DNA of 64,000 bases from Rosa chinensis (Eukaryota; Streptophyta; Magnoliopsida; Rosales; Rosaceae). Each line of letters opens with the position of its first letter. Position 1 is the first letter of the stretch. The notes beneath the pieces were generated by a model. That model worked only from the letters and a program-made list of their open reading frames with translations. It was not told the origin of the DNA and did no database searches. Location: positions 68,862,819-68,926,818 of the forward strand of contig NC_037094.1 in NCBI RefSeq assembly GCF_002994745.2, given 5' to 3'. The position numbers and the translations under genes are program-made. Below are positions 1 to 64,000 of the stretch, piece by piece.

Positions 1-983
1 AAGCAAACAAACCTATATAATTACATCAGAATTTTATTTTTATAGATATAACTATCATAATTTTTCTTGATTATATTTTAGTTGTATTGATCAACGATCG
101 ATTAAATTTGTTGGTTAATTTTTTATTTTAGAGTGTGGAGCATGTACCTTTTTTTTTTTTTCCTTTAGGTCTCGGACCCCCTCAAGACTTAGATACTGGT
201 TCCGTCCCTGGGGGCAAGGGCGTAGCTAGGGGTGATCAATGAGGGCCAATTGACCCTTTTGACTTTAGCTTTTGTGTTCTAGTTATGTGATGTTTCTAGT
301 TTCACATAACTTGTAAAACTTTCATTGACCCATATACCTCTTCTAAATTCTAGGACTTTTCATTAGTTTTCTATTTACATTTTAGTAAACTATTTAAGTT
401 TCAATGTATTTAAGTCACAAACATATGAAAAAGCCATAAAACAATTATTTATTATTCACCAAGAAAATTTAGTTTCTTTCTATATAAAGATCCCTAGCTG
501 TTTCGATTATATTCTTGACCCTACTTGATAGGATTTCCTGTGCCACTGTCATGTAATGATGTAAAGCTCATTTAGCATGAAGAAAAACTTGATTACGAAA
601 ATTAAACATTTCTCAACCCAACTCACCAGCATGAAACAACAACGTAATTTACCATAATTACTCCTTAATTTCTGTGAGAGAGTGTAGTAACATTTTGGGC
701 CAATAGGAAACGAGTATCATGGTTTCACAATCCGTGCTTCCGTGGAAGAGGTCTATACACTCCCACCGTCGATTAGTGTCATAAAAACACAACTGGCGCC
801 CTTTATCACCGTCCGATTACCCACTCGGGGGCAAAACGGTAAAAAGTAAACCGTCCCATCCACCGCCGCGTTAAGTCTCTCCGTAATCATAAAGAGCCAC
901 GACCTTTCAATTCTTACCCAAAATTTCTGAGATTTTCAATTTCCTCTCTCCCAAATCGCAAGAGTCCAAGAAACAAGAAAAAG
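1..983. other. Spacer and promoter side of the H3.3 gene
   Basis: No coding region was recognised here. The first 600 bases are AT-rich and repeat-like. From about 700 the sequence becomes more GC-rich, with GGCGCC near 795 and several CCGTCC blocks near 810-865, as expected of a proximal promoter. The transcribed leader probably lies at about 900-983, because a splice donor (AAG|GTAATA) follows at 984. No clear TATA box was assigned. Confidence 0.4.
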
Positions 984-1156
984 GTAATATTTCTTTTCGA
1001 ATTCGTCGTTCTTCATCCTCAATTCAATTGGGTTCTGATTGATTGCTGGGCTGCTTCTGCAATCGCGAAGCTAGGGTTTCTAAATTGTGTTTGAAATTGG
1101 GGTTTTTTTTAGATTGAACTAGGGTTTTAATCTTTAGGGTTTAATTGTGATTACAG
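984..1156 (+). other. 5' UTR intron of the H3.3 gene
   Basis: A GT donor at 984-985 and an acceptor TTACAG ending at 1156 place an intron directly before the ATG. It is T-rich and contains several AGGGTTT motifs (for example near 1073-1080 and 1125-1142), the telo-box sequence on one strand. Intron-containing leaders with such motifs are typical of plant replication-independent H3.3 genes. The leader intron is inferred from splice signals only. Confidence 0.7.
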
Positions 1157-1841
<685 letters not shown>

Positions 1842-3040
1842 GCAAAGGAATAGAAGTTGCTCTGTGTAAAGGGGGGTCTTAGTGGGATTTCATTGATTAA
1901 TCAAATCATGAATTCATGATTAGGGGAATGTTGTTGTTTTTAGGGTTTTTATTTGGTCCTGGCTTAGTGTGTAATCCTAACAACTTGAAGACTCGTTTGC
2001 TGTGGTTGCAATTATGATTGTGTTGAACCTCTACTATCTTTGATTAATGCAGTTGTTTAGTTACTTAAATTGTTGTTCTGCTTTGTGTGGTTTTTTTTAA
2101 CTTGAATATAATTTGGCTGAATGTTCAAGTTCTTGTAAATTGCAATGACATCCAATCCATGGTTAATTATGTGGATATGGCATTGTGCCTTTCTCCTGGG
2201 AGTTCTACTGGTTGAGACTTGACAGATTGTTTCGCTTTCCCATCCTACGTCTCGTGTTACTAATCACCTGGTCTGAACAAAGTTCCCTGATTCCTGGCAT
2301 CAAGGTGTACTCATCAATGCGGAGTTGAACCGCTTCCTGCATATTGATGATTGAAACATAGAGCCGAGAACAGCAAGGGTGGAGTCGGAGAGAGTTTGGT
2401 TACCTAATTTAAGATTGCTACCGGATTCAATACTAATACAGACTATAAGCTGCGGAATTTTCCAAAAATGATTGGTCATCATCTTCTGGGATTTTCAGAA
2501 ATTGTAGTAGCTTAGTTGTAGTTTTGTTCCTTTTGGCCTTCTTATGTACGAGAGAGGAAAAAGGAAAAGAAATTTGTTGAAAATCAAAATAAATAGATAA
2601 ATCCAACATCAAAAATGTTACTCAATAATGCGTCCCCTGTGCTGTGAAATCCACGAGGCAAAGTACACATTACAATTTATAATTAGACCAGAACATATAC
2701 AATGCTTCATTAAGCCATCTGGCTACCAAGTTTCTTGAGAGTTCTCCAGTTCTCCTTGCACCTTGTTGAAGCTAACCATTGATCTTCATTTGCTAGTCTG
2801 TTCCTTTTCTTTGTACGCACTGTTCTGCTTCAGAGATCCTGTATAGACGAAAGCAGCGATCAATTATGGAGCAACCATGTTTGTAAGGGCATACAAGGGT
2901 CAAGGACTCCAAGCCTCTCAACTGCGAACCCATTGTACAACGCCACCATGCCAAGGTGGTGTATAGAGAAGATCAATTGGTTCATGTTTGAAGATCCCAT
3001 GTTGTTAGGCTGCAATGTTGATTACTTGTAACTTGCTGAA
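1842..3040. other. 3' UTR of H3.3 and spacer
   Basis: The first few hundred bases after the stop are T-rich and probably hold the histone 3' UTR (plant H3.3 mRNAs are polyadenylated). No gene, RNA or clear mobile element was recognised in the rest. Confidence 0.35.
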
Positions 3041-3044
3041 TATT

Positions 3045-4190
3045 TGGATGAGAGAGTGACCATTATGATAGCTTTAAGGCAGTTATTAATGCCTTAAAGG
3101 CCATCAATTTGGCTGAAATATTATAGAGATAATCCATACATTAGTATAGGCCTGGGCACGGTCCCAGCCCGAGGGTCAATATGCTGAGCCCGGGACCGAG
3201 CCCGAAGTTTTCGGGTCGGTCTCAGATGAAGTTTTCCGGCAGTCGGGACCGGAGAGAGCCTGGACCGATGTTTTCCAGGCCGGGTTTCTCGGGTTTTCGG
3301 GCCTTTTGCACCATCTCAAGATTTGAAAAATCCGGTGAAGATCCACCACCGATCCGGTTAGAAACAGATCAACCAATGAAGGAACTTGAAGAATTTGAGG
3401 AGATCGAGGAATTTGACGAAGAAATCCGGCCAAAAACACATTCGTCGTGGTTTAGATGGAGGAATTTGAGGAGGTCGACTGGTTGAGGTTGTCGCTGTAG
3501 TGGCAACAGTAGCCGACTAGCCGTGCTCTGGAGAAAGGCATAGTTGACGAACCTCGTTGAAGGAGACGGGGCTGAGGAAGCGAGAGGAAGAAGAAGTGGG
3601 TCATGATGGTGTTGATATATGTGGGTTGCCGGAGGTGGGTATATCTGGGAAGAGAAGAATTGAAGAGAAGAAGAAAGAAGGAAGAAAATCTGGAGGAGAA
3701 AACGTGTGGAGAGAGGAGGAAAAGAGAGAAGGGCCCAACGTGGAGAGAGAAGGAGGAGACTAATAAAAATATATTTATTAATTGAAGGAGAGGACGTGTG
3801 GAGAGAGGGGGGAGGAAAAGAGGGAACGTGGAGAGAGAAGGAGGAAGACTAAAAAAAAATATAAAAAAATATTTATTAATTGAAAGAAGGCTCAACGTGG
3901 AGCCTATAAGAGAAAGGCATGTGGCATAATGACATATATAACATATTCGGGCTTTTATCCGGGCTTTCATGGTAGTGTATTCTCAGGCCCGGGACCGGCC
4001 CGTTTTATTCTTAAACGGTCCGGGCCTCAAATTTTTGTGTTTTTTTTCCTTAAAGCCCGGCCCGAACCCGGCGGTCCGGGCCGGTCCAGGCCGGTTTTTC
4101 GGGTTTTCGGGTCAAAACGCCCAGCCCTACATTAGTACCTAAAAACTGAACAGTCGAGATGTGGATATGTGACCGAAAAATGACCCTAAC
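3045..4190. repeat. MITE copy split by a hAT element
   Basis: The left part (about 3045-3146) contains GGCAGTTATTAATGCC and ATCAATTTGGCTGAAAT. The right part (4130-4190) contains TACCTAAAAACTGAACAGTC and CGAAAAATGACCCT. Placed end to end they match the right arm of the intact MITE copy at 4215-4575. This copy was therefore interrupted by the 983-bp element at 3147-4129. The outer left limit is approximate. Confidence 0.6.
3147..4129. mobile_element. Non-autonomous hAT element, 983 bp
   Basis: The ends are TAGGCCTGGGCAC on the left and, read inward on the other strand, TAGGGCTGGGCG on the right. They are flanked by an exact 8-bp duplication CATTAGTA (3139-3146 and 4130-4137). An 8-bp TSD and TAGGGNTGGG termini are typical of plant hAT elements. 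Both subterminal regions are rich in CGGGCC/CCGGTCC blocks. The centre is purine-rich (GGAGAGAG) and no transposase reading is visible, so the element would depend on an autonomous relative. It sits inside a pre-existing MITE. Confidence 0.85.
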
Positions 4191-4214
4191 TCTAAAAAAG
4201 CGCACTTTAATTTC

Positions 4215-4575
4215 AGAGCGAGACCTTGTTCTGGATAGAATTATATATAGAGTCACTTTTCAATCACATATCAACATCTCGATCGTTCAGTTTTAAGTAC
4301 AGTGTATATCATTTCAGCAAAATTTCAGCCAAATTGATGATTGTTAAGGTATCTAACTCTCTTAAACTAATAGACGAACTGAATCTATCCAACCTGAACT
4401 GTACTAGCTTTAGGGCAGTTATCAATGCCTTAACAATCATCAATTTGGCTGAAAATTAGCAGAGATGATCTATTAGTACCTAAAAACTGAACGATCGAGA
4501 TGTAGATATGCAACCGAAAAGTGACCCTAAACTCTAAATGCCAAATTTAATTTCAAAGCAAAGCTTCGCTCTAAA
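4215..4575. repeat. MITE with long imperfect terminal inverted repeats
   Basis: The left arm (AGTCACTTTTCAATCACATA, then ATCTCGATCGTTCAGTTTT) is the inverted match of the right arm (ACTGAACGATCGAGATGTAG, then CAACCGAAAAGTGACCCT). The inner parts also pair (TTTCAGCCAAATTGATGATT against AATCATCAATTTGGCTGAAA). The whole unit could fold into a long hairpin. The same family occurs at 3045-4190 (split) and, more diverged, at 19821-20042. There is no coding capacity. Confidence 0.7.
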
Positions 4576-4580
4576 AACTC

Positions 4581-4624
<44 letters not shown>

Positions 4625-4638
4625 TTGTGTGTGTGTGA
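4581..4638. repeat. Compound (AT)n(GT)n microsatellite
   Basis: A run of AT dinucleotides passes directly into a run of GT dinucleotides, with one TTTGT interruption near 4623-4627. It abuts the right end of the hairpin MITE. Confidence 0.9.
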
Positions 4639-4639
4639 G

Positions 4640-5359
4640 TTTTCAGTGTAGTTTGAGGAGTTTAGGGTTGTTGCTTCCTGAAACTATTCGATCGGGTACT
4701 CTATGATCAGGATGTTTTCCTTATTTGGCTGTTATACATAACCCACTGATTATTTTCACTTACATTGACTTGTATCCCTGCACCAACAAATTGCACTGGA
4801 TTAACAATATATGATTATCCTAGTTTTAAACAAGCTTGTCTTTTCAACAATCCCAGCTTTCTGGGAACCAATCATATGGTCACGAATGAGGGACAGTGAT
4901 GCCAGGCATCAACAATTAGGTGGATTATTCAAATTGATGGAATCAGATTATTCAGATGTCTAAGTGCATATGGAGGCTAATCTAGTCTCTCTCTAACTAA
5001 ATCGCCTTACAACTCTTCCTTTAACTTGAAACCATTCCTGCCTGGCATTTCACTACGATAATTATTAAAAAGATGCAAGACCTTGAAAACAAATGCTATG
5101 TTTCCCTTGCAGGGTTCAGTCAATTATCGTACAACAGCTAATTTGGAAAATTACCCTGAAAAAAAAAAATAACATGATTTCATGAGCTACAATTTCTCTG
5201 TGTGTTGAGACAAGCCAAAATTTCTTATTATTTTCATTGTTTCAAATAGGACATTCCCCGAGAGTTAACACTCTCATTGTAGAAACTCATCTATTGGAGG
5301 AAAAACTTGGATATAACAGCAGACTGCAAACCATATCTTTGTTATTAAGCAGGCACCAT
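4640..5359. other. Spacer downstream of COX6b
   Basis: No gene was recognised. The part nearest 5359 should hold the 3' UTR and poly(A) site of the minus-strand COX6b gene. Confidence 0.3.
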
Positions 5360-8261
5360 CTACAGAGGACCTGGAAAGGTTCCGTTCTCCCTTTGCTCAT
5401 TCCATCTATCCACCTGGCATACACAAATAGTAAGCGTCACCCCTAGAGAACTGATAACCGCTAAAGAACACAGAACTGAAAGTAACTAAGCAGCTAACTA
5501 TTGATAAGACAAGTGTTCTATTTATAGCAGGTGGGCAGATATTGAAAAGATCATGCTCAACAGCAGAACAAGCACGTGTGCACTGACCAGAATCATAAGA
5601 AATACGAAAGCATTACATTATAGCAGATAAGAACAAGCACAGTGGTAAAAGTTTCAGCTGTAACTGAATGTGCATTAGTTATATTAACAAAGATCAGCTA
5701 GTTTCTGAACACAGAACTCTTATCCATTTTGCGCCTATTACACAAAGCCACCTGAGTGTGCAGACACATAACCTACTCCACTCCACCCACACATTTTCCT
5801 CACCACATTCAGACCCAGCAGCAAAACTTGAATAAGATAAATAAGACACAAAAAGTATCTACAAAGTCGCTAATATAGAAAACATTGTCAACAGATTTCT
5901 TCTTCTTTTCACAACTGCCTTATGTACACCAGGGCAGAATCAATTGATATAACTTTATATACAACTCACATTAGATACGACTTTCTTTTCAAGGGGATAA
6001 ATACAGAAACCATATAAATAGAATGCTTAAAGATTGGCAAAAAGGAAATCTTATAAAACTCATTGCCCTTGTCTACATTTTGTTTTGAATCCTGACCCTA
6101 AGTGCAACACACACTTGCCAAAAGCCCTGGACCATATAGGGGCTAAAAACTGAGCATGTTTCTTGCCATAACAGTTTGTCAGAACTTGAATTAGATATTT
6201 GGCATAAAGAATGGTTCTATGGTAGAAACAACTTAATTACAATAAACTACGAACATCATACACATGACATATTCAGGATGCAAAAGCCATACTTCTAATA
6301 TGGATCTAAATTAGGAAAATAAAATCCAAAGAAGTTCATCCGACAAAGTGGATAAATGAACAGACTCGAATAGAAGTTACATACCCATTCACCGGGGCAA
6401 AGAGAACGATAGTACTTTTTAAATTTATCACACTCTGGCGCTTCTTCCCCCTTTGCAGCTATGCACCTGATGAACATGAAAATATTCGAGACAATTTTGG
6501 TCAAACACCTCAAGAACATGCTAGGCTATAAGTAGAGAGGAAAAGAAGGACTTCATTTTATACTTACCGATGATATTCTACGTATCGGGTAAAGCAATGC
6601 CTGGTCTGATTTGTAGTTGGGAAACGGAAATCTGCTGGTGCTGTCTCAATCTGGACACAAAACAAGAATGTCAATGAACAGATCAAACATATATAAGAAA
6701 AGTTAATAAGAAGCACACTATGCCATCAAAAGAAAATAATCTCTGATAATTGTAGCTGCAGATTAACCTTAATTTCAGGTGTCTCTTCAACTGCTTCTTG
6801 GTCAACAGATGTTTCAGTACTATCACTGCTTTCTTCAGGAGCTGCTTCACTGCTTTCTTCAGGAGCTGCTTCACTGCTGTTCTCAGAGGCAGGTTTTGTT
6901 TCAGTTTCAGCGACAGTAGGACTGACTTCACTGGTTTCTTCACTAGCTGGTGTAACTACTGGACTTTCTTCTGGAGCAGCAGGCGCTTCTTCAGCTTTCT
7001 CAGAGACAACTTCCTTGGAAGGTACATTGTCCGGGGTCTCAACCACTTTTACTTCAACAGGCTTGGTTACCACATCTGGTTTCTCCAATGCGTATTGCTA
7101 CAAGTCAAGGTATGACAGAAAAATATTTCAACCACGTTGTTTAATATCATTAAAAGAATGGAATCCAGAAGGAGATTTATAACAAAGTATATTAAAGGTA
7201 ACTAGGGGTGAGTGCAACCAAATTAATATTCTCCAGCAAACAACATGGTGTGCATCAACCAGCAAGAAAACTATCACGAACATACATTGCCCAACTCCAT
7301 CACAAAAGTCCATACTTACTAAGTGGGAAAATTTTACAGTTCAAAGGAAATGGGCACTACCATCTACCGTGATTACCAAGCATGTGGGTACCAGAAGAAC
7401 TCCCACACAATCGTATAATCAGAAAGCATACATAACAAGATTACTCCGTACTACCATATAGTGCCAGAAATATTTTCCTACTTTCTGTTTTCCCAAGCTC
7501 AAGCTTGGTCAAAAGTCGCATGACAAACTGAGCATGTTAAAAATCATGGACCCATCACTCATCAGAATCCGGCACTAAGATTATGTTATACGCCCCACAA
7601 AACATACTCTAAACTTGATCATACATTATCTTCTCAAACTATGCTGAACTCCAATCTCATCTTCCATCAGCAGGTCTCTTCTAAGGAGATGTTATTCAAT
7701 CCAAAATAACCACATTTATTGTACAATTCTTTAACAGCCTAATTGATACACTAGTCTAAAAATGCTTGTCTATAATCCAAGAATTGAAATGTTGCTAATC
7801 AGTTCAGTAAACATATTCAAAACAAACCGAAATGCACATCACACCGATTCGGTCAACACCATAACACTTGTCAAAACAAGAGTAACTAATCGCATTTTAC
7901 ACACCAAATCTCATCCCTACAACTCAGCCAGCAGGAGGAAATCCAAAGACAAAGACACCCAATCAAATTTTCAAGTAAACCTCGCAAGCTTCATCTGATT
8001 CGCACGAAAAATCAATCCCTCATATGACTTCAAAAAAAAAAAAAAAATGGAATTCATCTACATAGAATCTTTGAAATCGAAGCATACTAGATCCAGAAAC
8101 GGACGCAAAAAATTCCCGAATTCTTTAAATTTGAACAGAGGTATGAGTAGATCGAACGGAAACAGTGACTACGGAAAATGTAAAACTGCGGCAAAGAGAA
8201 GAAGATTCGAGAGGGGTACCTCAGCTAGGGTTTGGGGTTTGTCGGCTTGCGGCTCCGCCAT
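5360..8261 (-). CDS. COX6B: Cytochrome c oxidase subunit 6b (COX6b-1 type)
   Basis: This is a nuclear-encoded subunit of mitochondrial complex IV, on the intermembrane-space side, where it stabilises the dimer. Five exons on the minus strand join in frame: 8261-8220, 7097-6768, 6650-6568, 6466-6385 and 5413-5360, giving 196 residues. All junctions are GT-AG. The conserved C-terminal domain starts at FPTTNQTRHC, carries the twin-Cys pattern C-x9-C and C-x10-C (HCFTRYVEYHRC, ECDKFKKYYRSLC), and ends NGTFPGPL. Exon 2 encodes a roughly 110-residue acidic Glu/Ser/Ala/Pro-rich extension with a repeated EESSEAAP unit. Long acidic N-termini of this kind are known for plant COX6b-1 and are absent from the short isoforms. 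The last exon lies about 970 bp beyond exon 4 and was found by matching the family C-terminus. Confidence 0.93.
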
Positions 8262-8339
8262 TAGTGGAAGAGGAGGAGGAAGCGATCTACCTCAGCTGCG
8301 CTAGCGTTTTATCTTATTGGGTAGCCAAAGCAGAAAGAG

Positions 8340-10350
8340 AGCGATCGAGAATGAGAGGGTGGGCGACTCAAGGACCTGGGTGATGGGTCTTACAGTGTAA
8401 GATGTGAGTATTTTTACTGCGTTACTGCGGTGGTAACTGGTGAAGTTGAAATTTTTGGTGATGACAAATTGCTGCGGAGCGGTGGTCACGGAATGCGTGC
8501 GGTAATTTTATATCGAATGATCGAGATTTTTAGTGATCAAAGGTAAGGATTGAAAACAATTTTTGGTGATAAAAGAATATCGATTATAACTATAAGAACC
8601 CGTCTGATGTGGTAAGATCAGTCGAGCGATCTAATATAAAAGCTGCATATCTAGCATTTGAATTTGAATTTCTATTAATTTGTGACCAGCATATTTAAGA
8701 GGTTTTTAGAATCGTGAGTTTGCGGGAGGAGATTAGTTTAGTTTTGTGAGATACTTTTGTCGATTTCAATATAAATGCTTACTAGATGGAAATGTTACCG
8801 TATGCACATTTTTCCTACAAAGGTATTAAAAAAATTACAATGGCAAAGATTTGGGTGCATTTTTGCAGGTTTTTTAAATGGAAAAATGTTCTAGAATCAG
8901 ATTCTCGTGGTCATACTTGGCTGCTGATGGTTGCCGGTGGATGAGGTTCTTGCACATTGCTAGGCAGCTGGCCTATAATCCAAGTTTCAATGTATTTATC
9001 ACACGTTTATCACACGCTTGGTTTAATATGTCTCTTCTTGGGCCTCGCCCAGTTGGCCCAAAACCTATATGGGCTTTGAGATTGGTCATAGTCTTGTAGA
9101 AATGATATGTAATGTCTCAAAGCTTCCATCACATTACCCAGTTTTTGGCAAGAACATTGGGGCATTATCATACCAAGGTTGCTTGCTAGTTTGACAGCTT
9201 GACATGGATTTAAACTCAAAAGATTTCAACACATTCTCCAACCTAGCTGAGGCGAATCAGAACTTTGGGTAACAAATTACTTTGTCTATTGTCCACGTGT
9301 CAAATACTCATCCGACGCTTGTACTATGTCTTTATGAATTATAAACTTGATTTATCTTAATCTTGAACTTTAATTTTTATTTTTTCACCTGATATATGTG
9401 ATAACCTAACTACTGCATAAAATAAGTAAATCTTTTGAACACCGCTCTGATGTGAATATGCATTCTTTTATCAATGAACTTATCAGTTCTACTACTATTA
9501 AAAACTGATACTAGTTGCAAACCCTAGCTAGAAAGCGCCTCATGCACTTGGTTTTCTTCACAGAGATTTCATGCCTTGTCCGATAGCACGTCCTCATAGC
9601 CTCATTGTTGAATAGGCCTTTCAAGGTGTAAGGATCATTCATACAAGGTGATTACTCAATGACAGCTTGTTGAATTAGTGTACAATTTTTTGTTATATAA
9701 ACATCGATGTTGAGTTGTTAAATAGATAATACAGCGGCGCCAGGGGGGGGAGAACAAAACTCAATCCTTACAGCCACTATCCATTGACACTATCGATCAA
9801 ATGATTCATATTATAGTGCAACAATGTAGCTAATCCGCAACACAATGTGTATAGTTTATCAACTTGTATGTGAGAATGATGAAATCTAGATAGAGAGAAA
9901 AATTGACTCGCCTACTGAAGTTAGGGGTAAAGTTTTGTTATCTTCTCAGTTTTCTTTTACCTAGCCACATCATTGTGTCTTGAAAAGTTCCAAGAAAGGG
10001 CAATAGGAGTATTAAGAAAATGGCAATTATGTTTTAGTATATCTCATTTCCCCAAGTAGAACAAGAAAAACAAAATGTTAGAACTTAATCAAAACTACAC
10101 TCCAAACACACCCTATGGGTGTGGATAATTACGTGGGAAGTTATTCCACAAAATGTGGAGAAAATCGCTGCACATTGTTTTTTATTTTTTATTTTTTTGT
10201 TAAATTTCTTTTATTTGTGAATTGACTATTTTGTCTTTCTTAAATATTTCAGTTCAAATATTTTTTAATATTTGAGGGATATTTTGGTAAAAATTTTCTA
10301 TTTTGGCTGACAAGCCCTTTTCACTTAATAATAGTATAGATGTGGTCTTT
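8340..10350. other. Spacer upstream of COX6b
   Basis: The part nearest 8262-8400 should contain the COX6b leader and promoter. The rest is AT-rich. I see no convincing gene, tRNA or bounded mobile element. Confidence 0.3.
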
Positions 10351-10359
10351 GAGTGTGCC

Positions 10360-11260
10360 TGGTGTGAGTGGAGGTTGGGCGGTTCATGTTTCGGGGTTTT
10401 GTTTCGGTTGGATATAACGGAGAAGGTGGGATAGGTTGGCAGAGACTAGTTGAATAGCGGTGGAGGCCGTGGTCTCTAAGGCGAGATCAGGAAGCCAGCC
10501 CTCTTCAGGTTTTGTCGGTGGTGGCAGATCTAGACGGGTGATTTTCATAAGAGGATTGGATGTGTGGGTTCAATTCCAGCATGAATTTCCCCCAAATTGG
10601 AGTTGGGTCGGTCGACTCAGGTTGCGGAGGTGGAGGTCAGGTGAGGATGTGTGGAAGGAAGGCGGTGGTTGTCCAAGCGAGCTTCCGGTATGATGCTCCC
10701 CACAGTCCTCAACTTGGGCCTAGGCTAGGTGGTTCATGGACTTGGGCTTAGGCTTTTGCTTTGGGCCAAGACTATTTTAGGTTTTATTTATTTTGTCTTT
10801 TGCTTTTAAATATATGTGGCTCAATGTCAGCAATAAGTCCCTATCTTTTTGTGATAGGGCGACGTGGGCTCTGTCCCAATTTGTGCACCTTGTGTGCCTT
10901 TTTACCCTAGTTAGGTAAAAAGTTGTCAGGTGGCAACCTCCTAGTGGTAAGATAAAACTAAGCGACCCCGTTCTTAATTCTAGTTGGCAACATTAATGGG
11001 AAAGCTGCATTACTTGTACTGATGTTTCGTGTTCGAGTTATCTTTACATTATGTCAAACAAAATGGAATAGCTAGTTAAGTACTCTTTGCTAGTTTATGC
11101 ATGTTAGAATACATAGATTTTATGGAGACTTTTGATATTATTTTGGGAATTTCTCTCAATGCTTGTTGTGCTCTAGAGTTCAGGCTCTATGTCCCTCCTC
11201 CCTCCGGCGGTATTCTGCAGCTTCATTAATTGAGTCTTGAGGGCAGCCGCAATGAGAGAA
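10360..11260 (+). repeat. LINE-type 3' repeat, copy 1
   Basis: The segment shares an ordered set of blocks with 46290-47385: GCAATAAGTCCCTA, then TAGGGC, CCTCCTAGTGG, GGGAAAGCTG or GGAAAGCTG, TATGTCAAA, GCTCTTTGCTA, and an end resembling TTCATTAAT...TTGA(A)GGC(A/T)GCCGC. Two diverged copies of one dispersed family are the simplest reading. Position and orientation suggest the untranslated 3' part of a non-LTR retrotransposon, but no coding domain is attached here. The limits are approximate. Confidence 0.55.
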
Positions 11261-13045
11261 TACTCGTAGTGATTTTGATAGTACTCATAGAAGCACAAAT
11301 TAAAATTTGGTTGTGCTTAATGCTTATAACATGTTACATAAACAGTCACATCGAGTTCTCAACAAATTTTCTACGGTTCATGCACTGCACAAAACCATAT
11401 ATGCGGATGCGATTATTAAAAGATGACTTTCTAATCCAATGAGTCACGTCCGTACCAAACTTAAGGCTATCATGATTCATGACCAAATAAGGACTGGCTA
11501 GTAGCCACCAATAGAATTTTTTTTTGGTGAATACCACCGAAAAATGAATGCCACCAATAGAATTTAGTTCCCTAAGAAACTATCACTTGCATGTTATGTC
11601 AATCATTTGATAGTAATCTTAGGAATTAGGCCATTTCGCAGAAAATGATCCCTTTCAGGGACCAGGAATTAACTAGACAAAGGAAAAAACAAGAAGAGAA
11701 GAGGAATTATTCTTTGATTTAGGTATCCATCCCAAACATTTTGGCAACTATATAGTTATCACGAATTTGTACTGTATATTGAAGACTACATATATTGTTA
11801 ATGATTTTAAATAAATTTAATTCTCTATTCTTGAAATGTACACATCCTTCATAAAAGTCCATCCAAATTGACTACCATAGTCGGGAGGAACCACCAAATT
11901 TCCTTTGTCTCTATATCAATTGAGCTCCTGGGGACGGGGCCCAAAAAATTATAGATGTTTGAGTTTTGACTAGTAAAATATCTTCGATTGGCAATAGTTG
12001 ATCTCTTAAAAATAGTAATTATAATAACAGAGTAACAAATAAAAAATGTAATGATATGGACAAAAAAATAAAGACTGAAATTTTGGAACTCAATCAAAAC
12101 GGGATTTTCTTTGTTTGTTCTTCAAATGAAGATGAACACTTATAATAATCACCTTTACCAAGTACAAAGTTATGACATGATTAGATTCTTATAAGCATCC
12201 CCCACTTCATTATTGATTCTATGATCTTTTCTCTTTGCCGTACAGATTACATGATAAAATCAAGTGATAAGTAAAAAGTTTTAGATTTTCTTTGACCATA
12301 ATAGTTTTTATGTTTCAATTAGTAAAAGAAATCACAATGAAAAACTTCTTGTACAACCAGGAGCTAATATCTCAAAATTAAGAGCATTGAAAGTAGAAAG
12401 GGGTGGAGAGTTTCTCCAGAGTCCAGACTTGAGTAGTATAATTGTGACCGGTGTCTGCAATACCATCAGCTAGGAAATTAACCTCCTTCTTGATATCTTG
12501 ACCATAATAGTTGCATATAGTCATATACTAATTCTACATTCTCATTAATGTGCCAAATAGAGCACACAATGTCTTTACTGGATTTGATTCGTAGGGCCAA
12601 ATAGCACGTATTTTTATGAGATTTCTGAGTGTGTTTACTTAAACCAGAGTACCAGACAAAGAGAAATGGGAGTTTCAGGCAGGTCCATTGGAATTGCATA
12701 GACGACCTTTTTCAGCCTTGGGTGTTCTCTAGGTGATGATGAGTTATGAGGACATTGAGACCAAACTTATTTGAATTTAGATGCAACATTTGGCAACGTA
12801 GGGTAATTGTAACGGGCATTGTTGACCACACCGAAAGACTCTCTAGCAAATTTAAAAAAAGCCCTTATTTTCTTCTTTTTTTTACTTGCTGTTAAGGCGC
12901 ATAAAAATGAGTTATTTATTTCATTTCTCAACCGCCAAATACATTGTCATTATGTTAACTTTGTCCCAGATTTATTCTATTCTCGTGGTGGTAGTTTTTT
13001 ATTTTTTTATTTTTTTTTATTTTACAAAAAGACTACTTATTAAAT
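11261..13045. other. AT-rich spacer
   Basis: No reading frame with recognisable protein features and no bounded element was seen. Confidence 0.3.
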
Positions 13046-13465
13046 TGGAAGCCCCCTAGAGCGACCACAACTTTCACTGTCAAACAACAAGGCATTTGAT
13101 GCATCTCTCGGGACCATATTGGTCCATGAAGTACTAGTATTGAGATTGTGCCCTAGATTAGCTATGAAATTTGCTATAAAGTTTGTTTCCCTAAAAATAT
13201 GTTTAAAAGTGATAACAGAGAAAGATGTAGCAAGAGCTCTAAGATCCTGTATAATCTTGATGAGTCTCTAGGGTGGCTTGATGGCTCCATTGACAGTATC
13301 AATTAATTACTAGCTTTGAGTCGCCTTCTACTTCAATCTTGTTATAGCCTCCCTCTCGAGCACTAGTAAGATTGTCTCTGAGTGTAGTGGCTTCTATCAC
13401 TTGAACCGTAGTGTTTCCTGAGTTTTTTGCAGCTGCATATAGAGGTTTACCAAAGAAGTCGCGTA
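13046..13465 (-). pseudogene. Decayed retrotransposon RNase H-like domain
   Basis: On the minus strand, about 50 uninterrupted codons read ...KPLYAAAKNSGNTTVQVIEA and continue through an IEVEGDSKLVIN motif. After a disruption near 13300 the reading resumes with LRALATSFSVITFKHIFRET and NFIANFIANLG. This is the layout of the plant RVT_3/RNase H-like domain found at the C-terminus of LINE reverse transcriptases (E-A-x-A/T-L-R, ...E-x-D-S, ...H-x-x-R-x-x-N-x-x-A). Stops and frame changes break it, so it is a dead fragment. No matching reverse transcriptase lies upstream of it. Confidence 0.7.
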
Positions 13466-15031
13466 TGATGAATAGTTGTTCTTTTGTGTCATTATAGAGA
13501 ATCGATCACAAGTTACAATCATTTGCTTAGCTAGTGATGGTTAGGTTAAACAATGTATCTCTCAAGTGCGTTTATACAAGTAGTTTACGTATGAGGTCTA
13601 AAAATAAAAAAGGTGCGAGAGCTGCTTCCCAAAAACCCTAGTCGACATGCCTTGGACCACTAGCAATGCCGGTGGTTATTAAGTATTGTTTAGGCTACTG
13701 ATCTCTTCATCGCTTGTGAATGACACATCTGATGACGTGATTCACTCATCACATTGTCGTAGTCTTGTTCGAGATTTGTGCGACAAATTTCAAATCCATT
13801 GCACCATCGTCTCATTGTGAATTTGTAATAGTGTTGTCTTCTCTCCACAGTGGTGTTTACTTCCAATTCTATAAAAAGATGTCATGCTAAACGATTATGA
13901 TCATATTCGTTTCAATGAAAGAAATATATATTTTTTTTTTAAGAAAAAAAAGAAGTCCTAAAATGAAACAAAGAAAAACATTATGGTGAGTGGGAAATAA
14001 CCAACACCATTAAATTTAATGCTCACAAATGCAGAGCAAGATTTATCCTCAACTTTAATCAACTACCTTCTATATAAAAACGAGAATTTTAATGTTGATG
14101 ACCTTATTATAGACACAACAAGGAAATAAGATGCGAATGGCATAAAATTTAAAGCTGTTCTTTATGGTTTTGGGTCTGACTTTTGACTTTCTACCTGAAT
14201 CCGTGACTATTTTTTTTTTATTATAAATAACAAGTGATCGGTGTTAATTGCTTAATTTTGTAAATAGAAATAACACGTGATTAGTTTTGTATAAACAATA
14301 TAGCTAGGGTGCTACCTGAGTTACTATAATGTACTTTAAATGATTTTTGTCAGAAAAAAAAAGGTTGCATATTAGTATATACAGTTCTTGTGTTCTTATG
14401 CTCTAATGTGTAGCTGAATATAAAATTATAGGCATTTTGGACGAGAGTTAGGGTTAAGGTTGTAGTATTTGTAGCATCTAATGGTATACTTTTACTCTCT
14501 AGGGTGATCCTAAGTGGAAATGGGTAAACCATACTTCAATTATGAATAGTTCTTATCTAGTTTTAGTAGTATTATTTTAGCGTTATTAAAAATTATCTTA
14601 CTTAAATTACTTCAGTTACTTAGACAGTGACTCGATTATCACGTAACCTACTACATGTGGGTTACTGTATTATTTTGCCTCTCCACTGTATAATAAGCTG
14701 ACACTTCATTCTTTCAGCAACTAAACATGTCATAATTGAAGACCCCAAAGGAAGGGAACAAACATTGCCCAAAGGGGGTATGACATCTAGCAACTACCGC
14801 AAACGTCTCCGGCCCCAATATTCCTCCACCAACGTCCCCACGAGGAGCTTGGAGGAGATAACAATCAATCAAAACTTGAAGAAAACGAACCCAAAATGCA
14901 CATTGCACCACATATGCCTTGCATCACGAGCTCTACACAAATGAGCATAAGACCAAACCTAACATTTCGAACACCCGATGCTCACCATGTAAGTCAACTT
15001 CACACGAGTGAAGTTACAAAAATCTAAGAAA
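13466..15031. other. Spacer without recognised features
   Basis: AT-rich DNA. No gene, RNA or bounded element was recognised. Confidence 0.3.
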
Positions 15032-15162
15032 GACAATTAGCATACGCGGAGCAGGCGAATGGACAAGTAAGGACAATTAACACCTGCGGAATAAGTGGAG
15101 AGTAGGTGAATGGAAATGCAAGGACAATTAGCACACGTGAAGCAGGCGAATCGACAGGCGAA
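15032..15162. repeat. Short tandem repeat, about three units
   Basis: Units begin GGACAATTAGCA or GACAATTAAC and carry GCGGAGCAGGCGAATGGACA-like sequence. Three diverged copies of about 40-50 bp follow one another. Confidence 0.7.
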
Positions 15163-15821
15163 AACAAAATTGTCGCCGTGAAGACAGCAGCAGAAGCCAC
15201 CGCCGTCGTGTTTGACAAGGCGGTCGTCGTGTTTGACAATTCCAAGTCTACAAATTCAGATTCGAGCAAACAAAATAACAAATATCCATTAATAATTAGA
15301 GCCTACACTATTTCCTTTTAAAAAAAAAAAAAATCTATCAATTTTTAGTTGTCTAACGACTCAGTACAAATTCAGTGCATAAACACAATCACAGTTCGTA
15401 ACACATGGAGAAGTAGAGGAGCTGTATCGCGACAGTCATTCAAAACAATCAACATTTTTCTTTATCATCTAAATCTAAAATTATTAATTTCTATGTTTTT
15501 TTTTTTTCATATTTCTATGAGAAAACACTAATGAAAAAGAAAGTTGATAATTTTGAGAATAATGTTTAATAATACAAAGAAAGGTGAGAATTTGGATTTG
15601 GATAGATGACAGGTAAGATATCAGAGGGAGAAGAGTGAGAGAGAGATGCTGGCTTGTTTTACGGGTCATGTCCCTTCTCTTCTTTTAAGCCAAGAGAAAG
15701 ACCACCTTGACACAGACACCTTGGTTCCTTTGTGTCCAAATTTTAGCCCCTTTAATTATTTTATTTACCTTTTTCATTTCTAACCTACAAAACAAATAAC
15801 CCCCTCATTTTTTTTCATATA
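15163..15821. other. Upstream region of the VQ gene
   Basis: No gene was recognised. It includes a GC-richer patch at 15170-15240, then AT-rich DNA leading to the TATA element of the VQ gene. Confidence 0.3.
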
Positions 15822-15829
15822 TATAAATA
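15822..15829 (+). promoter_or_regulatory. TATA box of the VQ-protein gene
   Basis: TATAAATA lies 182 bases upstream of the ATG at 16011 and is followed by a CT/CA-rich leader (about 15840-16010). The position fits a TATA element with a start of transcription near 15855-15865. Confidence 0.7.
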
Positions 15830-16010
15830 GGAGACCAGTGCTCCCTCACTGTCCCTACCTCGCCGACTGACCAAGAAGAACAACCTAGATCATCATCATC
15901 ATCCCCATATCCCCCTCCTCCAGGCCACCACCACACACTCAAATCTCTCTCAGATCCAAAAAGGGTCCCTGTTTCTTCTTCTGGGTTCTCTAGTTTTTGT
16001 TGCCATTATT

Positions 16011-17039
16011 ATGGATAAGACCTCATCTTCTTCTTCTACTGAAAACTCCACTGGTGCCACTAGGGATCAGTACCTGAAACACCTCAACAAGCTTTCCCAC
16101 AAGATCTCCAAGCCCACAATCCGAAAACCCAATTTCGACCCGCCTCCTCCTCCGCCTCCCGCTCCGATTCCCAACCCCCAAAACCAAAACGCACCGCTTC
16201 AGCTCCAATCCTCTGCTTCGCAGCCTCAGCAGCCCCCCCAGCAGCCGCCGAATCAGCACCAGCCTCCGGTCTACAACATCAACAAGAACGATTTCAGGGA
16301 TGTGGTTCAGAAGCTGACCGGTTCGCCGGCCCACACGCCGGACCGGTTCGCGACTCCTCCGCCGATTCACCCGCCCAAAACCCAGAGCTCGAGGCTCCAG
16401 CGCATCCGCCCTCCGCCGCTGGCCCAGCTCGCCGCCCGGCCTCCTTCTCTTCTCGACGGCGCCGTTTCGGCTCAGCCGAACAACACCAACAACAACAACA
16501 ACCCTCTCATTCCGCCCATGGGGACCGCCGCGGCTCATTTCGGCGGCGTGATCGGACGGTCCACGGCGCCGCTGTCGCCTCTGCCTCCTTTTCCGACAGT
16601 CCACGCGGCGGCGGAGTCGCCGGTCTCGGCCTACATGAGGTTCCTCCACAACTCGCTCTCCTCCGGCGATTCTAATCAGAACATGAACCAGAAGCAGCAA
16701 CATTTCTCTGGATTTTCTCCCTTGGCTCCACTCGTCTCGCCTCGTTGGACCAGCCTAACTCCACCGCCGCCGCAACCGGAGCAGAATCAGAATCAGAATC
16801 AGAGCCAGCAGCTTCCTCAGCCGGAGCAGGCTATGGCTCCCTCGTCGGAGCCTCCACAACCTCCACAGTTTGCTTCCTCCCAGCCCCAATTCGCTATGCC
16901 ACTGTCGCCACTTCCATTCGGATGCTTGAATTCGCCTCGGTCGCAGTATAATCTGCTTTCGCCGAGTCAGTTAGGGTTTCCTCAGCTCCCTCTGTCGCCG
17001 ACTGTGCCGGTCCCAAGCCCTAGGTGGAGGGGTTTCTAA
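16011..17039 (+). CDS. VQ-motif protein, HAIKU1/VQ9-like
   Basis: Plant VQ proteins are nuclear cofactors that bind WRKY transcription factors. This one is a single intact 342-residue exon. The VQ motif is FRDVVQKLTG at residues 95-104, matching F-x3-VQ-x-LTG. The N-terminal block RDQYLKHLNKLSHKISKP (residues 18-35) is characteristic of the HAIKU1 (VQ14)/VQ9 pair; HAIKU1 acts in endosperm growth and seed size with a WRKY partner. The rest is low-complexity Pro/Gln/Ser-rich sequence with several S-P-L or S-P-R sites, for example APLVSPRW and the C-terminal PSPRWRGF. The start is the first ATG of the frame after a long pyrimidine-rich leader. I cannot separate HAIKU1 from VQ9 without alignment. 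Confidence 0.88.
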   Translation: MDKTSSSSSTENSTGATRDQYLKHLNKLSHKISKPTIRKPNFDPPPPPPPAPIPNPQNQNAPLQLQSSASQPQQPPQQPPNQHQPPVYNINKNDFRDVVQKLTGSPAHTPDRFATPPPIHPPKTQSSRLQRIRPPPLAQLAARPPSLLDGAVSAQPNNTNNNNNPLIPPMGTAAAHFGGVIGRSTAPLSPLPPFPTVHAAAESPVSAYMRFLHNSLSSGDSNQNMNQKQQHFSGFSPLAPLVSPRWTSLTPPPPQPEQNQNQNQSQQLPQPEQAMAPSSEPPQPPQFASSQPQFAMPLSPLPFGCLNSPRSQYNLLSPSQLGFPQLPLSPTVPVPSPRWRGF

Positions 17040-19655
17040 ATCTTTGCTTCAGGTAAGTCAGCTCTAGTTATCTTTATGTCGAAAACAATACACAGGAAGC
17101 TGTCTGTTTTAGAGTTTTAGGGTTCTTTTTTTTATCTTGCTCCACAGAAACTTTGTACATTATGGGTTCAGGGGTTTATTCAATTGCTGGGGGTCGGGCG
17201 GAAATGGTCCGCCGCAGGTTTAAAATTAGGGTATTGTCTTTGTTCTGTAAATGGGATATATGAGAAATGTGAGACATGTAGGTTTGTTCTTTGTTTATTG
17301 GAAATTTGGGGGTTAATGAGATTACATGTTATACATATACTTGTGTTTTTAAGGATGCTTTCGTTGAATTTATTTTAGTTTCTGAAATTCTCTATGCTCT
17401 GAATTCTCTATCTATGTAGACTGGAGTTTCTAAATTATTTCATTTTTTATATGGATCAAATTTGTTTGTCAATTTCATCAACAGACTTGGATTTGGGGCA
17501 TTTCCTGTATTGCTTTATTTATTACTAGAACTTGATATGCTATATTTTTGGCTATTGAATAGCTTATAGCAAGTACCTTAATACAAAATCACTTGTTTTT
17601 CGTCCCAGTATCTTAGCATTGATGCCACATTCCATTACATTACCACTGCATGAATCTTATGTATATGGGGTGTTCGTTCGGGTTTTCCCCTTAGCCCAAC
17701 GGCTTGCTCGATTTGAGCATAGCTTTGGTTCTATTCACGTGTGATTTTCATTGAGCAGTTTGACTGAATTGGGCATCAGTTACCAAAATTGTCAAATTAG
17801 TAACAAGGAACGAAATTGTTATTCGACTAAACCTCAACTGCTAAAAATGATTTTAAATGCTTTCCCCCCCTCCCCTTTTTTGATATACAACATTTAGGCG
17901 GTGAAATTAATCAAATGCAAAAGGTGAAGTTGGGGAAAAGCTTGTGCACACCTTTGTGTTTGGAGTCTAGTGGCCTTGCACAGAGGTTTTGACTGTTGGG
18001 GAAATATTGGCTGCAAACATCATGTGGTATAACTGACCAATAATGGATGACATGTACTTATCAACTGAAGTCATTCAAGTAGTTCAATTCTAATTTATAA
18101 GGTTATCTTTACCAAGCCTCAACAACCTTTTGTCAATCCCCTTATAATTAGTGATGTCACTTCAATTATATCAGACAGATAAATTATATAAGAAAACAAT
18201 AATAATACAGGTTAGCTTTTGGATTAAGAAATCTGAATTTAGGTGGGAGAAGGAAGAGAAGAGCTTAACATTCTCACGTTTCATCTCATCACCATTCCCA
18301 GATAGTAATGTACAATTTTAACATCATTCTTATTTTGAATGAACCTAAGGCTGGAAACAAAAGACAACGGTAGCAGTAAATCCAAGCAAATGGATCTTTT
18401 GATGGATCTCGTTGGTGCCACATCTTTTTCACTGTCTAGTTTGAAGAACACGGCAGGGTATGTGGTGTCTATGACATCACACTTGGTTAGAGATGAATCT
18501 TCTGCTTGGATCTTTCAACCTCTGACATAGTTTGCATTGACGTTGTCCTCGTTAACTGATTTTATATCATGTACATCTTTTGACAAATTTTTTTTGATAT
18601 CTTTTGAGGACTTGGAACGTTATAGAGGAGACTTATAGAGGAGATACTTGACTACTTGAGCATATTGCCGTCATGGATCTGTTAATTTGTACTTTTTAGC
18701 ATCTGTTACTTCTGTGAAATTACTTTGATCACCTATATGTATTGTATCGGACCAGCTACTGTTAGTTTCTGTGATCAATACTTGCTATCTGGTACCAACC
18801 ATTAACAAATAGTATATATTTTACTGAATGAGATTCTAGGGATCTCTCATGCTTGAGGATTAAGGTGTTTCCGATGCCCATATGTGATTCATTGCAGAAA
18901 TTTGTGAAGGGGTAATACTAGCATAGCTAGGATGTTTGATGGTGGACTATTCTATGAATTATTGTTGGTGAGGAAAATGGATAGTACGGATGCTTCAGCA
19001 GCAATAGAGATGGAGAGGAAAATGAATCGTAGCCATTGTTGCTGGGAAAAGTTGTTGAGAGGTCAATGTGGTTCTTAGTTTAGTAAGTCACTGGAAGTAC
19101 TCCATTAAATTTCGTTAAAGGTTTTGTTTTTTGATTGGTTCCTTAGTTTAAGGTTGATTGGTTCTTAGTTGATTTCTTTCCTAATCACGTGGGTTCTTAA
19201 CAGTATGTGAACACTATTACGAAAGGCATCTGATTGTTTTTTACTCACAAAGTGCATCTGGGCAATTGGTTTCTTCAAAGCAAGCAGTTTGTTTCGTCTT
19301 TGCAATCTCTTTTCATATGTAGACAGAATAGGTAAAAACAAACAGTGGGCCAAAGAACCATGCTTGCTTATGTTTAGGTTTGTGATGTGAATTTAACTAA
19401 TAGTTTTGCATTGACCCAAAAAAACAAATTATAACTTGGCAGGATCCTCATCTGAGTTCTGTTGTGTTGTTTTTCTTCTTGTTTTGCCCTTTTTCTTTCT
19501 TTTTGTTCGAATCGACCCGGGCACAATACGATACAAAATAGTCATAGAATACAAAATATCATCCAATCCTACTTTGATTACCTATTGAATATAAACTGTG
19601 ATTGAACAATTCTTGTCTTCGAGTCGTGTTTCTTGTGCTTCCCCATTGGAGTACG
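17040..19655. other. 3' UTR intron signal of the VQ gene, then spacer
   Basis: Thirteen bases after the stop codon there is a strong donor (TTCAG|GTAAGT at 17053), suggesting an intron in the 3' UTR. I could not fix its acceptor. The remaining 2.5 kb is AT-rich with no gene recognised. Confidence 0.35.
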
Positions 19656-19770
19656 CAACTAATCGTAACCCAGATTTGTTCATGCTTGCCTTGGAGGACT
19701 CAACTAATCGTAACCCAGATCTATTCATGGGAGCCCTCGTTGAAATCGTAACCCAGATTTGTTCATGGGA
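19656..19770. repeat. Three-copy tandem repeat
   Basis: The unit AATCGTAACCCAGATTTGTT followed by CATG occurs three times, at 19661, about 19706 and 19744, with spacers of 15-20 bases. Confidence 0.75.
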
Positions 19771-19820
19771 GTCTTTTTAATGAGGAACTGAACCGAGGAC
19801 TTATTAAAGATTTTTTTTAC

Positions 19821-20042
19821 GAGATTCACTTTTCGATCACACTTCTGCAAATCAACCGTTAGATATTTAGATATGTAGATGAATGATTCATGTTTGACAG
19901 ATTTGTTTTATCCATTGATTTGATATAGTTGGTACCTTAACGATTAACAATTTGGAAGAAAATTTTCAGAAGTAATCTATTCATGCATGCATAAACATTC
20001 AACGGTTAATTTGCTGTAATGTAATCGAAAAGTGAGTATCTC
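19821..20042. repeat. Hairpin MITE, diverged copy
   Basis: The left end GAGATTCACTTTTCGATCAC is the inverted match of the right end (about GTAATCGAAAAGTGAGTATC). The inner AATCAACCGTT pairs with AACGGTTAATT. The central AACGATTAACAATTTGG and GAAAATTTTCAGAAG resemble the MITE copies near 4 kb. Confidence 0.6.
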
Positions 20043-21726
20043 AAACTGTTGATTAAAAAATTTTCAACTAGTTCTCATTAAAGTTACTCTGATTAAGAGA
20101 GCTCCCATTTGTTCATGTGAAGTGCATTTCTAACCTATATTACTGTCGAGGCTTTCAACCATCATTTATATGATCCCATCAGTTGCAAGCCAAATGAGAA
20201 ACCCAACCACCAATTCCACGGTATACACGACAACAACAGATTCTTGGTAAGGTCTGAGAGCAGGGAACTTGAGAGTGGCGGCTATTTGAGAGGTCTGCGT
20301 CATAGATTGACAAAGAAGCTCGAGCAACGAGCTAGGATTGCCATCCAATTACAAATAATACGGTGTTCAAGATATTTATCCAAACCAAATTTAATAGAGC
20401 AGACCGAGTTCAAATTCAACTTTTAAGTGTCGAGGGACTATAGTAGAGCCCAACTGAGTTGAACAGGTGAAAGCCCCATGAGCTGATAGAGCCCAAGCAT
20501 ACTACTATCGACAGTTCGACACTAACGTAAAACATTACCTGTACAGAATGCAAGGAGCGGGGTAGTTTCGTGACATTATCGTGTGATGGAAACAGGTTGG
20601 GCAGCGTGATGGAAACAGATTGGGCAGAGTGATTCTGAACCTACTAGGATTCAAGAGGGTCAGCCAGGCCGACCCCCTGTGGGTGACCATGACATGTATA
20701 AGCCGACCCTTTCAAAGATAACACAAAAGCATGTCCCGATCCACCCACTACCGTAAAGCTCATATCAGATTCTACACAGCATGCTTCAAATTAAATATAA
20801 AAAAAAGGCTACCCTATAGTTAAATATTTTGCTTGACCTCATCAGTGACGAACACAACTCACTCCATAAGAAATCCTAATTTGAGATACCGAATCAGTCC
20901 TAAATCGATGACTGAATAAATATATAAAAAGTATCACACCTAATATCTTAACTGATCCTCAAGACACATTCAAAGTAATCATGATTATTCTCCCCTAATC
21001 AACACCTCACTACGGGCCTACGCGTAAGCAAAGCGTGGTTACCCACCAAGGGTTAACATCCGTCTTTATCCAACTACTAGGACATTTAGAGATATGAAGA
21101 TAAGAATTGCCAGCAAATTTCCAGCATTCTCCACGAGGATAAGCTTCATGGTTTTTTTTCCATGAAAGCCTAAATTAAAAATAACAACTAGGATTATATG
21201 CTCCAAAAAGTGGAGCACACAGTCAAAATGTATCAATCAAGAAAAGTGATCACATATTCACATGTACTGCAAAATTTGTACCCAATCAAAGAAGACCATT
21301 TTCACTTTATGGAAGTTCTCTCACATTCATCTTCCCACATGCAACTTTCTAAAAGTTGATAAAGACCGGACCGCGAATCATGAAAATTTTAGTGATTTAT
21401 CACTATATTGATGGTCCGCCTTTGAATCAAGCAGGAGAGATATTCAAGCTAGATATTTTTCCCAATCGGAGGTACAAAACCTTCAATATGTTTGAGCAAT
21501 TACCATTCCAGAAACACAGAATTGATCCAAACAAACTATTTTAACAAAAAAAAAGGGGGAAAATATAAAGGAAAATTAAGACTGAGTTCGTCAACATTTT
21601 AATTGCAAAGACAACAATCATGTCTAGAAGCTCGGAATGGGACCGAAAATTAGCAAAGGATTACCTTCTCCTATTAAAAACATATAGAGGAGAAGTGAAT
21701 CCATAATCTGCAGTGAAGAATGGTGA
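20043..21726. other. Spacer downstream of the 14-3-3 gene
   Basis: No gene was recognised. The last 150-200 bases before 21726 should be the 14-3-3 3' UTR on the minus strand. Confidence 0.3.
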
Positions 21727-22845
<1,119 letters not shown>

Positions 22846-23384
22846 TGTTGGTGAGATTGGAGATTGGTAAGAGAAGGGGAGAGAGAGAGGGGTTGAAGAA
22901 GAAGAAGGAGAGAGAGGGGGATTGGTGGGAATGGATCTGAAGAGAGAGAAGGAAAGAAAACTAATAGGAATGGAGTGGAGGGGTTTGTGGACCGAGAGTT
23001 GCGTTGAAGGGAGGAAGGAGGTGGGCCGTTGGATCTGGGATTAAGGGACTGTTTGGTAGGAGCAGCTGGCAAGCACGGTTTTGAGCTGGAAAAAGGTTTG
23101 CGCTTTTAATTTTGAATGCCAGACGCTGGCTGGCCTTTGAATTTTGAATATTTGAAAAAATGGGCTGGATATTGTTTTTTTTTACGGACTGGGCTGCCGG
23201 CTTTTGCCCCTCTCAGGTTCCAGGAGATGTACTTGCAACGTGTCTAACCTTCGAACAATTTTTTAATTTTATTATCCAACACCGACCGTTTGTTATGATA
23301 AAGATAAATTAGTTTTTATTGGCACATGAAATGCATGTGTGAGTGTGTGACACAGTTCTCTTTTTATTTCTATTTTTGTTTTTT
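22846..23384 (-). other. Leader and promoter of the 14-3-3 gene, then spacer
   Basis: On the minus strand the 150 bases before the ATG are rich in CTCTCT/CTTCTT, a common plant core-promoter and leader composition. No TATA box was assigned. No other gene was seen. Confidence 0.4.
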
Positions 23385-23993
23385 TGAGGAAGAAAGTAGA
23401 GAGTTATATCGGTAGGACATGAGAATTTGAGAAAGGAAATTATATGTAGAGATAGTGAAATTGGGAAGTTAAATTTACAGAATGTGGGCTGAGGATATAT
23501 TCTTGGCAGTTTTTTTTTTCTCTTCTGAATTTTTATTTATATTTATTATTTTGATATTTATCATAATATCTTTCATATATTAAATTATTATTTTTTATTC
23601 AAAAAAATTATTATTTTAAATTAACTTATAGTCTAAGGATATTTGTGTCACACTCAATTTGGTTGATAAAATTGGTTCTCTTAATATAGTTCTATTTTTA
23701 ATTTTACTTTTTGGAAGAAAAATGTAGGTAATTATACCGATAGGATGTGAAAACTTGAGAAATCATATATGGAGATAGTGAGATTGGAAAGTTATATCTG
23801 CATAACATGGGCTAAGAAGATATTCTTGACAGCTTCCTTCTTTTTCTGAATTTATATTTTCATTTCTTATTTTTCTATTTACCATAATATCCTTCATATA
23901 TTAAATATTATTTTAAATTAACTTAAAGTCTAGGATATTTGTGGTATTTCACACCTAATTTGGCTAACAAAATGGGTGCTCTTAATTATAGTA
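23385..23993. repeat. Tandem duplication, two units of about 300 bp
   Basis: Both units run through the same landmarks in order: AGGTAATTATACCGATAGGA or AGAGTTATATCGGTAGGACA; GAGATAGTGA; GGGCTGAGGATATATTCTTG or GGGCTAAGAAGATATTCTTG; CATAATATCTTTCATATATT or CATAATATCCTTCATATATT; and GGTTCTCTTAAT or GGTGCTCTTAAT. Unit 1 spans about 23385-23695 and unit 2 about 23710-23993. The units are diverged and non-coding. Confidence 0.75.
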
Positions 23994-24009
23994 TGGATTA
24001 TATTTTGAA

Positions 24010-27000
24010 TAGGGCTGGGCTGGTAGCCGCAGGCCCAAAACCATGTACCATACCGGCCTAGTTTGGTACATAAAATGGAGAACTACTACCAGGCACCGAA
24101 GTCGATATACCGAGAGACTTGGTTGGTATCGGTTGGTTGGGCCTCCAACCGAGTTTATGATTGGGCCAAAATTCCAATGTGACCCATCTGTAATTTTTTT
24201 TAAAAAAACCCATACCAATAAGTAAATGAAAAAAATCAGAAAAATAAGTATATAACTCTCATTCATGATACATCAACTTCATTGCTTCATTTCATCACTT
24301 AATTGTTCATACTTCATATTTCATACAAATTCAGAACTTCCAATTCTTAGTTCATAAAATCACTGAACTGAAAGTTCATACAAATGTACAATAATCTGAA
24401 TAACTAAACTGAAAGTTCATATGAAGAAACAAGAGAATTAAAAAAAAAAATAGACAGTAGCAGTTGAACCAAAAATTTGCAATGCTGCCAAACACATCAA
24501 ATTTAGTGTCAATGAAGCTCAACTGCTCAATAATGAACCAAAATCTAATAACACTTAAACGAGAAAACTGCATCACTTATAAGCTATAATCTCGACCATT
24601 AGGTTTGAAGCAAGTCAAACAACTATTTTAACTTCACAAACATAGAATAATTAAAACAAGCTAGTTAGAGATGGAATTAGATAGCTGCATATCTTACAAG
24701 CACTTGTAGGCTGCTAGGCATCAGTTTGAACAAAAGTGGTATTGTTAATTGATGCATCAATTCCCTGATTAAAAACGTTTTATGCAAAAGAACAAAAAAG
24801 AGGATGTATGTTGTCACTGCCAGGTTCAAATTCAACACATGAACCTGAACCTATAGCTGAAGGTGGGAGTGTTTGAGTGGTTGGTCCTAGAGGAGATTGC
24901 CCTAAAGCTGCAGTATACTCTATATGCATGGCATAACTAATAGAAGGGCTTGAGCTACTGGTTTGACTCAAATTTCCACTTTGTGTACCCATAGCTACAG
25001 AAAAAGAAAGAAAACAAAAACCATAAATTGACAAAACCCAACAACAGTTCACACTTCACATAGTATCAAAGCTTCACAAATTTGTTCACTAATTGATCTA
25101 ATTCAACAAAAAGGTCAAAAACAGTTCACTAGCATATATAACATTATAACATGTAACACCCTTCCATATATAACAAAAAGGTCAAAAACAGTTCACAAAT
25201 TGTCTAATTCTTAGCACTAGCACTAGCATATATAACATATCACATCCTTCCATAGTTTGGTACATAAATTGACCTCGTGCTCCAAATTTTTGCTCCAATG
25301 CTCCTATTCTGCTCGAGCTTGAAGCCTTCAATGCTTGAGATTGGAAAGAGAAAAAAAATAGAGTAAGAGACACATTAAAAAAAGAACATATTGGAAAAAA
25401 AAATAAAACAAAAGACTTGTCATTGACTGTTTTCTGATTACAGAATTCACAGCAACAATATGCAAAGATAAATAGATAGGGTGAATGGATGAATGGATAA
25501 GGGTGAATGGATGAATGGGTTTTCTGCCAAGTTGGGCAGTGGTCAAGTTGTTGAAGCTGGACTTTGGGGCTTCTGAGAGGAATGGAAATGGCTTGGCAGA
25601 ATGGTTGTCGACGGTTGAAAATAGAAATGGATTCGCTTGTTGCGGTCAAGTTGGTTCTCTCTCCTATTGATCATCTCCATCCTCTTTATAGTATTGTGGC
25701 AAGTTGTCAAGAGTTTTTGAGTAGGGATTGGAATGTGTCCCTTACCCATGTTTACAGAGAGTGTAATTCAGTGGCTGATTTGTTAGCAAATATTGGGCAT
25801 GGCTATGAGCCAGGCTGCAGATTCTTTAGCTCCCCTCCTACTGATGTCGTGCCTCTTTTGGAAGCTGATCTATTGGGCTTGTCTAAGCCAAGATTAATTG
25901 TGATCTAGGTTTTACCCTTAGCCTTCGGGCATCCTTGTAATCAAAAAAAAAAAAAGAATCAAAACTAAGGAAGTTTCCTTAGTTTGACTAACCTTCGATG
26001 AATGATGATGGAAGCATGAACTGTTAAGTTTAAAAATGCCTGATTAATAGTATGAAACATTACGAATTAAAACTAGACCACATAATCATTACATTACAAC
26101 CTAATCAAACATTACGTTAAAACTGGACCACAAAAATGCAACCTAATAAAACATTCAAACTGGACCACAGAAAAAATCAAACAAAAGTAAGAGCTCTATA
26201 TCATATATCAAGACCCACAAAATGACAGAAACAATCAATTATCAAACAAAGTAACAAAGTCACAAACTAGACCTCACCTCACCTCTATAATAATGATAAG
26301 CTTTCAGCTTTCCAAATATCTAAAAGCAATGCCAAACGGGACTCGATCTCCAAAAGCAAAGACCGAAACAAAAAACAAAACCCAGAATTAGTTAATCACC
26401 AAAACCTAAAAACCTAGAACATTACATAATTGAGAGACCCTGCAAAGATCGATTCCAACAAAAAAACAAAGTAATGGGTTCAAAACTCACAGATAAAATT
26501 TTCACTTGAAAGAGACCGATTCGATTTCACTTGAGATTAATGGCAACACTGCAACAGAGATCGACTCCACTTGAGATTCAACAACAGCAAGATGCAAAAC
26601 AACAAAAAGATTAGAAATCACTCAACATAGAACATGAATTGAATGAATCCAAGAGCTTCTAACTAAAATTAAAACAAAAATTAACCAAAATAGAAGACTC
26701 ACCGGCCGTAGACACGATTTGAATGAACAGATTAACACTTTCTGGGTTTGATTCTTGGATAGTTCGGGCTTCGAAGGAGAGATCGAGTCAATAAGAGGTG
26801 GAGAAGGTTTAAGTCTGAGAGAGATTCCAGAAGGCTCGGTTCGAGGGACTGAATGATGTTTCTGAATTCTACCCTTAGGGTTTGGAAAGTTTAAGTTTAA
26901 TTAAACGGTTATGATTTAATATGCAATAAAACTATTAACAATCAACGGTTCAGATCAATAGATATAAAAAATATATAAATAAATAAATAATATATTTTAT

Positions 27001-27183
27001 ATACGGTTTGGTACGGTATACCGTAATTTTCTAAAAATCAAAACCAATACTGTACCATCATCTCTCTCTTGGTTCGGTACTACCGTACCAATAGTTCGGT
27101 TACCGAAAATGTCGGTTGCCGACTTCTTTGACTCGACTCGAACTCGGCTGGTTGATTTGTTTCGGCTGGAAATGCCAGCCCTA
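24010..27183. mobile_element. hAT element, 3,174 bp, with a LINE fragment inside
   Basis: It begins TAGGGCTGGGCTGGTAGCC and ends GGCTGGAAATGCCAGCCCTA, and is flanked by the exact 8-bp duplication ATTTTGAA (24002-24009 and 27184-27191). The subterminal regions carry CCGTACCA/GGTACGG-type blocks on both sides. No complete transposase was found. A minus-strand Ser/Thr-rich frame at 25052-24780 might be a first-exon remnant of one. A 5'-truncated LINE fragment ending in an A-tract sits at about 25540-25955. The element is therefore non-autonomous in its present form. Confidence 0.88.
25564..25908 (+). pseudogene. 5'-truncated LINE fragment: RNase H-like C-terminus
   Basis: About 114 codons encode the end of a non-LTR retrotransposon ORF2. 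Visible are the E-M-D-S block (LKIEMDSLVAVKLV), then SLTHVYRECNSVADLLANIG (the H-V-x-R-x-x-N-x-x-A-D-x-L-A motif), then FFSSPP before the C-terminus. The frame ends at 25908 and an A-tract follows at 25940-25953, as expected of target-primed insertion. The upstream part of the LINE is missing. It lies inside the hAT element at 24010-27183 and so inserted after it. No TSD was found by eye. Confidence 0.75.
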
Positions 27184-27191
27184 ATTTTGAA

Positions 27192-27810
27192 TTACCACGG
27201 TAAAATAGTATTTTTCCCGTCACCTAATCTGTGAGATATCGCATTATACTATTTTTTTCTTAGCTATAGTTGTTTTTACTTTTCTTTAAGGAAGTGATGA
27301 ATAAATTTTTGTATTAGGTATCATTTGATCATGTTTTTTTAAGGAAAATGTTAACTCATATCATTGATTAGCAAAATTACACATAATGACTTGCCGTCAA
27401 AGGTTTCATTATCTAAGAAATTTAACATTTTAAAAGAATATGAAACTCAGCCAAAACTACTCTGCAAACATCCAAGGGAATCAAAGGCAAGGATGATGTG
27501 GGTACCTTTGGCAACATATCTCAAAGAGATCCTACCAACTCTTTCCCCATAAGAGAGGGAGTTTTTACATAATAACAAATAAAAGTAAAATATAAAGCCC
27601 AACACCAGTCCAGGCCCAACAAACCCAAGTCCAGGCCCATCTAAGCAGTCTTAACGCCCTAAATGTGGGAAACCCTAGCAGATGAGGGGCCATCAGGGTT
27701 CCAAGCCCAGCTGGAACTGCTCAGGCCACCCTAGCCAATTGCAATGGGCCACCAGGCCACATCTAGTTGACGTCGCGGGACAATAAGACCTGCCACCACC
27801 GCACTACACT
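27192..27810. other. Unassigned repeat-like spacer
   Basis: From about 27575 the sequence is rich in GGCCCA/CCAGGCCCA blocks, which suggests a fragment of a dispersed repeat on the minus strand. No ends or coding domains were identified. Confidence 0.3.
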
Positions 27811-28138
27811 TGTGGCTGGCAATTTGGGCCGAAGCAACCGAACCAGCAGATTTCGAACCGGCTCGAACCGATTTGGGCAGAAAACTCGGCCTGCCGACTT
27901 TCGGCTCAGCTGAGCCATACCGTTTGGCTGCATTCGGCTCGGCTACGGTACTCGATTTTGTATACCGTTGGTATAACGTACCGACCGAAATACATGTATA
28001 CCAACATACCGTATAATCTGACTAAACCATTATGCAAAATGGTTCCAGCTTTGCAAGAAGTGAGACTCGAAACTCTCACCTCTTACATAGAAAGCGTGAT
28101 ATCAAACTACTAGACCACAAACTCTCCTTATTATATAA
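27811..28138. mobile_element. hAT-like end fragment, left of the solo LTR
   Basis: TGTGGCTGGCAATTTGGGCC resembles a mutated TAGGGCTGG terminus. It is followed by subterminal blocks (CCGAACCAGCAG, AACCGGCTCGAACCG, TATACCGTTGGTATAACGTA) like those of the hAT element ending at 27183. No 8-bp duplication pairs it with another end, so this is a partial copy or one half of an element split by the solo LTR. Confidence 0.45.
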
Positions 28139-29309
28139 TGTAATACCCCGAAAAATCCAAATTAAATTCCGTGGATTTTTATATTTGATTTCGCGGTATT
28201 AGGAGCGAGTACGAAGCTTGGAGAAGTTGTGGAAGTAATTCGAACGGTTTTATTTCGAAATCGAACGTTATTTAGGGGGGGTCTCAAAAAGTGACTTTTT
28301 ATGCGTACCGAATTTGAGAAAATTTCCTTCATGAAAGTTGTAGAGCTCGTCGATACGATCGCGTGCATATGTGGAACGCAATATTCGGAGTTCGTATGAA
28401 TAAGTTATGAATATTTGAAATTTGGGAATTTTCTATAAATAGAGGAAAATTTCTGATTTTTCATTAAGGACGAAAAACTTGAGTTTTTGCGGAACAGTCC
28501 CTCCGAACTCTCTCTCTCGACCTTCAGACCCGGCGGATTTCGCTCGACCCGACCCGGCCGGAAAGGCCACTTCCCGGCGTCTTCCGGCCACGACCCGGCC
28601 ATCCCCGTGATCGCCGCTCTACGACGAGCCTCCCTGTGGTGTCGATTTACTCCGCCGCTGTCCCTATCCCCGGATCGAAGCCACCCAGCCTCCGATCGGT
28701 GACCCGACCGGACCTCCACTTTTCCGGCGTCCCCTCGGCCGATCCTTCCCATTTTCGTGATCTCCTCCTCCCCCTGATCATCCCCATGTAAGTCTTTCAT
28801 CACGATTTTGTGTATAGAACGCTAGATCATGGTTTGACTTTTTCGACGGTTCTGATTGAATCTGGGTTTGGATCAGACGCTCCAGATTAATCCAAACTTC
28901 AAAGCTTGATCTAGGGCGATCTAGACCGAATCTCGCTTAGCTCCAGGTATTAAAGTTGATCACCCTTTTATTTTGAAGAAGTTTGTAGTTGACGACTTTT
29001 GCATCGGAGGTGGTTGGCCCGGCGTTGACCGCAGGTTTGACCGCCGCTTGTGGCGGCGCGTGGCGGCGCGTCCGGCCGTATTTTTGTGTTCTGTTTTCAG
29101 TTTATTCATCTATGCATCCATACGAGCGTTTTGATATATTATATGATTATTTTAGAAAAAGTTGATAAATAGTGGATTTACGTTTTGACGTTACTATTTA
29201 ACGTTTTTACTTTTTATCTTCGGTTTGCGATCTGTGAAGATCAGACCATCGGTTTTACTTCAAATTTTAAATATGATGATCGTATGACTGTCCCGGTGAC
29301 TTTGTGAGG

Positions 29310-29642
29310 TCACGGGCGAAGATCCGACCGTTGGATCTTCGTATAATTGTGAAATAGTAATTAGGAAGGCGATTCGTGAGAATCCGACCGTCGGATTTTC
29401 ATGAAATTTTGTGGAGATGTTTATAAGGACGATTCAGGAAGATCCGACCGTTGGATCTTCGTGATATTTTTGGAGGATGATCCTAAGGGCGATCCGTGAG
29501 GATCCGACCGTTGGATCGTCTTTATTTTCAGATCCGAACGTTGGATCACCTTTATTTTCGGATCCGACCGTTGGATCGTCTTTATTTTCAGATCCGACCG
29601 TTGGATCACCTTTATTTTCGAATCCGACCGTTGGATCGTCGT
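29310..29642. repeat. Array of imperfect palindromes in the solo LTR
   Basis: Eight or more copies of GATCCGACCGTTGGATC (or close variants such as AATCCGACCGTCGGATT) occur, spaced about 60 bp at first and then about 30 bp apart from 29500 on, where they alternate with CTTTATTTTC. Each unit is itself an inverted repeat (GATCC...GGATC). Confidence 0.85.
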
Positions 29643-30375
29643 TTAAGGTTATTTCGTGTTTCGTTTACTAAGCAAAGACCATACTTGATTAGGTACTTGA
29701 CGGTTTGAGTTGACGAGCGTTCGGAATATTGATATATTCGACTTTTTAGAAGACGCAGCTGGATTAGAGGTGAGTAAACCTCACATGGTTCATATTACGA
29801 ACCGAATAAATTTAATTACTTTATTTTTGTCGCAATTGTGTGAAAATATCGCAATTATGTGAAAATATTTATGGAATAAATATTTGTTTTAAATCATATG
29901 GACTTGATCAACTACGGTCCATAGGTAAGTAAAATGATTTTATTATACAAATGAATTTCACGGTTTTTATACTTGAACTATAGTTGGTATTAGTGGTCAT
30001 TCCTGAGCGGATGATTACGTATATATATATTTACGTGGAATATATATTTTGGTTGATGTGTGATTGGCATGATGAAATGATTGAGAATTGATTGGATATT
30101 ATTCAAGCTATTAATCTCCCATTTAATTGTTGAATAATGAAATGTTGATCATGTGATGTGAAAGCTATTTCATATGCCAAATTGTGAATATGTGGAAATT
30201 ATTTTAAGAAGTAAAGATTTGTCTTGAAATAATATGTCTCTTATGTGGGTGTACATATGCATATTTACAATCTAAAATTTATAAAGATTGTATGTTGTGA
30301 AATTGATTATGTCTGAAAAATATAATTATGAAGCCGGGTGATTACAACAACCCCGTGCTTAAGTGAATTACTGGT

Positions 30376-30441
30376 AAATGTGCTTCGTGGTTATGCTTCG
30401 TGGGGGTGCTGCGTGGTTATGCTTCGTGGGGGTGCTGCGTG
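30376..30441. repeat. Short tandem GC-rich repeat in the solo LTR
   Basis: Repeats of GCTTCGTGGTTATGCTTCGT and GGGGGTGCTGCGTGGTT lie in tandem. Confidence 0.75.
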
Positions 30442-30504
30442 GTTGTTAAGCTGTGGGCTCTAGTCCCTTCAGATAGTGCACTATTATACTCTTAGGAAGG
30501 GTGC

Positions 30505-30680
30505 TTACTTTGAGTATACATGCCTTGGTGGTGGCCTTGGTATGCTGCGGCTTACCCGTGCTTTGGGATTATGGCCCTAGCACGTGGATTTATGATTTGA
30601 TACCAGTCAACCTGGTTTTCCCGTGTTTTGGTATTATGGACCCTAACACGTGGATTTATGATCTGATACCAGTTAATCTG
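30505..30680. repeat. Two-unit tandem repeat in the solo LTR
   Basis: The block CGTGCTTTGGGATTATGG...AGCACGTGGATTTATGAT...GATACCAGTCAA is followed by a second diverged copy (CGTGTTTTGGTATTATGG...AACACGTGGATTTATGAT...GATACCAGTTAA). Confidence 0.75.
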
Positions 30681-30704
30681 AAAATTCACTAAAAAGACTT
30701 ATGT

Positions 30705-30950
30705 TATGTTGATCAAATATCTATCCATGATATATTTGAAATATGTGAAGGTGTTATGTGAAATTGATCAAATATCTATCCATGATATATTTGAAATATG
30801 TGAAATTGATCAAATATCTATCCATGATATATTTGAAATATGTGAAGGTGTTATGTGAAATTGATCAAATATCTATCCATGATATATTTGAAATATGTGA
30901 AATTGATCAAATATCTATCCATGATATATTTTGAATATGTGAGGGTGTTG
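30705..30950. repeat. Five-copy tandem repeat in the solo LTR
   Basis: The unit TTGATCAAATATCTATCCAT followed by GATATATTTGAAATATGTGA is repeated five times. Some units carry an extra AGGTGTTATG spacer, so the period alternates. Confidence 0.88.
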
Positions 30951-31515
30951 GTAAAAAGAAAATCAAGCATGCATTGCTTTAATGTTATTTCACATATTAA
31001 TGATGCAATATTTGCTGATTGAGTTTTAAAAGAGAGTATCGAAAAATACCTACTTTTATGTTTATATGATTTTTGGAGTTATCTTGTGAGTGTGTTGATT
31101 GTTTACTTGAGTTATAATAATTGTAATTAAATAAATCAACAGTTCTTTCTTGTTTACTCATACGGGCTGTCATGGCTTACCGGGTTTGGTGTTGTTGCAA
31201 TCCCGGTACACGATTTACATTGTGTAGCGGGAAATCCTGTAGGTCAGGAGAATCAGGGCGGTGATCGTGCGGTTTAGAGTATTAGTGTTAGATTTACAGC
31301 ATTTGTTTTGTGAGGAGAATTATACTCATTTGAGCTTACAATTTGATTTGATGAGAGTGTGCTGTAATGAGTAGCTTGAGGATTTGGTTTATGTAATATT
31401 AAGAGGTGTAAGGTGTGGTTGTTTCTGAGAGAAAAATTCAGAACGTTATTTGTATTGTTATTAGTCATGTTCCGGATTTGAATCCTTATTTCAAAATTCG
31501 GGGTGTGACATATAA

Positions 31516-32154
31516 TGTACACAAGCTAAATTTAAACCTCCAGCAGATAGAAGTCAAAAAAGTCTCCATTTAGTTCATTATTTTTTGACTTTTCTCTATC
31601 ATCCTATCTAGATTCCCAATTCTTCTCCTCCTCTTTCATCTAATAGCAGAAGCCTCCGAGTTCTTCCTCTTCCTCCTCTTTCATCAAGTTTTTTCATCCT
31701 CCTATTCTTTCTTCTTTTTCATTCATCTCCTTACATTTTTCTCTAGTTCTTATCATCTCCATCATTGAATTTGCACTTCATCAGATGTAATCATGTAGAT
31801 ATGATTAATCATTGGATTTGCATTATCTCAGTCATCATATTCATACTCTAGATCTGGCGACTTCCTCCGAATTCTCGCCGATATCAACGATTTCTTCTCT
31901 TTTCTTTGTTTTTCATCTTCTTTCTTCTCCTTAGATCTGCAACTATATCTGGAGATCAACTTTTGAACCATAAACTTTCATGGTGGGTTGACTAGAGGTT
32001 ACCGACCGATACTATACAGAGTTCACGGTTACCGACTAGTCGGTAAACCGATTATTCGGATCGGTAACAGTATTAGATTTGAGATACCGACCTCTATCTG
32101 TTCGGCAGATGGTTTGACCAAATCTGGATCGGTTTAGTACCGAATCCAGCCCTA
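31516..32154. mobile_element. hAT-like end fragment, right of the solo LTR
   Basis: The right end reads ACCGAATCCAGCCCTA, the inverted TAGGGCTGG hAT terminus, preceded by GGTAACCG/CCGATCC blocks (31990-32140). The sequence after it, GTTTTCAG, does not recur at the left-hand fragment (27811). Whether the two fragments belong to one split element is therefore unproven. Confidence 0.5.
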
Positions 32155-33301
32155 GTTTTCAGCAAGGTTTGCACCCGTCAACCTCTATCCTAGCCACTGC
32201 CCTGAGCCAAGTTGATTAGCTCTCAACCCCTATTTAGTCCCACAGCACTTCGATAGCACCTCACCGGGACCACCACAATCCTCGACCGCCGTCAGCAACC
32301 AGCAATCAGCAACCCTGCAAAAATCGATAACCCGAGACAGGCCACTGTCTTGCACTCCACCTCGCAACCTGGTTACTAGCATCCACCGGATCCAGTTTGG
32401 CAGAAACCATACCCCCCGCAGCCACCTCAAAGATCCACTCTCAAATCCAAGTACGCAATTCTGAGCAAGGAAGCAAATAGAAATAGTTGGAATCAGGTTC
32501 CCAGAAAAATTTAGAGAACCCGACGACAAAGAGTCCTACCGCCCTCGTCTTCCCAGTGACCAGAAGAGAAGGAAATCCCATCTCCTCGAGTCAAATATTT
32601 ATAACCACCGCTTGAAGGCCACGACCACCACCTCTCTCTCAGAGAGAGTAACATACACATGTTTGTCTTGACTATTGTGTTAAAATCATATGACCGTGTT
32701 AGATCAATGCTAGAGTAATACATATGCTAAAACATTCAGGTCTGGTCGTTTTAAAAATGATTAAAAAAAAACTATTTTAAGAACGAAAATGAGATTGTAT
32801 TTTTCAAATTTGAAATTGTGTTTGATATTTTAGAGTTAGAAAATATTTTTCATATTTTCTAAATTGGGAGAAGAAAAAAGTGATAACTTCAAATTGTTGT
32901 TTTCAATTTCTTAGAATAAAAGTTAAAAATATTTTTAATTTAATTTTGCACATTTTGAAAAATAGATCACCAAACCCATTTTCAAAATATTTTCATTTTC
33001 TAAAATTAAAAATACTGGTATGTACCGAACGTCACCTTTACCCTCTTCATATTGTCTACGCCATATACGACCTAACAGTAAGAATTTCTAATCTTGCAAC
33101 TCCTGGGTAACTTTTGCAAAAAGATTAAACAAAAAACAATAAAACTACAACATATATGAGTCGAGCTAACTTTCATGAGGTTATATCCCTTATTATTTCT
33201 AGACCGTCCTGCAACTTATCTAAATTTATGATTTTTTTTTATATATATTTATTTACCGATTGGTCTCAAAAATCATGAATTTTTTATTTGAAAATCGGGG
33301 C
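32155..33301. other. Spacer without recognised features
   Basis: 32155-32650 is moderately GC-rich and the rest is AT-rich. No gene or bounded element was recognised. Confidence 0.3.
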
Positions 33302-33309
33302 TTGAGGGC

Positions 33310-33934
33310 TAGGGATGGCAAAAATCCCCATCGGGTAGGGTACCCATAGGGTATTCGACCCTAATGGGGAGAAATTCGGGGAAAATCGGGTAACGGGGAT
33401 GGGGATCCCCAGTATTCGAATTTTGAAATCGGGTACGGGGCGGGGATGGTATTTTGATCCCCATCCCCATACCCACCCAATAAGAATTATAAGAAATACA
33501 TATATATATTTATTATATATATATTTTTGATATTATTTATAAATAAATATTTATGTAAACTTAATCTTTTTGTCAATATTTAAATTCTGTTAATAAATAT
33601 GTTCAAAAAAAGGAAGATTCTTTTAATAAAAGATTTTTATCAACATGTTAATTTTCCTTGATTGAAATAAGAAATTTATTTTATTTTGATATTCAATTTT
33701 AACTTCATATTTTACAATTCATAATTGTTTGTATAAATTTTTATATAATAAATTGGTAATATTGTTAATGGGGATTGGGGCGGGTATGGGGACCTAATCC
33801 CCAATGGGGACGGGGACGGGGAATCCCCAGTATCTTATTACGGGGATTGGGGAGGGTATGGGGATGAAGAATGAAGTCGGGTATGGAGATGGTAATTTAA
33901 TCCCCTTACCCTACCCTCCCCATTGCCATCCCTA
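33310..33934. mobile_element. hAT-type MITE, 625 bp
   Basis: The terminal repeats are TAGGGATGGCAAAAATCCCC on the left and CCCCATTGCCATCCCTA on the right. The exact 8-bp duplication TTGAGGGC flanks it (33302-33309 and 33935-33942). The subterminal zones are dense in GGGGAT/ATCCCC motifs and the core is AT-rich and non-coding. This is a standard non-autonomous hAT MITE. Confidence 0.92.
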
Positions 33935-33942
33935 TTGAGGGC

Positions 33943-36117
33943 TCCACCTCACCCGACTCACCTTAGGCCTGGCCCATTTTGAAGTCATCCCTAAATAGCG
34001 TCAAGTTTGGGAATCTGGAAATGTTTGAATGTTCGTTAATTGTTTCATACAAATCGTGTTACATGTGGAACTCATTCCCACAATCCCACCCTGTAATGTG
34101 ATTGCTTTGTGGTTAAACATGATGCTTTGCTAGGGGATTAGGTGAATTCAGTTATATTTGAGCTCTTTATCAAGTTTTTGCTATTTTGGTTCGTATAAAA
34201 GGGGCTATGGGTCACATGCTTAATTTTGGTCTGGCACAAAGAACACGACTTTTCTCTTGAACGAACTACGACTGCTAGGGCTGTCACTACCATGCATATT
34301 GGGACAATTTCGAGCTCAACTTTAGAAGCAAACATCACCTACACTGCGCTCTGTCAACTCTGTGGTTTGCTAGGCACTTGGTCTTTGCTTCTTTTTTATG
34401 AATGGAGACACGGAGTTATGGAGTTATGGTAGTCGACCGCCGACGTCGTTGGCGGCTCTTCCCCTGCCGTCATGGGTCTGCTCTTCCTCTGCAAATTTGG
34501 TTTTGCTTGGTAATAATTTGCTGTATTAAATCTACTTGATCGGAGAGGTTGGGACGTTTTCTGGGCAAAAACAAAAACATATATGTTGTTTGTCATTAAT
34601 CTCAACTAGGGAAAATTGAGAACATCCGTATCAAAGATTTCTCCATCCAATTTGGGGAAATAAATGATTTTGAATTTGGCGTCATCACATCGTCTTTTTT
34701 TTTTTGGTCATAGTCATAACTCATCACAACATCTAAGCTTCAAACAGTTTAGAAAGTGGGTGTTCACTATTTACCTTGAAGAGTCAACTTCAAATATCTC
34801 TCTCTTATCTACTTGTTTTTCTTCCTGAGAATAAGCATGTTTATAATGTCGGATCACTATCTTCAACTTTCTAATCAATTCGTTCAGACTTCTTCATCAA
34901 CCTTTTCTTTTGGGTGGTATGTGTGTATTTACAAAAGGAGCTAAAGAAAAAGGCATAGTGTGACGCCGAAAGGATTATATCGATTATAGATCAAGTGACA
35001 AATGGATGAGGCCTATGATTCCTACATCCACTTAGGCACTTGCTGCGATGGAGAATGAAGGTGATTTGTGTATATAGCGTAACCCAAATGAAGTCTGATC
35101 TTTCATCTTTGTAAGCCTACAAGACCCATACACATGCATTTTCAAATAAGGTAGAGAAGTCGCATGCATTCTCATAGCCTAATATGCTAGAGAAGTTGGG
35201 TTGTTTTTTTTTTTTAATAATTTTTTTTTTAATAATTTTTTTTATTAAAGGTAAAAAGAAAAAAACAAGGTTCAAGACTTCAATATGCAAAAAATTTGAG
35301 ATATCAACTACCTTGTAGTAGAAAAAATTCATATTCAAGACCAATTTTTACTAATTTTAATTTTCTTGTCGTCGTTTTGAATTTACGTCTCTCATTGAAA
35401 TCATGGGAATATTCTGGAGTGGTGCCTTATTGTGTCATAAATTGCAAATGTAGGCGTACATGCCTTGGGAGGCTCACGACACTTTGAGTTTTCTATGGTA
35501 CTTTTGGGATTTTCCATGGTCTCTCTACCCATCTACTATTCCTTTCAACACCTTGAAAGTAGGGTGGAGTTACACAATTATGTTGGCTTTGAAGTGAATA
35601 CGCATGGTTGGGGACTTGGGGCTTTATTTGATCATCAAAATCCAACAACGAAGAATAAATTTATTAACAAATATGACATTTCACTTTTTATTTGTTTATT
35701 TATTATAAAAATACCACTATATCTTTTTTTGAGAATGAAAAATACCACTATATGTTAATGTAGGTTTTAAGCAAAATCCCAGTTGAAATTCCGCCCATAT
35801 TTAATCCTATACATAGGGCAATGCTGTGTGTACATTTTGCTTTATTCAAGCCTTCTCGATGACTTGGGAATGCAATAACCCCCAACTAGAAAAAGCATGA
35901 AATGAGGCAGCCCATTGAAACCAAAAAGTCTATTCGCACAACCCCAGTTTTAGTTTACGGCAGTTAGTTTGGGTTCAAAGTCTCTTGGTTTGGGTTCAAA
36001 GTCTCTTCTCTTATCTTCTCAAAAAAAAAAAAAAAAAGTCTCTCTTATCTTCCACCTGTTTATTTATTAGTCATCAACTCATCACCCAAGAGGTAAGAAA
36101 TTCTACCACAAAGAGCG
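33943..36117. other. Spacer upstream of the plant cysteine oxidase gene
   Basis: Mostly AT-rich with short A or T runs (for example 35202-35245 and 36020-36037). No gene recognised. The last few hundred bases should include the promoter of the gene at 36118. Confidence 0.3.
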
Positions 36118-37413
36118 ATGGAGTCAGGTACAATAAAGAAAACCAAAATACAAATGCTATACGAAGCCTGTAGGGTTATATTTTCTCAGAAAGAGCTTCC
36201 AACTTTCAAAGAAATTCACTGGCTCAAAGATTTCCTGGGTGTGATTTCTTGTTCACTATCTTATATATATATAATATAAATATGTTATGTTTATGTTAGA
36301 ATCTATGGAACTCAATATTGAATTCAATGCAGGCACATTTGAAGCAATAGATTTTGGAATCGATGAACATGGCTTGTGTGGATCTCCATCTTCTACTCCA
36401 AAGAGTGATAAGGGATTGATTTGTGGACAAGGCATCTCCCAGATCACTTACATTCATGTTTATGAATGTGAACAATTCTCTGTAAGTAGATAGATCGGTG
36501 TGTTATTGTCAAGCACTACATTAGATTTGTTATGTTGTCGCATCGTGACTAGACCGCATTTGTTTATACAGATCGGCGTGTTTTGTTTTCCGGCGGGAGG
36601 GATGCTTCCGCTTCATGATCACCCTGGAATGACCGTGTTTAGCAAACTCCTTTATGGTTCTTGTTATGTTAAAGCTTACGATTGGGTGAAGGTCGAGAGT
36701 TCTACTGGCTTCCCAACATGTAAGAATCTACGACCTCCAAATAGTTAATTACCATTCCTTTATCATGTTTACCTTAAAAAAGAAGAAGATGTGGATTAAC
36801 GTGGAAATTTCGGTTAAAATCAATGGGTGCAGTTGGATTAGGAGGCAAGGTTTTGGATGGCTTAATGAGTGTTCCATGTGAAACTTCTGTTCTATTTCCA
36901 AAAAGTGGTGGAAATATTCACGCTTTTACTGCGTTAACTCCTTGTGCGATCTTGGATGTATTGACTCCACCATATTCTGAGGAGCTTGGGAGGCCTTCTA
37001 CTTACTTCATGGAATTTCCTATTCCTTCCTTGCCAGGTAACTACAACCTATGATTTATACAAACGATGTATCGATACATAGTTGGGATCAAGTTGAGATG
37101 TGGTACATGAGGTAATCGAGCATATATTTAACTTCTCGACCTATATCTTTTTTTTATAGAATATTCTCGACCTATCTCTTGACTCATATATTGATCTCAT
37201 CTTATTAGATCGATACATATATACAAAAAGTCAATTATCTAACTATTTAAGAAAATACTTATTTATGAGTAGTTTTCTAAAAAAATCTATTTATGTACTT
37301 CAGGCTATACGATCCTTGAGGAACGAGACCTACCGGATGACCTAGTAGTTGAAGGAGCACCATATCTTGGCCCTCCTATTGAAGCTGATGATGATGACAA
37401 CGACCATTGTTGA
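36118..37413 (+). CDS. Plant cysteine oxidase (PCO/ADO-type thiol dioxygenase)
   Basis: Plant cysteine oxidases use O2 and Fe(II) to oxidise the N-terminal Cys of group VII ERF and related proteins, marking them for N-degron turnover. They are thus the plant oxygen sensors. Five exons, 36118-36238, 36300-36481, 36572-36719, 36833-37036 and 37304-37413, join to 765 nt (254 residues) with GT-AG junctions. An in-frame TAA precedes the ATG. The cupin core shows [20 protein letters not shown], with the metal ligands His116 and His118, and SGGNIHAF with the third ligand His180. The C-terminal block APYLGPPIE is typical of the family, and the tail is Asp-rich. The exon 3/4 junction leaves a linker that looks short for the family, so that boundary is the least certain. 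Confidence 0.9.
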
Positions 37414-37696
37414 CCAATGTGGATTATTTGTTTCATAGAATTGTAGGGTAAATGATTATGCATAATTAGTTGCATCAATCTATAGCTAGGGAGTTAAAAC
37501 ACAGTTTGAATTGCCAAAGGAAAGAGTACTTGCTAAAATGTTCGATCGGATCCATCTCACTTCTCAAGTACAAAGGTATAGAGAAATGTAAAAACTAATG
37601 GAGTAATACTGGTTTTTTTTATTATACTAATAATAATAATAATTTTATTATTATTATTTTAAATTTTTTTTTTTTATAATTGTTGCAAAGAATTTT
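37414..37696. other. 3' UTR of the cysteine oxidase gene
   Basis: AT-rich sequence with an ATAATAATAATAATTTTATT stretch at 37626-37650. Nothing else was seen before the copia TSD at 37697. Confidence 0.4.
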
Positions 37697-37701
37697 AGGT
37701 T

Positions 37702-37905
37702 TGTTTTAGGGAATCAGAAAATTGAGAGATAATCGCTGTGTATTCTCATTGATAATAGGGGCCTCTTTATATAGAGGATTACAATGCATAGAGATAGAAT
37801 CATACAAGGAAAGAGAATCTCTAGATTCTTCTAATTGAACCCTATTACCACTAGGTCAAGTAACCTAGAGTTTGGATTAAACACAAATAGAGATATCCTT
37901 AAACA
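37702..37905 (-). repeat. Copia 3' LTR
   Basis: A 204-bp LTR, downstream in the element's own orientation. It is identical to the other LTR except for one base at 37815. It contains CTTTATATAGAGG (37771-37783). Confidence 0.95.
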
Positions 37906-38389
37906 CTCCCTCTTGTGTTGTCCAAACGCGGTGCTTCTCTCGTTGCCTCGTTAAAAACCTTGCCGAGTAACAAAAACCCAGTGGGACAAAAATAACCTCG
38001 GTCGAAGGGGAAAAAGAGCACAACACACCCTTCACGATTCGAGACGAACATGTAGACATCTCCCCCTGATGTCTGTGCCTCCCCCTGATGACTACGATCA
38101 TGGGAGTTCAGATAATTTCCGCAAGTCAATTCTTGCCACATGTTTCTCGAACGTGGATTTGGGCAATGACTTAGTAAACAAGTCTGCCTCATTGTCCTCA
38201 GATCGAACCTAGTTCACTTTGATCTTGAGGAGTGTCTGTTGTTGTTGATTATGCTTGGTGTTATCGCTTTTGATGTAGCCTTGCCTCATTTGTTCAAAAC
38301 AAGCAGCATTATCCTAAATGCTCGTAGGCTCATATGTGATAGACTTCAAACCACAATTGTTCGAACTTGCATAATTATGAATCCAATCC

Positions 38390-41300
38390 ATATACATTCA
38401 CGAACCACTTCGTGAAGAGCAATGATCTCTGCATTGTTCGAAGATATAGCGATTAGGGTCTATTTTGTAGACCTCCAAGATGTCACGGTCTTTTCCCATG
38501 GTGAACACTTGACCGGATTGGGAATGACCTTTGTGTGGGTCAGAGAGATACCCAACATCAGCAAAACCTTCCAAAACACTTATATCGTTTTGGGATGGGG
38601 ATAGAGAACGCAGGCCAGTGTTGGTGGCGTTCCTGGTGTGTGATGGGTCCGAATCCATCATCTCTTTGTAGGGATAGAACAAGGCCATATCAATCGTACA
38701 TCTCAAGTACTGAAGGATATCTTTTACACCAATCTAATGGCGTCGCGTTGGCGCAGAGCTATATCTTAGCTAACAAGTTGATGGTAAATGAGATGTCCGG
38801 TCTTGTGCATTTAGCTAAGTACAATAATGTGCCTATTGTACTCAAGTAAGGCACTCATGCCTCTAACACATCTTCATTATCATCCTTCGAATGAAGAGGA
38901 TCCTTTTCAGGATCAAGACTACGGACGATCATGGGGGTGCTTGAAGGCTTGACCTTGTCAAAATGCCTAAGCATCTATCGACACGATGCTTGAGTTCTAA
39001 ACCGAGACATAATCGTGTTCTCCCAAAATCCTTCATCTCAAACTCAGATTTCAAGTGTTCAGCGGTTTCCCTTAACTCTTTAAGGGCTTCTAATGAAGAT
39101 CATGTCCAACATGAACCGCGATAGAATCCGAAAACTTGTCATAGAAACGCGTGGGCATATCCCTTCCCAATCAAGTAGTCACTTTAGTGAGCGTTTCAAT
39201 CTTATTGTAAATGCGCTCCGTGGTCTAGAGCCTCTTGACTTGGGTAAATGAAGTTCACCATGAACCTTCATGTATATTCCGTATGTAGATCCCCATAGAG
39301 ATACGTAGTGACCACATTTGTAAGCTGCATGTTCAGTTATTCGGAAACTACCAAACTGACAAGGTAGTGGAGTGCAATGACATCCATTACGAGAGAATAT
39401 GTCTCATCGTAGTCGATTCCAGGGCGTTTTGTGAGAAGCCTTGCGCCATAAGGTGAGATTACCATCTCCTTTTCTCATCACGCTTTCTAACGAAGACCCA
39501 TTAGTCAATAGGTTTTATGTCAGGAGGTGTTAGCATATCTAGCTCGAAAACCTTCCTCTTCGTTAGAGAATCCATCTAACCTGGATCGCATCTTTCCATT
39601 TAGGCCAAATCTCTCTACGTTGGCATTCATTCATCAACGGAGTGTGGTTCGATATCATCTGACTCAACAAACTCATGTGCAACGAAGTGCGTGACTACAT
39701 CATCAATTATGATGGAGTTTCTATCCCACGTCTCATGTACACTAGTGTAAGTTTCATAGAGCTCTATATTCTCAGGAATAGGTTTTGACGTTGAGGCGTC
39801 CCCCAATGATAACCATAACCTGGAAGATTCTCATGAGACTGATTTTGAGTGTCGATGATTCAAGGATTGGTTTGTGCCAATGTATCCTTCGAACCCACGG
39901 GCCTCCCATGCATCATATCTGGGGTCATGGCCTATAACGCCAGAGTGCCACTCTCTTTGGCGTTTGGCACCATGCCTACCTCCGTGTAGGGTGGCGCTAT
40001 GTCCTCTCGTAGGGACGTCCTTCCTTGCAGGCATGTTTGCAGCATATTTGTGTGATCTCGTCACTTTAATAGGGATCGAGATGAGACATAGTGGGGACAG
40101 GTCACGACAATTTCTGTCGTTCCTGCTGAACATCCGTGTTCTTATCTCCCCCTAACGACAGGAAGACTGTCTCATCAAAGTGACAACCCGCAAATCTAGC
40201 GATAATGAGATCGCCTTGCAAGGGCATTAAGTGGCGGACGATTGTTGGAGTCTCAAATCCAACTGAGTGGCCCATTCGGCTATAAGGACCTATCATAGTG
40301 CGCTGTGGCAGCGCAATGGGCACATAAATGGCTCACTCAAATGTGCGTAAGTACAAAATACGTGTACCCAGTCACTAGCTGTAACGCAGAGGTACATTGA
40401 GTGGCGGTAGGTCGTAGACGAATTAGCATAGCTGCATGCGATATTGCATCACCCCAAGCGGATGTAAGAAGATTGGTGCGCATTACCAATGTTCGGACTA
40501 CCATCGTAGTCGTTTCCGCGAGACCAATTGGGTGTGTACAGGGAATATGATGTCCAACATCAGTCCCAATGCAATAACCATCGAAAATCTTCGATGTAGA
40601 CTCACTAGCATAGTCAAATCCAATTGACTGAATATGATGATTTGGGGAGTGAGCCCGTTGTCATATGATATGTGCTAGGAGTGTAGCATAAGCAGCATTA
40701 CAAGTGGACAATGGCACGACACGTGACCAGCGTGTTTGCGTGTCAACCAACATCATGAGATATTTAAACGTCCGCAAGTTGGTTGAATCAGTCCATAGAA
40801 TCCCCATGGATTTGATGTAAGAACAGAATGAGTATTTTCATATCCTTTGAATAGGACGGTCTTAGTCCTAATTTCCCGAAGGAACTGGCTTTGCAAAATG
40901 AGCGAGAGGCCTTAGAAGCGACCAATGATCATCATATCATGACCAGGATGACCTATCCTGTCGTGACAAAACCAATATGTGTCTAAATCCAAGAGATCTT
41001 CTCTCATAACTTTATTGGATTTAATAGCTCGAATAGTGACATAGAGTCCACTAGAGAGACACATAAACTTCTCTAAGATGCGCCTTTGTTTGCAATCGTT
41101 AGAGGTATTTGCAAAGGAATTCATCTCCGTTCTCTACATGCGTTTTCGCATGGAATCCATTGGCTATTCATAGGACAATTTGCCTTAAGAGCGTAGAGAG
41201 TTTCTGTGACAGTAATTAAGGTGCCATTTGGCTAGTGGAACTTGGGCTATTCCATGTCCTTGAATTAATATTGATGGCCCAGCCATCGTAGTCACAAAGT

Positions 41301-41640
41301 AATATGCTCAGAATTGAGTCATAATGAAAAGAACTCGAAATTTTATTCATAAGCCAATGGAGTACATCATTGTTTCTTTGATCAAAGAAAGTCTAATCCA
41401 ATAAACTAGTTAATGCAAAACAATGGTAGTCGTCTAACTCCTTTCGGTATTTCCAATGTAAATGTGACCAGGTGAGTAGAGAGATGTCGGTGGAGCAAAG
41501 CTCGCTTAAGTACCACTTATCTCAAAACCTTCCTAGACATCACACTTGCATTGAGTATGCCTACTTTGAAGAAGGACTAATATCATTGGCATCTACTACA
41601 AAAGTAATATGGCAATCGCCTATATCTCTTGGAAAAATAA
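38390..41640 (-). pseudogene. Decayed copia pol (integrase, RT, RNase H)
   Basis: Recognisable pieces appear in the right order on the minus strand. A GAG-pre-integrase stretch (YWFCHDRIGHPGHDMM) lies near 40930-40990, and the integrase C-terminal piece (GFETPTIVRHLMPLQGDL) at 40205-40255. A YDETYSPVMD-like RT start lies near 39375-39410, and an RNase H-side piece (YLSDPHKGHSQSGQVFTMGK) near 38495-38560. The reading switches frame and meets stops between them, and no open stretch approaches the length of an intact pol. It cannot encode a working integrase or reverse transcriptase. Confidence 0.8.
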
Positions 41641-41646
41641 AAAGAC

Positions 41647-42719
41647 TTAATCAAAATCGCCAGTTTCTGGGTCTTGATCCTTATAGTCTTCCACCCTTAG
41701 ATCGAGATCTCCATCTTGATCTTCTTGTTCCATGTAATTTGCTTCCCTTGCTTCACGATACGTCTTGTATGCGTTTGCAACATTCTGGGGTGCTGTACAT
41801 GCTTTGGCCCAATGTTCAGTTGATCCACATCGAAAACAAACATCATTATGGTCAGGCTCCCTTGATCGAGGCGCCTTTGGGGCGCGATTTGGACGACCTA
41901 TGCTCTTGGTGGCGTTACTACCATGGTCGGAGGCTCCGCCTCTCTCTCTCTTCACACGTTGACCTCCACGGTTCCGTGCACGCCTCTCTTGGCGATTTCC
42001 TTCCTCTTTAGGGCGAACATATGGACCAGAATGTCCAGAATTGTCCCTACTCTTAGGGTTTCGCTCCTTGCGTCCTCCATTAGGGGCGCGACCATTGTTA
42101 GACTCCGGAATAGGCTTAGTTCCCACGGGTCTAGCATTATAGTTCTTCACAAGAATATTGTCGTGCTTTTCAGCTACGTTCATGGCGCCAATGAGCTCAT
42201 GAAACCTTGTGATACGTCCTGCATTTACATCAATCCGATAATTCTTTGAAATCATCAGTGCAGAGATGGGGAAGGTAGAGAGAGTCTTCTCGATTAACAT
42301 CGTATCAGTTATGGCTTGGCCACAAAACTCCATCAGAGACTTGATACGAAGAGCTTCTGAGTTATAATCAAGCACAGACTTGAAATCACAAAAGCGGAGG
42401 CTATGCCATCGCGCTTCTAAATCAGGAAGCAGGGAGTCACGAAAGTTGCCAAATCGCTGCTCAAGTTCTACCCATAGCTTTCTTGGGTCTTCCTCATTGA
42501 GGTATTCATTTTGGAGCACGTCATTCATGTGCCTTGTCATGAGAATTATGGCTTTAGCTTGTTTTGCTTCGAAAGCAGTAGCTTGCTCAATGGAGAGCAC
42601 GTTCTGACCAGGCTCTTGGATGGCTCCCAGAAGTCCATCAGCCTTAAGATGTTGGCGCACATCTCGGACCCACCAGTTGTCTCTAGTGGAACGAAGTTCA
42701 ACTTGTTCAGGTTACTCAT
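41647..42719 (-). pseudogene. Copia gag with CCHC zinc knuckle, shifted near its start
   Basis: From 42660 down to 41647 a 337-codon frame encodes the UBN2/gag core and a basic Arg/Gly-rich region. It then has a zinc knuckle CFRCGSTEHWAKAC (C-x2-C-x4-H-x4-C) and an acidic tail. The expected N-terminus MSNLNKLNFVPLETTG is present at 42719 but in another frame. The two frames meet at about 42672, just before WVRDVRQHLK, where a few codons appear to be missing. Gag therefore has a small deletion with a frameshift near residue 17. The rest of the gag frame is clean. Confidence 0.85.
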
Positions 42720-43843
42720 CCTGAAAAACAACACAAGATTAGGGTTAGTTTCGGAGCGAAAAAGGCTACCACGAAAAACTATTAAATTTCTGAGCGTAGT
42801 CGCTTCCAAGAAATTAGGGATTTTCTGAGCGTAGTTGCTTCCAAGAAAATCCGATTCCAAGAGGGGTTTTGGATTAGATCGAAACAATGATGTATGTGGT
42901 CGATCGTTTCTCTTCTCAACAAACTCTAAGTTTGGAGGACTCTACAAGCTCCAAGTTTGGAGTGAGCACGAACCCCCACAGTTCGGCTTTTGGCCTCCCC
43001 TATGAAGAAGAAAGGGGGGTAGGAGAAGGGATGATGGAAGTCCCCGAGAAAAGAAGAAGAAATTGAAAAACTTCAAAAACGGGAACTTTTAGAAAAGTTT
43101 ACCTTGAAAAAGTTGCCGGAAATCTTGACCGGAAAAGCTGGCCGGAAAAATGTCGTCGGGAAGTTACTGTAGCTGCCGGAAAAGTTACTGTGGATGACTG
43201 AAAAGTTGTTGGAAAATGGCCGGAAAAGTGTTGACCGGCCGTTGACTGACAGTTGACCGGGGTGCTGACGTGGCGGCCGGTGCTGACATGGCAGTCTGGA
43301 TGATGACGTGGCAGCTGACTAGACGCCTGCGTGTATGCTGACGTGGCAGGGACGTTTTGAGGCTTGGCGGCTCGGCTGATTCACGTGGGCTCCGCTGGGG
43401 CCTGCTGCAAGTGGGCTCGACTGTGGGTTTCAGCAGTTGGGCTTGACTGTGGGCTACAGCAGTTGGGCTTGGGCTGCACAGGTTTTTTTTTTTTTTTTTT
43501 TCTTTCTGCCGGTTCTTCTGCAAGTGGATTCAGGTGGCCGGTTCGGTTGAATTTTGGCCGGTTCCGGTGGTGATTTTTCAGATTCCGGATTCTGGGGACG
43601 AGGTGCAGCTACTGACAAAAGGTGGCCGTGAAGGGTGGACGGGAAGATGGCGAACCGCATAGGAGATCGTTGGATTTTTCTTGGGAGGCCCGTTTGAACA
43701 CTTCCGGTGGCCGGTTCAGGTTGATTCCGGCCGGTTTTGGGGGTGATGCCGCCGGTTCTGGGTTCCTGGGATTGAGAGCTTCAAGGTAGGCGGCGGTGGT
43801 TTCTGATATTCGAAGGTTACGAATTTAGGGTTTCAGGGTTAGG

Positions 43844-43859
43844 GCTCGTGCTGATAACG
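43844..43859 (-). other. Copia primer-binding site
   Basis: Directly inside the 5' LTR (minus strand), CGTTATCAGCACGAGC follows the LTR end. This is the usual position and a common sequence form of the plant copia primer-binding site. Confidence 0.65.
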
Positions 43860-44063
43860 TGTTTTAGGGAATCAGAAAATTGAGAGATAATCGCTGTGTA
43901 TTCTCATTGATAATAGGGGCCTCTTTATATAGAGGATTACAATGCATAGAGATAGAATCATACAAGGAAAGAAAATCTCTAGATTCTTCTAATTGAACCC
44001 TATTACCACTAGGTCAAGTAACCTAGAGTTTGGATTAAACACAAATAGAGATATCCTTAAACA
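43860..44063 (-). repeat. Copia 5' LTR
   Basis: A 204-bp LTR, upstream in the element's own orientation. It differs from the 3' LTR only at 43973 and is followed on the plus strand by the TSD AGGTT. Confidence 0.95.
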
Positions 44064-44068
44064 AGGTT

Positions 44069-44849
44069 TTTATTTTCTATATTTTCCACCATTTTTGATG
44101 TGTTATGATCATTTTGATGGTTAATGTAATATGAAGTTTAGGCACTATGTTCTCCATTATATTCTACAGTTCATTATCAATCAAGACTTGAAAACCGTCA
44201 CACCACACATTCTTTGAAAAAAAAAAGTACTCTAAATCTCTTATGACCATTTAATTTAGCACACAAGTCTCTCATATAAAAATTAAAAACACTCGCCAAA
44301 TGTTGCGTAATAATAATAACAAAAGATATATGGTCTAAAAATGGTGTCTCAATCCAATATAAATATTAGAAATGGTGAAGACACTATATACATATACAGA
44401 ATAATAACTATGGTCAGGATTGCTGTGCAGCATTCCGACAATAATCTTGTGTTTTAGTGAGGCCATGCTGATCTCGACGGTGGCAGCTACTGTGGTAATC
44501 TGGGTTGGTAAACAAATCTTTGACTATGCGACAATGATTCGGGTCTGTGGTGATGGCCATCTTCCTTTTAAGATGTAGAGAAGGGATTGTTGGGCTTGGG
44601 CCTTTGGGCTCAAATCCTAATCATCCGTGTACGTATTTTGGGCTGGGACTGGGCTGGTGGTATCCCTTGGGCTTTTAAAGTCGTATGTGGCAGGATCATT
44701 AAACCTAGTATTGAACACCAATCCTGATCTCTATTTGTCTTGTGATGGCCTTTCCTTATTGGCTTCAAGCCGACATACGACATTACGACATTATGTTCAT
44801 AGGCAACTTAATTTAGTTCAAGTTGGGAACGAGTCCGACTTAATTAGGT
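44069..44849. other. Spacer between the copia element and the Mutator-like element
   Basis: No gene was recognised. AT-rich to 44400, then average composition. Confidence 0.3.
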
Positions 44850-45014
44850 TAAGTTTTAGGGTTTTTGTCCATTTACTCCATTTTCAGAGTTTTTTTCCCA
44901 CCTACCCCATTAAGTTTTTTTTAATTCCCCCTTACCCAAAACACTCTAAGGAAGTCTTCTCCCTAATACCCAAACTTTCACCAGAATTTGCTAAAAATCC
45001 CACCGGCAAGTTTT

Positions 45015-45310
45015 TTTGCCCCCAATAGACATCTATTACCCCATAATATAAGGGCAGTAGAGGTCTATTGCCCCCCAATAGACGACTATCAGCTATGTAT
45101 TGCCCTCCAATAGACGTCTATTGCCGCCCAATAGGACTTTCAGTTGCCAGAATGAGAACTTATCTCCCTAAATTTAGACAAATAAAACTTTGATTACAGA
45201 AAAAAAAACAAGAAGATTACATCAATTCAAAACGTCTATTGCCTCCTAATATCCGTCTATTGCCCTCCAATAGAGGGGTAATAGACGTCTATTAGGGGGC
45301 AATAGACATT
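45015..45310. repeat. Cluster of CAATAGACGTCTATTG palindromic motifs
   Basis: GACGTCTATTGCC, CCAATAGACGTCTATTGCC and inverted forms recur about ten times in 300 bp on both strands, separated by G/C runs (CCCCCCAATAG, TAGGGGGCAATAG). Confidence 0.75.
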
Positions 45311-45755
45311 CAAAACTTTTTTTTCTTTCCTTCTGCCTCGTTACTTAAAAAAAAAAAAAAAAGCTAGAAATTGATTTAGGCACCCAATCACCAATCTACT
45401 CTGCTATAGCCTAGGTCGAGCACCAGCGGCGTCCAGGAAGCCATAGGCGACGCCAAGGAGACTGCGAGGCGTCCAGGAGGCCATCGAAGACGCGTATGGT
45501 CGTTGTTGTCATCGTCAGCCGAGCTTGGGGGTGTTGCAACAGAATCTGGGCAAACGTCTAATGGACGCCGGCAAAGACGATCTCGAGGGAGGAAGAGCAA
45601 GAGTCGATGTCGCGCTCGTCCCCTACGCTGCCTTCCTCCTCGACCTCGGCGGAACTCTGATCGTTGCAATCCTAACCCGCCTCTGCTAGTCTGAGAGTTG
45701 CCACCGTTTGTACGGCCGGCGGAGATCGGAGGATTGAGAAATCGGGATTTGATTT

Positions 45756-45757
<2 letters not shown>

Positions 45758-45811
<54 letters not shown>
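45758..45811. repeat. (GA)27 microsatellite
   Basis: An uninterrupted GA run of about 54 bases within the Mutator-like element. A second imperfect GA-rich patch follows at 45880-45935. Confidence 0.95.
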
Positions 45812-45812
<1 letters not shown>

Positions 45813-46289
45813 GAGCGAAATCGCTTCCGATGCGGCTCTGGCTCAAACTCCGATTTCTCATCCTTTGCAGAAACAGTTCACAGAGAGAGAGAGAGGGAAG
45901 AGAGAGATAGATAGGACAGAGAGAGATCGAAGGAAAAAGGAGAGTGGCATAAAGTAGTTCTTTAATTAGGTGGAGGGCAGAATTGTCATTTTATTTTAAA
46001 TTGGGTTAGTGAGAATAAAAATCTGTTAGTGGGGTAAGTAGGATAACTTTTGTTCATTTTGGTGTTTTGGGTCAAGGATCCTAAGTTTTATTTTATTGGT
46101 CTGCTTTTAACTTTGTAATCATTTGAATAAAGTGTGCATCTATTGTTGTATTGAGTATTACTTGCTAGGAAAGTTTTTGGTCTGGCCTAATGTGGTTTCA
46201 ATACTATAAAGAAGTCTCATTTCTAGTGAATGTAGTACTCCTAGCTTTACCTCATACAGTTGTATGGTTTTCAATCAAGGAATTTATTA

Positions 46290-47385
46290 ATTCCCTAACT
46301 CCCTGTCCGACAGCGAGTCTTTTCACCGTGGTCGGACGGGTCTTTGTCTTCCCTGCGTGGGTGTGAGGCAGGCCTCCTCGATTGATCGTCTGAATTGAGG
46401 AGATTACGGCGGTGTGTGAGGTGAGGAATGAGAGAGATCACAGCGGCTATCGGGGGTGGTGGCGTGGCGTAGAGGAGTGGCTAGGTTTGGACCGGCGGCC
46501 TTGGTTGATCCGATCTCTTTGGTGTCCGATCTGGAGTACTCCTGGTGGCGCAATATGGGTTGGAATTAGTTTTGATCTGAGAAAGGTTCTAATCTGGGGA
46601 AGGATCTGGCACGGTCTGGATTTGATCTGGCTGAGGTGGTCGTGCGGTGGAGAGGATGGCAGGTCAGGGGTGGCCGTGCTGGGTTGGAGACAGGCTTCGA
46701 TGGTGGGCTGTGGTCTTCTCACCTCCTTGGCAGAATGGCTTGTGCTCGGATTTGGGCATGAGTTCAGAATTTGGGCCCAATCAGGGCTAGTCTGTGGGGT
46801 TGGGCTCATCTCTTGGTTTTTGACCTGGCAGTTTTTTATTTTTACTTTAATGTTGTTATTTGTTTTATGTTGTTTAATATGGTTGCGCTTTTTGCGAGCA
46901 ATAAGTCCCTACAGTTTTCATGTAGGGCTAGTCGGGCTAGATGCTTGTGTATGCACTCAATGTGCCCTGTCTACTCTAGGTATGCGGCGAGTTCCTTGCT
47001 TCGTCAAATGGTCGCTGCCTCCTAGTGGCAGGGTGAGACTAAATGTCGTCGGATTTATCCTCCGGCAGCAACATAGTAGGAAAGCTGTGCGTATGGTAAT
47101 TATGGTACGTTGTAATCGGGTTACATATTGAGTTATCTTTCCGTTATGTCACCGCTATGTCAAAACAAATAGAGTAGCCAGTAGTGTGCTCTTTGCTACT
47201 TGGTGTCTTGTTGAATACAATTATTTAGTAGAGACACATGATACTATTTCAGGACGTTCTCTAGCTGCTTATTGTAATAAGAGGTTTAGGCTTAATGTCC
47301 CCCCCTTGTATTCGACAATTTCATTAATCAAGGTTTGAAGGCTGCCGCACCAGCCCTTTATTAAAAAAAGAAAAAGAAAAAAGAA
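46290..47385 (+). repeat. LINE-type 3' repeat, copy 2
   Basis: This matches 10360-11260 block by block (GCAATAAGTCCCTAC, TAGGGCTAG, CTCCTAGTGGCAGG, AGTAGGAAAGCTG, TATGTCAAAACAAA, TGCTCTTTGCTA, TTCATTAATCAAGG, GGCTGCCGC). It ends in an A-rich tail (TTAAAAAAAGAAAAAGAAAA at 47362), consistent with a retrotransposed 3' end. The left limit is approximate and no coding domain was recognised. Confidence 0.6.
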
Positions 47386-47681
47386 CAGTTTAGTTTAGTG
47401 TTTTTTTTTTTTTGGGTGAAATTGAAGATAAGTAAGCATGGATGTTCTCAATTTAAGTAAATCTGAACATTCTCATAACCAGTCAAACATTTATTTATGT
47501 AATTTTTTAAAGAAATGACATTTAAATATTAATTTAAAAGACAAATGATTCCAATTATGGAGTTTAAATTGCAAAATTTATCCAAATGGAAGACATTTTT
47601 TATTTTGGTTACAAACGGGAACTAAAAGACCCAAGCGAAAACAAAACACAAATTTAGAGCAAATTAAAGATAATTTAGGCT
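47382..47681. repeat. Tandem duplication, copy 1 (left part)
   Basis: The stretch GAACAGTTTA...GGGTGAAATTGAAGATAAGT...GATTCCAATTATGGAG...TTTTGGTTACAAA...AAAGACCCAAGC...AGAGCAAATTAAAGATAATT matches 51657-51981 closely. This copy continues after the LINE at 51558. The duplication is non-coding. Confidence 0.85.
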
Positions 47682-50600
47682 GGAAAAAGACTAAGAAGTA
47701 AGAACCAAATTGGTCTCCTAAGAAGTTTAGTTACAACAAGACCTAGTCTCCTCTGCTAGGGTTTACTTTCTAGGGTTCTAGAAAGCAAGATCTGATCTAC
47801 CATGGATATGGAGATACTTAGTTGGAATTGCCGGGGGATCTGCAATGCCACGACAAAGAGGGCGCTGAAGGATTTAGTTTCCCATAATCATCCTCAAATC
47901 ATTTTTCTTTGTGAGACGAAGATCAGTACTCTTGCTGACTTCCGTAAAATGCATCGGGCTGTTGGATTTCTACACTCAAAGGAGGTGTTGCTGGGATATC
48001 TACGGGCATGCACGAGTGCGTCATCTAGCTCCCAGTGATTCTAACCATGTTCCGATACTCTTACAAGCTATCTCTGTTCCTTTGGTCAAAAGACCAAGAG
48101 TGCACCAGTTCAAATTTGAAGCTTACTGGCTTCAACATAATGATTGTGATGAGGTTGTGAAGCAAGTGTGGACGACAGACGTGACTGGAAGTCTTATGTA
48201 CTGTGCAGCCAAGAAGATTGAATTCACAAGGATACAGCTTGATGATTGGCAGAAGATAGCTCTCAAGACTAGGCAACAACAGATGCTGGGGGTGCGGGCT
48301 CGTCTTGAGGAGTTACTAGATGTTCTTGTGTCGGTGGACGTGCAGAATGAAAAGAAAGAGCTGATGAGCAAATTGCGGAGTCTTCTTTCACAAGAAGAAT
48401 CCTTCTGGAAGCAATGGTACAAAGTGACATGGTTGAAGGAGGGGGATAGAAACACAAGCTTTTTTCATCGAAAGGCTGCCAATAGAAAGAGGAAAAACTT
48501 CATTCATGGTCTTTATGACGAAAATGGGAATTGGTGTGATAAGGACGCAGGTCTGGAAAGAGTTATCTCAACTTATTTTTGAAAGATGTTTACTGCTTCC
48601 AGTATAGATTTTGAGGCAGTGAATGACACTTTAGCAGCTATACAACCGTGTGTAACACAGGCAATGAATGTACAATTGTGTGCAACTTGTACACAAGAGG
48701 GGGTGCAGAATGCTTTGTTTCAAATGTATCCCACTAAATCCCTGGGACCAGATGGTATGCCTCCACTCTTTTTCCAACATTATTGGGACACTATTGGTGC
48801 AGACATTACTGAAGCAGTTCAGAGTTTTCTCCATTCAGGTCAACTTCTTCGTGAAATTAATTTTACTCATATCTGCTTAATTCCCAAAGTCGATAATCCG
48901 GAAAATATGTTGGAGTTGAGGCCTATTGTGTTATGCAATGTTATTTACAAGATTTGCTTTAAAGTAATAGCCAACAGATTAAAGTTGATCTTGCCTGAGG
49001 TGATTTCTCCTTATCAAAGTGCTTTTGTTCCGGGGAGATTGATTACTGACAATATCCTTGTGGCCAATGAAACTGCTTACTTTGTTCATAACAAGAGGGA
49101 GGGTAATGAAGGTTTTATGACTTTGAAGTTGGATCTAAGCAAGGCTTATGATAGCATGGAATGGAGCTTTTTGAAAAAAGTTCTAGACAGATTTGGTTTT
49201 GCTTTTTCATGGATTGAGTTGGTGATGCAATGTATTAGTACCGTCCTATATTCATTTTTAGTCCATGGAAAGCCTCGGGGGCTTGTGATTCCTAGTAGAG
49301 GATTGAGACAAGGGGATCCTTTGTCTCCATATTTATTCTTAATTGGAGCAGAAGGTTTCTCTGGTTTATTGAGTCAGAAACAAGAGTTAGGTTTGCTTTA
49401 AGGTATTAAGGTCTGTGATGGAGGCCCTTCTGTCAATCATCTTTTATTCTCTAACGATAGTATGTTATATGCTCATACTTCTTTGGAAGATTGTTACCAG
49501 ATTCAGGAAGTCATTGAAACCTACGGGAGGGCCTTAAGACAATTGGTTAACTTTGACAAAAGTTCAGTGGTATTCAATAAAAATGTGGACTTTGCTATGC
49601 TGCAAGAAGAAATATCCAGTTTGTTGGGAGTAGAAATTGTTGACTCCCATTAAAAATACTTGGGATTACCTACTTATGTAGGGAGAAAGAAAACTGCAAC
49701 CTTTAAGTACATTAAGGAAAATTTGGCTATGAAGCTTTCTAATTGGCAAGGGAAGTTATTTAGTGGTGCTGGAAAGGACATTTTGATCAGGGTAGTAGCT
49801 CAAGCGTTACCTACCTATGCTATGAGTGTCTTCCAATTGACAAAGAGTTTCTGTGAAGATTTGGAACAGCTTTGTGCTCGGTTTTGGTGGGGGTCTATAA
49901 TGGATAAACGAAAGATTCTTTGGAAAACATGGAATGCGTTGTGTAATCCGAAAGAAGAAGGGGGATTAGGGTTTTGTAGCTTGGCTAGCTTTAATTCGGC
50001 GATGCTTGCTAAACAAGCTTGGAGGGTTATTTCTAACCCTAATTCCTTGGTTGCTTGAATGTTTAAGGCAAAATATTACCTTACAAGCTCATTTTGGTTG
50101 GCAGATAATCATTCTTTTCCTTCATATTCTTGGAGCAGTATTTTCTCTACAAGGGATCTATTGAAGCAAAGTACATATTGGCAGATTGGTTCTGGGATAG
50201 AGGTCAATATTTGGAATGATAATTGGTTGCCAAGTTTGCCTAGTGGTCGGCCTCATGAGAATGCAGCAGGTCTTGCTAAAATGGCTCAGGTTTCTGATTT
50301 GCGCACTACTAATGGTGCTTGGAATTATGATATGATTGTTAGATTGTTTTCTTCAGCAGAAGTGGAGGCCATTTTAAGTGTGCCTCTAAGTTTGAGAAGG
50401 GCTGATGATAGATTGGTCAGGAAATTAGAACGGGATGGGAAATATTCTGTTAAAACGGCGTACAGGTTCTCCTTCTCTCATTCTCCTGCTTGTGTACCCT
50501 TTGAGCTATCGGTTAACATTGATTTTGGAAAAAATTGTGGAAAGTGAAGATTCCTAGTTCGGCAAAGATTCACAAGTGGAAAGTGTGCCATAATATTCTT

Positions 50601-51557
50601 CCATCCATGGAGAGACTCGGTTCTAAAAGGGTGGTGTTGGAGTCACAGGTATGTGTTTTGTGTGATAGTGTATTGGAGACTACATTACATATCACTCGTG
50701 ATTGCCCTTTTACAAGACATATTCTCCAAAGTAGAGGAGTGTTGGCCCAAGTATGTTTAAGTTCTTATGCAATATCTTGTGATTTGTTGCATTGGTTAAG
50801 TTTATGTGTCCATGACCTTTCATTACTGAATTTGGGGGAATTTATCTACCTTTTATGGGGAATTTGGAAGGAGAGAAATAACAGAGTTTGGGACAATAAA
50901 AGGTGCCATGCTGTTGATGTGCTTCTTAAGTCTACTACAAGATTGCATGAGTTTCAATTTCATAATACCAGACTGATTACTCAAGGGCGTGGTCTTAATA
51001 GAATTGCTTGATGAAAAGCTCCCTCATCTGGCTTGTTGAAAATAAATGTGGATGGTTCTTTTCACCATGTCTCACGAGTGGGAAGTGCTGGGTTTGTGGT
51101 TCGTGATGAATATGGCAGTTTGGTTGGTGGTGGTGGCCTAGTGGGAGTCCGTTGGCGGGTTTAATTTCGTCAGAGCATGCAGATGTTTTGGCATGTAAAA
51201 TGGCAATTGAGTTTGCCTTAGATTAGAATTTGTTACCTGCTGTATTAGAGACTGATTTTGAGATGGTGCAACAACAACTATCTAGCTCGGAAGGGTCTAA
51301 CACTTCCTTTCTGGGTCGTATCTATGAGGATCTGACCTCCATATTGGCTTCAAATCCCAATTTGCAGATTACTCACACTAGAAGAGATGCCAACAAGGTC
51401 GCACACCTAATGGCTGCGCACTCTAGTTCTCTAGTACAGGAATGTTTTTATTTTTCTCCTCCTTCATTCTTATTAGCTGCTATTGCAACTGACTGTTATC
51501 ATATGTAATTTTTCATTTTTCAATAAAGGCTAACCTCTTCTACCTCAAAAAAAGAAG
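47682..51557 (+). mobile_element. LINE (non-LTR retrotransposon), about 3.9 kb
   Basis: It is flanked by a perfect 15-bp duplication AAGATAATTTAGGCT (47667-47681 and 51558-51572) and ends in a short A-rich tail (CTCAAAAAAAGAAG). It contains a 5' leader, an endonuclease start, a reverse transcriptase, a zinc-binding region and an RNase H-like domain in the usual plant L1-type order. It is internally deleted and disabled. Confidence 0.93.
47802..51508 (+). pseudogene. LINE ORF2: endonuclease, RT, RNase H relics
   Basis: The frame starts MDMEILSWNCRGICNATTKR, the L1-type endonuclease N-terminus. After about 65 codons most of the endonuclease is missing, and the frame resumes at HLAPSDSNHVPIL (from 48017). 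The RT region follows (KSLGPDGMPPLFFQHYW, LRPIVLCNVIYKI, YQSAFVPGRLITDNILVANE, LKLDLSKAYDSMEWSFL, RGLRQGDPLSPYLFL). Stops interrupt it at 48580, 49399, 49651 and 50056, and a frameshift lies near 50530. The catalytic F-A-D-D box reads FSND (about 49448-49459), so one catalytic Asp is lost. A zinc-binding piece (CVLCDSVLETTLHITRDCPF) and an RNase H tail (HTRRDANKVAHLMA) follow. Confidence 0.92.
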
Positions 51558-51656
51558 AAGATAATTTAGGCTCACATGACATAAGTTTTTCCATCAAGGA
51601 ATTAATACCCCCCACCCCCAAAAAAATGATAACTAATCCAACTATATGAAACAAAT

Positions 51657-51981
51657 GAACAGTTTAATTGATTTTTTTTTTTGGGGTGAAATTGAAGATA
51701 AGTGAGCATGGTTGTTCTCAATTTAAGTAAATGTGAACATTCTCATAACCAATCGGACACTACATAAATTACATGAATAAATGATATATGTTTATATAAT
51801 TTGTTAGGAAAATGATATTTAAATATTAATTTAAAAGACGAATGATTCCAATTATGGAGGTTTTTTGAAACGTTTCCAATTATGGAGTTAAGTTGCAAAA
51901 CTTTATCCAAATGAAAGATAATTTTTATTTTGGTTACAAATGGGACCTAAAAGACCCAAGCAAAAACAAAACACAAACTAA
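51657..51981. repeat. Tandem duplication, copy 2 (left part)
   Basis: Second copy of the 47382-47681 unit, about 85-90% similar by eye. It carries a small internal duplication of CCAATTATGGAG near 51847-51887. It is cut by the PIF/Harbinger element, and its continuation reappears after the Mutator-type MITE at 57668. Confidence 0.85.
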
Positions 51982-52633
51982 GAGCAAGTGCAGCGGTTCA
52001 TTCATGACCGGGCAAAACCATGGAATGATGATGTGGTGACCAGGCAACAATCAATTTTCCCTTCCACCGGTGGTTTTTCAACCAGGCAAACTCTGCCTTT
52101 CTTTGACCAAGGGCAAGCAAAATTCCATGGCCATGCCTTTTTTCTTGCCCAGGCTTGGGCGGTTGCGAGTTTGGAGAGAAGTCGAACGTGGGTGACGTCA
52201 CAGGGGCTACGCAGAGAGAGACGCGGAAGAGAGAGGGCGTGTTCTCCACGGACGAATGGGGGAGCGTCATTGCGGGTGGACGTGTGAATCAGTTTTTTGT
52301 CGCGTAGCGACAATTAAGTCTGATAGTGGGGGCACGTGGCAACTAGCCGTTGGCTGCTTTGGGAATTTGAACCCAACGGTCAACAAATCTGGGCCGACCA
52401 ATCCAACAGTACCAATGGATTTGACGGCTAGGAATTAATATGAATGTAATTAAGGTAACGGTAAGAAAACGGGCAGAAAAAATTATGTAAAAAATTCTAA
52501 AAATCATACAAAAAATTTCTCTATAAATACCTACAATTTTTTCTAACATCTCACACCCAAAATACTAGAGTTCATAGTTACACATTCCTCCTCTTCATAT
52601 AGCTCTCATCATCCATATTTTTCATTATCCACT

Positions 52634-54569
52634 ATGGCCGAACAAAGGGGAAACACACGTCCAGTGGCCGGACAAGAGGGAGATCAAAGTGAAGATACCC
52701 AAGATAAAAGGAGATGGACGGATGAGGAAGATGTTCAATTATGCAAGTCTTGGAAAGTTGTAAGCCGATGTCCGGCTGTGGGCACAAATCAGAAAAAACT
52801 CGAATTATGGTTGCGCGTGAAGCGACACTTCGACGCAAATTGGACCAAGAGCCGATCAGCCCAATCTTTGCAGAGAAGGTGGAAAATTTTGAAGATTGAA
52901 CTCTTTGAGTGACATTGTGCATTAAGACAAGCGAAAAATTAGTACAAGAGCGGTTCGAATGCGGTTGATGAGGTATGTATTTGTTGATACATTATAGTAA
53001 AATATTACATGATAAATAATGTAGTAATTATAATATCGTTTTAATTGTAATAATTATTTTTCGTTATAATTAAAATAATTAGTTGATAAAAATGTTGTAA
53101 TTACCCCTCTATTTATATTTGTACTTATTGAGTTTTATTGTAAAACGGTGAGATACATTTTTATTAAAATTATGAACTTTATATTTTTTGATAAATCATT
53201 TAATTTGTTGATACATTATAGTAAAATATGTCTTGATAAATAATGTAGTAATTATAATATCGTTTTAATTGTAATAATTTTTTTTCGTTATAATTAAAAT
53301 AATTAGTTGATAAATAATGATGTAATTACAACGATATTTAATTTGTACTTATTTATTTTTATTGTAAAATGGTGAGATACTTTCTTATTAAAATTATGAC
53401 CTTTATATTTGTACTTACTGATTTTTAACGCAAAACGGTGAGATAATTAAATCATTTAAAATTATGAGCTTTATAATAGATGACCCTTCATAATAGTGTT
53501 TATATTTGTACTAATTGAATTTTTTATTTTTTATTTTTTAATTACGTAGCAAGATGAAGCACATAAATTGTGGCATGCCGGGATGAAGAGAAAAACTGGG
53601 AAGGACAAAAGACACAATTTTCAGAGCTTTGATAGTTACGCTGTTGTGGAGGGGTTTGCACAATTTAAAGACATCCCTAGCCATACATCCGGAGGACCAT
53701 CAAATGTAGGAAGTCAACATACGCACACACAACCAATTGCTGAAAATTCCCCCATCAACTTGGACATGGATGTAGATGAGGTAATTGTAGGTCAAACTGT
53801 AGATCCTAATGTGAGGCCTCAAGGAAGGAAGGCTGCAAAAGAAGCAATACGGAAAGGAAAGAAGGCAGCGAAAGATCAAAGTCCTTTGTCAAGCAGTCTG
53901 GAGAGTATAGCGAACAACCAAATAGAGGCAACCAAGGGCAAGAAAAAACTTGATGACGAATTCGCTCGAAGTCTCCAAGAGGAAGAGAAAAGAGCATGTA
54001 TCCTCTTGCAAATCGAAATACGAAAAGAGCAACTCCTATTTCAAGAAATGCAAGATCGAATAAAAGAGAGGGAAGAGCGAAATAAAGAGAGGGAAGAGCG
54101 TATTATGGAGATTGATACAAGTAAAATGACGCCAAATAAAAAGCGTTATTGGTCAAGAAAACAAAAGAACATAGCGGAGAAAGAAGATCTTGACGAGCAG
54201 CCGCCACCTTCTATGGGTGGATACTATCCGCAACCCAATTTTGGTGGTGCATTCCCACAACCAAATTTTGGTGGTGCATACCCACAACCTCCTTACCCCG
54301 GTGCATACCCACAACCACCTTACCCTGATGCATTCCCACAACCTCCTTTAACCGGTGGATTCCCACCACCTCCCTTCATCGGTGGATTCCCAAAACCCCC
54401 TTACCCCGGTGGATACTATCCGCAACCACCTTACCCCGGGGGATATCCTACACAACCACAATTTTCACATTTCCCTACGGGTGATTCCACCAACCCTAAC
54501 CCTAATGATGAGCCATCAAACACAAATTGGATTTCTAGAGAGGATGATGATTATGATTTGAATAATTAG
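52634..54569 (+). pseudogene. PIF/Harbinger ORF1 (Myb/SANT-like), two in-frame stops
   Basis: ORF1 proteins bind DNA and help the transposase into the nucleus. Exon 1 is 52634-52972 and exon 2 is 53550-54569, joined in phase (...AVDE|QDEAHKLWHAG). Exon 1 has the trihelix/SANT-like block KRRWTDEEDVQLCKSWKVVS. Exon 2 carries the NAM-associated-type region with a charged coiled coil (about residues 225-315), and then a Pro/Gly/Tyr-rich repeat region (PQPPYPG units). Exon 1 is interrupted by TGA at 52910 (where Trp is expected before HCALRQAK) and TAG at 52939. Each is one transition away from a sense codon (TGG, CAG). Apart from those two stops the frame is clean. Confidence 0.85.
52980..53450. 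repeat. Tandem repeat inside the ORF1 intron
   Basis: A block of about 220 bp (TTGATACATTATAGTAAAAT...TAATATCGTTTTAATTGTAA...AAAATAATTAGTTGATAAA...TTGTACTTATT...GGTGAGATAC) is present twice in full, with a third partial copy near 53395-53440. It is AT-rich and enlarges the intron. Confidence 0.8.
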
Positions 54570-54885
54570 GTTATTATGCATGTTTGTAATTGTATTGTAC
54601 TTATTCCTAGTTTTTTATTTATGTAAGCGACAATTTAAGGAAATAAAGCACACACTTTAAGCGACAATTCCCCTTATTAAAGCACACACCTTATATTCAA
54701 AATCATAGCACATAATAAACATGATACAAGCCAAATTCAAATCACATTGACATAAAAAACATAGACATTGGCCAAATTAAAAGCACACGAACTTTCCAAA
54801 ACATAATACAAGCCAAATTCAAAGCACACAAACATAACAAAACATAGATATTAGCCAATTATTCCAAATTTTTTTCATTTATGAT

Positions 54886-56226
54886 CTAGATCTCCATGTT
54901 GCATTGAACGTTCCAGAAATGCTCTATCAGATCTTCTTGAAGGTTTGAGTGACTGTTTGCACATCTAATGGCATCGTATCGATCCATGAATCCGTTGAAG
55001 TAATAACCATCTCTACCAACAGGATCGAAGTCATCACCAGTGGGTCCTTCCCAAACCTGGGCCAACCTGGGCCTCATATTGTTATCCTCTTCTTCATCGG
55101 ACTCCAAATCCTCATCGCTGTCATCTGGTCTTTCATCCTCGATTATCATGTTGTGTAATATAATACAAGTCAGCATGATGCATCGAAGGTCTTCTCTTTC
55201 CCAGCCACGAGCCGCTCCTCGAACAATACTAAAGCGCGACTGTAAAATGCCGAAACATCTTTCGACATCTTTCCTGTACCCCTCTTGAGCCTGGGAAAAC
55301 TTCAGATCCTTGGGTCGTGTAGGCCTTGGAATTGATTTTACGAAAGTCGCCCATTGCGGATAGATACCATTAGCGAGATAGTACCCTAAATTGTGAATCC
55401 TGTTATTCGCTTGAAATTGGATCCGAGGGGCTCGACCAGCAGTGAGCTCGTCAAACAACGGGGACTTAGCAAGGACGTTGAGGTCGTTGCATGATCCAGG
55501 CATTCCAAAGAAGGCATGCCATATCCATGTGTCATAAGAAGCGACTGCTTCGAGGATGATAGTTGGCACACGTTTTCGACCGCTGTATTCTCCAACCCAA
55601 CCTGTTGGGCAATTCTTCCATTGCCAGTGCATGCAGTCGATGCTTCCAATCATCCCAGGAAAGCCCCTTCTCTCAGCTTTGGTGAGAAGTCTTCTGAGGT
55701 CGGCCGGATTGGGAGCCCGAAGGTATTCTGCCGAGTACAGATTAACGATTCCTCTTGTAAATCGTTTCAGAGCCTCAATGGAGGTAGATTTTGCCATCCG
55801 ACAATACTCAGCACATTGATCTGCCCCGGCACCATAAGCAAGCATTCTTAAGGAACATGTCAGCTTCTGCTGGGGAAGTAGTCCGACTTTGCCTGCAGCA
55901 TCTGATTTCTGGACAAAGTACGGGTCGCTACCACAAAGATCACTGGAGATGCGGTTGAACACATTATGACTCATCCTGTACCTTGTCCGGAATATCTCTT
56001 CACTGAAAACTGGACGCTCCACAAAGTAATCTCCCATCATGTTTTTCCCTCTTGATTCCCTAAATCGCTCCTCATTCGGTGAACGCCCCGATTGAGAACC
56101 CCGTCGTCGTGATCCGGAGGAAGCTTCAGCTTCAGCGACTGCTGCTACCACAAGAGCATTAGTCGTACACAGCTCTTCAAGATCTTCATCTCGAGATTGT
56201 CGATACTTAGCCCACAATCTCTTCAT
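54886..56226 (-). CDS. PIF/Harbinger DDE transposase, open frame
   Basis: This is an RNase H-fold transposase (DDE_Tnp_4 type) for cut-and-paste of Harbinger elements. From the ATG at 56226 (MKRLWAKYRQSRDEDLEEL) there are 446 codons to the stop with no break. A helix-rich N-terminal region includes YRMSHNVFNRI and LRMLAYGAGADQ. The catalytic triad is visible: Asp197 in MIGSIDCMHWQW, Asp248 in GSCNDLNVLAKSP, and Glu322 in VERCFGILQSRF. The acidic C-terminus (DDSDEDLESDEEEDN) is usual. The frame extends upstream without a clear better ATG, so I chose 56226. Length and motifs fit an intact enzyme, but expression is not shown. Confidence 0.92.
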   Translation of the reverse strand: MKRLWAKYRQSRDEDLEELCTTNALVVAAVAEAEASSGSRRRGSQSGRSPNEERFRESRGKNMMGDYFVERPVFSEEIFRTRYRMSHNVFNRISSDLCGSDPYFVQKSDAAGKVGLLPQQKLTCSLRMLAYGAGADQCAEYCRMAKSTSIEALKRFTRGIVNLYSAEYLRAPNPADLRRLLTKAERRGFPGMIGSIDCMHWQWKNCPTGWVGEYSGRKRVPTIILEAVASYDTWIWHAFFGMPGSCNDLNVLAKSPLFDELTAGRAPRIQFQANNRIHNLGYYLANGIYPQWATFVKSIPRPTRPKDLKFSQAQEGYRKDVERCFGILQSRFSIVRGAARGWEREDLRCIMLTCIILHNMIIEDERPDDSDEDLESDEEEDNNMRPRLAQVWEGPTGDDFDPVGRDGYYFNGFMDRYDAIRCANSHSNLQEDLIEHFWNVQCNMEI

Positions 56227-56479
56227 TGAAATGAGGGAAGGAGAGGAAATGTGTTGGATCTGGAGAACATGAAAACGAATGAGATTTGTGAATATCAGCT
56301 TGTGAGGAATGGTGTGCTGCCTCTTGCTCAATTTATTTACAATTTTCACATAAAACGTGATCAGACTTCGAGGACACGTGTCCACTTCTGGTTCGACGTA
56401 ATCTGATCTGAAATTTTAGATAAGATTACATCAACAATAACCATTAGATTGAATAGTATGCAAATGATCTGGTCCGTTC

Positions 56480-56685
56480 AAAAATTGTCGGTTGTGCCTT
56501 CACTCATTTCAAGGAAATTTGTCCGTTGTGCCTTCACTTATTTCAGGATAAATTGTCGGTGGCTCATAATTTGTCCGTGCTTTCACTTATTTCAAGATAA
56601 ATTGTCGGTGGCTCATAATTTGTCCATTGTGCTTTCACTCATTTCAAGATAAAATGTCGGTGGCTCATAATTTGTCCACCGAAAT
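56480..56685. repeat. Tandem repeat upstream of the transposase
   Basis: About four units of 45-60 bp built from TTTCACTTATTTCAAGATAA and ATTGTCGGTGGCTCATAATT, followed by TGTCC. They lie between the transposase start and the right end of the Harbinger element, where its promoter would be. Confidence 0.85.
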
Positions 56686-56983
56686 TTTTTTTTGAAAAAA
56701 AGTAAATTGCATAATTATGACATTAATTATCCATAAATATTCATTATTAACATTAAATATTTTTTTTAAAAAAAACATGAACAGTAAAGTTAAACAGTGA
56801 AACCCACGGGTGAACAGTGAAATTTGGGTGAACAGTACAAAAGTGAACAGTGTTGACCGGGCAAGAAAAACAATGGGTGTAAACCCATGTCCAGTGGCAG
56901 TGAATAGTAACTTGACCGGTCGAATTCTTGACTTCTCGACTTTGTCTTTTCTTGACTACGGGTGAACTTGCTCTAAGAGCAAA

Positions 56984-57667
56984 GAGTGGTTCTAGTTGGA
57001 CCTCCAAATTTGATATTTGGACCTCTAATTTTTTTCAATTATTAATAGATTTTGTCAAGTCATATGAAAAGACAAATAAGGACAAAGTTAGAAAAATGAA
57101 AAAAAAAAAAAAAAACTCTTCTTACCTTCCCAAAATATAACATTTAATTAAATTTTTTTTCCTGAAATTTCCTTATACTTTCATATAGTTTTAAAATTTA
57201 CTTAAAACAATTAAGTAAAAATAATAATTTTTATACATGGCCTACAATTAATATAAAAGTAAATTCAAAACAATCTGATTTGAAATTTCCTTAAATTATA
57301 TTCATTGAATATTATGATATTGTTATTACTCGATCTTTCAACCCAAAACCCATGAAATCATTCTTTTAGCAAATTCAAAGGAATTCCGGGAACATATCAA
57401 GATCGAGAACCAACCCTCTGATTAATTTTGGTGGAGGAGAGATCTACTCATAAGAGAACAATATCATGTGATTTTAATTCATTCTTTTTCTCATGGTTGA
57501 ATATAGAGATAAAAAGTAGAGTAAGAGATTATTTATCTCATGTTCAAATGTGTTTTGGTAAAAATAAGGAGATCCACTTAGCTTTTCAAGTACTATAAAA
57601 AGTAAATTAGATGTATACTAAATATAGGAGGTCCAAATAGTAAATTTGGAGGTCTAACTTAAACCAC
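56984..57667. mobile_element. Mutator-type MITE, 684 bp
   Basis: The inverted ends GAGTGGTTCTAGTTGGACCT on the left and, on the other strand, GGGTGGTTTAAGTTAGACCT on the right continue to match for over 30 bp. The exact 9-bp duplication AAGAGCAAA flanks it (56975-56983 and 57668-57676). The core is AT-rich and non-coding. Its left TSD overlaps the TAA duplication of the neighbouring Harbinger element. Confidence 0.9.
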
Positions 57668-57723
57668 CCAAGAGCAAATTAAAGATAAAGATAATTTAGG
57701 CTCACCATGACATAAGTTTTTCC
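57668..57723. repeat. Tandem duplication, copy 2 (right part)
   Basis: AGAGCAAATTAAAGAT...AAGATAATTTAGGCTCAC, then ATGACATAAGTTTTTCCA, matches the join of 47656-47681 with 51558-51597. This is the continuation of copy 2 beyond the two inserted DNA transposons. Confidence 0.8.
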
Positions 57724-57749
57724 ACGTTTTTCAAAGTCATGAAAACCAA

Positions 57750-57802
57750 AAATTACTATTTAGAAGTCTAACTAGAACCACCAAAAAGCAAATTAAAGAT
57801 AA
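57750..57802. repeat. Extra right end of the Mutator-type MITE family
   Basis: TTACTATTTAGAAGTCTAAC followed by TAGAACCACC resembles the right end of the MITE at 56984-57667. The AAGCAAATTAAAGATAA after it resembles the flank of that MITE, so this is probably a small local duplication of MITE end plus flank. Confidence 0.6.
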
Positions 57803-58068
57803 GGGTTAATGCTCATACACCCCAAATTTGGGAAAATACTTCTCATACACCCCAGTGTATTATTTTTGTTCCCTTTTACACAACTTTTTCTCACTTTCTT
57901 TCCTACCTACCTGTCTTTTCAAAATCCCTACCATTAGTACCCCTTTGTTGTTTTGGTTTGTTAGAATCTGCATCTGCAAATGTCTCTTTCATAAATTTAT
58001 ATATGTCGTTTTAGAAACGTGGTGGGCCCATCAGAGTTTGTTTCATTTGAATATATGTATGAAGCTGA
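57803..58068. other. Junction region before the viral sequence
   Basis: Contains CTCATACACCCC twice (57811 and 57843) and T/C-rich DNA. No gene was recognised. The boundary between plant DNA and viral sequence should lie here or slightly later. Confidence 0.35.
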
Positions 58069-58365
58069 CAGTCATCCTCTAATTCGAAAGGTAAACGGTA
58101 CAATTTACTATTCATAATTTCAATTGTAGACAGACTTGAGCTTGTTGCTATATGCAAACATACTACTAAAGAACTGCAGAAAGAGAGAGAAAAACTGAGA
58201 AAATTAAAAACCTATCGGGACAGCCTTGATAGAGAATCTCCCAATTACTGGGATATTATTTATAGACTTCAGACTAGAATCTATAAGATAGAAGAAGAGA
58301 TAGAAAATCTCCTATATGTTCTGGAAGAGGAACAAAAACCTCTGAATTATTTGAGCATTGGTTAG
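58069..58365 (+). pseudogene. Open frame ending just before the viral primer-binding site
   Basis: An open frame of about 98 codons without an ATG ends at TAG 58363-58365. From about 58125 it is coil-like and charged (KELQKEREKLRKLKTYRD, then IEEEIENLLYVLEEEQ). A+G-rich codon use is like that of the viral polyprotein. The stop is only 13 bases upstream of the primer-binding site. It could be the C-terminal end of another viral reading frame from a circular or tandem genome, or an unrelated coding fragment. I do not recognise a domain. Confidence 0.45.
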
Positions 58366-58378
58366 ATCCGCACCTCAC

Positions 58379-58390
58379 TGGTATCAGAGC
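58379..58390 (+). other. Pararetroviral tRNA-Met primer-binding site
   Basis: TGGTATCAGAGC is the perfect complement of the plant initiator tRNA-Met 3' end used by caulimovirids to start minus-strand DNA. It lies 41-53 bases upstream of the polyprotein ATG. Confidence 0.85.
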
Positions 58391-58422
58391 TTGTAAAAGG
58401 CTCAAAGGAGAACCCCTCCTTA

Positions 58423-61400
58423 ATGGGGACAATGTCAGAATTGTTACTAGAGAAAATAAATTCTCTACTAAAAGCTTCTGATGAGAAATATCAGAAGATG
58501 TTACTAGAAATATCTAGATGTCAGTCGACACTAGAAACAATACCTGCTATAATCCACCAATTAGAAAGATTGGAAAACAAACTGGATTATATCAAAGATC
58601 TTCCAAAAACGGAAGAAGAAAGACTGACAAGTGTCAGTAGAAAAATCAAAGAACAGCAAAAAACGCTGGAAACTATACTGAAGGACAAGAAATTGCCTAC
58701 AGTAAAAAAGAAGACTAATGGGTTCAAACCATTAGAGAAACCAGACTCAAATCGTGTTCCTAACATGATTTTTCTGGAACCATCTACTAGTCAGACTAGT
58801 ATCCGGTATGAAAATCCGGAGAATACAGAAAAAAGAGAACTGAAGATGTTAAGCATCTTTGGAAAAAAGAAAGGAGTTCAACTCCTAAATTCTGAAGAAT
58901 TTGAATACAATGAAATCGAGCATGAGGTAAAAAACGCCTCAATTCCAAAGCTAGATTTCAAACAGATCTACCGAAGGGGAACATTTGACCTGATGGACAG
59001 CCATCATTTCAAAATACTTGAATTCACAACCCCCTCAACAACAGGAGAAACAGATCTCTTGATGATCACCCCTGCTGAAGTTGCCAGAGCACAAGCAAAG
59101 CAATACCAATTTATGCACATTGGAGCAGTCCAAGTCGGCATAAAACTATTGGCAAGAGAAGGCATCAACTGTTCAGTCCTATGTGTCCTGCAAGACAACA
59201 GACTGACAGACTTCCAAGCTAGTCTGTTTGGGACTCTAGAAGCATCACTATGCAACCAGGTAGCATATTTCAACTGCTTCCCCAACTTTTCAACCAGCTT
59301 GAAAGATGCAGCCCACTGCCTCAGACTGAGAGTCAAGACAGACGGGATCTCAATGAAAGAAGAAATGCAAGAATTGGCAATAGTATACAGAGTATACTAC
59401 AAACTGATGAGCACCACAGTGGAACCAAAGACAAGGATCTCCAACATCCCTGGTCTCACTACTGGATTCCTCACCAACCAGAAGAACCATTCACAGCAGA
59501 TTCACAAGGTTGCTTGGAATGAAGTAACTTTTCCTCTTGAATGGAAACTGTCCGGTCCAAAAAAGCTGCCGGAAAGAGCAAAAGCAAGGATCTACGAGAG
59601 TAGACGCACTGGAGAAATCAGCCTCAACTTTGAAGATCACAGGAAAAGTGATGTATGTCCTGAAAACATCAGGATAAACAGCAGTCTTCTGAGAAGAAGC
59701 TACAGCACCAGAGAAGCCGGTGTCAGTGGTACAAAACCCACTATTGACGAACCAATATCAGAAGAAGATCTGGAAGCTGATCTATGCAGACCAGTCCATA
59801 TGCTCAGAGCTGAGAAGCTCTATGATCTTTACAAAGAAGCTGAGAATTGTGAAAGTCCTGAACGATTAGAAAAACTAATCGAGGAAATGAAAGAATTCAA
59901 ATACAGAAAGACAAGAAAAGTCTTTCCTTACCAAGATGTTGAAATGGAAGAAGGAGGAAGCTCCAGAACTTTCATCAAAAAAGAAACAAGGGAAATGAAA
60001 CTCCCAGTTCAGAAAGCCCCCACGGGTAAAAAAGGAGAAAGAAATTCTCAAAGATTTGTCCCAGAGGACAATCTACCCAGAGTTCCTATTACCAATTACG
60101 GAATCTGGTTGAATCTAGACAAGAGTCTAGACAAAAGAAAAACTATTGACCAATGGGTAGACAGCCTGATGATGGCCTCTGCACTTACCCTTGGCAAATT
60201 TGAAGCACCAGATTTGCAGGTGTACTATGAAACTACTCTCACTGGAGTGGCAAAAAAGTACTACCTATCTTTCAAGGAAACTACCAGAGGAAGAGACTGG
60301 CTTGAAGAGATAAAAAATTCAAAGTCTCCGTATGATTTTGCAGTACCCCTGTACGATCAATTCTGTGGAGATCTCTCAAATCTGAGTGAGAAAGCCAAAG
60401 AAACGGCAAAGTCGAATATCTATGCTCTCAAGATCTGTGACATGAGATATTTCGAAGAATACCTGAATGAATTTCAGGAATATTACTGTACAATTGGTGA
60501 ACTAGAGAATACTGATCTAGTTAATCTGTTGCACAGAAAGCTCCCTGAACCATGGAGAACAGCTGTGAGAGAAAGCATAGCTGAAAAACCAATTGAACGA
60601 TTTTCAGTTGGAGGAATTGCCGACAGAATCCGGCAACTACTGAAGGAGCAATGCAAAGCCAATCTTAGAGCTAAGATGGCCAAGAAGCAACTCAAAGGAG
60701 TTGAAAATTTCTGTTACGGAATACTGGATATGCCCACAAACTGGGGATGTCATGAATCCAAATTCCACAGAAAGAAGAAAAAAGAAAAATATTACTCGAA
60801 AAAATTCAAAAAGAGTAATCAGAGAAAGAATTGGAGATTCAAGAAAAGCTCCAATTACAAGAAGCAACAGGATGAAGATCCAAAAAAGAAATTCTTCAAG
60901 AAAAAGAAGAATACTCAGCAGCATAAACAACCTAGCAAGAAAGCTTGCAGATGTTGGTTGTGTAAAGCTGAAGGGCACTATGCCAATGAATGCCCGGAAA
61001 AGGGTAACAGATCTACTAAAGCTCTCTTTGAAGAATATGAGCAAATAGTAGAAGTAGCAAACATGAAAGGCTACGAAATAGCCTATTCTGATGATGAAGA
61101 TGACGACAGGTCAGTCTATTCTGCCTGGTCCGAAGAAGAAGAAAGTTCATCAGAAGAGTCTGAGATAGATTCTGAAGTAGAGTACTTCGAATCCAGACAA
61201 ATGAACGTGTTGAAAGTCAAAAACTGGGAAGAAAGCAAGACAGAATCCTTCATGTCTTCTTATCAGGTCAACCCTGGTTCATTCGTCTGTGACTACTGCT
61301 TATGTCACGAGAAGAATGGTCTCCCTATGTTCTGCGAAGAGTCTAAGAAGACGTATCACAAAGAATGCTTCATAGCTGAAGCAAGAAGAAAAACCAAGAA

Positions 61401-64000
61401 TGGTCTTGTCAGCCAATGGGTTGAGCAAGAATATGAAGAGTATTTCGCTGAGAAAAAAGCGAAAGAAGTTGAAACTCTGTTCCAGGAAACCATGGAACAA
61501 ACAAAGAATGTTGCAGCAACTGTAGTCCAAGAAACGACTATGGAACAACCATCTTCCTCAGAAATAAAGGAAGAAATCATCGGTGAAAAAACAATCGATG
61601 AAGATATTGAACTGGTTGAAATACCAGAAAATGTCCATCTCTTAGAAAGACAAGAGATAGCTGCGGATACTGGTACATGGGATCTACTTGGCCAACCTTC
61701 CGGCAAGTTTGACTACAAAGTCAGATATGATCCTCCCCCCTGGTTCAGTAATCCAGACAGCAAGAAGATAACTCCTACAGATTGGGATGATGATGACAAA
61801 TCACCCACTCAGGAAAATGTTCCAGAAGAATGTAAACCGTTCATTCCAACGGAACAAGCTCAAGAAAATGAGCCTCACCAATCGAAAGCCGTCTCTACAA
61901 GTAGATACAGCAACTACATAGAGATCGGACTCAAGTTCCCTGATCACAGGAAATATCATCTACATGCTTTTGTAGATAATGGATCAGGCTTTACTGTTGC
62001 AAAGAGATTTGCAATTCCAGAAGAACTCTGGAACGAAGACAAGAAAAAGTCAGCTACTGGTGTTACATTCGATGGAAGCCATCTCACCATGAAGAAAGTA
62101 GCAAAAAATGTTCATATCACCATTGGTGGAGGAACATTTATCATCCAGAATGTTTGGCAATCTGAAGGCCAAGGATCTGATTTCTTGTTGGGCAATGATT
62201 TTATTCTCCAACAACGATTCATTCAGGATGAAGAAGCGATAGGCTTCAGAAAAGGAGAACGGGTGTTCTGGGCTGACCGCCTCACACAGGCATACAGTGT
62301 GGCCGGTCCCGGTTTTACTACTCAGCATCAGAGATCGCAACAGAATAGTGGTGATCTTACCCCCTACAAACCCAAATTTCAACCCATACTCCAAATCAAA
62401 CAACAAGAAGAACTGCTTGTTGAAGAATCTTCAGAAGAAGAAGAAGAAGCTAGTGAAGATGAAGAAGCTAGTTTCATCCATGAGCACAACCTCAAGCACT
62501 TTCAGAACAAGCTTGAGTCTCAACAAACTCCCACTCTTGACAAAATCAAGAAACTACTCGAGCAGAATGTGGATACAAATCCTCAGAAGTTTTGGGAAAA
62601 AGACCCAGTGGTCTGTGAATTAAGATTGCATGACATGAATGCTATCTGCCATGTCAAAGCCATTCCTCAGTACAAAGAGGAAGATCAAAAAGAATTCAGA
62701 AGTGATATTGAAGATCTCCTGAAGAAGAGATTAATTCAACCTTCCACTAGCCCTCATCATGCTCCAGCATTCTACGTGAGAAATCATGCAGAGAATCTAA
62801 GAGGAAAAGCTAGAATGGTTATTGACTATAGAGATGTCAATAAGAAGACTGTCAAAGACGGATATCAGATCGCTCAAGTCAGAGTCCTGATCAACCAGCT
62901 CAGAGGAGCTAAAGTCTTTTCGAAATTCGATGCAAAGTCGGGTTTCTGGCAGGTCAGGATGCATCCTGAGAGTGTACCTCTCACTGCATTTGGAACACCA
63001 CAAGGTCATTACGAGTGGCTGGTAATGCCTTTTGGTCTCAAACAAGCTCCCTCAATCTTTCAAAGAAAGATGGACAACATCTTCAAGCATGTAGCGGAGT
63101 TCTGCGTCGTCTATATAGATGACATCCTGGTCTTCTCCAAAAACAGAGAAGAACACATGAAGCACCTCTACGAGGTAGCAAAGCTGATAGTCCAGCATGG
63201 AATTATCCTAGGTGAGAAGAAAATCTTCTTTATCCTCGATGAAGTTGATTTCCTAGGAATAAACATCAAGAATGGAGTCATAAAGCTCCAACCTCACATC
63301 CTTGAAAAGATCTGGAAGTTCCCAGACAAAATTCCTGATGCTAAGAGTCTAGAGAGATTCCTTGGTGTCATAAATTATGGGAGAGATTTCATCCCTAGAA
63401 TCTCAGGATTAACAGCAATATTATCCCCCAAGACAAGTTCCAAAAGGAAATGGAACTTCACAGAAGACGATGAAAAGATCGTGAAGCAGATAAAAAACCT
63501 CTGCAAGAACCTCCCTCCTCTTCAACAACCAGAAGAGAATGATGAAATTATCCTCCAGACAGATGCGAGTGATAATTACTGGTCCGGTGTTGTTCTGGCG
63601 AGAGCGCCTGGAACTAACATTGAAAAGATCTGCAAATTTTGTAGTGGCAAGTTCAGCCCTGCAGAACTGAATTATCCCACAGGGGAAAAAGAGATTTTAG
63701 CTGTCAAGAAAACAATTTTAAATTCTCCAGCTTATCTGAGAAAAACCTTTACTGTCCGCACCGATTGTGCTAGAGTAAAGAATTTTAAAAATTTTAAACT
63801 TGACAAAGCTGCTGATAGAGGAAGATTAGCCAACTGGCAATTGTTTCTTAACCAATATGATTACACTGTTGAATTAATTGCAGGAAACAAGAACTATCTT
63901 CCAGACGCATTGACCAGAGAACTGGCAATGTTCAGCCAAAGAGAAGACGACGAAGGTCGTAATCCCAGAAGCAGAAGGACTGGGAAAGAACAGGAATCTG
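58423..64000 (+). CDS. Endogenous caulimovirid polyprotein (MP-CP-PR-RT-RH), partial at window end
   Basis: This is an integrated plant pararetrovirus (Caulimoviridae) frame, open from ATG 58423 or 58432 to the window edge, over 1,850 codons without a stop. Numbering uses 58432 as residue 1. Residues 1-100 are coiled-coil-like. About 195-345 look like the movement protein (LLMITPAEVARAQ, QVAYFNCFPNFSTSLKD). About 555-800 resemble the coat-protein core. A basic Lys-rich tract leads to the knuckle C841-x2-C844-x4-H849-x4-C854. A second Cys/His cluster lies at 953-979. The aspartic protease has the motif DNGS at 1182-1185. RT carries YIDD at 1561-1564. RNase H acidic residues are at 1711, 1778 and 1825. 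Movement protein to RNase H in one frame suggests a petuvirus- or florendovirus-like genome, which I cannot resolve. The end lies outside the window. Confidence 0.9.
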   Translation, partial: MGTMSELLLEKINSLLKASDEKYQKMLLEISRCQSTLETIPAIIHQLERLENKLDYIKDLPKTEEERLTSVSRKIKEQQKTLETILKDKKLPTVKKKTNGFKPLEKPDSNRVPNMIFLEPSTSQTSIRYENPENTEKRELKMLSIFGKKKGVQLLNSEEFEYNEIEHEVKNASIPKLDFKQIYRRGTFDLMDSHHFKILEFTTPSTTGETDLLMITPAEVARAQAKQYQFMHIGAVQVGIKLLAREGINCSVLCVLQDNRLTDFQASLFGTLEASLCNQVAYFNCFPNFSTSLKDAAHCLRLRVKTDGISMKEEMQELAIVYRVYYKLMSTTVEPKTRISNIPGLTTGFLTNQKNHSQQIHKVAWNEVTFPLEWKLSGPKKLPERAKARIYESRRTGEISLNFEDHRKSDVCPENIRINSSLLRRSYSTREAGVSGTKPTIDEPISEEDLEADLCRPVHMLRAEKLYDLYKEAENCESPERLEKLIEEMKEFKYRKTRKVFPYQDVEMEEGGSSRTFIKKETREMKLPVQKAPTGKKGERNSQRFVPEDNLPRVPITNYGIWLNLDKSLDKRKTIDQWVDSLMMASALTLGKFEAPDLQVYYETTLTGVAKKYYLSFKETTRGRDWLEEIKNSKSPYDFAVPLYDQFCGDLSNLSEKAKETAKSNIYALKICDMRYFEEYLNEFQEYYCTIGELENTDLVNLLHRKLPEPWRTAVRESIAEKPIERFSVGGIADRIRQLLKEQCKANLRAKMAKKQLKGVENFCYGILDMPTNWGCHESKFHRKKKKEKYYSKKFKKSNQRKNWRFKKSSNYKKQQDEDPKKKFFKKKKNTQQHKQPSKKACRCWLCKAEGHYANECPEKGNRSTKALFEEYEQIVEVANMKGYEIAYSDDEDDDRSVYSAWSEEEESSSEESEIDSEVEYFESRQMNVLKVKNWEESKTESFMSSYQVNPGSFVCDYCLCHEKNGLPMFCEESKKTYHKECFIAEARRKTKNGLVSQWVEQEYEEYFAEKKAKEVETLFQETMEQTKNVAATVVQETTMEQPSSSEIKEEIIGEKTIDEDIELVEIPENVHLLERQEIAADTGTWDLLGQPSGKFDYKVRYDPPPWFSNPDSKKITPTDWDDDDKSPTQENVPEECKPFIPTEQAQENEPHQSKAVSTSRYSNYIEIGLKFPDHRKYHLHAFVDNGSGFTVAKRFAIPEELWNEDKKKSATGVTFDGSHLTMKKVAKNVHITIGGGTFIIQNVWQSEGQGSDFLLGNDFILQQRFIQDEEAIGFRKGERVFWADRLTQAYSVAGPGFTTQHQRSQQNSGDLTPYKPKFQPILQIKQQEELLVEESSEEEEEASEDEEASFIHEHNLKHFQNKLESQQTPTLDKIKKLLEQNVDTNPQKFWEKDPVVCELRLHDMNAICHVKAIPQYKEEDQKEFRSDIEDLLKKRLIQPSTSPHHAPAFYVRNHAENLRGKARMVIDYRDVNKKTVKDGYQIAQVRVLINQLRGAKVFSKFDAKSGFWQVRMHPESVPLTAFGTPQGHYEWLVMPFGLKQAPSIFQRKMDNIFKHVAEFCVVYIDDILVFSKNREEHMKHLYEVAKLIVQHGIILGEKKIFFILDEVDFLGINIKNGVIKLQPHILEKIWKFPDKIPDAKSLERFLGVINYGRDFIPRISGLTAILSPKTSSKRKWNFTEDDEKIVKQIKNLCKNLPPLQQPEENDEIILQTDASDNYWSGVVLARAPGTNIEKICKFCSGKFSPAELNYPTGEKEILAVKKTILNSPAYLRKTFTVRTDCARVKNFKNFKLDKAADRGRLANWQLFLNQYDYTVELIAGNKNYLPDALTRELAMFSQREDDEGRNPRSRRTGKEQES

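What the first reader, a model, noticed from the sequence alone, without database searches (positions are those of the whole stretch)
58379..64000. Uninterrupted endogenous pararetrovirus polyprotein
Most integrated caulimovirid copies in plant genomes are broken by stops and frameshifts. Here a single frame with movement, coat, protease, RT and RNase H motifs stays open for more than 1,850 codons, preceded by a perfect tRNA-Met primer-binding site. The catalytic motifs YIDD and the RNase H acidic residues are present. This implies a recent integration or unusual preservation, and the locus may be a full-length provirus.
Basis: partly seen in the sequence, partly recalled or inferred. Interest (0 to 1): 0.88.

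Follow-up and report, generated by a model that had tools for sequence, protein, structure and literature searches.

The report
Rose virus inserted like a transposon
What looked like one well-preserved viral relic in a rose chromosome is one of over a hundred near-identical copies of a plant pararetrovirus, and the copies sampled sit between fixed ends and mostly 9-base target duplications, the mark of a DNA transposon, although such viruses are thought to enter chromosomes by accident.

Summary
An intact caulimovirid polyprotein starts at 58423 behind a perfect tRNA-Met site; it ends at 65230, outside the window (2,269 aa). It is not a rare survivor.

The surprise is how it sits in the chromosome. 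Of 61 copies sampled, 58 show the same family of ends with different flanks, and 52 of those 58 carry an exact 9-bp target-site duplication (mispaired control: 17 of 3,306). The ends are short imperfect inverted repeats inside the viral leader, so each copy is the circular genome opened at one fixed point. RT-RNase H dN/dS is 0.02-0.07. Two end-families share a nearly identical body but have different leaders.

Best reading: a replicating pararetrovirus that enters chromosomes through a Mutator-type (9-bp) transposition step. Ends, duplications and low dN/dS are shown; the enzyme, the circular substrate and excision are inferred. Five searches of open-licence papers showed no report of this.

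The parts
57794..57802 (.). left 9-bp target-site duplication (8 of 9 bases match the right one at extended coordinates 66197-66205)
57803..57832 (+). left terminus of the element; same end type in 40 of the 58 copies with both ends; first 10 bases match the reverse complement of the right end at 8 of 10
57803..58378 (+). 3' part of the viral leader (576 nt); the 5' part lies at the other end of the element
58075..58362 (+). 96-codon open stretch without ATG in the leader, coiled-coil-like, no Pfam match above cut-off
58379..58390 (+). tRNA-Met primer-binding site, exact
58423..63999 (+). polyprotein ORF, part inside the window; continues to a stop at extended coordinate 65230 (2,269 aa)
59038..59418 (+). 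movement protein domain PF01107
60397..60720 (+). caulimovirus coat protein domain PF22909
60952..60993 (+). CCHC zinc knuckle
61909..62340 (+). A3 aspartic protease PF02160; triplet D-N-G at 61975-61983
62800..63267 (+). reverse transcriptase PF00078, YIDD at 63112-63123
63538..63858 (+). RNase H PF17917

Best explanation
A caulimovirid of the Rosaceae group called 'Zendovirus' (probable) that replicates through its own reverse transcriptase and enters chromosomes by a transposition-type step. Its circular DNA is opened at one fixed point in the leader, between short imperfect inverted repeats, and inserted at AT-rich sites with a 9-bp staggered cut, most likely by a host Mutator-type transposase acting in trans. 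Shown: fixed ends, 9-bp duplications, more than 100 copies, low dN/dS in RT-RNase H, and two end-families with nearly the same body but different leaders. Inferred: which enzyme cuts, that the substrate is circular viral DNA, that the leaders were exchanged by template switching, and that excision could return a circle and so put the promoter back upstream of the ORF.
For: 58 of 61 copies have both ends and 52 of 58 an exact 9-bp duplication, against 17 of 3,306 mispaired; in the 40 copies fetched after the end motifs were first seen it is 35 of 38. Three end-families with different termini all give 9 bp. The linear copy is the genome opened in the leader: PBS and ORF first, TATA box at 65463 after the ORF. 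dN/dS 0.02-0.07 within and between families; 2 of 113 copies have a stop in RT-RNase H where about 68 are expected under neutrality at half the within-F1 dS. F1 and F2: body 97.8-99.5% identical (one F2 copy, ten 400-nt windows) while the leader parts fall to about 50-85%. All 40 scored left-end hits (of 349 candidates) run into viral sequence.
Against: No transposase was identified. The inverted repeats are short: in register 8 of 10 (F1, F2) and 6-7 of 10 (F3 types); free local alignment finds nothing above chance for F1 or F2 and is borderline for F3 (24 against a shuffle maximum of 26). Copies were ranked by protein similarity (113 scored of 5,808 candidates), which biases dN downward. The F1-F2 change is gradual upstream of the PBS and blurred by indels at the putative RNA start. 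12 of 113 copies have open frames of 1166 or 1167 and a 2.0-kb derivative lacking most of the ORF has both ends and a duplication, so defective copies may move or be copied in trans. Five of the 52 exact duplications are A or T runs. Diverged virus-free elements were not excluded.
Confidence: 0.55

Rival explanations
1. A Mutator-like transposon captured a whole caulimovirid genome once (Pack-MULE style) and spreads it as cargo; viral genes are not needed.
For: 9-bp duplications and GGG...CCC ends; a 2,008-bp internally deleted derivative keeps both ends and a 9-bp duplication; 12 of 113 copies share open-frame lengths 1166/1167.
Against: Low dN/dS, with a ranking bias; same body with different leaders and ends; ends lie inside the leader, not outside the virus; 0 of 40 scored left-end hits virus-free, of 349 candidates.
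Confidence: 0.24
2. The virus brings its own recombinase: the about 430-aa conserved domain after RNase H, where Ty3 elements have integrase, makes the 9-bp staggered insertion.
For: The domain is conserved in Rosa and Fragaria and distantly in Cryptomeria; it sits where an integrase would sit (recalled).
Against: No Pfam match up to E 1; what similarity there is points to the caulimovirus ORF VI region; both structure models are too poor to use (pLDDT 31 and 41).
Confidence: 0.12
3. Ordinary endogenous caulimovirid inserted by break repair (end joining), as proposed for known ones; near-identity reflects a recent episode.
For: Target sites are AT-rich (94% of duplicated bases), and known insertions are often flanked by TA repeats (PMC10377300, section 3.1 read).
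Against: End joining is not expected to give fixed ends in 58 of 61 copies or 9-bp duplications in 52 of 58.
Confidence: 0.03
4. LTR retrotransposon of the Ty3 type.
For: tRNA-Met site and RT-RNase H order.
Against: No direct repeat between the two ends; MP, coat and A3 protease domains, no integrase match in the pieces scanned; named hits are caulimovirids or plant gene models. The tree held only caulimovirid-like rows and does not itself test Ty3.
Confidence: 0.01

Closest known systems
Zendovirus OTU (Fragaria vesca virus; PMC5766536, PMC9794742, PMC11359110, passages read; of PMC5766536 also sections 6 and 7)
   Same: Rosaceae host range, Fragaria kin in the RT tree, recent near-identical copies (10 identical RTs reported in Rosa chinensis)
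   Different: the passages I read treat RT sequences and genome counts; fixed ends, 9-bp duplications and leader differences are not described in them
Petuvirus / Florendovirus (PMC4241990 and PMC5902531 passages; ICTV profile PMC7660458 whole text)
   Same: one large MP-CP-AP-RT-RH polyprotein with a tRNA-Met site; uninterrupted florendovirus copies reported in Prunus, Malus, Glycine
   Different: petuvirus-like Citrus RTs fall elsewhere; no second ORF found here; C-terminal extension with weak ORF VI (TAV) similarity
Mutator-like elements / Pack-MULEs (PMC10741241 passages)
   Same: terminal inverted repeats and 9-bp duplications (7-12 bp in the passage)
   Different: the cargo is a whole virus genome under apparent selection; repeats are short and inside the viral leader; no transposase gene found
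Teratorn, piggyBac-herpesvirus fusion of fish (PMC10175614, abstract and outline read)
   Same: a virus with a DNA-transposon mode of insertion
   Different: piggyBac and herpesvirus, 180 kb, described as a fusion of the two elements; here a plant pararetrovirus with only the ends seen

Membership tests
Caulimoviridae | MP, coat, A3 protease, RT, RNase H domains | tested here: met
Caulimoviridae | tRNA-Met primer-binding site at genome start | tested here: met
Caulimoviridae | genome 7.1-9.8 kb | tested here: met
   element 57803-66196, 8,394 bp; range from PMC7660458
Caulimoviridae | circular dsDNA in virions | not testable with these tools
   needs plant material
Zendovirus OTU | RT groups with Fragaria endogenous copies within clade A | tested here: inconclusive
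   10-row clade of Rosaceae proteins (one row of unnamed origin), support 100/98; no row labelled Zendovirus was available
Petuvirus | RT with petuviruses | tested here: inconclusive
   Citrus rows, petuvirus-like by PMC9794742, fall in another clade; no PVCV row in the tree
Florendovirus | second ORF of 45-58 kDa | tested here: not met
   no open stretch of 80 codons on + between 65230 and the right end
Mutator-like elements | target-site duplication of about 9 bp | tested here: met
   52 of 58 exact
Mutator-like elements | terminal inverted repeats, usually long | tested here: inconclusive
   short and imperfect: 8/10 in register for F1 and F2, 6-7/10 for F3 types
Mutator-like elements | MULE transposase gene (autonomous members) | tested here: not met
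   no transposase match in the polyprotein pieces scanned; other open stretches inside the element are at most 135 aa within the window
Ty3 LTR retrotransposon | LTRs and integrase | tested here: not met

The most novel reading that the evidence does not exclude
A plant pararetrovirus with a true chromosomal transposition phase: inverted repeats in its leader serve as transposon ends, a Mutator-type transposase opens the viral circle there and inserts it with a 9-bp duplication, and excision returns a circle that is again a transcribable viral genome. Reverse-transcriptional template switching swaps leaders and with them the transposon ends.
Probability: 0.33. Interest if true: 0.96.

Novelty: new variant of a known kind. 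Interest (0 to 1): 0.86.

Why it matters
How pararetroviruses enter plant chromosomes is described as speculative (PMC10377300, section 3.1): break repair or borrowed LTR machinery, with one suggestion of a hijacked transposon-derived integrase. Fixed ends with 9-bp duplications at more than 50 sites give a direct, testable signature of a transposase-like step. It would be a plant counterpart of virus-transposon hybrids known from fish, and it could explain how one virus group reached over a hundred near-identical copies in rose. It also suggests annotating endogenous caulimovirids by their ends and duplications, not only by their RT.

Tried and rejected
Rejected. (1) Petuvirus or florendovirus identity: tree (without a PVCV row) and ORF content. 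(2) Protease lesion in this copy: D-N-G is shared by 7 of the 8 Rosa copies looked at, the eighth could not be read, and another caulimovirid-like protein, P0013, also has it; among 68 readable database hits 55 have DTG and 9 DSG. (3) Composition change-point as the left border (58162): superseded by the shared end at 57803. (4) The 70-bp repeat flanking the element as LTR or long duplication: it lies outside the ends, next to a local tandem duplication of the left flank. (5) Four rows near 50% identity are unoriented minus-strand loci and were dropped. (6) Structure models of P0003 and of its C-terminal part: pLDDT 31 and 41, not used for any fold search. (7) viral contigs and phage searches: no relative. 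(8) The leader-arm pairing run timed out and was redone smaller: arms of 60 nt pair better than mononucleotide shuffles in the four copies tested (0-1 of 60 shuffles as good); arms of 120 nt do so for c16 and c20 (0 of 60 each), marginally for c01 (3 of 60) and not for the window's copy (27 of 60). (9) RNA folding of the left leader part: z -2.7 for 58060-58440, -1.2 for 57700-58440; not used. The lengths 941 and 935 printed for the short derivative come from a motif that was not found; 2,008 bp is by hand from the positions in those calls.

Left open: termini-only pattern scans and a MULE transposase family scan of the genome did not complete. On checking, the left F1-F2 change proved gradual rather than sharp, so I lowered the best reading from 0.58 to 0.55 and the novel case from 0.35 to 0.33, and raised capture from 0.22 to 0.24.
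Full report
Coordinates past 64000 are 'extended window' coordinates: the same contig read on (L009).

1. The observation. The frame 58423-63999 is open (1,859 aa) behind an exact tRNA-Met site at 58379. Searched piece by piece it shows MP, caulimovirus coat, CCHC, A3 protease, RT and RNase H in that order, with YIDD and the RNase H acidic residues. The frame ends at 65230 (2,269 aa). Composition alone would give about 6.5% stops per codon, and the other two + frames hold 103 and 141 stops.

2. Whose it is. A 610-residue RT-RNase H stretch (62170-63999, with the end of the protease) finds R. chinensis P0003 at 95% over half the query, and three Fragaria x ananassa gene models of 1,651-1,653 aa at 64% over the whole (120 of 968 hits are listed). 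The assembly is most likely Rosa chinensis: its contig C7 is 70,290,800 bases, the length of the contig listed for P0003. In a 58-row RT-RNase H tree of hand-chosen rows the window pairs with P0003 (100/95) inside a 10-row clade (100/98) of Rosaceae proteins, one of unnamed origin; two chosen rows, from Rubus and F. vesca, were dropped for short coverage, and there is neither a Ty3 nor a PVCV row. Published passages place such Rosaceae copies in 'Zendovirus', with 768 sequences in one cluster and 10 identical RTs in R. chinensis (PMC9794742), and Zendovirus in clade A with Fragaria vesca virus as its example (PMC5766536).

3. Beyond RNase H. Relatives and this copy carry over 400 further residues. 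No Pfam family matches. Part of it resembles the ORF VI (TAV) region of lettuce and Centaurea caulimovirus-like proteins: blastp E 4e-7 against two sequences; hhalign E 1.5e-5 with probability 80%, or 6e-5 and 65% without the Cryptomeria row, against 0.34 for a badnavirus control. A review finds no TAV homologue by BLAST in petu- or florendoviruses (PMC5902531 passages). I treat this as a lead.

4. Copy number. One whole-genome search listed 113 RT-RNase H matches at 96-100% identity on contigs C1-C7, 113 scored of 5,808 candidates, so a lower bound. 40 of 113 have open frames (stop to stop) of at least 2,250 aa. 12 have 1166 or 1167, and the two of these that I read, c13 and c14, show nearly the same stop pattern in the RT frame upstream of the protease.

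5. The ends. I fetched both sides of 20 copies chosen by hand and then of 40 more, taken at every second place of the remaining 92. With the window's own, 61 copies were examined. End motifs were drawn from the first 20 and matched with up to 5 mismatches. 58 have both ends; one is masked on the right (c02) and two show no left end in the fetched stretch (d09, d24). The window's element is 57803-66196, 8,394 bp. Exact 9-bp duplications flank 52 of 58: 17 of 20 in the first set, 35 of 38 in the later one. The window's own matches 8 of 9, c13 has an exact 8-bp one, and four have none (c12, d23, d27, d31). Five of the 52 are A or T runs (c03, d02, d05, d30, d35) and carry little information. Pairing left flanks with other copies' right flanks gives 17 exact of 3,306; at 8 and 10 bp only 6 and 4 of 58 are exact. 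The duplicated bases are 94% A+T against 61% in the window. Three end-families occur: F1 (40), F2 (10), F3 (8, two with another left end). All give 9 bp, so the duplication does not depend on one terminal sequence. The ends are short imperfect inverted repeats: 8/10 in register for F1 and F2 (0.0009 of position pairs reach this by chance), 6-7/10 for F3 types; 60-nt arms pair better than shuffles in the four copies tested, 120-nt arms clearly only in the F3 types. A free local alignment finds nothing above chance in F1 or F2 and a borderline score in F3.

6. What the linear copy is. Order: end, 576 nt, PBS, ORF, TATATAA at 65463, about 700 nt, end. In a circle the two leader parts would be adjacent, some 1.28 kb between an RNA start assumed 33 nt after the TATA box and the PBS. 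In the linear copy the promoter points out of the element, so this copy cannot make a pregenomic RNA over its own ORF from that promoter. blastn finds no direct repeat joining the two ends, which speaks against LTRs.

7. Replication, not mere cargo. In 28 RT-RNase H sequences (27 grouped, one unclassified) dN/dS is 0.07 within F1, 0.05 within F2, 0.02 within F3, 0.05 F1-F2 and 0.04 F1-F3 or F2-F3, with F1-F3 dS 0.27. Copies were ranked by protein similarity, which lowers dN; but a stop costs little score, and only 2 of 113 have one where about 68 would be expected if neutral, taking half the within-F1 dS as each copy's branch. F1 and F2 differ in the leader and hardly in the body: one F2 copy, c01, is 97.8-99.5% identical over ten 400-nt windows, while 100-nt windows of the leader parts of four F2 copies mostly lie between 49 and 85%. 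At 25-nt resolution the three F2 copies tested are 92-100% identical from the PBS onward; upstream the fall is gradual, 84-100% in the first 75 nt and 68% by 58203. On the other side they hold at 88-100% to about 65498 and then fall to 44-84% over the next 100 nt. Three F1 copies also have low windows (16-76%) at 65499-65548, where the alignments carry indels, so neither border is sharp. The interval between RNA start and PBS is what minus-strand strong-stop DNA copies (established retroviral biology, recalled); leader exchange by template switching is the reading I prefer, and gene conversion or faster leader evolution is not excluded.

8. Virus-free ends. A 300-bp left-end query returned 349 candidates, 40 scored. 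37 of the 40 have a listed RT at the expected distance. The other three also run into the viral leader, and one is a 2,008-bp internally deleted derivative with both ends, the last part of the ORF and the duplication TTAGCTAAA. So 0 of the 40 best are virus-free; weaker hits were not seen, and pattern scans did not complete.

9. Age. In the 53 copies whose duplications match at 8 or 9 of 9 there is 1 mismatch in 477 bases: on average 0.15 Myr at 7e-9 or 0.5 Myr at 2e-9 substitutions per site per year (rates recalled), with upper bounds of 0.8 and 2.9 Myr. The other five copies are left out of this, which lowers the estimate. A separate neutral argument from the open frame in the window gives half-lives of 0.12-0.34 million generations (rates recalled).

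10. Mechanism. Shown: fixed ends, 9-bp duplications, low dN/dS, different leaders on one body. Inferred: a Mutator-type transposase in trans, because 9 bp and inverted ends fit that superfamily among plant transposons (PMC10741241 passages give 7-12 bp; the comparison with other superfamilies is recalled). Passive capture by a Mutator-like element cannot be excluded without the full termini scan. A self-encoded recombinase in the C-terminal domain is possible but unsupported.

11. Print status. Paper searches (open-licence PMC full texts; I saw the listings and the passages named; one search was so strict that it returned nothing) showed no description of a pararetrovirus with Mutator-type ends or duplications. 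Most subscription papers are not held. PMC4241990 states that nearly all endogenous caulimovirids are fragmented and that a coordinated integration process is unlikely (passages). PMC10377300 section 3.1, read in full, calls the mechanism speculative.

Noticed in passing
54886-56385, minus strand: 499-aa ORF with Plant_tran / DDE_Tnp_4 domains (PIF/Harbinger-type transposase by recall), near a NAM-associated ORF at 53568-54569; perhaps one Harbinger-like element.
   Followed up: no
56986-57802: Inverted repeats of 24-48 nt and a local tandem duplication (45-nt copies 114 bp apart) just left of the viral element; the element may have landed in a MITE-like sequence.
   Followed up: partly
61975-61983: Protease triplet D-N-G instead of D-T/S-G in 7 of the 8 Rosa copies looked at (one not readable), also in the caulimovirid-like protein P0013.
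   Followed up: partly
P0118 (Cryptomeria japonica): A conifer protein carries a like C-terminal domain at about 26% identity and groups with the Rosaceae clade (97/95, long branch); possibly the Cupressaceae OTU 15 of PMC13308828 (passages).
   Followed up: no
L158, L167 (C5:19076323-19078330): A 2.0-kb deletion derivative with both ends and an exact 9-bp duplication but most of the polyprotein gone: a possible non-autonomous form.
   Followed up: partly
G000 C3:38952643 and 38960148; C7:27597386 and 27606614: Two neighbouring same-strand pairs of copies, 7.5 and 9.2 kb apart, both pairs with open frames 1166 and 1476; tandem copies or a segmental duplication.
   Followed up: no
41647-42660 minus, 48586-49401 plus: Copia-type gag with CCHC, and a separate RT ORF; other retroelement remains in the window.
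   Followed up: no
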